From positions 1 through 52,873 of the forward strand of contig NZ_JAAHGO010000064.1 of the NCBI RefSeq assembly GCF_010672455.1: a DNA stretch of 52,873 nt, read 5' to 3'. A program made the position numbers and the translations under genes. Under the pieces are notes generated by a model. That model ran no database searches. It had not been told where the DNA came from and saw only the letters and a program-made list of their open reading frames with translations. Of the stretch, positions 1-52,873 are shown piece by piece (positions within the stretch are counted from its first letter, which is position 1; the number at the start of each line of letters is the position of its first letter). The DNA is from Okeania sp. SIO2C9 (lineage in GTDB: Bacteria > Cyanobacteriota > Cyanobacteriia > Cyanobacteriales > Microcoleaceae).

Positions 1-42
1 GATTACGAGTGACTTGAGTTTCGACGTGCTGTCTTCCGATCT
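1..42. other. Degraded sequencing-adapter remnant at contig edge
   Basis: Bases 9-42 align without gaps to the 34-base Illumina multiplexing (index/read 2) adapter, with 28 of 34 positions identical by hand count. The match includes GTGACT at the start and CTTCCGATCT at the end. The eight bases before it sit where a sample index would lie. The adapter sequence is recalled, not looked up. This is most likely contamination at an assembly end, not genomic DNA. Confidence 0.75.
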
Positions 43-210
43 CACACACTCCCCACACTCCCCACACCCCCCACGCTCCCCACACTCCCCACACTCCCCA
101 CACTCCCCACACCTCCCACACCTCCCACACTCCCCACACCTCCCACACTCCCCACACTCCCCACACTCCCCACACTCTCAATCTATACCCTACTCCCTAC
201 TCCCTCTTTT
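43..210. repeat. Tandem short repeat tract (CTCCCCACA-type, then CCCTACT)
   Basis: About fifteen imperfect copies of an 8-10 base unit (CTCCCCACA, CTCCCACAC) run from 46 to 177, followed by CCCTACT units. An open reading frame through it encodes only Ser-Pro-His repeats and is not credible as a gene. Tracts of 7-9 base units are typical of filamentous cyanobacterial intergenic DNA. The rest of this gene-free start (211-265) holds a run of TTGCCTG units. Confidence 0.85.
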
Positions 211-265
211 CCGGAGAGGTCTAATTATTTATCCCTGTTGCCTGTTGCCTCTTTTCTGGAGATAT

Positions 266-3067
266 CTAATTATCCGGACATGATAAAATATTCAAGATTT
301 TTTCATACTCGAAGTTATAAAGACATTTTTGTAAAGCCTCTGCTAACTCCTCATGCTCCAGAGAAATTTTCTCCAGTATACCATTCATAGTTTTACGATC
401 TGAACTCAGGATAGCATCCTCTAATCCTCTTTGCCATTCTTCGGGTAATGCTGCTAAATTTTCTCGCGTTAATATCTCTCTGGTTTGCTTTGTTGTTTTT
501 TCTTGTGTTTTTTCATAGATAAATTCTACTCCGATATGCTTGTGCATCGCATCAAAAATATCTTCCTCTCGAAATGGCTTCCTCATAAAAGCATTACACC
601 CTGCTGATAAGACTATCGCTTTTTCTTCTTCTAACACACTTGCAGTCAAGGCAATTATTGCTATTGCTTGTCCTTTTGTTGTCGCTTTGATCTTCTGAGT
701 GGCTTCATAACCATCCATGACTGGCATCCGCATATCCATCCAAATCAAATGAGGTTCCCATACCTCGAAAATTTCGATGGCTTCTTTGCCGTTGCTCGCT
801 TCTTTGAGTTCAAACCCTAGAGGATTGAGCAATTTCACTAACAACTGGCGATTGAGGATTTTATCATCTACGATCAGGATACGATAGCGGGGTTGGTCGG
901 GGGCGAGAGCGATAACTCTCCGCTTTGGTTTTTGACTTTCTACGTTTTCTGCTTCCACCTCTTCAGCTTGAATCTCAAAACTGAAGATTGTCCCTTTTCC
1001 CACTTCGGAGCTGACTTGAATATCCCCACCCATTAACTGCACGAATTTACGGCATATGGGCAACCCCAACCCTGTTCCTTCTTGCGCCTGTTTTCCGGTT
1101 TCAGTTTGAACAAAAGCTTCAAAGAGCTTGTCTAGTTCTTCTGCGGCAATTCCTGCTCCAGTGTCTTCCACAGCAAAGGATATCCCTTTGAGCTGGGAAT
1201 TTTTGGGGTTATCAACGGTGCTAGTTCGCAGAATAACACCTCCTACTTCGGTGAATTTGATGGCATTGTTGAGCAGGTTGATCAGGACTTGACGTAGTTT
1301 CACTTCGTCGGTGCGCAGGTAACGTGGTATTCTTTCGTCTCTTTCGAGTAACAATTGCAACCCTTTGCCATCAGCTTTGAGTTGGAACATATCGTGGATG
1401 TCGTCAAGGAGTCGGTGCAAGTCAAAGTTCTTTTCGTTAAGGGTGGTTTTACCAGCTTCTATTTTGGAGAGGTCGAGGATGTTGTTGATCAGAGTCAGGA
1501 GGTGTTCTCCACTGCGGTAGATAATGCCAACGTTTTCTTGGTGTTCGAGAGGGAGACTTTGGGAACGAGTCATCATTTGGGCAAAACCGAGGATAGCATT
1601 CAATGGACTTCTCAACTCGTGACTCATGTTGGCAATAAATGAACTTTTGGCTTGGTTCGCCACTTCGGCTTTTTCTTTGGCGACTTCTAATTCGGCGGTT
1701 CGCTCTTGCACTCGTTGTTCAAGTTGGGTATTAGCTTGTTCTAAAGCACTAAAGGATGCTTGTAAGTGCTCGGACATTTTGTTGAAGGATGTGCCGAGAT
1801 TCTCTAATTCAGTGATACCTCGAATGTCAACTTTGTGAATGAGTTGGCCTTCATTGGCGATCGCCCCTGCGGATTCTTGCAAGCGCAAAATCGGCTTTGC
1901 TATCCACTCGGATGAGAACAGACCTAGAGTAGTTGCTCCTCCTAGAGCAAGCAAACAGAGAGCGATGGTTTGCCGACCGTTGGCATCGATCTGTTCCATG
2001 AAGTCTTTTTCGGGAATGGCGAGGACAATCAGCCATTCAATACCCCGCTCGTCTATAAGGGGAGTTACTTGCAAAAATTGACGCTCCCCATCCAATTTAA
2101 AGTCGAGTTTTTCGGTGGTTTTGATTTGGTCTAACACGCCGAATTGCCCTACAATATACTCAGCACTGGCACGAGTTAACTTGTTCTGGCTTTCTGTTGC
2201 TGTGATTCTTTTGGTGACTGACTCTTGATTCTGTTTTTTAATCCGGAGGGGGGGTTCACCTGTAGATGTGGCAACTAAAGAACCATCCAATTCAACAATA
2301 AACACTTGCCCTGATTTGCCGATTTTTAGCTTTTCCAAGAAATTGCTAATGTGTTCGAGGGTGATATTGACTCCAGTGACACCCTTTACAGTTTTAGAGT
2401 CTGCTTCAAAGACAGGAGTTACAGCAGCAATGCCAATTTTTGGCTGACTCACAAACACAAAGATGGGGGACCAAACCGCTTCTCCAGTTTCAACTGCTGA
2501 TTTATACCAGGGACGCTCTGTCGGTTCGTAATTAGGGGTTTTGGAAAATGCTCGTCCGAGATATCCTTGCTCGTCAATCTCATAAACAACTTGAGTGTAA
2601 CCTGTTGATTGACCGGATAGGGTGACGATCAGATTCTTGTCATCCCCAACGATTTCCTTTTCTAAATCAAGATATTCTAATTTTTCATTAGCATAACCAA
2701 TGACACTAACTGTATCGAATTGTTGAATTTGATTGAGGAAGTAACGTCTCAAGGGTAGATTAATATCAATGGAAGAATCTACATCCAAATAACCTTGACG
2801 AATAGCATCTAGATTAATGCGAGTGACTTGGTGAGGAACTTCTAGGAAGGAAAGGACTGTTGCTTCTACGCGGTCAGTCAGTTCTTGTTTTAACTGATCG
2901 ACAACATTATTCACTGCTTGCCGTCCATTGCGAAAGGAGAACCAACCCACTAATCCCACCGCCACAAAGATTTGCAAAATAAAGGGGATAATTAAAACCG
3001 AGCGGAGGGGGAGTTTGAAACGACGTGGGACAGTTGAGGGACTAGAGGGGGTTATTGGTTCTAACAT
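266..3067 (-). CDS. Hybrid sensor histidine kinase: Cache-HAMP-HisKA-HATPase-REC
   Basis: A 933-residue membrane sensor kinase. It has an N-terminal membrane segment (about residues 21-45), a periplasmic Cache-like sensor region (about 50-360), a second membrane segment (about 367-390), then HAMP and coiled coil. The phosphoacceptor is His483 in [10 protein letters not shown]. The ATPase region shows an N box ([11 protein letters not shown]) and glycine boxes VEDTGAGI and GTGLGLPI. The receiver has phosphoacceptor Asp778 in WMDMRMP and the conserved Lys in MRKPF. About 100 residues follow it and may be a phosphotransfer or docking tail. The kinase core and receiver closely resemble the hybrid kinase at 5304-7298, so the two are paralogues. 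The last residues are encoded by a MITE end. The ligand is unknown. It lies 875 bp downstream of three other kinase genes on the same strand. Confidence 0.95.
271..285. mobile_element. Solo right end of the TATCATGTCCGG MITE family, overlapping a gene end
   Basis: The sequence TATCCGGACATGATA matches the right terminus of complete copies such as 25256-25383. No matching left end is visible in 1-270. The end overlaps the last codons and sits next to the stop of the minus-strand kinase gene, so the C-terminal residues SCPDN come from element sequence. Confidence 0.6.
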
Positions 3068-3075
3068 AGGAGTTA

Positions 3076-3372
3076 TATCAAATCCGGTAGCATCGGTGTT
3101 ATATCATGTCCGGTAGCATCGGTATTGTATAGCAAAGGTAGGCAACAGCTCCGGAAGGCAGGAAGGCTTAAGACAAGAAAGAAACTTAAATTCCCTGTAG
3201 ATATCCACGCTAACTTTTACACAAACGATTGCCTTCGGACATGATATTATTCAGTATTAAAGAATTGTAGGGGCGAATGGCCATTTGCTAATGCAAAGCT
3301 GCAGAATTGCGCCCTTACACATTGTATGACGATCAACAGAATTATATTACTGCGAAGCCAACGGATTTGATA
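3076..3372. mobile_element. MITE, TATCAAATCCGG ends, TTA duplication, carrying a nested MITE
   Basis: The left end TATCAAATCCGG and the right end CGGATTTGATA are inverted copies. The element is flanked on both sides by TTA (3073-3075 and 3373-3375). A second element with ATGTCC ends is inserted near its left end. Interior after the nested copy includes a GTAGGGGCGAATGG half-hairpin. The rest of the gene-free stretch 3373-3942 holds no gene I can support, apart from the duplicated segment at 3770-3866. Confidence 0.8.
3102..3246. mobile_element. MITE, TATCATGTCCGG ends, TTA duplication, nested
   Basis: The ends TATCATGTCCGGTAGCATCG and CGGACATGATA are inverted, with TTA on both sides (3099-3101 and 3247-3249). 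It lies wholly within the element at 3076-3372. The two elements share the subterminal sequence GTAGCATCGGT, so they are related subfamilies. It has no coding capacity. Confidence 0.85.
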
Positions 3373-3769
3373 TTAAGTGTTGAAGTGCATTAATAAAGTC
3401 TAATAGATCTGGTTGTTGTTTTGTCAAAAAATTAGGATTTCAGCGAACTCATTTACGAGGGAGAAGATGCGAACAAGGACTAGCATTTAGGATATTCGCC
3501 GATTGAAGTAATACCAAATTCAAAAAAGGTAGTTACATCTTAATTTGTGATTTATTGCTACAATTAAAAATTGTATATATCCATCAAATTTCAAAGTTAA
3601 GCATTTTTCCCCCTTTTTTATCCAGTTTTTCTTTCCCTGTTGCCTGTTACCTCACAGGAGTGCGCATTCCGCAAGCGAGCTGGCGTCGTCGCGGGGTCGC
3701 ACCGCTGTTGCCTTCCGGAGCTGTTGCCCGTGTTGAGACTGTAGCAATATTTTATGAAATTGGTATAAT

Positions 3770-3866
3770 TCATTGGCTTGGTTTGCTCGTTGTTGAGTCT
3801 AAATTTTATGATATTAAGCCTAGTTTACTTCATTGTTTTCTGAAAGTCCAACTCTTAGATATATTT
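3770..3866. repeat. Copy of the upstream region of the Ser/Thr kinase-HK gene
   Basis: This stretch is nearly identical to 12795-12887, which forms the start codon and 5' leader of the 1810-residue kinase gene. Both run from CATTGGCTTGGTTTG to CCAACTCTTAGATA. No kinase N-terminus follows here. It is probably what remains of a duplicated and deleted kinase gene, or a copied promoter region. Confidence 0.75.
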
Positions 3867-3942
3867 ACAGTTGTCTATGTGAATTATTAGTGCAACCGGA
3901 ATGCTTGCTTGGTGGTTTTTGCTGGGAAAGAAATGCCAGATT

Positions 3943-5301
3943 TTATCTGGGAATCATGATTGTAAAAATTGTACCTTGCCCAACTAGAGAATTACAGGTA
4001 ATCTGACCACCGTGTTTTTCTGTAACTATTTGATGGGCGATCGCCATGCCCAAACCCGTTCCTTTACCCACTCCTTTGGTGGTAAATCCTTGCTCGAATA
4101 TTTTCGCTTTTACCTCTTTGGGCATTCCCACTCCATTATCAGAAATACGCACAATTATACTATTATCCGAGCTACTTAACTCTGTGCTGATTGTAATGCA
4201 ATTCGGCCTTTTTTCTATCTCTTCAAAAACTTTACCTTCATTGCTTTCATCCAAAGCATCGATCGCATTAGCCAACAGATTCATAAATACTTGGTTAATT
4301 TGCCCCGCATAGCATTTCACTGGCGGAATTTTACCGTAATTTTTAACCACTTCAATGGCTGGACGATCTTTATTTGCTTTCAGGCGATATTTTAAGATTA
4401 ACAAGGTGCTGTCAATTCCCTCATGTAAATTAAACTCAGTTTTACTGGCGGTATCCTTGCGGGAAAAGATACGCAAAGATATGCTGATCTTGCGAATGCG
4501 TTCGCATCCTTTTTTCATTGATACCATTAGTTGACGAAAATCTTCCGCAATAAATTTCGGATCTAGAACCGAAATCTCTGAGATAATTGACTCTGGTGGA
4601 GAGGTATTTTCTGCATATAAAGAAAGTATAGTCAGTAAATCTTGCAAATACTCAAAGGCTGCACGAAGATTCCCTTCAACAAACCCAATAGGATTATTAA
4701 TTTCGTGAGCCACTCCTGCTACCAAGTCCCCCAAAGTCGCCATCTTTTCTGTTTGTATCAGTTGCAGTTGAGTCTGTTTGAGTTTCTCATAGTTGCGTTG
4801 CAATTGTTGATTTGCCTGTTGTAAAGATTGATTGAGATGCAGGAGTTGAGCATTCTGTACTACAAGTTGTTCTGCTTGAACGCTATTGGTTGTTTGCAAC
4901 TGCTTTTTAATTTGGTACAGTTCGAGGTGAGTAGCCACCCTTACGAGAACTTCTTCCGCTTGGAAGGGTTTGGTAATATAATCCACCCCTCCAACCTGAA
5001 AGGCTTTCACTTTATCAAAGGTTTCATTGAACGCACTGATAAAAATCACGGGAATATTTTCCGTAGATTCATTGCTTTTCAGTTTCTCGCAGATGTCGTA
5101 GCCATTCATTTCTGGCATTTGAATATCCAGCAGGATCAAATCTGGAGGCGAATAGGAAATCCCTTCTAAGGCAATTGCTCCCCTTGGAAAAGGACGGACG
5201 TCATAGCCAGCATTTTCCAACAGATTACAGAGGAGATGCAAATTCGCTGCCGTATCATCTACCACAGCAATTTGACCGAGTGACATGGAGTCCGCATTCA
5301 T
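3943..5301 (-). CDS. Receiver-histidine kinase (REC-HK)
   Basis: A 452-residue soluble protein. The N-terminal receiver (about 8-125) has Asp59 in LLDIQMP and the Lys of TKPF. A long coiled coil (about 128-185) leads to a histidine-kinase core with His199 in VAHEINNP. The ATPase region shows NAIDALDESN, ISDNGVGMP and GTGLGMAI. The kinase half is very similar to the C-terminus of the 1810-residue protein at 7364-12796, including the phrase RLKANxxRPAIEVVKNYG, so one arose from the other by duplication. Its start lies 2 bases after the stop of the preceding gene (5304), so the two are surely co-transcribed and probably translationally coupled. The architecture suits relaying phosphate from an upstream kinase to a partner. 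Output is unknown. Confidence 0.95.
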   Translation of the reverse strand: MNADSMSLGQIAVVDDTAANLHLLCNLLENAGYDVRPFPRGAIALEGISYSPPDLILLDIQMPEMNGYDICEKLKSNESTENIPVIFISAFNETFDKVKAFQVGGVDYITKPFQAEEVLVRVATHLELYQIKKQLQTTNSVQAEQLVVQNAQLLHLNQSLQQANQQLQRNYEKLKQTQLQLIQTEKMATLGDLVAGVAHEINNPIGFVEGNLRAAFEYLQDLLTILSLYAENTSPPESIISEISVLDPKFIAEDFRQLMVSMKKGCERIRKISISLRIFSRKDTASKTEFNLHEGIDSTLLILKYRLKANKDRPAIEVVKNYGKIPPVKCYAGQINQVFMNLLANAIDALDESNEGKVFEEIEKRPNCITISTELSSSDNSIIVRISDNGVGMPKEVKAKIFEQGFTTKGVGKGTGLGMAIAHQIVTEKHGGQITCNSLVGQGTIFTIMIPR

Positions 5302-5303
5302 CT

Positions 5304-7298
5304 TTAAACCTCCTCTTTGGGGATAAAATCTAAAATTTTATCATATTCAAAGTTATGGAAACAAGTAGCGATAGCTTCCGATAAAGCCGGATTTTGTTCT
5401 GCAATAGCCGCTACCACTGCCCCGATTTTTTTCTTGCTCGCACTAATCACCGCCTGACGCAATTGCAGTTGCAGTTCTGGGGAGAGTGCTTGCAAATTTT
5501 CTGCTGTCAGTACTTCCTTTTGTTGAGCATTGTCCTCAGAGGGAGGCTCTATCTCTTCATAGATGTAACGAATTCCTATATGTTGTTCGAGAGCTTTAAA
5601 GATTTGTTCGTCTCGGAAGGGTTTGTGCAGAAAATCATCGCATCCTACCGATAATACCACCGCCCGTTCTTCCTCTAAAACACTGGCAGTCAGAGCAATA
5701 ATTGTCGTCGCTTTTCCTTTGGTACTGGCTTTAATTTTTTGGGTGGCTTCAAATCCGTCCATCACCGGCATCCGCAAATCCATCCAAATCAGATGGGGTT
5801 CCCATTCCTCCCAGATTTTAATAGCTTCTTTACCATTGCTGGCTTCTTGCAACTCGAAACCCAAAGGATTGAGCAAATGGATTAAAAGCTGGCGATTGAC
5901 GGGTTTATCATCGACAATGAGAATGCGATAGCGGGGTTGACCGGGTTCAAGGGCAATGATGCGACGTTTAGCTCTTAATACTTCTACATCGGTGGCTGCC
6001 ACTTCTTGATATTGAATATCAAAACTAAAGACTGTTCCTTCTCCGACGCGAGAGGTCACCCTCATTTCTCCCCCCATTAACTCTGCAAATTTACGACTGA
6101 TGGAGAGTCCTAACCCAGTGCCTTCCTGCGCTTGTTTGCCACTTTCAGTTTGGCTAAAGGCTTGAAAGAGCTTGTCGAGTTCTTCCGGGGCGATTCCTGC
6201 CCCGGTGTCTTCGACTGCAAAATATATTGTTGTTGGTTGTTGGATAATCCCCCCTTCTCCCTTCCCCCCCTTGGTAAGCGAGGATTGCTGGCTTACTTGA
6301 ATAGAAATGCCTCCTTGTTCGGTAAATTTGAGGGCATTGTTAATCAAATTAATCAGGATTTGGCGGAGTTTGACTTCATCGGTGCGAATGTAGCGGGGGA
6401 GATTTTCTGCGGGTTCTAAGAGCAACTGCAAGCCTTTATCATTGGCCTTGAGTTGGAACATATCGTGAATGTCATCGAGCAGGCGATGCAGGTCAAAGTT
6501 TTTTTCGTTGAGGGTAATGCGTCCCGCTTCGATTTGGGAGAGGTCGAGGACGTTATTAATTAGGGTTAAAAGATGCTCTCCACTGCGGTTGATAATGCCG
6601 ACGCTTTCTTGATGTTCTGGGGGGAGAGTTTGAGAACGAGTCATGATTTGCGTGAATCCGAGGATGGCGTTAAGGGGCGATCGCAATTCGTGGCTCATAT
6701 TGGCGATGAAGGAGCTTTTCGCTTGGTTGGCTATATCGGCCTGTTTTTTTGCTTCCATTAATTCGTAATTGTTTTTTTCCAGATTCGTTGCGAGTTTGGC
6801 TGTAGTTTGGTATTGTTCAAAAAGTCGTAGATCGTGTTCAACGAGATTTCGCAGTTCTTCCATCAAATCCAAATAGTCTTTCTGGTAATCTGTCTCTTTG
6901 AAATCCATCACGCAAATTGTGCCAAAGGGAGTATTGTCAGGCCAGTTTACGAGTAAGCCATAGTAGGACATAAAACCATCTTGCGCAACCTCGGGATTAT
7001 CATCCCAATAGGGATCGACTTTAGCATTTTTCACGTAGAGCTTTTCACGAGTTTGCATAATTTTGCGACAGAATATATTACAATTGAGAGGAATAATTCC
7101 TCCTCCCGCAGGATAGGGATTGGACTCTTGTTGACTGGCAATGACCACCTGATATCCTTGATTTGTATGCTGCACGATAAACCCTGCAGGTGCTTGAAAA
7201 ATGTTAGCCATCACATCAATGGTCTTTTGCCATTTTGCGAGGGAAATTGTGTGTCGTTCATCGTCGAGAACCCACAAGTTATGATCGTAAGTGTTCAT
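5304..7298 (-). CDS. Hybrid histidine kinase: GAF-HisKA-HATPase-REC
   Basis: A 664-residue cytosolic kinase counted from the ATG at 7298. That start is preferred over the upstream one at 7328 because a strong GGAGGT ribosome site sits five bases before it. Residues about 15-165 form a GAF-like sensor region, with no obvious bilin-attachment cysteine motif. A coiled coil follows, then His203 in [10 protein letters not shown], ATPase boxes ([27 protein letters not shown]), and a receiver with Asp507 in WMDLRMP and the Lys in LHKPF. The C-terminal ~90 residues resemble those of the kinase at 266-3067. It sits 65 bases after the Ser/Thr kinase-HK gene and 2 bases before the REC-HK gene, so all three probably form one operon. 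Confidence 0.95.
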   Translation of the reverse strand: MNTYDHNLWVLDDERHTISLAKWQKTIDVMANIFQAPAGFIVQHTNQGYQVVIASQQESNPYPAGGGIIPLNCNIFCRKIMQTREKLYVKNAKVDPYWDDNPEVAQDGFMSYYGLLVNWPDNTPFGTICVMDFKETDYQKDYLDLMEELRNLVEHDLRLFEQYQTTAKLATNLEKNNYELMEAKKQADIANQAKSSFIANMSHELRSPLNAILGFTQIMTRSQTLPPEHQESVGIINRSGEHLLTLINNVLDLSQIEAGRITLNEKNFDLHRLLDDIHDMFQLKANDKGLQLLLEPAENLPRYIRTDEVKLRQILINLINNALKFTEQGGISIQVSQQSSLTKGGKGEGGIIQQPTTIYFAVEDTGAGIAPEELDKLFQAFSQTESGKQAQEGTGLGLSISRKFAELMGGEMRVTSRVGEGTVFSFDIQYQEVAATDVEVLRAKRRIIALEPGQPRYRILIVDDKPVNRQLLIHLLNPLGFELQEASNGKEAIKIWEEWEPHLIWMDLRMPVMDGFEATQKIKASTKGKATTIIALTASVLEEERAVVLSVGCDDFLHKPFRDEQIFKALEQHIGIRYIYEEIEPPSEDNAQQKEVLTAENLQALSPELQLQLRQAVISASKKKIGAVVAAIAEQNPALSEAIATCFHNFEYDKILDFIPKEEV

Positions 7299-7363
7299 AA
7301 AGACCTCCGATTCTTTGATTGTTGACAATTAATTATTACAAAGATGATAAGTGATAGTCAAAT

Positions 7364-10300
7364 TCAACCAATCGGCAGCTCAATAATAAACTCTGTCCCT
7401 TTTCCGAGTTCCGAATGACAAGAGATTGCGCCACCGTGTTTTTCTTCGACGATAGACTGAGCGATCGCCATCCCTAAACCTGTTCCTTTGCCCACTCCTT
7501 TGGTGGTATATCCTTGTTGGAATATTTTCGCTTTTACCTCTTCGGGCATTCCCACTCCATTATCAGAAATACGCACAATTACACTATGATCAGAGTTACT
7601 TAATTTTGTTTCAATCGTAATGCGATTGGGTTTTTTTTCTATTTCCTGAAAAGTTTTTCCAGCATTGCTTTCATCCAAAGCATCGATCGCATTAGCCAAC
7701 AGATTCATAAACACTTGGTTAATTTGCCCCGCATAGCATTTCACTAGGGGAATATTGCCATAATTTTTCACCACTTCAATAGCTGGACGGTTTTCATTAG
7801 CTTTGAGGCGATATTTTAAGATTAATAAGGTGCTATCTATTCCGTCGTGTAGATTAAACTCGGTTTTGGCATTGGTATCCGTGCGTGAAAAAGTGCGCAA
7901 AGATGTACTGATATTGCAAATGCGATCATGTCCTGCTTGCATTGATTCTATCAGTTTTGGGAAATCTGACGCTACAAAATCCAAATCTAGCTGTTCAATT
8001 TCTTCAATTATTTCATCGGGGATAGAGGCATATTTTTTATACAGAGAAAGACCATCAAGTAAATTTTGCAAATGCTCAAGAGCGACCTTAATATTTCCTC
8101 CAATAAACCCAACGGGATTATTAATTTCGTGGGCAATTCCTGCTACCAGATTGCCCAAGGTTACCATTTTTTCATTTTGTACTAATTGCAGTTGAGCTTC
8201 TTGTAAATCCTTGAGAGCTTGTTGCGCTTGTTGATACAATCTGGCATTTTCTAGAGAAATTGCTGCTTGAGCACAGAGAGTATCAAGAATTTCTACACCT
8301 TCGCTGGTAAACGCATCAGCAGTTAAACTATTTTCTAAATAGAGAATGCCGATTAATTTCCTTCGCTCTAGTAAAGACATACATAGCAAACTTTGAGGAG
8401 AAAAACTTAATAAATAGTTATCGGCAGCAAACTGTTGTTGGGCAGCTTTGCCATCTAAAAGTACAGTTTCTGTGGTGCGTCGGACATAGTTAATCAATCC
8501 TACAGGTAAGTCAATATTTTCTTCTAGGGGAATGGATTGATTTAATGAATCTATGGTTAATTTACTGCTATCTTCAGTACGAGTGGCGATCGCTTCTATG
8601 GTCAATCCGGTTTCACTGGTTAATAATAATGCACCTTTGGTAGCTCCGGCATTTTCGATGATAATCTTCATGACTGTGGAGAGGAGGGGATCTAGTTCGA
8701 TTTCTCCAGATAAGGTTTGAGAGGCTTTTAAGAGAGAAGAAAAGTCGAGAATAGAGGAAATATTAGCAACCGTTGCGGTTTGGGAATAAGAATTGCTGGT
8801 GATTTGAGAAATGCTGGCACTGGAAGATAAAGAAGTATCTTCTCGTTGTAAAATAGGTTTTAACAGTTGGGGATAAAAGACTTCGAGAGCCTGTGTTTTC
8901 GTCTTAGCTCCCCATTGAGCGTAGCAGTAGTAGGCTTCTTGCATATATACCGAAGCCTCTTTTTCTCGTCCCCAGTCAAGATAAAATTTGGCAAATAGTT
9001 CATTGGCAAGAGCTTCTTCTTGGATATAACCATTTTCTTTTGCTCCGGAAATTGCGCGGTCGTATAGTTCTATTGCTTTGATTTTGTTGCCTTCAACCCG
9101 ATATTGCTCCGCTTCTACAAGCAGATACTTATGCAGAAAGTTTTCCGGACAACTATCAGATAAAATCTTCAGTTGCTCTTGATTATCTGCAATTTTCTCT
9201 AGTGCATTCTGGCGTTCTGTTTTGCTGAAACTATCATAAATTGCCCATAAATTCAGAGAAGCATAGTAGTAATAGTTAATAGCTCCAACAGAACCTGCCC
9301 AAGCTGCCTGAAATTTACGAGCTTCTATTTCATAGTCAATGCTTCGATCCAGATTCTGGTTCAAAAAAGCTGCTTGCATTTGGCCAATGTAATAAATGCC
9401 GAGAGGCAGATGAGATTGTGATGCTTTATGGCGTTCTATCCAAGCTATTTCTTCTGTTGATAAAACTTCGCCATTTTTATTTTCTGGAGTTTGAAGCAGT
9501 TTATCTATAAAGAATTTACAAGCTGCAAGAATGCTCAACGCAAGATCGTTGTGTATTCTTTCTGCGATCGACCAATATTTGTCTATATCCGCGACAATAT
9601 TTGCTAGGTTTTCACCCTTAAATAACCTATTGAGGATATTGGCAAATAAATTATATCCAGCGTATTGAAGTTCGCCAGAATCTATCCCTGCCAAAAACCC
9701 TTCGTAATTAATCTCGGCAGCACCCTCTATCGGTCTCGACCAACAATGAATTCCAGTACCCAATAAGAAGCAAGCACCTGATTGCTGAGACTTGCTATTA
9801 AGCTTATAACTCAGTTTTAGGGCAAGGTCGGCAAATTTTGCTGCTCGTTGGTACTGCTTTTTTGCTATTCCTAAAAGCCAAGCATAGTTAACATAACCAG
9901 CAACTGACTTAGGAATATTACCATGCTCTATTGACAAACGAACATTCCTGACCACAGTAAAAGTATATAAATTTATGTCAGAAACGTTATATGCAGCAGA
10001 TAGTACATTCATCAATAGCTCTATGGTCGCTTTGACTTCTGGATTGTTTCCAACAGGTAAATCCAGCAAAGATTCAATCGGGATATTTTCTAGGGTTTGC
10101 TCGAGATAGCATAAATCTTCTTCAACTATCTTTTTGACACTATCTCTGTTGACATCAACTCCCAAGCAATTCAAGCCTTCTAAGCTCGTTTCAATTGCTT
10201 CAATATACAATCCTTGTAAAGAATATTGATTGATTTTAATAACGTATATCTTGGCCTGATCTACAGGAGAATTAGCTAAATTGAATGATGCAGATATGCT

Positions 10301-12796
10301 TTTTTCTAAAGCATCAAAATCTGCAGTCATTAACTCTGTCTCTGCTAGATTGAGATGGAGTTCAAATACTATCTCATATAAATCTCGTTTGTTTCTTTCT
10401 AGCAAGCTAATGCCGATTTTGAAATAATTTTTTGCTGCTTCGTAGGCAGTGGCAGCTTTAGCTTTATGACCTGCTTTTAAATTCAATTCGGCCAGTTGTT
10501 TTTTCTCAGTCTCTTCAACCAACAAACTTTGACCGATATTGATTTGATTGACAATATCAAAGATTCGCTCCTCACGCTCTGTTATCGATAACCTTGCCAG
10601 AAACTGTTGGCCGATTTGATAATGAGTTGCTTGTTTTGTGTCTTCTGGAATCATGGAATAGGCAGCTTGTTGGACGCGATCGTGCAGGAAGCGATAATTT
10701 ACAGTTATCCCCTCGGTTGGACTAGAATCAATCTCCCCCTGGAAAAACTTGTAAGTTTCTCCAAGGGGTAAAATCATTCCTTCTTGCAGCGCACTCCAAA
10801 GCTTGCTCGCCACTTCTTCTGAGGGAGTTTCACAAATAACAGTCAAAGTCTCCAAATCAAACTGGTTGCCAACACAAGCAGCTAACTTTAACACCTCCTG
10901 TGTTGCTGCGGGCAGTTTCTGCAACCGTCCTGTCATAAATTCCACCACATCATCAGTAATAGCAGCATCTCGTACCTCCACCAAATCGCATTCCCAATAT
11001 CCAAAATTGCGATTAAATACAATCAATTCATCTTCATATAATCCTTTCAAAAACTGTGTGGTGAAAAAGGGATTCCCTTGAGTTTTTTGATAAACCAATT
11101 CTGTCAGAGGTTGAGATTGCTCGACTTGGCAATTCATTGTTTCTGCGACGAGTTGATTGATATGATGCACGGATAAGGGAGCCAGGATAATAGTGGAAAT
11201 ACCTGCTTCCTGCTTTTTCAAGTCTGCTAAGGTCAACATCAGAGGATGGGTGGGGAACACTTCGTTATCGCGATATGCTCCCAGAAGCAGTAGATATCCT
11301 GTAGTGCTATTACCCATCAATACCTCGATCAGATTCAATGATGCCGAATCTGCCCATTGCAAGTCATCGAGAAAGATGACTAAGGGATGCTCTTTGGTGG
11401 TAAAGACGGCAATGAATTTCTCAAATAGTAAGTTAAAGCGATTTTGTGCCACACTTCCGAAAAGTTCTGGGACAGGAGGTTGTTTTCCAATTACCCTTTC
11501 CAGTTCCGGGATAACATCAATGAGGACCTGTCCGTTATTGCCCAACGCTGCCAAAATTTGAGTCTTCCAATTGGCTAATTCCGCATCAGATTTGCTGAGA
11601 ATTTGCCCCATTAAACTGCGGAAGGCGATCGCAAAGGCACTGAAGGGAATATTGCGATTGAATTGGTCGAATTTCCCTTTGATAAAGTAACCTCGTTGTT
11701 TGACGATGGGTTTGTGAACTTCATTAACGATGGCTGTTTTCCCAATACCAGAAAATCCAGCAACTAGCATCATTTCTGCTCTACCTCCCCCCTTGGTAAG
11801 AGTGGTTTGGGGGGGATTAGACACTCGCTCGAAGGCATCCAGTAGTGCTTGCACTTCTTTTTCCCGTCCGTAGAGTTTTTCTGGGATGATGAAGCGATCG
11901 CAAATATCCCGCTCTCCTAACTCAAAAGACTCTATTTTCCCAGTTTCCACCCATTGCTTTCTACATTTCTCTAAGTCATATTTCAGTCCCAAAGCACTTT
12001 GATAGCGTTCCTCGGCATTCTTGGCCATCAGATGGAGAACAATATCCGAGAGAATTGGCGGACATAAATCTCCACCCAATACTACCCAGTTGCTCAGAGG
12101 GTCGGGAGAAACGGCGATATGAGCATGAATAAGTTCTAAGGCATCATCGCTGCGAAAGGGTACATCTCCCATCAGTAATTCATAAAATGTGACTCCGAGT
12201 GAATAAAAATCACTGCGATAGTCAATTCCTCTATTCATCCGTCCTGTTTGCTCTGGAGACAAATAAGCTAGGGTTCCTTCTAAGACATTAGGGGTTTGAA
12301 CGGTTTGAGTTTCTTTCGGTAAGAGGGTAGAAATACTAAAATCGATTAATTTTACTTGTTTGGTTTCCGGGTGAATTACTATATTTGCTGGCTTAATATC
12401 TTTATGAATAATTGAGTTATTGTGGAGTTGGTGTAGAATTTCTGCTAGTTGGATGGCAATATCAAGAAATTGGGGGACACAGAAGGACGATTTTCCTTCA
12501 TACTCGGCCAAAGATACGCCTTCCATATCTTCCATAATTAGGGCGTAGCGGTTTTCGTAACGTTGGAGGGTGTATGTTTTGATGATGCCTTCTATCTCTA
12601 GATTTTTGCTAATTGCATATTGATTTCTAAACTGCACCAATTCTCTAAAGGATGGATATTGATTGCGCATCAATTTGATGATGACTGGTTGTCCATTCTC
12701 CAAATTGTGACCGCGATAGACTTCGGTGCGACTACTTTCATGAATTAGTTCAAAGCCTTGATAATTGGCGATTTTAATTGTCTTTGTCTCAATCAT
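7364..12796 (-). CDS. Trifunctional Ser/Thr kinase-AAA ATPase-GAF-histidine kinase (HstK type)
   Basis: An 1810-residue signalling protein. Residues about 10-280 are a Ser/Thr protein kinase: VIIKLMR carries the ATP lysine, catalytic Asp133 lies in HKDIKPAN, and the metal motif is DFS instead of the usual DFG. A STAND-like ATPase follows, with Walker A GFSGIGKT (Lys353) and Walker B VIFLDDLQWAD. A long helical TPR-like region (about 700-1330) comes next, then a GAF domain (about 1380-1530). The histidine-kinase core has His1556 in IAHEINNP, and ISDNGVGMP and GTGLGMAI. This matches the HstK family known in Anabaena and other filamentous cyanobacteria. Downstream genes encode receivers that could accept its phosphate. 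The 5' leader is duplicated at 3770. The inducing signal is unknown. Confidence 0.95.
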   Translation of the reverse strand: MIETKTIKIANYQGFELIHESSRTEVYRGHNLENGQPVIIKLMRNQYPSFRELVQFRNQYAISKNLEIEGIIKTYTLQRYENRYALIMEDMEGVSLAEYEGKSSFCVPQFLDIAIQLAEILHQLHNNSIIHKDIKPANIVIHPETKQVKLIDFSISTLLPKETQTVQTPNVLEGTLAYLSPEQTGRMNRGIDYRSDFYSLGVTFYELLMGDVPFRSDDALELIHAHIAVSPDPLSNWVVLGGDLCPPILSDIVLHLMAKNAEERYQSALGLKYDLEKCRKQWVETGKIESFELGERDICDRFIIPEKLYGREKEVQALLDAFERVSNPPQTTLTKGGGRAEMMLVAGFSGIGKTAIVNEVHKPIVKQRGYFIKGKFDQFNRNIPFSAFAIAFRSLMGQILSKSDAELANWKTQILAALGNNGQVLIDVIPELERVIGKQPPVPELFGSVAQNRFNLLFEKFIAVFTTKEHPLVIFLDDLQWADSASLNLIEVLMGNSTTGYLLLLGAYRDNEVFPTHPLMLTLADLKKQEAGISTIILAPLSVHHINQLVAETMNCQVEQSQPLTELVYQKTQGNPFFTTQFLKGLYEDELIVFNRNFGYWECDLVEVRDAAITDDVVEFMTGRLQKLPAATQEVLKLAACVGNQFDLETLTVICETPSEEVASKLWSALQEGMILPLGETYKFFQGEIDSSPTEGITVNYRFLHDRVQQAAYSMIPEDTKQATHYQIGQQFLARLSITEREERIFDIVNQINIGQSLLVEETEKKQLAELNLKAGHKAKAATAYEAAKNYFKIGISLLERNKRDLYEIVFELHLNLAETELMTADFDALEKSISASFNLANSPVDQAKIYVIKINQYSLQGLYIEAIETSLEGLNCLGVDVNRDSVKKIVEEDLCYLEQTLENIPIESLLDLPVGNNPEVKATIELLMNVLSAAYNVSDINLYTFTVVRNVRLSIEHGNIPKSVAGYVNYAWLLGIAKKQYQRAAKFADLALKLSYKLNSKSQQSGACFLLGTGIHCWSRPIEGAAEINYEGFLAGIDSGELQYAGYNLFANILNRLFKGENLANIVADIDKYWSIAERIHNDLALSILAACKFFIDKLLQTPENKNGEVLSTEEIAWIERHKASQSHLPLGIYYIGQMQAAFLNQNLDRSIDYEIEARKFQAAWAGSVGAINYYYYASLNLWAIYDSFSKTERQNALEKIADNQEQLKILSDSCPENFLHKYLLVEAEQYRVEGNKIKAIELYDRAISGAKENGYIQEEALANELFAKFYLDWGREKEASVYMQEAYYCYAQWGAKTKTQALEVFYPQLLKPILQREDTSLSSSASISQITSNSYSQTATVANISSILDFSSLLKASQTLSGEIELDPLLSTVMKIIIENAGATKGALLLTSETGLTIEAIATRTEDSSKLTIDSLNQSIPLEENIDLPVGLINYVRRTTETVLLDGKAAQQQFAADNYLLSFSPQSLLCMSLLERRKLIGILYLENSLTADAFTSEGVEILDTLCAQAAISLENARLYQQAQQALKDLQEAQLQLVQNEKMVTLGNLVAGIAHEINNPVGFIGGNIKVALEHLQNLLDGLSLYKKYASIPDEIIEEIEQLDLDFVASDFPKLIESMQAGHDRICNISTSLRTFSRTDTNAKTEFNLHDGIDSTLLILKYRLKANENRPAIEVVKNYGNIPLVKCYAGQINQVFMNLLANAIDALDESNAGKTFQEIEKKPNRITIETKLSNSDHSVIVRISDNGVGMPEEVKAKIFQQGYTTKGVGKGTGLGMAIAQSIVEEKHGGAISCHSELGKGTEFIIELPIG

Positions 12797-12887
12797 TGGC
12801 TTGGTTTGTTAGTCGTTGAGTCTAAATTTTATGATATTAAGCCTAGTTTACTTCATTTTTTTGTGAAAGTCCAACTCTTAGATACCT
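12795..12887. repeat. 5' leader of the kinase operon, duplicated at 3770-3866
   Basis: This ~93 bp segment overlaps the ATG of the kinase gene and extends upstream of it. Its copy at 3770-3866 is almost identical apart from a few substitutions. It probably contains the operon's leader and perhaps its promoter, but I cannot place a convincing -10/-35 pair. Confidence 0.7.
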
Positions 12888-12970
12888 CCGAAAAATCCAC
12901 AAATTGTGATCGAATGATCGAAAATGTAATTTTTAGTAGCTAATTACCGAATAATTAATAATTAATAATA

Positions 12971-13107
12971 GAGTTGTTGGGAAATAAAAATTCAAAAGCC
13001 TCAAAAGCTTACTATATAAGATTTTCAGGATTTGAGGGTTTAAAAACACTATAAACTTTGACTAATAAGGGTTTTAGCCATTTTTTTGGCTTAATTCCCA
13101 ACAACTC
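12971..13107. mobile_element. 137-bp MITE, GAGTTGTTGGGAA ends, flanked by TA
   Basis: The ends GAGTTGTTGGGAAATAA and TTAATTCCCAACAACTC are inverted repeats, with TA on each side. A second copy, almost identical along its whole length, lies at 40349-40486. There is no coding capacity. The ends match about 13 of 17 positions of the terminal repeats of the IS5-like element at 51081, so a related transposase may mobilise it. Confidence 0.85.
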
Positions 13108-13243
13108 TAATTAAATAATTCGCGCCTTGAAGCCTCTCTTTTCAAGGGGAAAATAAAGAAATAATATTTCCTGAAATTCAATCAATAACGGTTTTAACCA
13201 GAGGTAATTATCCATGTTCCATGATCAATTAATGAATGAGTAA

Positions 13244-13384
13244 TATCATGTCCGGTAGCATCGGTATTGTATAGAGAAGGTAAGGAAGAAGGAAGAAGGA
13301 AGAAGCTTTAAGAGAAGGAAAAACCTTATATGGCGCTAGATATTTCCCCAACTTTATACACAAACGATACCAACGGACATGATA
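13244..13384. mobile_element. MITE, TATCATGTCCGG ends, TAA duplication
   Basis: Inverted ends TATCATGTCCGGTAGCATCG and CGGACATGATA are flanked by TAA on both sides (13241-13243 and 13385-13387). The interior carries GGAAGAA heptad repeats. It shares terminal and subterminal sequence with the copy at 3102-3246. Confidence 0.85.
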
Positions 13385-13613
13385 TAATATACTCTAAAAT
13401 ATCCCAAACTCTCCCCAATAAACACAACATTTATTAGGGATTAAATATGAACAAATATAAGAGCTATTAAGACAAGGAAATAAATAACATCAAAATGCAC
13501 AATAATATACAATAATTATCTCAATTTAAAAAAGTCATAATTATTGCAGCAGGAGGTAGTAGATAACCCAAATTATCACCCTCAGAAGAAATTATATTAA
13601 TATTAATAAATAT

Positions 13614-13705
13614 AGGACTTACGCAGTACAACCGATTTTCGTCATTGCCACCAACAGGGAAGCAATTTCAAATCCTAGTTTTTTTTTACTTCATGGGTAA
13701 GTCCT
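13614..13705. mobile_element. 92-bp repeat, AGGACTTACGCA / GGGTAAGTCCT ends
   Basis: The inverted ends resemble those of the insertion at 18299-18390, which has the same length. TA-rich flanks make the target duplication unclear. It is non-coding. The rest of the gene-free stretch 12797-14137 shows only A+T-rich DNA and the elements listed here. Confidence 0.6.
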
Positions 13706-13779
13706 GAAATAATTAAATGAGCTTGCGGATTAGATGGCAAATGGAGGCTGCCACAGGAGAATATTGAACAGGGCTATTC

Positions 13780-14064
13780 AACAATTAATAATGAATAATG
13801 AATAATGAATAATTACCTCTCCTTGAAAAGAAGAGGATTGACAAAGAGATGAAAATTTTTTTTATTATCCCCTTATATCAAATCCGGTAGCATTGGTGTA
13901 ATTAGTGTGGGGAGTAGGGGAGTAGGGGAGTAGGGGAGTAGGGAAGTAGGGGAGTAGGGAAAAGATTTGGCAATGGCGTTTGTGATGGAACATTTTTTTA
14001 TACCGAATTAAACGGATTTGATATTAAAAGGGGAGGCGCATACCCACAATTTTTCGGTAAGTGA
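13780..14064. repeat. Dispersed repeat ending in AATTTTTCGGTAA, split by a MITE
   Basis: The sequence from CAATTAATAATGAATAATG through CCTCTCCTTGAAAAGAA to GGGGAGGCGCATACCCAC and AATTTTTCGGTAA recurs at about 41936-42154. Here it is split at CCCCTTA by the MITE at 13876-14023. A shorter relative at 27895-27945 keeps CCCCTTAAAACGGGAGG uninterrupted and serves as the empty site. Confidence 0.7.
13876..14023. mobile_element. MITE, TATCAAATCCGG ends, TTA duplication, with an empty site elsewhere
   Basis: The ends TATCAAATCCGG and CGGATTTGATA are flanked by TTA on each side (13873-13875 and 14024-14026). Removing the element and one TTA restores CCCCTTAAAAGGGGAGGC, which closely matches uninterrupted relatives at 27900 and 42110. 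The interior is a GGGGAGTA tandem tract. Confidence 0.85.
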
Positions 14065-14137
14065 TTATCTCTGCCCTCTGCTTTGGATATAAAACTATAT
14101 TATACTAATTACCTTAACTAAAATAATTAACATTCTG

Positions 14138-15535
14138 ATGATTACTAACACTGTAAAAAATTCCCACAATATACCTTTAAGTGCAGGTGGAACTGACCCA
14201 GAATATTTTGACTGGCAAGAAGTTTGGTATCCAGTTCATTATGTAGAAGATTTAGACAAAACTAAACCTACACCTTTTACATTATTAGAACGAGATATTG
14301 TGATTTGGTGGGAGGAAAAAAACCATCAATGGCGAGTATTTGAAGACCAATGTCCTCATCGTTTAGCACCCCTTTCTCAAGGTAGAATTAATCAAGCTGG
14401 ATGTTTAGAATGTCCTTACCATGGTTGGGCATTTTCAGGCAGAGGAAACTGTGAAATTATTCCTCAACAAAAAGAAGGAGGAGAGGCAGAAAAATCATCA
14501 AGAGCAACGGTTAAATTTCTACCTACAAAAGTCTGTCAAAGTCTTTTATTTGTCTATGCAGGAAAAGTAGAAAATGCCGATCAAACACCTATTCCTACAG
14601 TTGATGTTTTAGATGAAAGTTCTAATGAATGGGTTTGTTTAAATACTTTTCGAGATTTACCTTATGATGCTTTAACATTAATGGAAAATGTTTTAGATGC
14701 TAGTCATATTCCTTATACTCATCATCGTACTGTGGGAAACCGTGCTAATGTTGCTCCTGTAGAATTAGAAGTAGTAGAATCAGGAAAGTGGGGGTTTAAA
14801 GGAGTCTGGGAAGAAGGTCCGAGAAAGGGAACTTTGGGAAGACAAGAAACTACTTTTATGGCTCCTGGAATGATGTGGCACGACCTTACTTCTAAACAAT
14901 TTGGTCGTACATTAACAGTTGTATATGCAACACCTATTCGGAAAGGAGAATGTCGTTTATTTGCTCGTTTTCCTTTTAAGTTTTCTTCTCCATTTCCCAA
15001 ATTTTTTATTCAGTTAAGCCCTCGTTGGTATTCTCATATTGGGCAAAATGGAGTATTGGAAGATGACCAAATATTTTTACATCATCAGGAACGGTATTTG
15101 GAAGCAAAAGGTGGTAGTGGAAATTTTTCAAAGGCTTTTTATTTACCGACAAAAGCAGATTTATTTGTATTTGAATTGCGTTCTTGGGTGAATAAATATA
15201 ATGCTCAGTTATTTCCTAATGCAAGTTTAAGTCCTGCTCTTTCTTCAGAAATATTATTAGACAGATATCATTCTCATACCAAAAAATGTAGTAGTTGTCG
15301 CAATGCTTTAAAAAATTTACAACGAATTAAAATAGGAATAATAATTGCTACTTCAGCTATGTTGATGATTATCCTATTATTACTGTTAATTTTGGAAGAT
15401 TTAAATATAATTGGGATGATTTTTATGATTTTAAGTTTACCTGTTGGAGTTGTTTCTTGGTTAGGGTTAAATCAATTAGAAAAACAGTTTTATCAAGGTC
15501 GAGAAACTCCACCTAGAAATTTATCAGATAATTAG
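14138..15535 (+). CDS. Rieske [2Fe-2S] oxygenase, pheophorbide a oxygenase (PAO/TIC55) family
   Basis: A 465-residue non-haem iron oxygenase. The Rieske cluster ligands are in CPHRLAPL (about residue 77) and CPYHGWAF (about residue 97). The mononuclear iron motif is DASHIPYTHH (Asp-x2-His-x4-His). A C-terminal CSSCRNAL gives the Cys-x2-Cys typical of the PAO/LLS1/TIC55 family. Two hydrophobic segments near the end (about 400-450) anchor it in a membrane. The plant relatives oxidise chlorophyll breakdown products or act at the chloroplast envelope. The substrate here is not known. It is a single gene between repeat-rich spacers, with no strong ribosome site before the ATG. Confidence 0.92.
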   Translation: MITNTVKNSHNIPLSAGGTDPEYFDWQEVWYPVHYVEDLDKTKPTPFTLLERDIVIWWEEKNHQWRVFEDQCPHRLAPLSQGRINQAGCLECPYHGWAFSGRGNCEIIPQQKEGGEAEKSSRATVKFLPTKVCQSLLFVYAGKVENADQTPIPTVDVLDESSNEWVCLNTFRDLPYDALTLMENVLDASHIPYTHHRTVGNRANVAPVELEVVESGKWGFKGVWEEGPRKGTLGRQETTFMAPGMMWHDLTSKQFGRTLTVVYATPIRKGECRLFARFPFKFSSPFPKFFIQLSPRWYSHIGQNGVLEDDQIFLHHQERYLEAKGGSGNFSKAFYLPTKADLFVFELRSWVNKYNAQLFPNASLSPALSSEILLDRYHSHTKKCSSCRNALKNLQRIKIGIIIATSAMLMIILLLLLILEDLNIIGMIFMILSLPVGVVSWLGLNQLEKQFYQGRETPPRNLSDN

Positions 15536-15538
15536 GAA

Positions 15539-15669
15539 ATATAGCGCTGTGCGCAGGCAACAGGCAATAGGCAACAGGCAACAGGGGGAATAAAAAACCG
15601 ATAATATAAGACTTTTAGCTATTGGAAAGTTCCTGTAATTTGTAAATATACTAGCGCACATTGCTATAT
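15539..15669. mobile_element. 131-bp MITE, ATATAGCGCTGTGCGC ends
   Basis: The left end ATATAGCGCTGTGCGC and the right end GCGCACATTGCTATAT are imperfect inverted repeats. The interior has GGCAACA tandem units, then a unique stretch (AGACTTTTAG, AATTTGTAAATAT). The same element, same order, lies at 27497-27634, and a more decayed relative at 41859-42176. Confidence 0.75.
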
Positions 15670-15884
15670 CAAATATGGCGGCAAGAAGAAAGACTGCCAT
15701 AGTCATAGTTTATAGCAGAAGGCAGAAGGAAGAAGGAAAAATCTGGCGTTGTTAGTGCGAGCATCTTGCTCGCGTTATGAATCATCATAATTACCCGATA
15801 TCCTCACCTTTCCTTCGACTGCTATAATACTATAGCAACTGCTATTACTACTTTTGACTTAGAAATATCTATTTGCGTAGCACA

Positions 15885-16015
15885 TCGAAATAATTAAAAC
15901 AGGAGCAAGCAACAGTTAGAACGGGAGCACATCGAAATAATTAAAACGGGAGCAAGCAACAGTTAGAACAGGAGCACATCAAAATAATTAAAACGGGAGC
16001 AAGATGCTCCCACTA
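15885..16015. repeat. Direct repeat of a ~60-base unit (ACATCGAAATAATTAAAAC)
   Basis: The phrases ACATCGAAATAATTAAAAC, GGAGCAAGCAACAGTTAGAAC and GGAGC alternate, giving about two and a half copies of a ~60-base unit. The gene-free stretch 15670-16261 otherwise contains only a CCTCCTGGGAGGGG palindrome (about 16141-16157) and short tandem tracts. Confidence 0.7.
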
Positions 16016-16198
16016 GTTATACCATTATAATCCACCAGTACCTTGAGTTCTTCCTTCTCTCCTAAATAACTAAACTCCCTTCTTTCCTAGATAAATAAAC
16101 ATCTTCTTCCTTCTTTATTTCCTCCTGACTCGGTCGTTCCCCTCCTGGGAGGGGTTAGGGGTGGGTTGGGTTAGGGGTGAGTTGACTCCTGAGGACTC

Positions 16199-16300
16199 CA
16201 TCGTTTATTTATAACTAAACACCTTCTTCCTTCTTCCTTCTTACTTCTTCCTTCTTCGTTCTTACTTCTTACTTCTTCCTTCTTCCTTCTCCGATAACAA
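16199..16300. repeat. CTTCTTC heptad tract overlapping a gene end
   Basis: Repeated CTTCTTC / TTACTTC units run through 16215-16292 and into the 3' end of the TIR-ATPase gene. They encode that protein's final EKEEGRSKK. The stop codon lies inside the tract, so repeat length changes could alter the C-terminus. Confidence 0.8.
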
Positions 16301-18178
16301 ATGCGCTTGAAAATACTGACGATATAACTCACATCTGGGATAACATTTATTACTCTGCCATTTCACCAAACCTAAACTATCTAACTTAAAACCTAACATT
16401 CCTGTTAACTGCCCATTATAATTTTCAGAAATCGCATTTTTCATCGCTTCAGCTAACTCTGGATATTCTTCTAAATTCCACAAATGTCGTCGCAAATGGT
16501 CGCTATAAATTCCCGTTTCAGCAGTTACATTTTCTGGCAAATCTTCCAGAGTTAAATCTTGTTTAGAAATATGATATAAAGCCACCCTAACTAAATAAGG
16601 ATGCCCGCCAACAATTGACATTAATTTATCAACCTCTGACTCCGACCAATTCAAATTATGTCGCGATGCTAAATCCTGAACTTGCTGTGAATTAAACTCT
16701 GGTAAATCTATAGGCAACCCAACATTAAAAGGAGATTGATTAATATTCATGGGAATATAAACTTCCGTAGAATGTACTACCAATAATCGCAATTTTTTCC
16801 AAATAACTCGTCGCTTTGATTCCTCATGCCAAGCTCGTAATAATCCCAAAAAATCTTCGGCAATATCAGGATATTGAAAAACTCTATCAATTTCATCTAA
16901 ACCCAACACTAAAGGATTATCTATTTGAGCCAATAAATACTTTTCAAAATAATCCTTACAATTAACTTTACTACCAAAAATATCATCCCAATAATCATCT
17001 AATTGATTAGGCAAACGTAACTCTCGTCCCACATAAGCACAAAACCATTTTAAGAATTTATCAAGATTACTAAAAACCTCTTTATCTACTAACTGAAAAC
17101 TCAAAGGTACAGTCCGATATCCTTGCAACGTAGCATGGTGTAAAATTCTTGCCATTAAAGAAGTTTTACCCATCTGTCGTGGCGCTTTAATTCTAACCAA
17201 CCCACTTGGTTGCAAAATAGCTTGATAACAACGTTCTTCAATAGGTGGACGCTCAATATAAAAAGTAGATGCCACATCAATTTGTCCCCCCGGTATTTCA
17301 GGTTCAGCAGAGGGTAAAGGAGCGCTATTTGTTGATGCAATGCTACTAATTTCTTCAGCAGGTAAAGTCTCTTGTTGTTCCTCTACTTCCGACGCAATAT
17401 TCTCCGGTGGAGTAGCTAAAAGAGTCAAAACTTCCCTCAGAATAACCACACTATCTTCAGGCGATCGCCACTCTCGTTGTTGAATGCGATAGAGATAACC
17501 CCGCAGATCGTGGTTGAGGGGTGTACTCAGGGAAAAACCCACCCGTATCGGCAAAATTACAGGTTTACGGTTGGGTCGGGAAAATTGTAACTCCCTTGCA
17601 AGTTGTACTTGATAGGTCAGTAACTCACTTTGCACGGACTGGGGAGGCAAAAATAACAGTAAGTAGTCACACCGCTTCAACTCTTCATTAATACGCCTAA
17701 ACCAATTTTCTCCCAAACGGATGCGGTCTGCTGCCATAAAAACCTGATGACCAGCAGCATTCAACGCCGTTTCAAATTGTCGTGCCAATTCTCGATCCGG
17801 GTCTTGACTGCAATAACTGATGAAAACTTGGGAACTATTGTGACTCACTATTTCTTCGTTATTGAGCAGTGGCAAAAGTTCTCCAATGGGTTCTGTTTCA
17901 CTTGAAGGTTGACTCTGTTTTCCCGAACGGTGGTCTGCTTCATCTAATGTCAGACCAAAGGAAGCAAAAAGCTGTTGAATTTTACTCAAGTCTGCACCCA
18001 CTCGCCCTTGTCTAATTTTACTGATGGTGTCCGAACCCACCCCAGACTCAGCTTCAATTTCTGCAAGAGTAGCTCTGAGGTTGTACTGTTGTTTCCATTC
18101 TTCAATAGCTTCATTCAGTTTTTTCAGTCCAGAAGTTGTGAGAATTCGTCCGCGATCGCGCTTTGATTTTTTTTCCAC
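16262..18178 (-). CDS. HTH-TIR-AAA ATPase (NLR-like), possible defence or signalling protein
   Basis: A 638-residue protein starting at a GTG, with AGGA six bases upstream. Residues about 35-80 form a helix-turn-helix like those of XRE regulators. Residues about 115-250 are a TIR domain starting QVFISYCSQD. From about 290 there is an AAA-like ATPase of the cyanobacterial AAA_35 type, with Walker A in RQMGKTSLM (Lys338) and Walker B in LVLGLDEIDRV. A winged-helix-like region ends the protein. At the place where NAD-cleaving TIR domains have a catalytic Glu (S-x5-E), this one reads SELLTYQ, with Gln. The domain may therefore serve as a scaffold and not as an NADase; that is inference. It is encoded alone between large repeat arrays. 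TIR-ATPase proteins often act in phage defence, but no partner gene is visible. Confidence 0.85.
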   Translation of the reverse strand: MEKKSKRDRGRILTTSGLKKLNEAIEEWKQQYNLRATLAEIEAESGVGSDTISKIRQGRVGADLSKIQQLFASFGLTLDEADHRSGKQSQPSSETEPIGELLPLLNNEEIVSHNSSQVFISYCSQDPDRELARQFETALNAAGHQVFMAADRIRLGENWFRRINEELKRCDYLLLFLPPQSVQSELLTYQVQLARELQFSRPNRKPVILPIRVGFSLSTPLNHDLRGYLYRIQQREWRSPEDSVVILREVLTLLATPPENIASEVEEQQETLPAEEISSIASTNSAPLPSAEPEIPGGQIDVASTFYIERPPIEERCYQAILQPSGLVRIKAPRQMGKTSLMARILHHATLQGYRTVPLSFQLVDKEVFSNLDKFLKWFCAYVGRELRLPNQLDDYWDDIFGSKVNCKDYFEKYLLAQIDNPLVLGLDEIDRVFQYPDIAEDFLGLLRAWHEESKRRVIWKKLRLLVVHSTEVYIPMNINQSPFNVGLPIDLPEFNSQQVQDLASRHNLNWSESEVDKLMSIVGGHPYLVRVALYHISKQDLTLEDLPENVTAETGIYSDHLRRHLWNLEEYPELAEAMKNAISENYNGQLTGMLGFKLDSLGLVKWQSNKCYPRCELYRQYFQAHLLSEKEEGRSKK

Positions 18179-18298
18179 TTTTTCTTCCTATTTGTATTTT
18201 TATTGTTATTTATTTTACAGCAGTTATCGAGTTGATGAGGTATAAAGTTTTATTGCTCTAGGAAACAGGGAACAGGAAATATACGAATAAATAGTCTT

Positions 18299-18390
18299 CA
18301 GGACTTACGCATAACAGCCATATCTAGTAGGGGCGAATGGCATTCGCCCTCTACAGATAGCGTATTGTCTAAAAATTTGCGTAAGTCCTG
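18299..18390. mobile_element. 92-bp MITE, CAGGACTTACGCA ends, GTCTT duplication
   Basis: Inverted ends CAGGACTTACGCA and TGCGTAAGTCCTG interrupt the first copy of the tandem repeat. GTCTT is duplicated on both sides (18294-18298 and 18391-18395), as shown by the uninterrupted copies. The centre is a hairpin, GTAGGGGCGAATG / CATTCGCCCTCTAC. Confidence 0.9.
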
Positions 18391-19454
18391 GTCTTATAAC
18401 TGTACCTCACGCTTCCTCAAAAGTGCTGTAAATGATTTTAACTAGCTATCAGCTTTTCTGTTCCGGAATACTTTTCTACAAAATGCTACGCAAACGCAAA
18501 TAGCTGTCAGCTAAAAATTCAAGGGTTTGAGTCACCCACTTTAACGAACTCAGAAGTCAGAAGTTATTAGGGAACACCGGAGCTGGGAACACCGGAGCTG
18601 GGAATATACGAATAAATAGTCTTATAACTGTACCTCACGCTTCCTCAAAAGTGCTGTCAATGATTTTAACTAGCTATCAGCTTTTCTGTTCCGGAATACT
18701 TTTCGACAAAATGCTACGCAAACGCAAATAGCTGTTAGCTAAAAATTCAAGGGTTTGAGTCACCCACTTTAACGAACTCAGAAGTCAGAAGTTATTAGGG
18801 AACACCGGAGCTGGGAACAGGAAATATACGAATAGATAGTCTTATAACTGCACCTCACGCTTCCTCAAAAGTACTGTACCTCACGCTTCCTCAAAAGTGC
18901 TGTAAATGATTTTAACTACCTATCAGCTTTTCTGTTCCGGAATACTTTTCTACAAAATGCTGCGCAAACGCAAATAGCGGTCAGCTAAAAATTCAAGGGT
19001 TTGAGTCCCCCACCTCACGGGGTGACAAGTCACAAGTCACAAGTCACAAGTTATTAGGGAACACCGGAGCTGGGAATATACGAATAAATAGTCTTATAAC
19101 TGTACCTCACGCTTCCTCAAAAGTGCTGTAAATGATTTTAACTACCTATCAGCTTTTCTGTTCCGGAATACTTTTCTACAAAATGCTGCGCAAACGCAAA
19201 TAGCGGTCAGCTAAAAATTCAAGAGTTTGAGTCCCCCACCTCACGGGGTGACAAGTCACAAGTCACAAGTCAGAAGTTATTAGGGAACACCGGAGCTGGG
19301 AACAGGAAATATACGAATAAATAGTCTTATCACTGTACCTCACGCTTCCTCAAAAGTGCTGTAAATGATTTTAACTAGCTATCAGCTTTTCTGTTCCGGA
19401 ATACTTTTCTACAAAATGCTACGTAAACGCAAATAGCGGTCAGCTAAAAATTCA

Positions 19455-19604
19455 GGCGTTGCTGATTCTAGGTATGATGCAAGCCCCCCTAGCCCCCCAA
19501 AATTGGGGGGAATAAAACTCTAAAAGTTCCTCAAAATTGGGGGATGCGCGGGGGCTTGACCAGAACCAAACAATCGCACATTCATACTTCAATTCAGCAA
19601 CGCC
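19455..19604. mobile_element. 150-bp MITE, GGCGTTGCTGA ends, 8-bp duplication
   Basis: The ends GGCGTTGCTGATT and AATTCAGCAACGCC are inverted. AAAATTCA is duplicated on both sides (19447-19454 and 19605-19612); the other repeat copies have it once. The interior has CCCCCCTAGCCCCCC and AATTGGGGG. Confidence 0.9.
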
Positions 19605-19650
19605 AAAATTCAAGGGTTTGACTCCCCCACTTTAACGAAGTCAGAACTCA

Positions 19651-19678
19651 GTAGGGGCGAACGGCCGTTCGCCCCTAC
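19651..19678. repeat. Perfect 28-base palindrome GTAGGGGCGAACGG...
   Basis: The two 14-base halves are exact inverses (GTAGGGGCGAACGG / CCGTTCGCCCCTAC). Similar hairpins occur inside 18299-18390 and at 52184-52211. They could fold strongly in RNA or single-stranded DNA. Confidence 0.85.
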
Positions 19679-19779
19679 AGAAGTTAACCCACCCCTCGCC
19701 CCTCCCCCTCCCAGGAGGGGAAGTAGGGGATGCGTGAGCAACTCTCCAAAAATATTTCGCTTTAAAAGGCAGAGTTTTA

Positions 19780-19929
<150 letters not shown>

Positions 19930-20237
19930 TTAGACCCAATTATTTTGATAAAAAAGCGCGTGATGCTTGTGAATGGGGACTCAAACCTCCATTATACACC
20001 TTGAGAAGCTGATTGCTGAATGCTACTTTAACGAAGATAGATAACTCTTTCTAATTTAAGGAAGTTAACTAATTAACAACATTTTAACTGCTTTTATCTC
20101 GAAACTATACTGCCTAACATAATTGAGGCTTTTCTAGATTTTTTTAAAGCTGGTTTAATTAAATTCCTAATGTTCTCTACAAAAAAAAGCTGATTTTTTT
20201 AAAGTATCTAGAGAAACACAAAACAGGGAGCAAGCCA

Positions 20238-20906
20238 ATGAAAAATATTTTTCATCGTTCCATTTTAACTATTTTTAGCACAATATTTTTTACTTTTAAT
20301 ACTGCGACATCTGCCCAAGCAAATTTTACTTTTGACGAGGTAGAAATTGACCAAAATCAAGTTATTGCCATGGCAATGCCTCTGAGCGATCTAAACGGAT
20401 ATTCTGGTTATAAACTAATTATTTTAGAGCAGCGTTCTAATGAAAAATCTTGCTGGAGTGAAAGTGAAGCAGGATTATATCCAATTTTAGTTGAACCTTT
20501 GCTGTTAGACTTTAATTTTTCTGGCATTTGTGGAAGAGCTACTGATAGTAATGGTTATTCAATTCGAGTAGATGGTAATGATTTATCAGTTAGTCATAGA
20601 TTAATTTTGCAAAACGTTGGTGGTGAAATTAAATTATTTGGCATTTCCTTGACAGGAGATAAAAAATTGATTGGTAGAAGTCGCGGACTTAGTAATGGAA
20701 TGATGAAAATTTTTCTAGAACCTGGTTGGCAATTTACCAAACGTAGTTATCAAGGAAAAGTTCTAGGTCATTTTTATTTTAGTTATGATAGTTTTGCTGC
20801 TAAACAAGCTGAGATTGAGCAAAGAATATCTGAGATTGAGGCTCAAATTCCAGATAGTTTAGAGTTTTATGATAATACTAATTCAGCAATAGCAGAAGGA
20901 TTATAA
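20238..20906 (+). CDS. DUF3747-family secreted protein
   Basis: A 222-residue protein with a clear signal peptide (about residues 1-29, cleavage after TSAQA). The body carries the features of cyanobacterial DUF3747 proteins: FDEVEIDQNQVIAMAMP, CWSE, DFNFSGICGRATDSNGYSIR, LEPGWQFTKRSYQG and GHFYFSYD. A short coiled coil (AEIEQRISEIEAQI) ends it. A GGGAG ribosome site lies nine bases before the ATG. The function of the family is unknown; the signal points to the periplasm or cell surface. Confident on family, not on role. Confidence 0.85.
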   Translation: MKNIFHRSILTIFSTIFFTFNTATSAQANFTFDEVEIDQNQVIAMAMPLSDLNGYSGYKLIILEQRSNEKSCWSESEAGLYPILVEPLLLDFNFSGICGRATDSNGYSIRVDGNDLSVSHRLILQNVGGEIKLFGISLTGDKKLIGRSRGLSNGMMKIFLEPGWQFTKRSYQGKVLGHFYFSYDSFAAKQAEIEQRISEIEAQIPDSLEFYDNTNSAIAEGL

Positions 20907-21092
20907 ACTTTAGATTCAGAAATTACAGAAGTATTTTTAATATACCTTGAAAAATGTATATTCAATACACAATCTAGATTTTAAAAATGGATGAATTCAT
21001 TAACGCAATACTTTATCCTTCTTCCTTCTTCCTTCTTTCTTCTTCCTTCTGCTATACATTAAAATTTTCTTTCACAAAATCAATAAAAAAAC

Positions 21093-21425
21093 ATGAAAAT
21101 CAGACTTATTAACCATAGAAAAACCCATAAACCATCTCAGACAGAATTGAATAATTTAGAAACATTATTAACTTTAATTGGTCTAGATTTAGTCATTCAA
21201 GAAACAGAGTATTTTACAGGAGATGATTGGTTGCCACTATGTAACGATATTGATAGTGGAGAAATTTATCGGAACTGGTTTATTTGGCAAGATACAGAAG
21301 TTACTCAAGAATGGGAAGCTTACGATCATGTTACCAACCAACGAATTATTGACAGTAACTTAACTAGATTAACAGCAAAAATCGATCGCATAGAAAACCA
21401 CAGAAATTTACAAATAAATAATTAA
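21093..21425 (+). CDS. Small conserved-looking hypothetical protein
   Basis: A 110-residue protein with no signal peptide and no motif I recognise. It is acidic and rich in Trp in the middle (DDWLPLCND, NWFIWQDTE, EWEAYDH), which looks like a small folded domain and not a random frame. A heptad tract (CTTCTTC) and an A+T-rich spacer precede it. It may be independent of the secreted-protein gene 190 bases upstream. No function can be offered. Confidence 0.55.
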   Translation: MKIRLINHRKTHKPSQTELNNLETLLTLIGLDLVIQETEYFTGDDWLPLCNDIDSGEIYRNWFIWQDTEVTQEWEAYDHVTNQRIIDSNLTRLTAKIDRIENHRNLQINN

Positions 21426-21561
21426 TTGAAGAAGAAGTCCAGTAGTGGCGTGACACGCCTAAAATGTTGCAATAGTAGGGGCTCAAAATTTAATTCATTT
21501 CCTCGGTAAAAATAGGCTAAAATTAACCCCTCTTGCTCCTGACTTAATTTCTGCTGCTGAA

Positions 21562-21942
21562 TCACCTTTCTTCTTTTGAAACAAGGGGGCGACTTTTTTC
21601 GTTATTACAATCTGGACATAATCTAATAACAACATCTCCTTCAGGACATCCCTGAGAAACAAGATACGTTCCTTGTTGATTCTCTGTCCATTGATTGCGA
21701 TCGCTACAATAAATTGTTACCGAAGCATTACTTCCTAGTTTAATTTTGTCCTCACCACTGAGAGTAATACCAGACTCTGCTTGATGAAAATCCTTCCATT
21801 GTGCCTTTTTTACTTGAACATTCCCTTGAACATTAATTAGGATATGAATGGGACTACTTAACGCAGGCGTTGCCCATCCCATAAGTGTTAAGGTCAATGT
21901 AGCTTGAATTGGAAAACGACAATTCAACATAGAACTTACCAT
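21562..21942 (-). CDS. Secreted FecR-like small protein (paralogue of 21998-22351)
   Basis: About 126 residues from the ATG at 21942. The frame is open to 22017, but the extra N-terminal part is unlike the neighbour and would overlap it. A hydrophobic signal segment (ATLTLTLMGWATPALSS) precedes a beta-rich domain: IHILINVQGNVQVKKAQW, GITLSGEDKIKLGSNASVTI and YLVSQGCPEG. The pattern resembles FecR-like domains of cyanobacterial proteins found near CHAT or TPR genes. Two CxxC-type cysteine sites (CPEG, CPDC) lie near the end. It is about 75% identical to the next gene over most of its length, a recent tandem duplication. Role unknown; exported. Confidence 0.75.
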   Translation of the reverse strand: MVSSMLNCRFPIQATLTLTLMGWATPALSSPIHILINVQGNVQVKKAQWKDFHQAESGITLSGEDKIKLGSNASVTIYCSDRNQWTENQQGTYLVSQGCPEGDVVIRLCPDCNNEKSRPLVSKEER

Positions 21943-21997
21943 TTTTACTTTTGACTGTAGATACAAAAATAGGTATTTTAACAAACACGATATTGTA

Positions 21998-22351
21998 CTA
22001 CCGAGTAGTTCCATCACGGTTGTTACAATCTGGACATAATTCAGGAACAGGTTTTCCTTCAGGGCATTTCTGAGAAATAAGATATGTTCCGGGTTGCTCC
22101 ATTACCCATTGATTCTGATTACTACAATAAACTGTTATCGAAGCATTACTTCCTAGTTTAATTTCGTCTTCACCACTGAGAGTAATACCAGACTCTGCTT
22201 GATAAAAATCTTTCCATTGTGCCTTTTTTACTTGGACATTCCCCTGAACATCAATTAGGATATGAATGGGACTGCTCAATACAGGAGTTATCCATCCCAT
22301 AAGTATTAAAGTCAATGCAGCTTGGGTTGTCGTTTTCCAATTCAGTTTCAT
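21998..22351 (-). CDS. Secreted FecR-like small protein (paralogue of 21562-21942)
   Basis: A 117-residue protein. A signal peptide (ALTLILMGWITPVLSS) leads to the same beta-rich domain as its neighbour: VQGNVQVKKAQW, GEDEIKLGSNASITVYC and YLISQKCPEG, ending in CPDCNN. The start at MKLNWKTTTQAA is the natural one, and the neighbour's signal segment can be aligned to it. The gene lies 176 bases downstream of the membrane TPR gene on the same strand, so they may be co-transcribed. The function is not known. Confidence 0.78.
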   Translation of the reverse strand: MKLNWKTTTQAALTLILMGWITPVLSSPIHILIDVQGNVQVKKAQWKDFYQAESGITLSGEDEIKLGSNASITVYCSNQNQWVMEQPGTYLISQKCPEGKPVPELCPDCNNRDGTTR

Positions 22352-22527
22352 AATTAATAATTGATGATTAAGGTTTAAAGCTAATTAATTAATAAACTAA
22401 ATATTAAACGATTTGAATAGACTTCACTATCTAACAAAATGGAGCATCAACCTCAACCCTTGAGATTTTTTCTTTTCACTGCGTCCCAGTCCCAATGACA
22501 TACTAATAATTAATTCCCCCTGGCCAG

Positions 22528-23847
22528 TTAATTGTTAATTTTTAATTGTTGTTTAGCCTCATATAACCATTCATCTTCTTCAGAATTAATAGTTTCACCT
22601 GCAGCTAGACGAGATTCAATTAATTGACGACATTGTTGCCAATTTTCTTTGACTTTAGAGGATGGTTTATTTGTCCTTGACAAGATTTGAGTGTAGATGC
22701 AAAAGGCTGTCCCTGGATTCCGGATATATTGCTGATATTTGCTATTTTTAGCAATCGCCATTGCAGGCAAAAGATAGGCTACAGAATCATCATATCGCTT
22801 TTGCTTAAATCTTACCCATCCTATATTTTTATATATGTTATATTTTTGGGTCTGTAAATTCAGCTTTTCCTTATCCGTTAACTGCTCAAAATTCTTTTCT
22901 TTTTCCTCTAAAAGTTGTAAACCTTGTCTAAGTAGATCTATTCCTTCCCCATTCTTATTTTCCCGAATGTACCAATAAGCAAGATTATTATAGGCATCTA
23001 GAAACCCACCTTTAGCTGCTATTATGTATTGCTTCTTAGCATTAGAAAAATCTTGTAATTCTTCGTAGAGAGTTGCTAACTTATAATGAGCATCTAAATT
23101 TTCTGAATCTAATTTAATTGCTTGTAAATACTTCTCTTCTGCTGAAGCTAATTTTTCCTGTTCTTGTAATTTTTTACCTGCCAGTTTGTAGCGATTAGAA
23201 AAAAATGGTAAATTCAACCAAATCACTAACAACAATCCTGTCATTAATAAACTATAAACAAGCTTTGCCTCCTCGTGAAAATGTTGAGGAATTTTGACTT
23301 TATCTAAAACTTTATCAAACCCTTTTTTTCCCGTTTCCGTTAACTCACTTTGAGCTTGCAGTAAAGATAAAATACTAGGAATAGCAATAGTTACTGCACC
23401 CCCTAACCCCGAAGCACTACTCAGAAAAAGACTAGCCAAGGTTCCTAAAAGAGCTAAATTTCCTGTCCAAACAATAACTCTGATTACTCTCACCAACCAA
23501 TCAAAACGATTCCAAGGGTGGAATTTTTTTGCTTTTTCCTCAACATAATTATCTAAATACCACCACCAAGCATTAGGGGTTTTAGGAAAATTTTCTCGAT
23601 ATTCAGCTAAATTAATATCTTGAATTAATTTCTCAGCATTTTCTCTAAGTTTTATGTCTAATACTTCAATTTTTAATATCGCATTAGCAGAAGGCTTAAT
23701 TTTATTTGATAAAGCCTTATGAATAGCATCTCTAATTAATAAAATTTCGATAACTTCCTGCTTTGATAGTGGAGTACTAGAAGTTTTTAATTTTTCTAAC
23801 GACTGTTCTAAAGTATTTTGATAATTTTGTAAAAGAGTAATTTTCAT
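22528..23847 (-). CDS. Membrane-anchored TPR protein
   Basis: A 439-residue protein. The N-terminal ~110 residues are helical and charged. Two or three membrane segments follow (about 130-165 and 200-222: VYSLLMTGLLLVIWLNLPFF). The C-terminal half is tetratricopeptide repeats, for example EEKYLQAIKLDSENLDAHYK, with further units about 255-380. TPRs mediate protein contacts. Its position upstream of two secreted FecR-like genes suggests a shared envelope role, as seen with TPR/CHAT/FecR-like groups in other cyanobacteria; that is inference. No enzymatic motif is visible. Confidence 0.8.
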   Translation of the reverse strand: MKITLLQNYQNTLEQSLEKLKTSSTPLSKQEVIEILLIRDAIHKALSNKIKPSANAILKIEVLDIKLRENAEKLIQDINLAEYRENFPKTPNAWWWYLDNYVEEKAKKFHPWNRFDWLVRVIRVIVWTGNLALLGTLASLFLSSASGLGGAVTIAIPSILSLLQAQSELTETGKKGFDKVLDKVKIPQHFHEEAKLVYSLLMTGLLLVIWLNLPFFSNRYKLAGKKLQEQEKLASAEEKYLQAIKLDSENLDAHYKLATLYEELQDFSNAKKQYIIAAKGGFLDAYNNLAYWYIRENKNGEGIDLLRQGLQLLEEKEKNFEQLTDKEKLNLQTQKYNIYKNIGWVRFKQKRYDDSVAYLLPAMAIAKNSKYQQYIRNPGTAFCIYTQILSRTNKPSSKVKENWQQCRQLIESRLAAGETINSEEDEWLYEAKQQLKINN

Positions 23848-24090
23848 CGCCTAACATTTCCCTTGAATATTAGCAGTTTGTCCAAGAAATAATATCTATT
23901 TATATCCTATCTTTACAACTATATTTGATAATCTCTGGATAATTAGCGATAAAAAACCTTTTTCCTGACAGTCTAGCTCATTTCCTTTTACTCCAGGGAA
24001 AAAGATTGATAAAATAGTGATAATTTTGTTCAAATCAAGCAAGAAAATTAATTCTGATATAATAAGTAAAAAAACGTTCAGGATTTGTCA

Positions 24091-25191
24091 ATGACCATTT
24101 CACTCCCTCCTAAAAACTCAGAAATTATCCCAAATATAGAGCAAATTGAAGCTTCAATTTTACAAAAATTCGTAGCTCCCCTAGCTAATGAAATAGATAG
24201 CGATCGAGAAACATTAAAAACAGCTTTAATGACTCTAGGAAAATCAGGTTTATTAGCACTACAAGTTCCCCAAAAGTGGGGAGGTTTAGAATTAAATCAA
24301 GAAGATTATTTTAATTATCAATTACTTGTAGCCAGATATTCTGGTGCATTATCTTTTCTCCAAACCCAACATCAAAGTGCAGGAGCAATATTAGCAGCAA
24401 GTGAAAATTATCAACTACAACAACAATATTTACCCCATTTGAGCCACGGCAAAATTTTATTAGGAGTAGGCTTTTCTCAACTCCGACGCTCTGGGGAAGC
24501 ACCAGTCAAAGCTTTCCCGACTACAGGTGGATATTATATAGAAGGAATTGTTCCTTGGATAAGTGGGTGGGGTATATTTCAGGAGTTTATTATCGCAGCC
24601 AAATTACCCGATGGCAGAGCAATTTTTGCTATGATGCCTTTTGTTGAAAATGAGCAATCAAACGGCAATATTACTTTCTCAGAAGTTATGCCTTTGTGCG
24701 CTATTAATTCAACTAATACTGTTAGTGCTACAGTCAAAAATTGGTTTTTACCTAATGAACATTTAGTTTCTATTAAACCTGTAAATTGGATTCAAGAAAA
24801 CGACAGAAAAAAAATATTACGCTTTACTCCCTTTGCTTTAGGATGTGCTTTGGCAGGTATAGATATTATAAAAGAAGTTTCAAAAAAGAAATCTCTAGCT
24901 TTTATTACAGATGCTATACATTCCCTCACAACAGAAGTTAATCAATGTCGAAATTCTATAGAACTAGCTAATAAAAATCCTGATACAGATTTTGACACAA
25001 AACTCCACCTCAGAGTAACAGCTATTAACTTAGCCCAACGTTGTACTGCTGCTGCTGTTACTGTTTCTAGTGGTGCAGCTAATCACAAAAATCATGGAGC
25101 GCAACGAGTTTATCGCGAGGCTTTAGTCTATACAGTTTCAGCTCAAACTACAGATATTATGGAAGCCACTCTCAAAGTATTAGGTTGTTAG
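24091..25191 (+). CDS. Acyl-CoA dehydrogenase family protein
   Basis: A 366-residue flavoprotein-like enzyme. The ATG at 24091 is preferred over a TTG two codons upstream, since AGGA sits seven bases before it. The N-terminal helical domain contains GLLALQVPQKWGGLELN, typical of acyl-CoA dehydrogenases. The central beta domain has GVGFSQLRRSG and GYYIEGIVPWISGW, at the place of the usual flavin-contact TG-x-K/W motif. A C-terminal helical bundle ends AQTTDIMEATLKVLG. Members oxidise acyl thioesters or related substrates with FAD; this one is short and its catalytic base cannot be placed by eye. A role in secondary metabolism is possible, but there are no pathway neighbours. Confidence 0.85.
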   Translation: MTISLPPKNSEIIPNIEQIEASILQKFVAPLANEIDSDRETLKTALMTLGKSGLLALQVPQKWGGLELNQEDYFNYQLLVARYSGALSFLQTQHQSAGAILAASENYQLQQQYLPHLSHGKILLGVGFSQLRRSGEAPVKAFPTTGGYYIEGIVPWISGWGIFQEFIIAAKLPDGRAIFAMMPFVENEQSNGNITFSEVMPLCAINSTNTVSATVKNWFLPNEHLVSIKPVNWIQENDRKKILRFTPFALGCALAGIDIIKEVSKKKSLAFITDAIHSLTTEVNQCRNSIELANKNPDTDFDTKLHLRVTAINLAQRCTAAAVTVSSGAANHKNHGAQRVYREALVYTVSAQTTDIMEATLKVLGC

Positions 25192-25255
25192 AATGAATGA
25201 TTAAGTTGCAATTCTTTAGCCTTTACCAATGAGTTTTCAAACTATTAGGAAGTTA

Positions 25256-25383
25256 TATCATGTCCGGTTGAATAGTTATAATTAGGCTCGTAGTTGGGCT
25301 TTAGCCCTAATAGTAAGTATTGTAAGGGCTAAAGCCCAACTACAAACAAAAATTTTATTATAAGTAATTATCCGAACATGATA
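25256..25383. mobile_element. MITE, TATCATGTCCGG ends, TTA duplication, GGGCTTTAGCCC core
   Basis: The ends TATCATGTCCGG and CCGAACATGATA are flanked by TTA (25253-25255 and 25384-25386). The interior has an inverted pair GTAGTTGGGCTTTAGCCC / GGGCTAAAGCCCAACTAC, so it would fold as a long hairpin. Another copy starts directly after its right TTA. Confidence 0.85.
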
Positions 25384-25386
25384 TTA

Positions 25387-25620
25387 TATAATGTCCGGTT
25401 GAATAGTTATAAGTTAGAGCTTCGTAGTAGGGTTTGAGCAATAAGATAGGTATCTCATACCAAATCTGGTTTAATTAAGGAGATATTCACAAAATTCAAA
25501 ACCCTTGTCTGATAATAATTTTGGCACTTTGGTAACTACCCTATAATAACCAGATTTGGTCTCACGGGCTCCAGATTTGGTATAACGGGCTAAAGCCCTA
25601 CTACAAGCAAAAACTTTTTC
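25387..25620. mobile_element. MITE copy abutting the previous one, interrupted, right end lost
   Basis: The left end TATAATGTCCGGTTGAATAG directly follows the TTA of the copy at 25256-25383. The core GTAGTAGGGTTTGAGCAATA ... GGGCTAAAGCCCTACTAC matches the copy at 50730, but a ~120-base insert with ACCAAATCTGG / CCAGATTTGGT ends splits it. No right terminus is seen. Confidence 0.7.
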
Positions 25621-25651
25621 CACTATTGCCTGTTGCCTATTCCCTATTCCC

Positions 25652-27451
25652 CTAAATAGATTCCAATGACACTCCTAACCATCCTGCAAAGTTTTCTGAT
25701 TGTTTGGATGTAGGGTTTTTCACTGGTACTACTTGGTAATTACTAGGACTAGGAGTTGCTAAAATTACCTTATGAGTCAGAAGTTGATCCTGATGAAAAA
25801 CCGTCACTTCAATCGAATCTCCTGGTTGATAATCTTTGAGGCGATCGCTCAATTTATCTGCACTTACCCGAAAACCATCTATTGCCAATAACTCATCACC
25901 TGCATCCAATCCCGCCAATTGTGCTGGCCCTTGGGCTTCGACAAATTTAATTATTTCTTTACCATTTTTAGTGGTGACATTCATCCCTAAATTCGGCCAT
26001 TTATTGTCTTCTCTCTTAAGTCGTAATCCAAAATGCTTGAGATACTCATCAAAAGGTAACTCATCTACACCATGAATATACCTCTCAAAGAAGTCATCCA
26101 AATTTACTCCTGCTACTTCTTCAATTACACTTTTCAGTTGTTCGGGAGTAAAGCCTATTTCTGGTTTACCAAACTGCTCCCACATTCGGCGCATTACATC
26201 ATCTAAAGAGTATTGATTTTGATGTTTTTCCCTAATTAATAAATCGAGTAATAAAGATACCATTGCTCCTTTTAAATAATAAGAAATCTGGCAATTATTA
26301 CTATTAGCATCCCGACGATAAAGTTTAATCCAAGCATCCCAACTAGACTCACTTAGGGGCTGTACCTTTCGTCCTATTATTGTTAGGAAAAGTGTAATTT
26401 CTTTCCCTAATCCTTGTAAGAAAGTTTGAACATCATAAACACCAGCTCTGAAAGGAATTAATAAATCATAATAGCTAGTTGTACCCTCACAAAACCATAG
26501 AGAAGGAGTATAGTTTTCCTGTTCATAATTAAATACTTCTAAAGCTTTAGGTCGGATGCGCTTAACATTCCATAAATGAAAAAATTCATGGGCGACTAAT
26601 TGCATGAAGCGATCGCGTTTTTCCTTACTCCTAAAACTGAATCTAGGATAATTTAAAGTACAGCTAAATTTATGCTCTAAACCACCAAACCCCTGTCCAG
26701 ATATATGCAATAGAAATAGATATTTTTCATAAGGTAAACCACCAAAAAAGTTTGCTTCCATATCAATAATTTTTTTAATATCTGGAATTAACTTTTCTGG
26801 TTCCGCATTACCTGTTCCCCAAATAGCTAACTGATGTGCTTTTCCTTGTACTTCAAATTGATATAATTGATGAGTACCTATTTCAAAAGGACTATCTACT
26901 AAAGTATCAAAATCTACTGCCTCAAATGTATTATCAGAACCTGGAATTTCTGGTAAAGAAGTCGCTACTTTCCAATCAGGTTTAGGTGGAATAATCTTTA
27001 TCCAAATCGAATTTTTCTCAGCTCCAGGAATATCAAAAAACAAAGCTGCACCATTAAAATAACCATGTGTAGAGTCTAAATGATTAGTGCGTACCGTTAA
27101 TTCATTTGCAAATATCCTGTACTGTACTATTACTTCAGAATTTCCAGCAGTTTCTATTTGCCAATGATTTTTACTGAGCTTTTGCCAATGTAAAGAACAT
27201 TCATTTTCACTATAAGCACAAAAATCTTGTAAATGTTTAGCATATTCTCTAACTAAGTAAGAACCTGGTGTCCATACTGGCATCTTTAAATCCAGTTTTC
27301 CAGCTTTTTGAAATGAAGGAGATAGTTGTTCAAATTTGACGCGCAAACTAACCTCAAACAGATGAGATTCTGGATGAGGCATAAATACTTGATATTGAAT
27401 TGCTGGTTTTTTAATGGTGGGACTGAGGGATACTGCTCTAGCTTCAGTCAT
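25652..27451 (-). CDS. M61 family metallopeptidase with PDZ domain
   Basis: A 599-residue peptidase. The N-terminal ~170 residues are a beta-sandwich (YQVFMPHPESHLFEVSLR). The zinc site is HEFFHLWN (HExxH), with GFGGLEHKFS just before it as in glycyl aminopeptidase-type M61 enzymes. The downstream Glu is probably in WFCEGTTSYYD. A PDZ domain lies near residues 500-580 (AQLAGLDAGDELLAIDGFRVS), and the protein ends WLGVSLESI. There is no signal peptide, so it is likely cytosolic. It probably trims peptides with N-terminal Gly or Ala, as known for the family. It is convergent with the acyl-CoA dehydrogenase gene, with two MITEs between them. Confidence 0.93.
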   Translation of the reverse strand: MTEARAVSLSPTIKKPAIQYQVFMPHPESHLFEVSLRVKFEQLSPSFQKAGKLDLKMPVWTPGSYLVREYAKHLQDFCAYSENECSLHWQKLSKNHWQIETAGNSEVIVQYRIFANELTVRTNHLDSTHGYFNGAALFFDIPGAEKNSIWIKIIPPKPDWKVATSLPEIPGSDNTFEAVDFDTLVDSPFEIGTHQLYQFEVQGKAHQLAIWGTGNAEPEKLIPDIKKIIDMEANFFGGLPYEKYLFLLHISGQGFGGLEHKFSCTLNYPRFSFRSKEKRDRFMQLVAHEFFHLWNVKRIRPKALEVFNYEQENYTPSLWFCEGTTSYYDLLIPFRAGVYDVQTFLQGLGKEITLFLTIIGRKVQPLSESSWDAWIKLYRRDANSNNCQISYYLKGAMVSLLLDLLIREKHQNQYSLDDVMRRMWEQFGKPEIGFTPEQLKSVIEEVAGVNLDDFFERYIHGVDELPFDEYLKHFGLRLKREDNKWPNLGMNVTTKNGKEIIKFVEAQGPAQLAGLDAGDELLAIDGFRVSADKLSDRLKDYQPGDSIEVTVFHQDQLLTHKVILATPSPSNYQVVPVKNPTSKQSENFAGWLGVSLESI

Positions 27452-27496
27452 GGTTATTTATTTTTGATATTAACTATTTCCATTTGATTTTAGTAT

Positions 27497-27634
27497 ATAT
27501 AGCGCTGTGCGCAGGCAACAGGCAACAGGCAACAGGCAACAGGCAACAGCGGGAATAAAAAAACGATAGTATAAGACTTTTAGTTATTGGACAGTTCTTG
27601 TAATTTGTAAATATGCCAGCGCACATTCCTATAT
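27497..27634. mobile_element. MITE, ATATAGCGCTGTGCGC ends (second copy)
   Basis: The same structure as 15539-15669: end, GGCAACA tandem units, AGACTTTTAGTTATTGGA, then GCGCACATT and ATATA. The GGCAACA unit number differs between the copies, so that tract expands and contracts. Confidence 0.75.
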
Positions 27635-27642
27635 ATTTTCTT

Positions 27643-27816
27643 ATAGCAATCAGGAATCAGATGTGAGAATTGAGATGTTCCTTTAAAGTATAGAATATAG
27701 CAGTTATCTTACTTATATATATTCGTTTTTTTCTTCTTCTCTGTTGCCTGTTGCCTTCCGGAGCTGTTGCCTAAAAATATCCAATATCTCACAACTAAAA
27801 TCATATTGCTATAGCA
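27643..27816. repeat. Inverted-repeat element with TATAGCAAT ends
   Basis: TATAGCAAT and ATTGCTATA bracket a spacer that contains GTGAGAATTGAGATG and an approximate inverse further on, and a TTGCCTTCCGGAGCTGTTGCC-like segment also seen at 3706. It is probably a decayed MITE. Between here and 28224 I see an AATTTCTCGGTAA motif (27931-27943) and a TTTGACTTTTGAC tract, but no gene. Confidence 0.5.
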
Positions 27817-28224
27817 ATTCCCATACTGGTCATTTCAGTTATCAGTTATCAGTACTTCTGCAATAAGGAAGCTTGACATCAGGAATATTCTCTTTTTTTA
27901 TCCCCTTAAAACGGGAGGCTTTAGACCACAATTTCTCGGTAAAGTACAACATTCGTTTGTTTTAGGGAACAGGGAATAGGGAATACAATATAAATAAAGA
28001 TAGGTTTACCTCATTAGTCTGAGAAACGCTATACTTCATCACATATTAATTAATCTAATTTTTTAGACAAAACTTTTGATTGAATTTTGAATATTTCAAA
28101 CATTATTATTAATCTAGTGCAGGATGGCGGAAATAACTGACCAGTTACAAAATCTTCAAACAATTACAAATCAATACTTTGACTTTTGACTTTTGACTTT
28201 TAACTTCCGCGTAGCGGCATTAGT

Positions 28225-28962
28225 CTATTGACTTGCTAAATGCATTAAATGTTTGAGATTAAGTAAGTGAATTACTTGATGTTCTATATCTCTATTCATC
28301 CACCCCTTAATCTGTAGTTTTGCCATAATTTTGCTAGCTTCTTCGATTGTTATATCTGTAACATCAGCTAAATCTTGGTCAGAAATATTAAATATTTCAC
28401 AGGTTTTTTCTGTAGTCTGACCGTAATTTTCTACTAATTCAACTAATGTATTAGCCAGTTTAACTGCAGGGGGTCTATGACGCAGTTGATAACGAATATT
28501 TGTTTGCCTGAGACGCTTGACCATAAGTTGAAGCATTCGATGATGTAACTGAGGGTCTTTGAAGAGAGTTTGAATAAATCTTTGAGCTGAAATACTAATC
28601 AAACGTACTGGCGATAAGGCAACGACATCATTTGAGCGTGGTGACTCATCTAGAATAGCCATTTCTCCAAAAAAATCTCCTCTCCCTAGAATAGCAAGTG
28701 CCACTGAGTTGTCAGGGGACAATCTGCGTCTAACTTTGACCCAACCGGATACCACGAAGTAAACTGCATTACCCCAAGCATCCTCCATTAGGACTACTCT
28801 ATTTGAGGGATATTCGTGTTTGACTGCAACTGAAAGTAGCCATTCCAAGGTTTCTGGGTTTGCTCCCTTAAACAGAGGAAAAAGCTCGCTGAAAGCTTCT
28901 GTCTGCATGAAAATTACTGCTCTTTGTCGTATCTTGATATTGTTCAACTCTACAGCTATCAT
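28225..28962 (-). CDS. Crp/Fnr-family cyclic-nucleotide-binding transcription regulator
   Basis: A 245-residue protein, or 227 if the ATG of MQTEAFSELFPLF is the true start; neither has a strong ribosome site. The N-terminal cNMP-binding beta barrel shows VYFVVSGWVKV and the phosphate-binding cassette FFGEMAILDESPRSNDV, with the key Arg kept. The dimer helix follows (RMLQLMVKRLRQTN). The C-terminal winged helix has DLADVTDITIEEASKIMAKL. This fits a cAMP-receptor-like regulator such as the cyanobacterial SyCRP type, but its ligand and targets are not shown. It is a single gene with no obvious operon. Confidence 0.9.
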   Translation of the reverse strand: MIAVELNNIKIRQRAVIFMQTEAFSELFPLFKGANPETLEWLLSVAVKHEYPSNRVVLMEDAWGNAVYFVVSGWVKVRRRLSPDNSVALAILGRGDFFGEMAILDESPRSNDVVALSPVRLISISAQRFIQTLFKDPQLHHRMLQLMVKRLRQTNIRYQLRHRPPAVKLANTLVELVENYGQTTEKTCEIFNISDQDLADVTDITIEEASKIMAKLQIKGWMNRDIEHQVIHLLNLKHLMHLASQ

Positions 28963-29159
28963 AACTGGAGTTTTTTAGTTAAGCCAAATTATATTTTTAT
29001 TCTTAATTATCTCAACTAAGTTTGATTAAATTAAAGGAATACTACCTTATCATTATTCTTTGCTTATTGCAAACTTAATTTAAATTGAATATTTAATATA
29101 GCCATTGAAGGAAAGGTTATATCATTTCTCAAAAACTTTTCAACCCGAATCTTGAGCAG

Positions 29160-29212
29160 GGGAGTGGGGAACCCACCCCTAATCCCTCCCAGGAGGGGAA
29201 TAGGGGGAGAAG
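29160..29212. repeat. CCCACCCCTAATCCCTCCCAGGAGGGG palindromic repeat region
   Basis: A G+C-rich segment with a CCCTCCCAGGAGGG palindrome. Relatives lie at about 16140, 19690 and 32765, all intergenic. The rest of the gene-free stretch 28963-29506 is A+T-rich and ends in a CTTCCCT/CTTCCTT heptad array at about 29381-29437. Confidence 0.65.
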
Positions 29213-29380
29213 TAAACATAATAATAATTAATGCGCTCCTAGGGTGCTAATTATCAAAAAGGTGATTATATTTGTGTTAATTACTTAATAATTGAAGTGC
29301 TACCTAAGTTAAGCATTAATGCATAGTAATTGGTATTAGGATAGGTCAAAAGCTTAAAATTCAGACAAAGCAATATTTTT

Positions 29381-29437
29381 CCTTCTTCCCTCTTCCCTCT
29401 TCCCTCTTCCTTCTTCCTTCTTCCTTCTTCCTTCTGC
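29381..29437. repeat. Heptanucleotide array (CTTCCCT then CTTCCTT)
   Basis: About three CTTCCCT units are followed by about four CTTCCTT units. The clean change of unit type shows successive expansion. It lies just beyond the ycf35 terminator. Confidence 0.85.
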
Positions 29438-29447
29438 CAAAATCACT

Positions 29448-29485
29448 AAAAAAACGGGCTAACCCGAATCTTGGTTAACCCGCAA
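29448..29485 (-). terminator. Rho-independent terminator of ycf35
   Basis: Read on the minus strand, GCGGGTTAACC pairs with GGTTAGCCCG across a short loop and is followed at once by seven T residues. It lies about 25 bases after the ycf35 stop codon, in the right orientation. Confidence 0.85.
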
Positions 29486-29506
29486 ACTTGGGAACGCGCA
29501 AATAGA

Positions 29507-29860
29507 TTACTTCTGCACAACCAACTTGACATTAGCGTTTTGCAGACCACGTTGCTTAACAGCAGCTAAAGTCTTGTTAACGGCATATTTCTGATTGATG
29601 GAGTTGATCAACTCTGTTTGATTGTGCTTTTTAGCAACACCCCACAGGTCAGCGATTAGGTCAAAAGAACCATCACTGTTGGCAGACCAACCTAAATCAT
29701 ATTCACCTTCGAGAACAGCAACGATATCTGAACGTACACGTTGGCCATTGTAGCCACGAACATCAGCGTTAGTTTTAACTGTGATGCCCAAGTCACGCAG
29801 AGAAGTTTTTAAGATTTCAGAGTCAGTGATCTTGGTACGCAGTGTGCTGAAGTGAGACAT
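29507..29860 (-). CDS. ycf35: Ycf35 (DUF1257) protein
   Basis: A 117-residue protein matching the Ycf35 family of cyanobacteria and plastids in length and sequence: MSHFSTLRTKITD, GYNGQRVRSDIVAVL, YDLGWSANSDGSFDLIADLWGV and a C-terminal VKLVVQK. The ribosome site is a perfect AGGAGG eight bases before the ATG. The function is not established. The gene lies 175 bases downstream of ycf46 on the same strand, and a strong terminator follows, so it probably ends that transcription unit. It is well conserved here, unlike the repeat-rich surroundings. Confidence 0.93.
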   Translation of the reverse strand: MSHFSTLRTKITDSEILKTSLRDLGITVKTNADVRGYNGQRVRSDIVAVLEGEYDLGWSANSDGSFDLIADLWGVAKKHNQTELINSINQKYAVNKTLAAVKQRGLQNANVKLVVQK

Positions 29861-30035
29861 TCGAGTTTCCTCCTAATTTTAAACTGAAAACAGAAACAAC
29901 AACGGTTTTTATGAAATATTACCACTGCTCAGAATCGTTAAGTTGATATCGAGTCAAAGTGGTTTTTTTTAGGCACTGCTAGTAACTTTATCCATATTAC
30001 TAGCCTTTACTCCTGTTTGGACCAGGAGAAAGCTT

Positions 30036-31553
30036 TTAGAACTCCAGTCTTTGATACTCGGCGACTGAAGCTGCAGCAGGCCGCGCACGTTGTCTTGCCC
30101 AATCTCGTAGTGCAGTTACCTGCTCTGTCATGGTTTTCGACAACGGTAGTGTAGATTTAATCGCGGCAATAATATCTAGCTGTGTAAATTCTCTATCTTG
30201 AGCAAATGCCTCATACATAGCAGCGATGATAGCTTGCTCTATTTCTGCACCTGAAAAGCCTTCGGAAACATTAGATAATTGATCTAGATCGAAGCGTTCA
30301 ATTTCTCGACGTCTTTTTGCTAGGTGAATCTTGAAGATATCTTGGCGTTCCCCTTTATTTGGTAAATCCACAAAGAAAATTTCGTCAAATCTACCTTTAC
30401 GCAGAAACTCTCCCGGTAAACGTTCTACTCGGTTGGCAGTTGCCATAACAAATACTGGGGAAGTTTTTTCTTGCATCCAAGTCAGGAATGAACCGAATAT
30501 TCTACTGGAAGTACCTCCATCAGAGTCTGCGGAACCAGTACTACCAGCAAAAGCTTTATCCAATTCATCTATAAATAGTATAGCTGGTGATATTGACTCG
30601 GCTGTTTTGAGAGCATTTCGTAAATTAGCCTCAGAACGTCCTACCATTGAACCATCGTAGACCCGTCCCATATCTAAGCGCAATAATGGTAAACCCCACA
30701 GGCGAGATGTAGTCTTTGCTATCAAAGATTTCCCGCATCCAGGTATTCCCAGGATTAACATACCTTTTGGCTGAGGTAGGCCATATTCTCTAGCTCTCTC
30801 TGTGAAAGCATCAGAACGTTGTCTTAACCAGTGTTTAAGTTCTTCTAGCCCACCTACAGCATTAATAGTTTCATCCTCTTCGATGTACTCTAATATGCCA
30901 TTACGCTTGATTAGCTGCTTTTTCTCAGACAGTACAATCTCAACTTCTTGTTCAGTTAGACGTCCTGCTGTTACTTGAGCTTTGCGATATACCTTTTCAG
31001 CCTCGTCTTTTGTCAGACCTAAAGCTGCTTTGAGGAGCTTTTCCCTTGTCTCTGTAGAAATGTTACGCTTCCCTAGATGTTGTGATAGGACTCTATTTAA
31101 CTCCTTCATATTTGGTAGTGGAAAGTCAAGTACAACTACCTCCTTTTCTAGTTCTATCGGAACATTCTGCACTGGGGACATCAATATAATTGTCTTATTT
31201 GTGCCCTTGAAACTAGCGATCGCATCTCTTAACCACCTAGTAACTGGCGGTGAGTCAATAAATGGATGTAAGTCTTTGAATATATATATTCCAGCGTTGT
31301 TGCTAGTATCTCGCTGTCTGATTACCCACTCTATAGCTGCCTCTGGTGAGACTGTATTATGCTGAGTGGTGTTTTTGCTTTGACCATACTCTACTATTCC
31401 GTGAGTTACTGTCCAAACAAATACTTTTTTCTGAGACTGGGGTTTAAGTTGAGCTATAGCTGCAATTGCCTCTTCTGACCGCTCTTCCTCAGATGTTATG
31501 AGGTAGATCAAGGGATATTGAGCTTGGATTAGAATGTTAATTTCTTCTTTCAT
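30036..31553 (-). CDS. ycf46: Ycf46 AAA+ ATPase
   Basis: A 505-residue AAA+ ATPase of the Ycf46 family. The N-terminal ~200 residues are family-specific (INILIQAQYPLIYLITSEEER). The ATPase has Walker A GIPGCGKSLIAK (about 269-280), Walker B ILFIDELDKAFAG, a sensor-1 region FVMATANRVERLPGEFLRKGRFDE with arginine-finger candidates, and a C-terminal lid with GFSGAEIEQAI. A GAGG ribosome site precedes the ATG. In Synechocystis the homologue has been tied to inorganic-carbon use; here that is inference. Gene order with ycf35 is as expected for cyanobacteria. Confidence 0.95.
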   Translation of the reverse strand: MKEEINILIQAQYPLIYLITSEEERSEEAIAAIAQLKPQSQKKVFVWTVTHGIVEYGQSKNTTQHNTVSPEAAIEWVIRQRDTSNNAGIYIFKDLHPFIDSPPVTRWLRDAIASFKGTNKTIILMSPVQNVPIELEKEVVVLDFPLPNMKELNRVLSQHLGKRNISTETREKLLKAALGLTKDEAEKVYRKAQVTAGRLTEQEVEIVLSEKKQLIKRNGILEYIEEDETINAVGGLEELKHWLRQRSDAFTERAREYGLPQPKGMLILGIPGCGKSLIAKTTSRLWGLPLLRLDMGRVYDGSMVGRSEANLRNALKTAESISPAILFIDELDKAFAGSTGSADSDGGTSSRIFGSFLTWMQEKTSPVFVMATANRVERLPGEFLRKGRFDEIFFVDLPNKGERQDIFKIHLAKRRREIERFDLDQLSNVSEGFSGAEIEQAIIAAMYEAFAQDREFTQLDIIAAIKSTLPLSKTMTEQVTALRDWARQRARPAAASVAEYQRLEF

Positions 31554-31703
31554 AGTCCTCGATCCAATAGAAACGGTACAATTGATTACGGCTTAATTGA
31601 GGTTATGCTTACGACCCTTAGCAGTATGATGAGCAATTATTTAGAGGTTTAACTGTCATTTCTACTACTCTATAGTCATCAGATGTAGTCGTTTCTACAT
31701 TCA

Positions 31704-32054
31704 TCAGCAGGGAACTAACTCTTGCTCTCCCGGTTGAGCTTTAGATTTTTCTGTTTCCGGGGTTTCTTTAACTGGAATATTTTGGTCTGCCAATACACTT
31801 GGCTGATTTTTCAGGGAGGCCAGTTCTCCTTCTCGCATTACAACTGAACTCGTACATTCTGGACAAGTGTATACCCGGTGGGTTTGTCCATATATTGAAC
31901 TTAGTTCATCGACCACTTCTGGGTGTTCCAGATAGAAAAGGATAGCTCTCTCTGCTATTGATGACATTGGTTCCGAGTCAACTGCTGCCCTGATTTTGAG
32001 CTTGCGATGCAGTTCTGGTTGGATGTATAACGTAACTTTTTGCTTGTCTTGCAT
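31704..32054 (-). CDS. Ribbon-helix-helix-like small protein with a CPEC motif
   Basis: A 116-residue protein. The N-terminal ~50 residues (KQKVTLYIQPELHRKLKIRA then EPMSSIAERAILFYLEHPEVV) look like an Arc/CopG-type ribbon-helix-helix DNA-binding or antitoxin fold. A TCPECTSSVVMREGE segment has one Cys-x2-Cys pair, half of a zinc site. The tail is disordered. It is upstream of ycf46 on the same strand (150-base gap) and could regulate it, or be an unrelated orphan; no toxin gene adjoins it. The DNA target is unknown. Confidence 0.72.
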   Translation of the reverse strand: MQDKQKVTLYIQPELHRKLKIRAAVDSEPMSSIAERAILFYLEHPEVVDELSSIYGQTHRVYTCPECTSSVVMREGELASLKNQPSVLADQNIPVKETPETEKSKAQPGEQELVPC

Positions 32055-32294
32055 ATGACAGTCAACTTGTTTACCCGGGTATGTATATTACATTAACTAT
32101 TCTTCTAGGGAATGTCAAGCAGTTAAACCGTTTTGACTCTAATATTGTAACATATGTTTACATTTAATCCAAAGTAATTTACTGATAAAAAAAGCTATAC
32201 TCTGCTTTGCATAATACTTACAGCCTTATAGAGGCTATCAAATGTTTTGCTTTTTTTGACTAAATAATTTAAACAAGAATCGAAATTAGATTGC

Positions 32295-32392
32295 ATATAG
32301 CAGGGAACAGGGAACAGACAAGAGTGGGAAAAGTATTTCCCTGTCTAAGGTTCATCATCAGTCTGTGTCCTAACCAAGTCCTTCCTTGCTAT
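32295..32392. mobile_element. MITE-like repeat, ATATAGCAGGGAACA end, copy inverted at 40624
   Basis: It aligns with the reverse complement of 40624-40731: ATATAGCAGGGA, GTGGGAAAA, TTCATCAT, AGTCT, GTCCTAACCAA and CCTTGCTAT in the same order. Ends are imperfect inverted repeats (ATAGCAGGGA / TCCTTGCTAT). A 65-codon frame across it is not a gene. Confidence 0.65.
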
Positions 32393-32589
32393 CTGAATTT
32401 GGATGAATTTTTAACATACATTCTGCAAAACAGTAAAAATAATTTATATTTTTTAATATTTTTCATGGTTAAGCGGACTGGATGTTAAATAGAGGTAATT
32501 TTTCTACTATGTGCCCACAATCAGAACAAAGCTTAGAATTGGGAAAGTATCGATCAATCTTGATTAATTTCCGTCCATACCATTCAGCT

Positions 32590-32729
32590 TTAGAGCTGAT
32601 TTGTAAACTTAGCTAAAACCCTTATTTAATCTAACTCTCAGGGATTTAGCCGTTTTTAGTGAAATTCCCCAAACCCTTGTATTGCAAGGAATTTAGCCTC
32701 TTAATATTCACTTGATAAATCAGCTCTTA
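32590..32729. repeat. Inverted-repeat element, AGAGCTGATTT ends
   Basis: AGAGCTGATTT (32592-32602) and AAATCAGCTCT (32717-32727) bracket ~115 bases with no coding frame, with TA next to each end. Likely a MITE, single copy here. The rest of the gene-free stretch 32055-33232 shows G+C-rich CCCACCCCT-type repeats near 32765-32865 and the hairpins listed below. Confidence 0.6.
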
Positions 32730-33077
32730 TAGTCTAATTGTCTAACTAACTCGGACCAGTTGGCATCACTACCCACCCCTCTTGCTCCCCTACTCCCCCA
32801 CTCCCTTTTTCTCAGGGTGACAATAAATTGACCCTGGGGAGGGGATGGGGGTGGGTGATGATTCTTGACCATATTCTTTACTGCTAAATCCTCAACCACA
32901 ACAGTTTGATTTTCTCTGAATTAGTTGTAGAGAAGCTGTCGGACTGGTGACGTATGTTAGCTTGTGTGTATACTCAAGCCTTGAATCTTGAATTTGGACG
33001 TGGATCTTTGCTACTTTAAGTCTGGCTTTTCGATCAAAAATTAATATCAGAAGAATTTAGCTAAACCGCGCTTGAAC

Positions 33078-33145
33078 CTCACACCATAATTTTAAAGAGG
33101 AGTGTGAGATGAATCGGCGGCCGATTAATGGGTTCGATGCCCATT
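33078..33145 (+). other. Three consecutive hairpins upstream of tnpB
   Basis: CTCACAC/GTGTGAG (33078-33108), AATCGG-CGG-CCGATT (33112-33126) and AATGGG-TTCGATG-CCCATT (33127-33145) are perfect stems in direct succession. The third resembles a tRNA T-arm but lacks acceptor and anticodon partners. They start 155 bases before the tnpB ATG and may be the left end of the IS200/IS605 element or a structured leader. Confidence 0.5.
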
Positions 33146-34202
33146 CAATTTGCATGCTATCCCAGCAAAAATCTTCGCCCTAGTTGAAAAACTTGTATTA
33201 TGATATTGCAATAACCCTGGAAATTTTCCACCATGCGCACTGCCTACCAATATAAATTAAGGCCCAACAAAGAACAAATAGCCACCATAGAATTGTGGTT
33301 GGAATTGTTGCGTCGGCAGTACAACTATCGGTTAGGTGAAAGATTCTCATGGTGGTCAGAAAATCGCTGCCCAGTTAACGCCTGCCCCAAGGTGCATGCC
33401 AATTCCTCAACTAAGAGACCATCCAGATTATTACTCTCAAAAAAAAGATTTAGTCAATACCAAAGACAAATTTCCGGAATACAAGCTAATTCACTCTCAG
33501 GTCCTGCAGGATTGCATAAAACGAGTAAAACTTGCCTTTGATAGATGGTTGAAGGCCGACAAAAATGGACATAAATTAGGAAAACCAAGGTTTAAAGGAA
33601 AAGGGCGTTATCGCAGTTTTACTTATCCTCAAATCAAACTTGACTGCATAGAAGAAAATCAAATTAATTTGCCCAAAATAGGCAAGGTAAAGTTAATTAA
33701 ACATCGACCGTTGCCAGAAGGTTTTCAAATTAAAACAGTGACAATTAGTCGTAAAGCAGATGGTTATTATGTGACTTTATCCCTAGAAGACAAATCAGTT
33801 CCAGCTTTAACAACTGAAGTTGAACCTACATTAAAAAACACTCTGGGAATTGATATGGGACTCAAGGAATTCTTAGTAACAAGTGTTGGAGAATCTGTCC
33901 CCATACCTCAATACTATCGAAAATCTCAGCAGCGATTAAAGACTCTACAGAAACGTTTATCTCGTAAAAAGAAAGGTAGTAAAAGATGGTTAAAAGCTCT
34001 TCTATCTGTAGCGAAACAACACAAAAAGGTAGCCGATAAACGTAAAGATTTTCATTTCAAAACAGCTAATGAATTGTTATCAAAAGCCGAAGTTATCGCC
34101 CATGAAAATTTAAACATTAAAGGGCTAGCAAAGACTCGTTTGAGTAAATCAATTAATGATGCTGGCTGGGGACAATTTCTAACTATTTTAACTGTCAAAG
34201 CC

Positions 34203-34226
34203 GTTAGCGCAGCTCCTCCGGAGGAG
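34203..34226 (+). mobile_element. 24-base insertion in tnpB (very small mobile repeat)
   Basis: Twenty-four bases, GTTAGCGCAG then CTCCTCCGGAGGAG (a perfect palindrome), separate ACTGTCAAAGCC from GCAAATGCTGG. Those segments are normally continuous in TnpB (VKAANAG). It begins GTTAGCG and has AGCT near the centre, like the reverse strand of a 22-base insertion in another tnpB at 52535-52556. Confidence 0.65.
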
Positions 34227-34487
34227 GCAAATGCTGGAGGTGAAAACTATAGCAGTGAACCCCAAAAATACCAGCCAAAATTGCTCAAACTGTGGAAAAA
34301 AAGTTCCCAAAAAATTAAACATACGAACTCATTCTTGTCCGCATTGCGGTATTGTGATCGATCGTGATGTGTTTGCGGAGCATGACCTAGGAAATGCAGC
34401 AATAAATATCAAAAATAGGGCGGTAGGGCATTCCGTCCTTAAAGCACGCGCTTGTCCGACGGGGTACCGGGACTGCGAAACGAGAAG

Positions 34488-34526
34488 CCCACACTATACC
34501 GCAAGGTTAGTGTGGGAGTATGTCAC
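34488..34526 (+). mobile_element. IS200/IS605 right end (hairpin), possible omega-RNA 3' part
   Basis: CCCACACTA...TAGTGTGGG with inner ACC-GCAA-GGT forms a strong hairpin with a GNRA-type loop, followed by AGTATGTCAC. This is the usual right-end layout for tnpB elements, overlapping the tnpB 3' end. In active elements the RNA from here guides TnpB, using the bases just outside the end (after about 34526). Confidence 0.7.
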
Positions 34527-34679
34527 GCAAATGGGGTATATTTGAGGTTTTTTTTGATGGATCAATACCTGTTATCTCTAGCTTGTGCAGGTCAGTAACC
34601 TATCAATTACTAGCAATAATATTAACAGCACAAGCTTAAATAGGCACTATATATATCATAGCCTAATATCATAGTAGTT

Positions 34680-34886
34680 CCAGAAAATAAACCTAAAAAG
34701 GCTCGAACGAGTATTTCTACTCACTCTCCTAATAGTCAAACTACAGGTTATAGTCCTCGTGCTATTAGATACCGATTTGAATGTAACTCAAATAATCAAA
34801 CAGTTTTAGCTATTTATCAAGCACGACGAGACCGTAGAGGGAATATATTAGAGTTGTGGAAAAAATTACCGAACCAGAGGGAGTAG
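34680..34886 (+). pseudogene. COP23-family gene fragment
   Basis: Translation gives IRYRFECNSNNQTVLAIYQ and ARRDRRGNILELWKKL, clearly homologous to IRYS...YKFDCTPENQTALVIYQ and ARRSRQGEIVTSWKEA in the intact gene at 35352. It is about 69 codons, closed by a stop, and the rest of the domain is missing. It is a decayed tandem paralogue, probably broken by the transposons on both sides. Between 34546 and 34680 no other gene is visible. Confidence 0.8.
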
Positions 34887-34905
34887 ATGCGGTAAAATCA
34901 AAGAT

Positions 34906-34980
34906 ATGCCATTAAATCTGAGAACTTATGATTGTCCTGACTGTGGCATATCTATACACAGAAACCTAAATGCAAGTATT
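34906..34980 (+). pseudogene. Fragment of a second TnpB (zinc-ribbon end)
   Basis: LRTYDCPDCGISIHRNLNAS is the second half of a TnpB zinc ribbon plus the last catalytic-site region, with Asn for the usual Asp in HRDLNA. Upstream coding sequence is lost. An opposite-facing right end begins at once after it. Confidence 0.7.
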
Positions 34981-35095
34981 GACATACTCCCGACGTTGCC
35001 CTTACGGGACAACGCGGGATTCTTCAGTCTGGGAAACCCTGACCGCTGTTTAGACAGAGGTGATGTCCTCTCCCTGTGTTGGACCTTACCATAAC
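34979..35095 (-). mobile_element. Solo right end of an IS200/IS605 element, minus strand
   Basis: On the minus strand, CCCGCGTTGTCCCG-TAA-GGGCAACGTCGGG forms a hairpin followed by AGTATGTCAA, the same layout as 34488-34526. Remnants of a tnpB tail with stops lie to its right. The gene-free stretch to 35351 shows only a TTCCCcccAGGGAA palindrome near 35205. Confidence 0.65.
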
Positions 35096-35351
35096 AAAAT
35101 GTACCTAGCTTGTCAAGGGCATATGAACGTTTAGCTTATGAAGGTATCCGAATCTTGGCCCTGGCTTGACCATACGACGCTAAAGGTGCGGGAGAGCGCG
35201 GGACTTCCCCCCAGGGAAGTTAAATTGAAGAACAAAGCGAAAAATTTGATGAGGAATAGGAATGTCCTGAATAATAGAACAGAGAAAGGAACGATGAAAA
35301 AAATAGCAAACTTAAAGTTTTTGCTCAACTATAAGCTAGGAAATATTAATT

Positions 35352-36149
35352 ATGGAACACCGAAAAATATTACCTATGGTCTGTGCAGTAGCGATCGCTG
35401 CTCAACTCTTAGTTATCAAAGTACAGTCCAGTTTTGCCCAACTAACAAACTTAAATACTACAGTTACTCAACTTAGTAAATCTGATGAAAAACCAGATAA
35501 TAGTCCCACTCCTGCAGTCAACCCTAAAAATATACGTTACAGTCGCCGTTACGCATACAAATATAAGTTTGATTGTACACCAGAAAATCAAACTGCGCTA
35601 GTCATATATCAAGCACGTCGTAGTCGTCAGGGTGAAATAGTTACATCCTGGAAGGAAGCGACTAAAAGACCTCTAATTCAATGGACAAAGGGAGGTTCCG
35701 TAGAATTTGGTGACAAGTATACTCCGGAAGTTCGTTGTCAGGCAGTTACAGATAGATTTAATCAGCATTTTATACAGGGAGAGAAACCAAAGATGCCTCC
35801 TTTAAGTGAAGGAGTTGTTAATGGTATGGCTGTAGTTTGTGCTGCTAAAGCAGGAGGTTGTAACTCTAGTAATTTGTTGTGGACTCTCAGAAATAATAAT
35901 AGAGCTACTAACGGTAAAATTCTGATGAATTTAGTAAGTTCTCTCAGAGGTAATGCTAGTGCTTCGTTAATAATTGAAAGTAGCGATGTTGTGGAAAATC
36001 AAGGCCTTGAATGGGTAGAAAAATTAGCAGTTATTGATGGGTTGAAAGCATCATCAGTAAATCAGGAAAAAATGCTGGAGGTGGATATGGCAAAGTTGAT
36101 TTTTCAAGTTATAGAAGAACAAAAAAAAATGGAAAATCAGGAGTTTTAA
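35352..36149 (+). CDS. COP23-domain secreted protein
   Basis: A 265-residue protein with a signal peptide (MEHRKILPMVCAVAIAAQL, cleavage after about SSFAQ). A linker follows, then a COP23-type domain (about 65-215): YKFDCTPENQTALVIYQ, WTKGGSVEFGDKYTPEVRCQ, VVNGMAVVCAAKAGGC and LLWTLRNNNRATNGKILMNL, with paired cysteines. COP23 was named for a circadian-oscillating protein of a unicellular cyanobacterium; the biochemical role is unknown. The ATG is preceded by AGGA. Three trypsin-like protease genes follow on the same strand with gaps of about 55-75 bases, so they look like one operon of exported proteins. Confidence 0.88.
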   Translation: MEHRKILPMVCAVAIAAQLLVIKVQSSFAQLTNLNTTVTQLSKSDEKPDNSPTPAVNPKNIRYSRRYAYKYKFDCTPENQTALVIYQARRSRQGEIVTSWKEATKRPLIQWTKGGSVEFGDKYTPEVRCQAVTDRFNQHFIQGEKPKMPPLSEGVVNGMAVVCAAKAGGCNSSNLLWTLRNNNRATNGKILMNLVSSLRGNASASLIIESSDVVENQGLEWVEKLAVIDGLKASSVNQEKMLEVDMAKLIFQVIEEQKKMENQEF

Positions 36150-36210
36150 GGCTGGAAATGAGAATTGTTAAACAAAAATTTTAGGGACAAAGAAACTCCT
36201 ACTAACTCAA

Positions 36211-37059
36211 ATGAAACAATTGATAAGTTTAATGGCAATAATTCCTACTTTTTGGGAACTTTGCCTTTCTCAGGTAGCATCAAACTCCTTCAGAGTTAAT
36301 CTCCCGCAAATTCAGGCAGTTTCTGTTTCTACTATTAAGTATAATCCAACTGTGGAAGCGATCGCTAGACCTCTGACTGTTAGATTGATAGGGAAAAATA
36401 TTGCTGGCTCAGGAGTGATTATTTCTCGGAAAGGTAGCGAATATTTTGTTCTAACTTGCGCTCATGTACTTGATTCAAATCAAGAAAATAAATTCGCAGT
36501 TTTAACTGTAGATGGAAAAGAATATACTGCTCATAAAGATACTAGATTTAATTTTAGAGAACTGGATTTGGCAATAGTTAAATTTTCCACAAATAATGAG
36601 TATAAAGTTGCTGTTGTCAATGCTAATTTTAACTTAAGTTTAGGAGAACAAGTTTATGTGGCTGGATTTCCTAACTATGAAAGGAAGGCAGTAAATTTAG
36701 TTACTACTGTAGATTTAGGAATTAAACCATACAATTTGACTAAGGGTAAGGTTATTCATCTACTTAATTTATCCTTGGAGAGAGGTTATAAAATTGGCAT
36801 GAGTAATGAGATTGAAATTGGGATGAGTGGGGGACCAGTTTTGAATCAAAATGGTGAGTTAGTTGGGATTATTGGTCGGGCAAAATATGCTTTTGGTGGC
36901 TTTGATGCTTATCGATTTTCTGATGGTAGTCAACCATCAGAAGAGCTACTTGATGAATTCCTGAGTGCTAGCTGGGCAATTCCTATTGCTAAGTTGAATC
37001 AACGGGATGATTTTGCAGAGATAGTAAAGACAAATATTAGTGATTTATCGGGTGATTAA
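36211..37059 (+). CDS. Secreted trypsin-like serine protease (S1 family), first of three
   Basis: A 282-residue protease. The N-terminus is a signal-like hydrophobic stretch (LISLMAIIPTFWELCLS). The catalytic triad is visible: His in VLTCAHVLD, Asp in RELDLAIVKF and Ser in GMSGGPVLN. GSGVIISRKG precedes the His as in S1/HtrA-type enzymes. It lacks a PDZ domain and the long C-terminal tail of the two paralogues downstream. It is probably periplasmic or extracellular. Substrate unknown; the adjacent COP23 protein could be a partner or target. Confidence 0.9.
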   Translation: MKQLISLMAIIPTFWELCLSQVASNSFRVNLPQIQAVSVSTIKYNPTVEAIARPLTVRLIGKNIAGSGVIISRKGSEYFVLTCAHVLDSNQENKFAVLTVDGKEYTAHKDTRFNFRELDLAIVKFSTNNEYKVAVVNANFNLSLGEQVYVAGFPNYERKAVNLVTTVDLGIKPYNLTKGKVIHLLNLSLERGYKIGMSNEIEIGMSGGPVLNQNGELVGIIGRAKYAFGGFDAYRFSDGSQPSEELLDEFLSASWAIPIAKLNQRDDFAEIVKTNISDLSGD

Positions 37060-37115
37060 AATTAGTTATTTGAGATTTTTTTTGACACAAAAATTTGGAA
37101 TAGGTGTGAAAAAAT

Positions 37116-38585
37116 ATGATAAAAAAAAGACATATATTTACTGCCTATCTGACTGGAATTATTCTCAGTATTGGTAAGGGAGTAGATGCAGTTCCTAGAA
37201 AATTAACAGTAGAAGAAATTAACTCCATATCTAAACAAACTACTGTTCTAATTGCCCCCAGGTTAAGTGAACGTGAAAAAGATGATTTATTAAAAAGAAA
37301 ACCTGTAGCTAGATGGACAGTAGGTTCAGGAGTAATTATTGCTAAACAAGATAAAACATACTATATTTTGACAGTAACTCATAACTTTAGTCAGGAACAA
37401 GTAAGTCAAGATGCACATTATGGCATACTAACAAGTGACAAAAAAGTTCATCAAGTTACAAAAATCAACGATGGTAGAGAATGTACTAATAGATTCTTAG
37501 AAGCAATAAAAAATAAAAAAGTAGAAACCGCTTTAGTAAGATTTGGTTGTTTTAACAATCAAGAAATAAATGGTTATGATTTAGCAATAGTTAGTTTTGA
37601 AAGTAAAAAAAACTATCCTGTTGCGACCTTAGGAGATGCTAGTAAATTACAAGAAGAAGATATTGTTTATATTTCTGGTTGGCCGAAAATTGAAGCGGAA
37701 CCGAAGCTAAAACTTGATGGAACTATGCAATTAGATTCCGAAGGAAAAATAATTTGTAAAGATCCTGCACCTGAAAGGCAAAGACACCTAGCATGGGGAC
37801 CATTAAAAGCTTCTATTCCTGTTACTGAAAAGGATAATGGTTATAGCTTATATTATACAGATTATACTCGTCCAGGAATGAGTGGTGGTCCTGTGTTTAA
37901 TAGTGGCGGAGAGCTAGTTGGAATTCACGGACGAGGCTCGACAAATAAACCTATTTGTGGACAAATATATGAACCAATATCTAATAATAATTCTACTTCA
38001 AAAAATAAATTTGAGGCAGAAAATAATTCAGACCCTTTTAACGTGTTTGAGTCTGAAAATACTAGGTTGAAAAATGAAGAGCAGAAGAGGCAAGGTGATT
38101 TCCCAGGATATCCAGAATTTGAATCTCAAAAGAACTTAGAGAATGGCTCAAATAAAAATCAAAATAATTCTACATTAGACTTGGATGATACTTCAAAATC
38201 AATTTATGATTTACAGAAAATGTATAGTAGTGCCCAAAATGTTAATTATTCTCGAAAGTTGATTCAGGAGATAGAAATGAATTTATCTTTTAAATTAGAG
38301 GCTCCTTCACAAAGGATAATTCAATCAGAAATAACAAAAATTCCTCAAATTAAGATTCCTGGTGTAAGTAGCCAAATCGAAAATTCTATGTCGAGAAATT
38401 CAGATATAACAATACTAGAAAATCCTGAATTGATAACTCCAAACCAAACACCTGAATTGATCGATCCAAATCAAACAAAAGAGGGGTGGTTTGAAGACCC
38501 TAATGATAAGATAGACAATATATATGAAATTTTTAATTTTGATCTAGAAACTCGTATTCGGGATAAAAAACCAGATCTATTATAG
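37116..38585 (+). CDS. Secreted trypsin-like serine protease with C-terminal extension
   Basis: A 489-residue protein with a signal peptide (TAYLTGIILSIGKGVDA). The catalytic residues are His in ILTVTHNF, Asp in GYDLAIVSF and Ser in GMSGGPVFN. Cysteines around CTNR, FGC, IICKD and PICG suggest disulfides. After the protease domain comes a low-complexity Asn/Glu-rich linker (about 290-360), then a tail with YSSAQNVNYSRKLIQEI and DPNDKIDNIYEIFNFDLETR. That tail recurs in the next gene, so it is a conserved module. Function unknown; no PDZ. Confidence 0.9.
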   Translation: MIKKRHIFTAYLTGIILSIGKGVDAVPRKLTVEEINSISKQTTVLIAPRLSEREKDDLLKRKPVARWTVGSGVIIAKQDKTYYILTVTHNFSQEQVSQDAHYGILTSDKKVHQVTKINDGRECTNRFLEAIKNKKVETALVRFGCFNNQEINGYDLAIVSFESKKNYPVATLGDASKLQEEDIVYISGWPKIEAEPKLKLDGTMQLDSEGKIICKDPAPERQRHLAWGPLKASIPVTEKDNGYSLYYTDYTRPGMSGGPVFNSGGELVGIHGRGSTNKPICGQIYEPISNNNSTSKNKFEAENNSDPFNVFESENTRLKNEEQKRQGDFPGYPEFESQKNLENGSNKNQNNSTLDLDDTSKSIYDLQKMYSSAQNVNYSRKLIQEIEMNLSFKLEAPSQRIIQSEITKIPQIKIPGVSSQIENSMSRNSDITILENPELITPNQTPELIDPNQTKEGWFEDPNDKIDNIYEIFNFDLETRIRDKKPDLL

Positions 38586-38656
38586 GTAATTGAAACATCA
38601 TAAAATATAAAGTAGGTTTAATGAAAAAAATTATGTAATAGATGCAGGCAGGGCAA

Positions 38657-39934
38657 ATGCTATATTTTTTCATAAAAAAAACTCAAAAATTATCTATCTT
38701 TATCGGTGGAATCTTCCTTAGTTGTCTAGCATCAACTCCTGCTGTGGCAGAACTTTCAATAGAGGAAATTAATTCTATAGCTAGACAAACAACTGTATTA
38801 ATTGCTCCTGCACTAACCCCTGAATTACGACAAGATTTAGAAGAAAATCGTAATAACCCATTACAAAAATCAGGGATTTGGAATCCAGGTTCAGGGGTAA
38901 TTATTGCTAAAACAGGAAATAAATATTATGTCTTAACTGTAGCTCATAATTTTATACAAAGACACCTTGATAGTAAACAGTATTGGCAGCAGTTGGGAGG
39001 TATTCCTTATTATGGAATTAGAACTTATGATGGGAAAGTTCATATTGTTAAAGATGTTAATGACTACCGAGGGTGTCCTCTAAAAGGCAATCCGAAATTA
39101 ACAGTATTGGTGAGATTTGGCTGTCGCGATCGCTTTATTGCAGGTACAGATATAGTTGAACGCAGCATTGGTACAGATCAAATAAGAGGTGTAGATTTAG
39201 CGATCGTCACCTTTAAAAGCACAAACAATTATACAGTTGCTCCTTTAGGAGACCCTAAACAGGTCAATATCAACGATAGAGTATATATTTCCGGTTGGCC
39301 TGACCCAGAAAGAGAGCAAGACCCGCAGACAGGTAGATGTCGTAACAGAGTAGCTCGCAGACAACGCCGTTTAGCTTGGGGTTTAGTTAGGGGAAAGATT
39401 AACCCTGCTCCTGAGCATCTGGGTTATAGTATTTTTTATACTGATGAAACTGCTGCTGGTATGAGTGGGGGACCTGTGTTTGATAGTAATGGTCGTGTCG
39501 TTGGCAGTCATGGGTTAGGTAGTCAGAGTAAACCTTTATGTGGCGGGAGTCTTGAGGCAGGAGGTGAATCTGATTCTAGTTCTGATTCTGATAATGTTTC
39601 GAGTGGTGAGAGTCTTGATTTTAATAAGTTGCAAAAGCGTTATAGCAGTGGGCAAAATGTTAATTATTTTGAGAGTTTGCTCAAAGAGTTTGATTTTGAT
39701 TTGACTTTCAGACGAGAGTTACCTAGACCTGAAGTTATAAAAGCTGGTATCACATACATTCAAAATCTAGAAGTTGCTAGTAGTAGTGGTCAAGTAGAAT
39801 TTGACGCGAGTGAGGATCTGTTTAATGACCCTAATGATGTTGTTGATGATATTTATAAACTGTATACGTTTGAGTTGGAGAATATGATTAGGGATGAACC
39901 TTCTGGTGGTCCTGAGAGTATATTGTTAGATTGA
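38657..39934 (+). CDS. Secreted trypsin-like serine protease with C-terminal extension, third
   Basis: A 425-residue protein from the ATG at 38657, chosen because AGGCAGGG lies just upstream; another ATG at 38642 lacks such a site. The signal peptide is LSIFIGGIFLSCLASTPAVA. The triad is His in VLTVAHNF, Asp in GVDLAIVTF and Ser in GMSGGPVFD. The tail shows YSSGQNVNYFESLLKEFDFD and DPNDVVDDIYKLYTFELEN, parallel to the previous gene, after a Ser/Asp-rich linker. It is clearly a paralogue of 37116-38585 by tandem duplication. It is the last gene of the apparent operon. Confidence 0.9.
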   Translation: MLYFFIKKTQKLSIFIGGIFLSCLASTPAVAELSIEEINSIARQTTVLIAPALTPELRQDLEENRNNPLQKSGIWNPGSGVIIAKTGNKYYVLTVAHNFIQRHLDSKQYWQQLGGIPYYGIRTYDGKVHIVKDVNDYRGCPLKGNPKLTVLVRFGCRDRFIAGTDIVERSIGTDQIRGVDLAIVTFKSTNNYTVAPLGDPKQVNINDRVYISGWPDPEREQDPQTGRCRNRVARRQRRLAWGLVRGKINPAPEHLGYSIFYTDETAAGMSGGPVFDSNGRVVGSHGLGSQSKPLCGGSLEAGGESDSSSDSDNVSSGESLDFNKLQKRYSSGQNVNYFESLLKEFDFDLTFRRELPRPEVIKAGITYIQNLEVASSSGQVEFDASEDLFNDPNDVVDDIYKLYTFELENMIRDEPSGGPESILLD

Positions 39935-39997
39935 GTAATATCATCTCTGCTTAATAAATAGTGTGATAATCAAATTCTTAGGTGTTAGGTAGTAGGT

Positions 39998-40160
39998 TTG
40001 ACATCCTCCCCGGCCTAAAGGCACGGGGATTCCTACTGAGCCGTAGCTCCTCGGCGGGTTGACGCTTCACAGGGTGCTGCTTCCTTGGCGGTAGTCTAAC
40101 GCTTCCCTCCACATCCGTTTAGAGTTTCCGAGTGCCCCCCGGCAACTAATAGCACTGTAC
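39998..40160 (-). mobile_element. Solo IS200/IS605 right end with tnpB tail remnant
   Basis: On the minus strand, LLVAGGHSETLNGCGGKR, a stop, then TTAKEAAPC match the tail of the tnpB fragment at 52464-52844. Next come the hairpin CCCCGTGCC-TTTA-GGCCGGGG and ATGTCAAA. Only ~160 bases of the element remain. The next part of the gene-free stretch (40190-40246) holds AGTCGCCCTACAAGGGCGA and AATTTTTCGGTAA, a motif also at 14051, 27931 and 42141. Confidence 0.75.
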
Positions 40161-40348
40161 CACATATTCAATTCACTTGCCCATAAAATAAAAAGTCGCC
40201 CTACAAGGGCGAGGCTTTAAACCCAATTTTTCGGTAAATTCAAGAGATAACAACTGGAACTGCCGGAAATGCCAGATATTTCTTCAACATTTAGAGGAGA
40301 ACATTTTTATTATACTTAATCATCTGGACATGGTATATATATGTAGTA

Positions 40349-40486
40349 GAGTTGTTGGGAAATAAAAATTCAAAAGCCTCAAAAGCTTACTATATAAGAT
40401 TTTCAGGATTGGAGGGTTAAAAAAACACTATAAACGTTGACTAATAAAGGTTTTAGCCATTTTTTTAGCTTAATTCCCAACAACTC
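40349..40486. mobile_element. 138-bp MITE, GAGTTGTTGGGAA ends, TA flanks (second copy)
   Basis: Almost identical to 12971-13107 along its whole length, differing at only a handful of positions. TA lies on each side (40347-40348 and 40487-40488). Two such similar copies 27 kb apart point to recent movement. Confidence 0.88.
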
Positions 40487-40623
40487 TAGTATAGAAATAA
40501 CTATTGATTGAGATAGCTTGAGTTTATAACATTAAGTCACATTAATTAACCACAATTTAGAGACCTTCCATAGTCACAAATCTCTTTTTCAACTATTGAT
40601 TACGAGTTTTTTCTTTTTATCTA

Positions 40624-40731
40624 CTATAGCAAGGAACTAGTTGGTTAGGACATAGACTAATGATGAATTTGACACTAGGCAATGTTTTTCCCACTGTTGC
40701 CTGTTGCTTGTTGCTTGCTCCCTGCTATATT
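40624..40731. mobile_element. MITE-like repeat, inverted relative of 32295-32392
   Basis: CTATAGCAAGGAACT...TCCCTGCTATAT bracket a segment that is the approximate reverse complement of 32295-32392, including GTTAGGACATAGACTAATGATG. TTGCCTG/TTGCTTG units fill the right part. Confidence 0.65.
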
Positions 40732-40840
40732 ACAGCAGTTTCGGAGTTAGTGAGGTACAAAATTTAGGACTTTAGGCCACAGCTGCGGAAGGCAACAGAG
40801 AATTAATCAACCGTACCTCACTATCCTAAAAAGTGCTGTA
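40731..40840. repeat. Inverted-repeat element, TACAGCAGTTTCGGAG ends
   Basis: TACAGCAG...GTGAGGTAC on the left and GTACCTCAC...AAAAAGTGCTGTA on the right are inverse. The same ends frame 18216-18430, the origin of the tandem array there. Between 40841 and 41077 I see only A+T-rich DNA. Confidence 0.7.
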
Positions 40841-41077
40841 ATACTTTACAAATTCTTCATATATCAGAAATCATCAGCAATTTGTTGTAAGTCTTGCTAC
40901 AAAATCTATACAACCGTTTATAACAGTATTTATTCAGTTTTAAATTATCAAGATTTTGTAAAGATGACATCAACCCCCTAGACAAATCTTTGATAGATTT
41001 GCAATTCTTAATACATTAGGTGTGTTAAGTAATTTATCAAACCCTTAAATATAAAATATAAATAAGAGAAAACTTGA

Positions 41078-41548
41078 ATGATAACTGCAAAAAAACTATT
41101 TTTAACTACGGTTGGAACGGTCATTATTGCCTTATCAGCAGGAATAGTAGAAGCTGCTATAGTTCAGAAAATTGTTGGAACTAATTCTTTCTTCGGCCAA
41201 AATAATTCTTTTGAGGCTAACCTTGATGAATATCCTGATGAAACAAATATTACAGAGCTAACTCTAGACCTGTCACCAAATCCAAATGTTTCCTTTGATT
41301 TGAATAACAGATTTTTCTCCCCAGGAGAATTCGGATTTGCTTCTGAGCTAAGTAATACTAATAATTATTCTATTACCAATTTATTCGTTAACAATAATCA
41401 AAAGGTATTAACTTATTCTTTTGTCACGGAAACATTTAGTGCAAATGATCGATTTTATTTTGGAATTAATATAGACTTTTTTGTTTATAGCTTTTTGCTA
41501 TTCAATTGCATAATGCTGATGCTGATTTTGCTTGTACAGATAAGTTAA
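41078..41548 (+). CDS. Secreted protein, probably truncated at its C-terminus
   Basis: A 156-residue frame. The signal peptide (LFLTTVGTVIIALSAGIVEA) is clear. The next ~110 residues are beta-rich with many Asn (FFGQNNSFEANLD, LDLSPNPNVSFDLNN), of the kind seen in cyanobacterial PEP-CTERM surface proteins. After RFYFGINIDF the character changes abruptly to a hydrophobic tail with no anchor motif (LLFNCIMLMLILLVQIS). This suggests a deletion or frameshift near 41480. The family is not identified. No function is claimed. Confidence 0.6.
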   Translation: MITAKKLFLTTVGTVIIALSAGIVEAAIVQKIVGTNSFFGQNNSFEANLDEYPDETNITELTLDLSPNPNVSFDLNNRFFSPGEFGFASELSNTNNYSITNLFVNNNQKVLTYSFVTETFSANDRFYFGINIDFFVYSFLLFNCIMLMLILLVQIS

Positions 41549-41771
41549 TATTTGTAAATTTGGCGTTAAATCATCATGGAATGATTTTGATATGTGTCAA
41601 AAAATTTGTTTTAACCTATCAACATTTTCAGATGGGTGCAAATGTGATTATCATCCCGCAATTATGCAACGCCGTACATTTAAACGATCGCCAGTCTGGT
41701 GCAAGAACTTTTAAAGTAGAAAGCTGAATATCATCATTTGTATCAATAAATATTCTTGAAGCTACTACAAT

Positions 41772-41791
41772 TTTGCTTTGCTTTGCTTTGC
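41772..41791. repeat. TTTGC pentanucleotide tandem repeat
   Basis: Four perfect TTTGC units in a row. This gene-free stretch (41549-42231) otherwise contains decayed repeats; a 73-codon frame at 41506-41727 shows no recognisable features. Confidence 0.8.
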
Positions 41792-41858
41792 AATGGGCAG
41801 TCATGTCGTTAATATTTGTGTGAAAAAAAACAGAGCGACCGCTCTCCATATTTTAAAT

Positions 41859-42176
41859 TATAGCGCTGCGCACTCAGGTATTTACAACTAAGAGCTATAA
41901 GTGCATCTAGAAAAGGTGTACAACAAACAATGTTTCAACAATTAATAATTAATAATGAATAATGAATAATGAATAATTACCTCTCCTTGAAAAGAAATTG
42001 AAGAGGATTGACAAATTCATGAAAATTTTTCTTCACAGGAGTCGATTGGATATGGCGAGGAGACCTCGCCATCCCATCCTAGGTCATGCTGCGCAAACGA
42101 CCGCTTATTATCCCCTATCCAAGGGGAGGCGCATACCCACAATTTTTCGGTAAATATGCAAGCACGCATTGCTATA
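41859..42176. mobile_element. Decayed composite of TATAGCGCTGCGC and AATTTTTCGGTAA repeats
   Basis: TATAGCGCTGCGCAC (41859) and GCACGCATTGCTATA (42162-42176) resemble the ends of 15539-15669. Between them lies a copy of the 13780-14064 repeat (CCTCTCCTTGAAAAGAA, GGGGAGGCGCATACCC) without the MITE, and a hairpin GGCGAGG-aga-CCTCGCC. Elements appear to have inserted inside one another. Confidence 0.55.
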
Positions 42177-42231
42177 ACTTATCAATGGGAAGCATCTATT
42201 ACTTATCAATGGGAAGCATCTACTACTTTTT

Positions 42232-43635
42232 CTATAGCTTAACTCCTCGAATTGAATAATCTAATAACTCTATTGGATGCATTAAAATCATTTTCTTTCC
42301 TTGCAATTCTAAATGCTTTTTAATCTGCAAAGAACATCCAGGATTAGCAGAGGCAATTAGTTCTGCACCTGTATTCAATAAATTTTCTACTTTTTGTTGT
42401 CCCAACTCATCAGCTATTTCCGGTTGCAACATATTATAAACACCAGCACTACCACAACACAAAGAAGCATCTATTGGTTCGCGCAACTTCACTCCGGGAA
42501 TTTTTTGTAATAGTTGTCTGGGTTGCAAACTAATTTTTTGACCATGTAATAAATGGCAAGCATCTTGATAAACTATGGTCAATTCTTCCTCTTCAGTTAA
42601 AGGAGAAAGTTTGACTGTTAATCCCACATTTGCTAAAAATTCTTGCACATCTTTAACATTACTAGAAAACTCTTTTGCTTTGTCAGAATATTCAGCATCA
42701 TCTTGGAGAATATTGCCGTATTCTTTCAGAGTATGACCACAACCAGCAGCATTAATAATAACAGCATCAACACCAGTATTAGCAAAACTATCTATCATTT
42801 GTTTTGCCAAAGTATGAGCTTGTTTTGTTTGCCCTTGATGTTCTGGCAAAGCAGCACAACAACCTTGACTTTTAGGAATCACAACTTCGCAACCATTAGC
42901 AGTTAAAACTCGAATTGTTGCCTGATTAACTGGTGAGAAAAATATTCTTTGTACACAACCTAAAATCAAACCAACTCGATAACGTTTTTCTCCTTGAGCA
43001 GGAATAATAGTAGGATAATTATCCCGAAAAGAAGCAGCAGTAATTTCTGGTAAAATAGATTCCATTGCTCCTAATCTGGGGGATATTTTTTTCAGTAGTT
43101 CAGTAGCACGAATAAATTTCTGGAATCCTAATTTTTGATACGCTAATAGAGGGATGAGTAATGGTCGTAACCTCTGAGGATATGGGAAAATATTAAAGAT
43201 GAGATTACGAATTAATTTGTCAGGTAAAGAACGTTTAATATTTCGTTCTACTTGCGGACGAGTTGCAGCAATTAATTTGTCATATTTAACATTAGAGGGG
43301 CAAGTAGTTACACAGGCAAGACAACCTAAGCAAGTATCAAAATGTTGGGAGGTAGTTTCATTGAGCGGTGCTTCTCCTTTGTTAATAGCATCCATAGCAT
43401 AAATTCTGCCCCTGGGAGAATCCATTTCTTTACCAATTACCCTATAACTCGGACAAGTTGACAAACAAAACCCACAATGAACACAAGCATCAATTAATTC
43501 AGGTGATGGTGGTTTTTGAGAGTCAAAACTAGGGTTATCTGTTAAAGATTTTAGATGTGGATTTTGCTGTAAAAAGTTGCTTTCTTTTGCAGGAATTGCT
43601 CGATCATTTTCGGTGTTTATGTCTTTTATCTGCAT
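42232..43635 (-). CDS. glcF: Glycolate oxidase iron-sulfur subunit (GlcF-like)
   Basis: A 467-residue protein with two [4Fe-4S] motifs: CVHCGFCLSTCPSY (about 52-65) and CLGCLACVTTCPSN (about 103-116). Two CCG domains follow (CCAALPEHQGQ near 260 and SLCCGSAGVYN near 395). This is the layout of GlcF, which passes electrons from glycolate oxidation to the membrane. The catalytic subunits (GlcD/GlcE) are not in the window, so a different 2-hydroxyacid substrate is possible. In cyanobacteria glycolate comes from photorespiration. It is a single gene with no neighbour on its strand. Confidence 0.92.
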   Translation of the reverse strand: MQIKDINTENDRAIPAKESNFLQQNPHLKSLTDNPSFDSQKPPSPELIDACVHCGFCLSTCPSYRVIGKEMDSPRGRIYAMDAINKGEAPLNETTSQHFDTCLGCLACVTTCPSNVKYDKLIAATRPQVERNIKRSLPDKLIRNLIFNIFPYPQRLRPLLIPLLAYQKLGFQKFIRATELLKKISPRLGAMESILPEITAASFRDNYPTIIPAQGEKRYRVGLILGCVQRIFFSPVNQATIRVLTANGCEVVIPKSQGCCAALPEHQGQTKQAHTLAKQMIDSFANTGVDAVIINAAGCGHTLKEYGNILQDDAEYSDKAKEFSSNVKDVQEFLANVGLTVKLSPLTEEEELTIVYQDACHLLHGQKISLQPRQLLQKIPGVKLREPIDASLCCGSAGVYNMLQPEIADELGQQKVENLLNTGAELIASANPGCSLQIKKHLELQGKKMILMHPIELLDYSIRGVKL

Positions 43636-43724
43636 ATCTTATGTTTAAATATTTGTTTATACTAACTTTAATTGATCGTGCTATACATCAGTCTTTTTGT
43701 CAATCGATCAATAGTAGGTAAGCA

Positions 43725-43905
43725 TTTCCTACGGACTGCTGCGCAAACAGCTATTAGAAGTCAGCGCTTCCCTGCCGGATGCTACGCAAACAGCAATAAG
43801 ACTCAGATGAGTTTAGTAAGTTCTAATTTGGCGTTAATTAATAAGCTTTATCTAAAACCAAAAACAATAGCTGATGGCTGATGGCTGACAGCTGAATGCT
43901 TACAT
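43725..43905. repeat. Short dispersed repeats (GCTGCGCAAACAGC, GCTACGCAAACAGC, GATGGCT)
   Basis: GCTGCGCAAACAGC and GCTACGCAAACAGC occur within 70 bases of each other, and relatives (GCTACGCAAACGC) lie in each unit of the 18.2-19.6 kb array. A CTGATGG tandem follows. The gene-free stretch 43636-44155 has no other feature I can support. Confidence 0.55.
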
Positions 43906-44155
43906 AGTAGAGAGCAATTACTATCTCACCTGTAATTTTTTATTATAGCATTTAATAATATTTAATAAAACAAACTTGTTGTAGAGAATTTACCTATAAA
44001 TAATCTAATTTATGAATATAAATATCAAAATAAGACAAGCTGTCATATTTGTTTGCAAAAAGTAAGAAATATATACCAAAAAAATTTTATATTTAAAATA
44101 AATATAACTATCATAGTTTAGTATTAACCATACTGAAAAATTACAGAGATTAATA

Positions 44156-46114
44156 ATGACTACTTATTTATTTGAAAACTTCTTGGGGCTTTCTTTGCCA
44201 ATGTCAGAACTACAAGAAGTCCCCCCAATAGCAGATGGTCCAGCTTTAGGAAGTTTCAATGCTTTTTTACCAGGGAATACATTACTAATAGAGGGACGCT
44301 ATGGCGGACTATCAAGCCCTTTATTTCCTGTAGGAGCAGTAGACTCAGAGGGAAATCCTCAAAGCGCAATTCATGTTCATGAGGCTGAAGCAGGTCAGAA
44401 TGGGGATATTGTCCGCAACTTAACGGTATCAGAGTTTGATGATACTACGGGTATATTTAATGGTGCTTTTACTCTCACAGATGCAGAAACAGAAGCAGCA
44501 GCAGCAGACGAGTTTTATATAAATCTACACACAGATAATAATCAAAGTGGAGAGCTACGGGGACAGGTCATTTTTTTAGACGATCTAGAAGTAGCAGTAA
44601 GTCTAGGGTTGCCCATGTCAGAAGCTTTTGAGGTACCACCAGTAGCAGATACCCCCGCAGAAGGAATAGTAGATGCCATTTTGATTGGTGATAACTTATT
44701 AATACAAGGAACTTTTTCAGACTTATCAAGCGATTTATTTCCAGTTGGCAATGCAGACTCACAAGGAAATCCTCAGAGCGCCATTCATCTGCATCAGGGA
44801 TTAGCTAATTCTAATGGTGGAATTATTCGTAACTTCGATGTAATTGATAATGGTGATGGGTCAGGTGGATTTTTTGGTAATTTTACTTTAAGTTCCGATG
44901 AAGTAGTCGCTGCTGAGTCAGGGAATTTGTACATCAACCTCCATACAGACAATAATCAGAGTGGAGAATTACGCACTCAGGTTCTGCTCAACGAAACAGA
45001 TCCAACAGGAGACGAGCTAGTAACATTTTTACCGATATCAACTGTTCAACAAGTCGATCCAGTCGCGCCTAGCGACGGTTCAGGATCTTTTTATGCGGCT
45101 CTCTCTGGCAATACTCTCAATATATCCGGTGGTTTTTCCGTTGTATCAAGTGATTTGTTGAATGTCGGACCCTCCGAGGACTCAGAGGGAAACCCTCAAA
45201 GTTCAGTTCACCTTCATTTGGGTGGACTTGGCGAGAATGGTGATATTTTACGCAACTTGACTGTAGTTGAAACTGATGGTGTTGGTGAAGGTTTCTTCTC
45301 TGGTAGTTTTACTCTGGATGAAACTGAAGTTGCAGCAGTAGAGTCAGGAGAAGTTTATCTTAATCTGCACACAGTAAATAATCCCAGTGGTGAGTTGCGC
45401 GGACAGGTGATATTAGAAGATTTGGATACTGTAATTCCTCAAGAGGATGTGGTTTTTAATGGAGACAACCGGGATAACAATATTGATGCAGGTTTTGCTA
45501 ACGATATAGTAAGAGGTTTTGCTGGAGACGATCGATTAAATGGACTCGCAGGTGACGATCGCATCATTGGTGGTGATGGTAGGGATTATCTAATTGGTGC
45601 TAATGGAAACGATACTCTATTAGGCCAGGATGGTAATGATCTTTTAGTAGGTCGCCCTGGGTTCGATATATTGCTTGGTGGAGATGGTGATGATACTCTC
45701 AATGGTGGGCAAGGTCGCGATCGCCTGAATGGTGGCCCTGGAAACGATGAGTTAAACGGTGGAGCTAGCATAGACCGATTTATCTTTAACACTAACGATG
45801 AGTTTGATTCTCAAGACATAGGTATAGACCAAATTAATGATTTTAATAGTGGGCAAGATAGAATTTTGCTTGGCTTGGGAACCTTTACTGCTCTAGATAG
45901 TTCCCCTGGTATTGGTTTATCTACAGATGATTTTGCCATTGTTTCTAGTGAAGTTGATGCTGCAACTGCTGAAGCTGAAATTGTTTACAACTCCGCTAGT
46001 GGAGCATTGTATTATAATGCCAACGGTACTGAAGATGGGTTTGGTAGTGGCGCTCAATTTGCCACATTAGACGGCAGTCCAGAGTTAGTAGCTAATGATT
46101 TTCAAGTTAGATAG
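44156..46114 (+). CDS. Triple CHRD-domain protein with RTX calcium-binding repeats
   Basis: A 652-residue protein. Three CHRD-type domains occupy about residues 10-140, 150-280 and 290-430, each containing SAIHVHEA / SAIHLHQG / SSVHLHLG and YINLHTDNNQSGELRGQV-like strings. Next come glycine-rich calcium-binding nonapeptides (about 455-540: GGDGRDYLIGANGNDTLLGQ), then a C-terminal region of RTX type (IDQINDFNSGQDRILL). There is no N-terminal signal; such proteins usually leave by a type I exporter that reads the C-terminus. CHRD domains are named from chordin; their bacterial role is unknown, perhaps adhesion or surface display. The three domains arose by internal duplication. Confidence 0.92.
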   Translation: MTTYLFENFLGLSLPMSELQEVPPIADGPALGSFNAFLPGNTLLIEGRYGGLSSPLFPVGAVDSEGNPQSAIHVHEAEAGQNGDIVRNLTVSEFDDTTGIFNGAFTLTDAETEAAAADEFYINLHTDNNQSGELRGQVIFLDDLEVAVSLGLPMSEAFEVPPVADTPAEGIVDAILIGDNLLIQGTFSDLSSDLFPVGNADSQGNPQSAIHLHQGLANSNGGIIRNFDVIDNGDGSGGFFGNFTLSSDEVVAAESGNLYINLHTDNNQSGELRTQVLLNETDPTGDELVTFLPISTVQQVDPVAPSDGSGSFYAALSGNTLNISGGFSVVSSDLLNVGPSEDSEGNPQSSVHLHLGGLGENGDILRNLTVVETDGVGEGFFSGSFTLDETEVAAVESGEVYLNLHTVNNPSGELRGQVILEDLDTVIPQEDVVFNGDNRDNNIDAGFANDIVRGFAGDDRLNGLAGDDRIIGGDGRDYLIGANGNDTLLGQDGNDLLVGRPGFDILLGGDGDDTLNGGQGRDRLNGGPGNDELNGGASIDRFIFNTNDEFDSQDIGIDQINDFNSGQDRILLGLGTFTALDSSPGIGLSTDDFAIVSSEVDAATAEAEIVYNSASGALYYNANGTEDGFGSGAQFATLDGSPELVANDFQVR

Positions 46115-46141
46115 AATTGATATTACGGTGGTGGTGCATTA

Positions 46142-46269
46142 TATCATGTTCGGATAATTAGTGACCAAAAAAGTTTTTGTTTTTAGAATTGCTTGAGCCA
46201 GTGAGATACCTATATTAGGCTAGAGCAATACTACGAGCTGTAATTATAACTATTCAACCGGACATGAGA
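46142..46269. mobile_element. MITE, TATCATGTTCGG ends, decayed right duplication
   Basis: The left end follows TTA; the right end CCGGACATGAGA is followed by TCA, so one side has mutated. The core (GCTAGAGCAATACTACGAGC) matches copies at 25387 and 50730. A weaker end, AAACGGAGATGATATCA, lies just beyond at 46322-46338. Confidence 0.75.
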
Positions 46270-46659
46270 TCAGCAGGGAGAAAGAAAGTATTAGGAGGAG
46301 AAACTTTTTCGATGGCTAATTAAACGGAGATGATATCAAGCTATCAAATTTTATATTTATTTTATATTTTATTTATATTTATTTTATATTATTTCCTCTT
46401 TTTTTGATCAAAAAAACTGTATTAAAAAATACAAATTATCTAGATTGTATTGTTTCTTAAAATCAACAAAATTCTCTTGACACTTGGATAGATCGGTGAG
46501 TAGGATGAGTTTGTTAGATTTAATTCAATGTGACAAAGATCCGTCCCCAAAAAAATTAGTTAAAAATTGATGACAGCTAACAAAATCAAACATCTTAACT
46601 TTTTTTCTGGTGGATACATAGACGCAAAGTATGTGGAAAATGTTGAAAACTATCACATT

Positions 46660-46966
46660 CATCATAAAAATTCGGTAAGTGGGAAACCACCGTCTTTTAA
46701 GCGGTGGATGGAAACGACTCGACGGGCAATAAAGCGTAGTCAAAAAAATGTGTTATTATTAATTAATAACTTAAAAAGTAGACTCAGTGGCCTTTTGGTC
46801 GGAGAGAGTAGTGGCAATTGGCACCGTAAGCGTGGACTGCTGCTGTATACGTACTACGGTACGGTACTGGCAATGTGGTTGTTTCGAGCAATGTGAAAAT
46901 CCTGATTTTAACCCGATTTACAGCTCCTCTGAAGAATCCACGCGACTTTAGTCCGTGGAGTGTCAA
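46660..46966 (+). mobile_element. Non-autonomous IS200/IS605-type element with both end hairpins
   Basis: Left hairpin CCACCG-tcttttaag-CGGTGG (46687-46707) and right hairpin CCACG-GAC-TTTA-GTC-CGTGG (46938-46958) are followed by AGTGTCAA. No transposase frame lies between them. The left boundary is uncertain. The right end carries the GTG at which the next reading frame opens, so its insertion may have cut off the true start of that gene. The stretch 46270-46660 is A+T-rich with no clear gene. Confidence 0.65.
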
Positions 46967-47593
46967 AACCGTACTATTGTCGTCAACACTCAAGAGTCAG
47001 ATGCATATCTGAACGAAACTAATTTAAGTATTATTCCAGCTTTCTCATCAACTATCCTTAGTGATACAGTCATTAAAGAAGCAAAATCTCTACTTTTGCT
47101 TGAGGTTGTAGAAACTAAAAACATTGGTAAGATTGTTTTTGAATCTGGATGGGATCTATTAGGCAATTTCCCTGGTTCCGACTTTCCTAAAGATGTAACC
47201 CTTTGGAAGTCTCCCCAAGATGAAGCGGGTATCATAGAGGTCGATCCATATTTTATGGCAAGGCAATCAACAAAGCCAAGTCAGCAAGAAAAATTTGCTG
47301 TCAAGGTCAACCTATGGTATGCTCCTTCTCATACTGATTGTGCTATCCACAATCAACATGACTTTTTGGAGATTCATACTCAAGTCTTTGGACAAGGACG
47401 AATGCAGAAGTTCAAAGTCAAAAAGTTTGATAGTCTCTATGAAGATTTGATTATGACTGAGGGATACACTCAGATAGTACCCTTCTGTGAAGTCCACGAA
47501 AACCAGCAATATACCTATCCGTGGCACCAGTATTACTCAGATACAGACTGTATCTGGATGGCTATAGAATATCACCCAAAAAAAGAATTCTAA
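46955..47593 (+). CDS. Cupin-fold protein next to the glucan lyase; 5' end probably replaced by a transposon end
   Basis: Up to 212 residues from the GTG at 46955, which lies inside a transposon end hairpin; the natural start is probably lost or further inside. The cupin signature is clear: His132, His135, Glu139 and Gly146 in HNQHDFLEIHTQVFG fit H-x2-H-x3-E-x6-G. The second motif has GYTQIVPFCEVH and His191 in PWHQYY. There is no signal peptide. The stop is 20 bases before the glucan-lyase ATG, so the two are co-transcribed. The fungal enzyme that processes 1,5-anhydrofructose (aldos-2-ulose dehydratase/isomerase) also uses metal-binding cupin domains. A role as an anhydrofructose dehydratase or ascopyrone isomerase is therefore a hypothesis, not shown by sequence alone. 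The base composition is more A+T-rich than the downstream gene. Confidence 0.72.
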   Translation: MECQNRTIVVNTQESDAYLNETNLSIIPAFSSTILSDTVIKEAKSLLLLEVVETKNIGKIVFESGWDLLGNFPGSDFPKDVTLWKSPQDEAGIIEVDPYFMARQSTKPSQQEKFAVKVNLWYAPSHTDCAIHNQHDFLEIHTQVFGQGRMQKFKVKKFDSLYEDLIMTEGYTQIVPFCEVHENQQYTYPWHQYYSDTDCIWMAIEYHPKKEF

Positions 47594-47613
47594 CCAAGGA
47601 GAATAGTCAAATT

Positions 47614-50600
47614 ATGTCCAACGAAATTTTTCCCAGCGATCGCGTATACAAATTTCTCAAGGTAGAAGAATATTTTGACCGCTACAAAGAATGGGAGCAA
47701 CTGGGATCGGTAGAAAGTCATTCCTTCAATGGGGATAAAAAGACTTTGAGCCTGAAATTCAAGAAGGCCAATGGCAGCGATTGCCTGATGTTGATCGAGG
47801 TAATTCAGAACGATACATTGCGGGTGCGCTTTAACCCAACCAAATCAACAGAGGCCCAATACAGCAGTTTCAGTCACTTGCTGAAACACCGCAACTTCGA
47901 TGAGGCGGACGAGGAAACCAGGCAACAATATATCTTCGATCTAGATTATAAAGAAGACAACGGCCAGATCGTCTTGACAACGAAGTCTCAATATAACCAG
48001 ATCGTGATGAAAGTAGTTGTCACCTTGGCTCCCTTTGGAATCAATGTCTTCAACAACTCCCCATCCAATTCGGAATATGCAGAAATTCCAGTCTGGCAAA
48101 CCGCAGACACACCAATTTACTACACTCCCCATTCAATAGACCCCAATAACCCAGAAGATTATGCCATCATCCAAGCGGTGAAGAAGCCTTCTAATGGCAA
48201 ATATATTGGGTTTGGGGAACAGGGAGGAACCAAACTCAGCAAAAATAGCGACCAGTTGAATTATTTCAACTTCGATAATATGCGGTATCGACAGGTCTAC
48301 AATCGCGGACCTTTAGATAACCGCGAGCCTCTTTACCACTCGGAGCCGTTCTTTTACGAGTTCAATGGCATTCCCGGCAGCAAGAACGTCAATGCTGTTC
48401 TCCTGGACAACCCCTCTCAAGTCTTCATTGATATTGGCTATAGTAACTCCGGTCGCTATATGTTAGGCACCCGCTTTGGGGACATGGACTACTATCTGCT
48501 CTTGGGAGAAGACCCGAAGAACATCTTGGATAGCTTTACCGCAATTGTTGGCCGCGCCGAGTTGAAACCGCGTTATGCCCTGGGATATCACCAAGGTTGC
48601 TATGGGTACGAATGTGCCGCCGACCTCAAGTGGGCTGTGGAAAAATATCGGCAGTATCAAATTCCCCTTGATGGTCTGGCGGTGGATGTGGATATCCAAG
48701 AAAACTACCGGACTTTCACCATCAAGCCAGATTACCAAACGAATAAGAACGCGCCCTACGAGCAAACCTTCGGCAGTCATAAGGAGATGTTCAGTTGGTT
48801 GCGTTCACAAGGTGTCAAGTGCAGCACCAACATCACCCCCGTGATCAGCAGCCAAGATAAAAACAACCCTGGTTACTACTCAACCTATAAAGAGGGATTA
48901 GAGAAGGGCTACTTTATCACAGACCAGCGGTACGATGCGGACAATCCAGACAGCAAATACTACCAACTGTGGGGTCTCTATGGTCCCGGTACGGTAGGCT
49001 GTCCCAATAATGGCTGGGTTGAAGGTGACAGTTACAACAGTGGCCAACCTTACATCGGTGAAGTGTACTACGGACCAGATGCCAATGGCCAACCTATGGG
49101 AAGCCCAGGTCACTACTCAGATTTTGCCCGTTCAGAAGTCCGTGAATGGTGGGGTAAGCAATATACATATCTGTTCGATCAGGGACTAGAATTTGTCTGG
49201 CAGGATATGACCACTCCGGCGATCCGTCAAAACCGTGGGGATATGAAGGGCTTACCATTCAAACTGCTGGTGAACAGCGACTTTGAAGGAACAGTGGAGT
49301 TGAAGCCATCTCTCAAAGTCTGGAACTTGTACTCCTACAATTTGCACAAAGCCACCTACGAAGGACTCAATAAACTACCCGGACGGGAGAACACGCGCAA
49401 CTTTATCATTGGACGTGGTAGCTATGTTGGTTCTCACCGATATGCAGGGTTGTGGACTGGGGATAACTCTTCCGACTGGGATTTCCTCCAGATGAATATT
49501 TCCCAAGTCCTGTCTCTAGGTATGCACGCCTTGGCAGTCACAGGTCAAGATATCGGTGGCTTTGAAGAGGCAGCTTATGATAGCGGCAAGTGGGCGAATC
49601 CAGAATTGCTGATCCGCTGGACTGGTGCAGGGGCTTTCTTACCCTGGTTCCGTAATCACTACGTTCGTAAAGGGCGCAAAGAGTTCCAAGAACCCTTCCA
49701 ATATGTAGAGTGGTTTAATAACTATAAGGGCGGTAATATCCCAGAACCCCAAGATTTGTATCGCATGGTTCCCGATATTTGTCGGCATTACATTACATTG
49801 CGCTACCGACTGATGCAGTTGTTCTATGATGCCTTGTTTGAGAACACTCTGAATGGAATGCCCATCTGTCGTCCTTTATTCCTCAACGATCCTCAAGATG
49901 AATCCCTCTACAATGATAAAGACGAATTCCTAAACAACGAATTCTTTGTCCGCAAGGATCTGCTGATTGCTCCAGTGTTGCGCCCTCAATATGAAGACAA
50001 CAACAATGGTCGGCGGGATGTCTATTTGCCCAAAGGTAGCAACTGGTATTGCTTTGTGGATAACGTTATGCCTCTTGGTGCTGCGACAGAAGGAGGCACA
50101 ACGATACGGGATTTTGATGCCAACATCAATGTCAATGGCGATCACATTCACTTTATTGTTCCAATCTACGTCCGTGCAGGGGCAATTATTCCGACTATCG
50201 AAGTGGAACAATATGTGGGACAGTTGAATGCAGAAGGTAAGCCCAATCCTATTACCCTGAATGTCTATCCAGGGGAGCAAGGGGAATACAGTATGTATTT
50301 GGACGACGGGGTGAGCCGTTCTTCTGCTCCCAAAGCAGATGTGGACGATCCAAACGCCAACGACGAATATCGCGAGACCAAGATTACCCACAGCTATACT
50401 AGCGAAAAGATGCGGGAAATTAAAGTGGAGCGCGTCCACGACGGGTATACGCCGCCTTTCGAGAAGTATTTCTTCGTGGCCATATTGCATGATCCAAGCG
50501 AGCAGCGGGGTGCTACTGGTCCTTTGAGGGGTGTGATTCTCCAAGATCAATACTTACAAGCGATCAAAGGTGCTACTCCAGAAGAACGCAGTCAGCATCT

Positions 50601-50709
50601 GCAAAATGCTACCAGCAATGCTTGGTATTATAACGATCATATCAACATCAGTTTCATTAAGGTGTTTGATTATTCTCCTTATATTTCGATCCAGGTAGAG
50701 TATGTTTAA
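47614..50709 (+). CDS. GH31 alpha-1,4-glucan lyase-like enzyme
   Basis: A 1031-residue enzyme from the ATG at 47614, preceded by AAGGAGA; the frame is open 31 codons further up, but that part overlaps the cupin gene. Length and phrases match the red-algal glucan lyases: LKPRYALGYHQGCYGYE, PLDGLAVDVDIQENYRTFT, GVKCSTNITP and FVWQDMTTPA. The catalytic Asp is 531 in WQDMTTPA, where hydrolases of GH31 have a different context. Asp617 in LWTGDNSSDW and the Asp of TGQDIGGFE are also present. There is no signal peptide, so the likely substrate is intracellular glycogen or starch, cleaved by elimination to 1,5-anhydro-D-fructose. An alpha-glucosidase cannot be fully excluded without assay. The gene is visibly more G+C-rich than its neighbours, which suggests transfer. 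Confidence 0.88.
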   Translation: MSNEIFPSDRVYKFLKVEEYFDRYKEWEQLGSVESHSFNGDKKTLSLKFKKANGSDCLMLIEVIQNDTLRVRFNPTKSTEAQYSSFSHLLKHRNFDEADEETRQQYIFDLDYKEDNGQIVLTTKSQYNQIVMKVVVTLAPFGINVFNNSPSNSEYAEIPVWQTADTPIYYTPHSIDPNNPEDYAIIQAVKKPSNGKYIGFGEQGGTKLSKNSDQLNYFNFDNMRYRQVYNRGPLDNREPLYHSEPFFYEFNGIPGSKNVNAVLLDNPSQVFIDIGYSNSGRYMLGTRFGDMDYYLLLGEDPKNILDSFTAIVGRAELKPRYALGYHQGCYGYECAADLKWAVEKYRQYQIPLDGLAVDVDIQENYRTFTIKPDYQTNKNAPYEQTFGSHKEMFSWLRSQGVKCSTNITPVISSQDKNNPGYYSTYKEGLEKGYFITDQRYDADNPDSKYYQLWGLYGPGTVGCPNNGWVEGDSYNSGQPYIGEVYYGPDANGQPMGSPGHYSDFARSEVREWWGKQYTYLFDQGLEFVWQDMTTPAIRQNRGDMKGLPFKLLVNSDFEGTVELKPSLKVWNLYSYNLHKATYEGLNKLPGRENTRNFIIGRGSYVGSHRYAGLWTGDNSSDWDFLQMNISQVLSLGMHALAVTGQDIGGFEEAAYDSGKWANPELLIRWTGAGAFLPWFRNHYVRKGRKEFQEPFQYVEWFNNYKGGNIPEPQDLYRMVPDICRHYITLRYRLMQLFYDALFENTLNGMPICRPLFLNDPQDESLYNDKDEFLNNEFFVRKDLLIAPVLRPQYEDNNNGRRDVYLPKGSNWYCFVDNVMPLGAATEGGTTIRDFDANINVNGDHIHFIVPIYVRAGAIIPTIEVEQYVGQLNAEGKPNPITLNVYPGEQGEYSMYLDDGVSRSSAPKADVDDPNANDEYRETKITHSYTSEKMREIKVERVHDGYTPPFEKYFFVAILHDPSEQRGATGPLRGVILQDQYLQAIKGATPEERSQHLQNATSNAWYYNDHINISFIKVFDYSPYISIQVEYV

Positions 50710-50729
50710 GATCGAGTTACATCAATGAA

Positions 50730-50841
50730 TATGATGTCCGGATAATCAGTGATAGTTTGTAGTAGGGTTTGAGCAATATCTATTCTTAGAGCTAAAGTCC
50801 TACTACAAGCTTGAATTATAACTATTCAACCGGACATGATT
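50730..50841. mobile_element. MITE, TATGATGTCCGG / CCGGACATGATT ends
   Basis: Slightly decayed ends of the TATCATGTCCGG family. The core GTAGTAGGGTTTGAGCAATA...GCTAAAGTCCTACTAC folds as a hairpin and matches 25387. It lies 20 bases after the lyase stop and could act as a transcription end. Beyond it, to 51080, I see GAAGTCA tandem units and no gene. Confidence 0.75.
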
Positions 50842-51080
50842 TAACGAATTTAGAAGTCAGAAGTCAGAAGTCAGAAGTTATTTTTGTAACGAGGATTTGA
50901 GCAAAGCTCCAAAAATGCAGGATGATTTTAATAGTTTTGTGAAATGAGCATCTTGCCCGTTCCTGATATTTTCCCCTTCCTGATATTTTCGGGATCTCAA
51001 ACAAGAATCTCCCGTTATAATCTTTGATTTAACGGGCGAGTGTTAATACTTATTGTCTTTGACAAAAGTGGGATATATTA

Positions 51081-52112
51081 GACTTGTCGCTAAATAAAAT
51101 CTTAAAAGTAGGAAAATAATATTGTCAAATTTTCGGCTGTACCCACCAACCTATGCTACCATCAAGTAGAAATTCCAGAGTCCTACAGCAGTTAACATGA
51201 AGCGATCGTCTAAATCTTTAATCCGATTTCTATAGATTGCTGTTGTTGCATTGTATCTCTTGACACCTGATATCGTGTGTTCGCACTTGACACGAACTCT
51301 ACTTTTTTCTGTGTTTGATTGTTTCTCTTTGTATGTTAATTCTTTCTTTCTTGGCTTTTTCGTCGGTATTTTGATGTTCACAAATTCTTTCTGTAATCCC
51401 GCGATTGCCTGAATCTACATGAATTGTTACTTCATCTGGTACAAATTCTACCAGTTTTTCTTCATCTAGTTGCCGTTTGTCATGCACCTTACCCTCTCGT
51501 GCTTTGGAAAGCACTAAAACTCTTTTATTCTCGTCTGTCATTATTAAATGTTTACGAGTATGACGCTTTTTTTTACCTGAGTAATGATTTTTTTGCTTCT
51601 GCTGCTCTTTGGGACGTTGAATTGGGCGTTCTGTACCATCAATCATTACTTCTTTGGCAGATGGAAATCTGGTCATAAATTCTCCGATGCTTTCCAACTT
51701 ACGTTCTGGCAAGGCCATTTTTTTTCCCAATGACTTTTCCAATATTGGTTGTAGTCTTAACATCCAACGGTGTGCTCGACTGCGGTGCAAGTCAAACAAT
51801 ACTCCAGCCACATCAAAGGTGGGATAGCATTTGAAGTAGAACAAAATAAAAAATAGCGATTTTATGAAGCTTCCAGCAATCTGGCTTTTCTACCTCCCCC
51901 TCAGGCTCGGAGTCGTGGCTTTTGAGTACTAGCGATCGCTTCCAAGTCAAGCTGGACAGAAAAAGCTTCCAACAATTCATTAAATGCCTTACGATTTAGT
52001 CCCGTTAATGCCCTTAACAGTCGATCTTCTTTTAGCACTCGATTGATGTCCAGCATTTTCCCATCCCATCTTCAAATACCAACCCTTACTTTACCTTATT
52101 AAGCGACAAGTC
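51081..52112 (-). mobile_element. IS5-like insertion sequence (1032 bp)
   Basis: Terminal inverted repeats GACTTGTCGCTAAATAA (left) and GACTTGTCGCTTAATAA (right, reverse complement) differ at one position. TA flanks each end (51079-51080 and 52113-52114). One broken transposase gene fills it. Confidence 0.88.
51151..52056 (-). pseudogene. IS5-like DDE transposase with several lesions
   Basis: The reading frame starts at 52056 (MLDINRVLKEDRLLRALTG) and meets a TGA at 51901-51903 where Arg is expected before GGGRK. It then shifts frame near 51880 (KSLFFILFYFKCYPTFDV) and again near 51330-51380. The DDE residues are visible: Asp in MIDGTERPIQRP, Asp in HVDSGNRG, Glu in KCEHTISGVKRY. The family belongs with DDE_Tnp_4-type IS5 relatives. 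With three lesions it should be inactive. Confidence 0.88.
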
Positions 52113-52135
52113 TATTATTCAAGTACTGAAAAACT

Positions 52136-52240
52136 TACAGCGCTTTTCAAATTGATGAACCACATCTTCACAAGCAAAACATTGTAGGGACGTTCCATGG
52201 AACGTCCCTACTGTGGTCTACCCAAATGAAAACCGCTGTA
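52136..52240. mobile_element. MITE-like element, TACAGCGCTTTTCA ends, with 28-base palindrome
   Basis: TACAGCGCTTTTCA and TGAAAACCGCTGTA are inverted ends; CCACA and TGTGG pair further in. At the centre GTAGGGACGTTCCA / TGGAACGTCCCTAC is a perfect 28-base palindrome (52184-52211). The whole could form one long cruciform. Confidence 0.75.
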
Positions 52241-52294
52241 TTAGGAAAGTTGTCAGAAAAAGCCGAGTAAGTTCGTCTTAAGGATAGAACAAGC

Positions 52295-52463
52295 TTGACA
52301 AAAAAAAGAAACAAGGATCAAGAAAGTAATGAAAAAAGCTTTGAAAATCGTTGCTTGATCGTTGCTTGTCTGCTCATAATAGCCTTGACGGTAGCATTGG
52401 CAATGAATGTATCGAATGCTAGTGCAGAACCAGCAGCATGCGATAAGTCTTCAGCACCTACTT
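52295..52463 (+). pseudogene. 5' part of a secreted or membrane protein gene, interrupted by a tnpB element
   Basis: About 56 residues from a TTG start with AAGGA ten bases upstream. A charged N-terminus (TKKRNKDQESNEKSF) is followed by a hydrophobic signal segment (LIVACLLIIALTVALAMNVS) and SAEPAACDKSSAPT. Translation then runs into the inverted right end of an IS200/IS605 element. The rest of the gene lies beyond the window or is lost. Function cannot be told. Confidence 0.65.
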
Positions 52464-52844
52464 TTGACATCCTCCCCGGCCTAAAGGCGCGGGTATTCCT
52501 ACTGAGCCGTAGCTCCTCGGCGAGTTGACGTTTTGCTGGCGCAAAGCTCCGCTAACACAGGCTGCTGCTACTTTTGCAGTAGTCTTACGCTTGCCTCCAC
52601 GTCCGTTTAATGTCTCGGACTGCCCGCCCGCGACTAATATATTTATTGCTGCATTTTCGTCTCTATCATGTTTTGCACCGCAGTTGAGACACTCCCATTC
52701 TCTTACCTGAAGGTCTAGCTTACCACCTTTAAAGCCACAATTTGAGATTAAAGTCAGTGAAGAGGTCGCCCCCTCCACTGCTCTCCAGAACGCAGCATGA
52801 TAGTTTCCCATCACTGCGCTCCTCAGTAAAACAGCTATTGTCAT
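52464..52844 (-). pseudogene. tnpB: C-terminal fragment of an IS200/IS605 TnpB with its right end
   Basis: On the minus strand the sequence FKGGKLDLQVREWECLNCG, then HDRDENAAINILVAGGQ and SETLNGRGGKRKTT, is the TnpB zinc ribbon, last catalytic Asp and tail. The first Cys pair is damaged (ISNCG for C-x2-CG). The N-terminal two thirds are absent, replaced by unrelated sequence (from about 52760). The right-end hairpin CCCGCGCC-TTTA-GGCCGGGG and ATGTCAAA close it at 52464. A 22-base insertion lies at 52535-52556. Confidence 0.8.
52535..52556 (-). mobile_element. 22-base insertion in the tnpB tail (very small repeat)
   Basis: Compared with the otherwise parallel remnant at 39998-40160 (GTTGACGCTTCACAGG), this copy has GCTGGCGCAAAGCTCCGCTAAC added before ACAGG. 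Its reverse strand begins GTTAGCGGAGCT, close to the 24-base insertion at 34203-34226. Confidence 0.6.
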
Positions 52845-52873
52845 TAGTACGTCACCACAAGCATATCTTCAAT

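Follow-up and report, generated by a model that had tools for sequence, protein, structure and literature searches.

Okeania sp. SIO2C9 very probably encodes, on the evidence of sequences and predicted folds, a protein of the alpha-1,4-glucan-lyase type, the surviving member of a three-gene bacterial anhydrofructose cassette that is decaying in this genome; we regard this explanation as a whole as likely. The gene occupies positions 47614–50709 on the forward strand of the window, the 52,873-nucleotide stretch of DNA that we analysed, and its product is a GH31 protein of 1,031 residues. The enzyme would be cytosolic and would release 1,5-anhydro-D-fructose from glycogen ends by elimination. 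In its full form the cassette would add to the lyase a beta-propeller of the fungal aldos-2-ulose dehydratase (AUDH) type, the expected dehydratase, and an AUDH-type cupin, the expected isomerase, a pair that would give each catalytic part of fungal AUDH a gene of its own.

Glucan lyases are named from fungi and red algae, and further products from fungi, in passages of a 2025 review (PMC12441222), where bacterial use of anhydrofructose appears only as catabolism. In the open-licence literature, a scope outside which key subscription papers fall, we found no bacterial version of the pathway or cassette. A linked bacterial cassette would offer genes open to expression and knock-out and would allow tests of where the algal and fungal enzymes came from. 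Common cyanobacteria may also be a source of anhydrofructose-derived antimicrobials or antioxidants.

Do other bacteria keep these genes together? The first-pass annotation had proposed a cupin–lyase pair and a search for it in other cyanobacteria, and the pair does recur: of 46 named loci that carry this lyase type, 26 have a cupin nearby, namely 23 of the 28 cyanobacterial loci and 3 of the 18 others. An AUDH-type propeller of at least 100 residues stands beside the lyase in 11 of the 46, 10 of which also have the cupin. All three genes are thus together in 10 of 46 loci, in three gene orders, an arrangement that suggests a common pathway. In each of these loci (10/10) the propeller and the cupin have their own ORFs; Plectonema cf. 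radiosum and Oscillatoria princeps are examples of intact trios. Across 386 cyanobacterial genomes the cupin occurs in four, and a lyase-type GH31 gene in the same four, once as a remnant. The lyase type had been presented as cyanobacterial, which holds for 28 of the 46 loci, but it is not specific to that group: the other 18 carry non-cyanobacterial labels, which may be mistaken for the several that are metagenome bins. Outside cyanobacteria, 15 of 18 loci have no cupin nearby, several of the contigs being short. Only the starting genome has the cupin among 148 genomes of the Vibrio genus, and the same is true of 104 genomes of the Paenibacillus family, suggesting that these hosts gained it by transfer.

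The relationship of the two neighbours to AUDH is clearest for the propeller. Fungal AUDH is its sole PDB match (E=1.5e-75), and all three propellers tested pass Pfam PF22301. Relative to the Phanerochaete enzyme (4a7k/4a7y) it is homologous over about 410 residues and keeps four of the five invariant histidines of the AUDH propeller; alignment A4 comprised 8 of 11 propellers. For the cupin, PF18637 (AUDH_Cupin) is the one Pfam family matched by all four full-length proteins tested, below the cut-off (E up to 1), while the SIO2C9 cupin gave no Pfam match at E 0.001. Because PDB searches by sequence returned no chain, either with single cupins or with a profile, a fold search was needed. A model of an intact cupin homologue matched AUDH along its full length with a TMq of 0.61, the other 49 among the matches listed reaching at most 0.35; the fit has an rmsd of 8.1 at 12% identity, and E-values favour BacB and oxalate decarboxylase over AUDH. 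This predicted similarity in fold agrees with the earlier suggestion that the cupin is linked to the fungal enzyme that takes anhydrofructose as substrate. Phanerochaete AUDH is a single chain of 900 residues with a C-terminal lectin domain, unlike the separate bacterial propeller and cupin genes. We take 1,5-anhydrofructose to be the substrate of fungal AUDH, to which the cassette neighbours are related, and we presume from the fungal enzyme that the dehydratase and isomerase steps fall to propeller and cupin, respectively; the catalytic activities, this division of steps and any ecological role we infer. Since both proteins resemble AUDH and are linked to the lyase, bacteria seem to encode an anhydrofructose pathway in which AUDH is split over two genes. 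A far wider reading strikes us as doubtful and is offered as speculation: that a complete glycogen-to-microthecin pathway, with a two-protein AUDH, serves as chemical defence in several bacterial phyla, chiefly in cyanobacteria; that the single-chain enzyme of fungi arose later by fusion of bacterial genes of this kind; and that the SIO2C9 lineage is losing the pathway down to anhydrofructose production.

Does the cupin belong to the same pathway wherever it accompanies the lyase? Among the 23 cyanobacterial loci with both genes, a propeller of at least 100 residues adjoins them in 7 and lies on another contig in 1. In the other 15 genomes, which include Hormoscilla, Trichodesmium, two Nostoc, Tolypothrix and Paraprochloron, no full-length propeller was found anywhere (34 of the 46 loci were supplied to the genome-wide search), so the cupin may have another function. 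The lyase would then be real and the cupin would catalyse a single reaction of another kind on anhydrofructose, for instance isomerisation, with no microthecin made. We consider this a serious competitor, although not the favoured one: draft assemblies or metagenome bins account for several of the 15, and the recurrence of the trio in different orders speaks against it.

In SIO2C9 the cassette is broken. The cupin does end where the first-pass annotation had put it, its stop at 47593 lying 20 bases ahead of the lyase ATG at 47614, and H132, H135, E139 and H191, which we take to be its metal-binding motif, are kept in 21–22 of 22 aligned cupins, SIO2C9 included (alignment A3, 22 of 28 cupins, the 28 being the 26 loci, G278 and SIO2C9). 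The gene is not intact, though, since an element of about 300 bp interrupts it. What remains downstream is an ORF of 212 residues (46955–47593, forward strand), the 3' part of an AUDH-type cupin gene, whose first codons lie inside the right end of the repeat element. Full-length homologues have about 234–258 residues, and the SIO2C9 ORF is missing the family's first ~31, modelled as two strands in the intact homologue. A 5' remnant of the gene at about 46570–46662 (forward strand), inside an ORF at 46567–46896, was recognised by a by-eye match to intact cupin N termini. The 5' end is severed by a non-autonomous IS200/IS605-type element at 46663–46965 (forward strand, borders approximate), delimited by alignment with other copies in the genome. 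Eight copies were aligned, and a longer element that shares their ends carries an OrfB_IS605 gene, which places the family in the IS200/IS605 type. An AUDH-type propeller (PF22301) was not found in the SIO2C9 genome, a further departure from the Phanerochaete enzyme. With the cupin gene cut and no propeller found, the likely end point in SIO2C9 is anhydrofructose itself or a product made from it by another enzyme. It is most likely, as a prediction from the sequence, that SIO2C9 still produces anhydrofructose but no longer processes it. The earlier proposal of an operon making ascopyrone-type products is not supported for this strain by these findings.

Could the shortened cupin still be made, from a GTG inside the element, and still work? 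Its 3' part has neither stop nor frameshift, dN/dS against relatives is 0.04–0.06 and the presumed metal residues are kept. We judge this improbable in view of the two missing strands; moreover, a low dN/dS can reflect selection from before a recent insertion, and the cupin is gone from the syntenic contig of Okeania SIO3B5, with none found genome-wide in that strain (19 of the 46 loci were supplied to the search beyond the locus).

The lyase gene, as read from its sequence, is intact and under purifying selection (dN/dS of 0.13 against an Okeania copy). The three phrases on which its assignment had first been proposed, WQDMTTPA, GYHQGCYGY and GVKCSTNITP, are all present in the 1,031-residue ORF. 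A domain search identified a GH31 catalytic domain (E=1.5e-71), D531 (in WQDMT) and D617 (in WTGDN) are presumably the catalytic Asp pair expected of GH31, and no signal peptide was seen by eye. With the single sequence, red-algal alpha-1,4-glucan lyase (2x2h) was the top PDB match (E=1.1e-54). It also came first by E-value in a fold search with the SIO2C9 model (4.0e-56), with a bacterial GH31 dextranase not far behind (1.6e-54). The query-normalised TM-score for 2x2h was 0.77, the other 49 among the matches listed reaching at most 0.69; normalisation by target length put several shorter hydrolases ahead, at up to 0.87 versus 0.78 for 2x2h. Model confidence is low at the active-site loops.

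At the nucleophile the SIO2C9 protein has WQDMT where hydrolases carry WNDMN. D-M-T is found in 44 of the 46 lyase-type loci, the remaining two being a frameshifted locus and a fragment, and D-M-N in all 27 other cyanobacterial GH31 proteins fetched. These proteins, of about 780–810 residues and taken as alpha-glucosidases, share the catalytic domain family with the lyases, unlike which they fall on the other side of the tree. At 26 diagnostic sites the family and the algal lyase agree on what hydrolases lack; 2 sites run the opposite way. The Gracilariopsis lyase (2x2h, EC 4.2.2.13) shares with the SIO2C9 type its GH31 architecture, length of about 1,030 residues, WQDMT and TNIT motifs and Asp pair, whereas SIO2C9-type lyases are bacterial and linked to AUDH-type genes. 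Over the aligned part it is 30–34% identical to the bacterial family and 23–27% to hydrolases, which as a set are 27–31% identical to the SIO2C9 protein.

The GH31 phylogeny that had been proposed as a check did not group the protein with hydrolases: a branch with SH-aLRT 100 separates these from the algal lyase and the family. The algal lyase is a single row on a long branch, and its placement with the hydrolases, which in this unrooted tree amounts to putting it just outside the bacterial clade, is not rejected by an AU test (p=0.838). Six lyase loci that were broken, split or short (L056, L070, L072, L080, L082 and L084) were left out of both trees, in which 14 of 27 loci represented the other GH31 proteins; the later tree also omitted seven near-duplicate lyases. 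The lyase alignment (A5) held 32 lyases. That the protein is instead an ordinary alpha-glucosidase or transglucosidase, lyase-like by ancestry and with neighbours serving another sugar pathway, we think very unlikely given its D-M-T, the balance of diagnostic sites, the lyase as top query-normalised fold match and conserved neighbours related to AUDH, even though porcine maltase-glucoamylase outscored the algal lyase with a three-sequence profile against the PDB, GH31 folds resemble each other closely, and a GH31 alpha-glucosidase producing anhydrofructose appears in the reference list of PMC12441222, so that little separates the two activities.

Two minor observations concern other neighbours. 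In one cyanobacterium (G360, locus L117), whose AUDH propeller stands alone, a gene for a GMC oxidoreductase lies close by. In the PDB this oxidoreductase matches glucose and fructose dehydrogenases best and pyranose oxidases far more weakly, so a pyranose-oxidase link there is at most suggestive. In SIO2C9, a short repeat with inverted ends lies upstream of the cassette (46145–46267) and a second copy downstream (50729–50839). A mobile cassette bounded by the two was considered and dropped, because the genome contains 49 matches to the repeat, the downstream copy itself included; we judge it genome-wide litter outside the cassette.

Is the only GH31 protein of this strain a lyase or a hydrolase? 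The window is a complete contig of 52,873 bases. Across its genome (10.9 Mb, 317 contigs), a search for the GH31 catalytic family hits nothing but the 1,031-aa ORF at 47614-50709. A single-sequence PDB search placed the Gracilariopsis alpha-1,4-glucan lyase closest (E=1.1e-54), followed by porcine maltase-glucoamylase (8.5e-53); a 3-sequence profile ranked the porcine enzyme above the algal one, so plain PDB scores are not decisive. The nucleophile motif reads WQDMT in the window protein and the algal lyase, and WNDMN in 27/27 other cyanobacterial GH31 proteins fetched. Aligned with 34 members of the family and 16 hydrolases, the algal lyase sided with the family against the hydrolases at 26 diagnostic sites, and with the hydrolases against the family at 2. 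The predicted structure (mean pLDDT 82; several active-site loops low) retrieved the algal lyase first in a fold search (E 4.0e-56, query-normalised TM-score 0.77; the other 49 listed ≤0.69); when scores are instead normalised by target length, shorter hydrolases rise as high as 0.87, above the algal lyase's 0.78. By motif, sites and modelled fold, the protein is of the glucan-lyase type, as the first-pass annotation had proposed. In the phylogenetic check suggested there, hydrolases split off on one side of a branch (SH-aLRT 100) with the algal lyase opposite, but the algal lyase branch is long, and a tree holding it with the hydrolases was unrejected (AU p=0.838). Since the tree is unrooted, that arrangement equals a position just outside the bacterial members.

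The window's relatives in our searches are cyanobacteria. Its lyase shares 95% identity with that of Okeania sp. SIO3B5, so that the host is probably Okeania or closely related; dN/dS between these two lyase copies is 0.13. The GC3 of the lyase gene (47614-50709) is 0.53, above the ten other window genes (0.17-0.41) and the cupin part (0.35), a hint of acquisition from a higher-GC donor. Lyase loci were searched with two patterns, one of which included WQDM and left the following T free; D-M-T stands at the nucleophile in 44/46 loci fetched. Loci L074, L075, L079, L080 and L083 (Pseudomonas, Acidobacteria, Telmatospirillum) form a divergent lyase-type branch with WQDMTD; beside these genes recurs a protein that looks exported and carries a CxxCH motif. 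For the L079 copy, Pfam shows nothing at E 0.0001.

A 212-aa cupin-like ORF (46955-47593) stops 20 bases ahead of the lyase, a spacing noted at first pass and reproduced by the ORF coordinates. Among 386 cyanobacterial genomes, the cupin occurs in 4, own genome counted. The same 4 carry lyase-type GH31, full length in 3 and, in the fourth (G278), as a C-terminal remnant adjoining an intact cupin; G312 has a full lyase and only a 3' fragment of the cupin. Of the 46 loci from named genome contigs, 28 bear a Cyanobacteriota label; the other 18 are labelled differently and include some metagenome bins. A cupin lies near the lyase in 26 of the 46, that is, in 3/18 of the others (partial in one of these 3) and in 23/28 of the cyanobacterial loci, where the pair is conserved, an answer to the search of other cyanobacteria suggested at first pass. 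Of the five cyanobacterial loci without a nearby cupin, two have ≤120 bases upstream. Synonymous divergence to Hormoscilla (L040) is 1.78 for the cupin part (46967-47590), but for the lyase, a mere 20 bases further on, it is 0.28; by this measure the neighbours seem to have different histories.

Clustering of all neighbouring ORFs yielded a third recurring family, a beta-propeller protein at 11 loci. The sole PDB match of a representative is the fungal aldos-2-ulose dehydratase, AUDH (4a7k, E=1.5e-75), and 3/3 propellers tested pass Pfam AUDH_beta_propeller. Eight bacterial propellers share five invariant histidines, four aligning with 4a7k histidines 155, 215, 295 and 337 and the fifth with a threonine. 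All seven cyanobacterial loci whose propeller has 100 aa or more are ordered propeller-cupin-lyase. A Gastranaerophilales bin has cupin-propeller-lyase, whereas Paenibacillus filicis and Vibrio penaeicida both have lyase-propeller-cupin; on a Polarisedimenticolaceae contig, lyase-propeller is followed soon by the contig end. That linkage persists despite changed gene orders argues for a shared pathway. A propeller-profile search of 34 genomes gave some match in 13 and a full-length one in 5, including L046, where it lies on another contig; remaining matches are low-scoring repeats or short remnants. For 15/23 cyanobacterial cupin-plus-lyase loci, this search found no full-length propeller in the genome as sequenced. 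By eye, the Vibrio and Polarisedimenticolaceae propellers (L077 13388-14902, L078 6465-7811) carry an apparent signal peptide, so that dehydration might there take place outside the cytosol; none is seen in the cyanobacterial ones.

Is the cupin, too, of AUDH type? Four full-length cupins each have one Pfam match, AUDH_Cupin (E 0.0002-0.065), under the family cut-off. In the structural comparison proposed at first pass, run with the AlphaFold model of the intact Plectonema homologue (mean pLDDT 91), BacB and an oxalate decarboxylase stand ahead of AUDH (3.7e-7, third) by E-value, but AUDH is far first by whole-chain fit (query-normalised TM-score 0.61; the other 49 listed ≤0.35), with an rmsd of 8.1 and 12% identity.

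Fungal AUDH makes ascopyrone M from 1,5-anhydrofructose and turns it into microthecin; its propeller and its cupin part each hold one zinc site. From this chemistry, we predict that in a full cassette the lyase would release anhydrofructose from glycogen, the propeller would probably dehydrate it and the cupin would presumably isomerise the product. The AUDH propeller is described as 7-bladed and VCBS-type in PMC8023676, and PMC6003095 reports anhydrofructose-degrading genes in a marine single-cell genome.

In the window strain the cupin gene is broken. Between its N-terminal stretch (~46570-46662) and the remainder of the gene sits a ~300-bp element; full-length family cupins have about 234-258 residues, and one ORF counts 280 from a start set further upstream. 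The element has 33 matches in its own genome, itself included. Seven further copies cover at least 293 of 295 searched bases at 77-91% identity, and eight copies, the window's included, have both ends in common. A longer relative that shares these ends contains a gene for OrfB_IS605 (TnpB). On the syntenic contig of Okeania SIO3B5 the cupin is gone and a TnpB-like remnant (by eye) precedes the lyase; a search of that whole genome found no cupin. Nor did searches of the window's own genome find an AUDH-type propeller (best E 0.33, no PF22301 match). With the cupin gene interrupted and no propeller found, the ascopyrone-type products envisaged at first pass are not supported for this strain, and we read its cassette as reduced to anhydrofructose production.

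Among the titles and abstract starts listed as matches in open-licence literature, no paper treats a glucan lyase from bacteria together with genes of AUDH type. Work on the lyase structure, reviews of these enzymes or work on GH31 subfamilies may already record bacterial members; the word lyase does not appear in the two thirds of the text covered from PMC11046441, a 2024 review on alpha-glucan enzymes in prokaryotes.

Short repeats with inverted ends flank the cupin-lyase pair (46145-46267, 50729-50839; 49 matches genome-wide), and upstream lies a gene for a CHRD-domain protein with RTX-type calcium repeats (44156-46114). One cyanobacterium (G360, locus L117, 161-8514) has an AUDH-type propeller and no lyase or cupin match; nearby are GMC oxidoreductase, ferritin-like and xylose-isomerase-like genes. 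In Oscillatoria princeps (L069), a cytochrome P450 gene (4357-5754) lies upstream of the lyase, propeller and cupin trio; a characterised pyranose oxidase comes from this species, according to PMC11650716.
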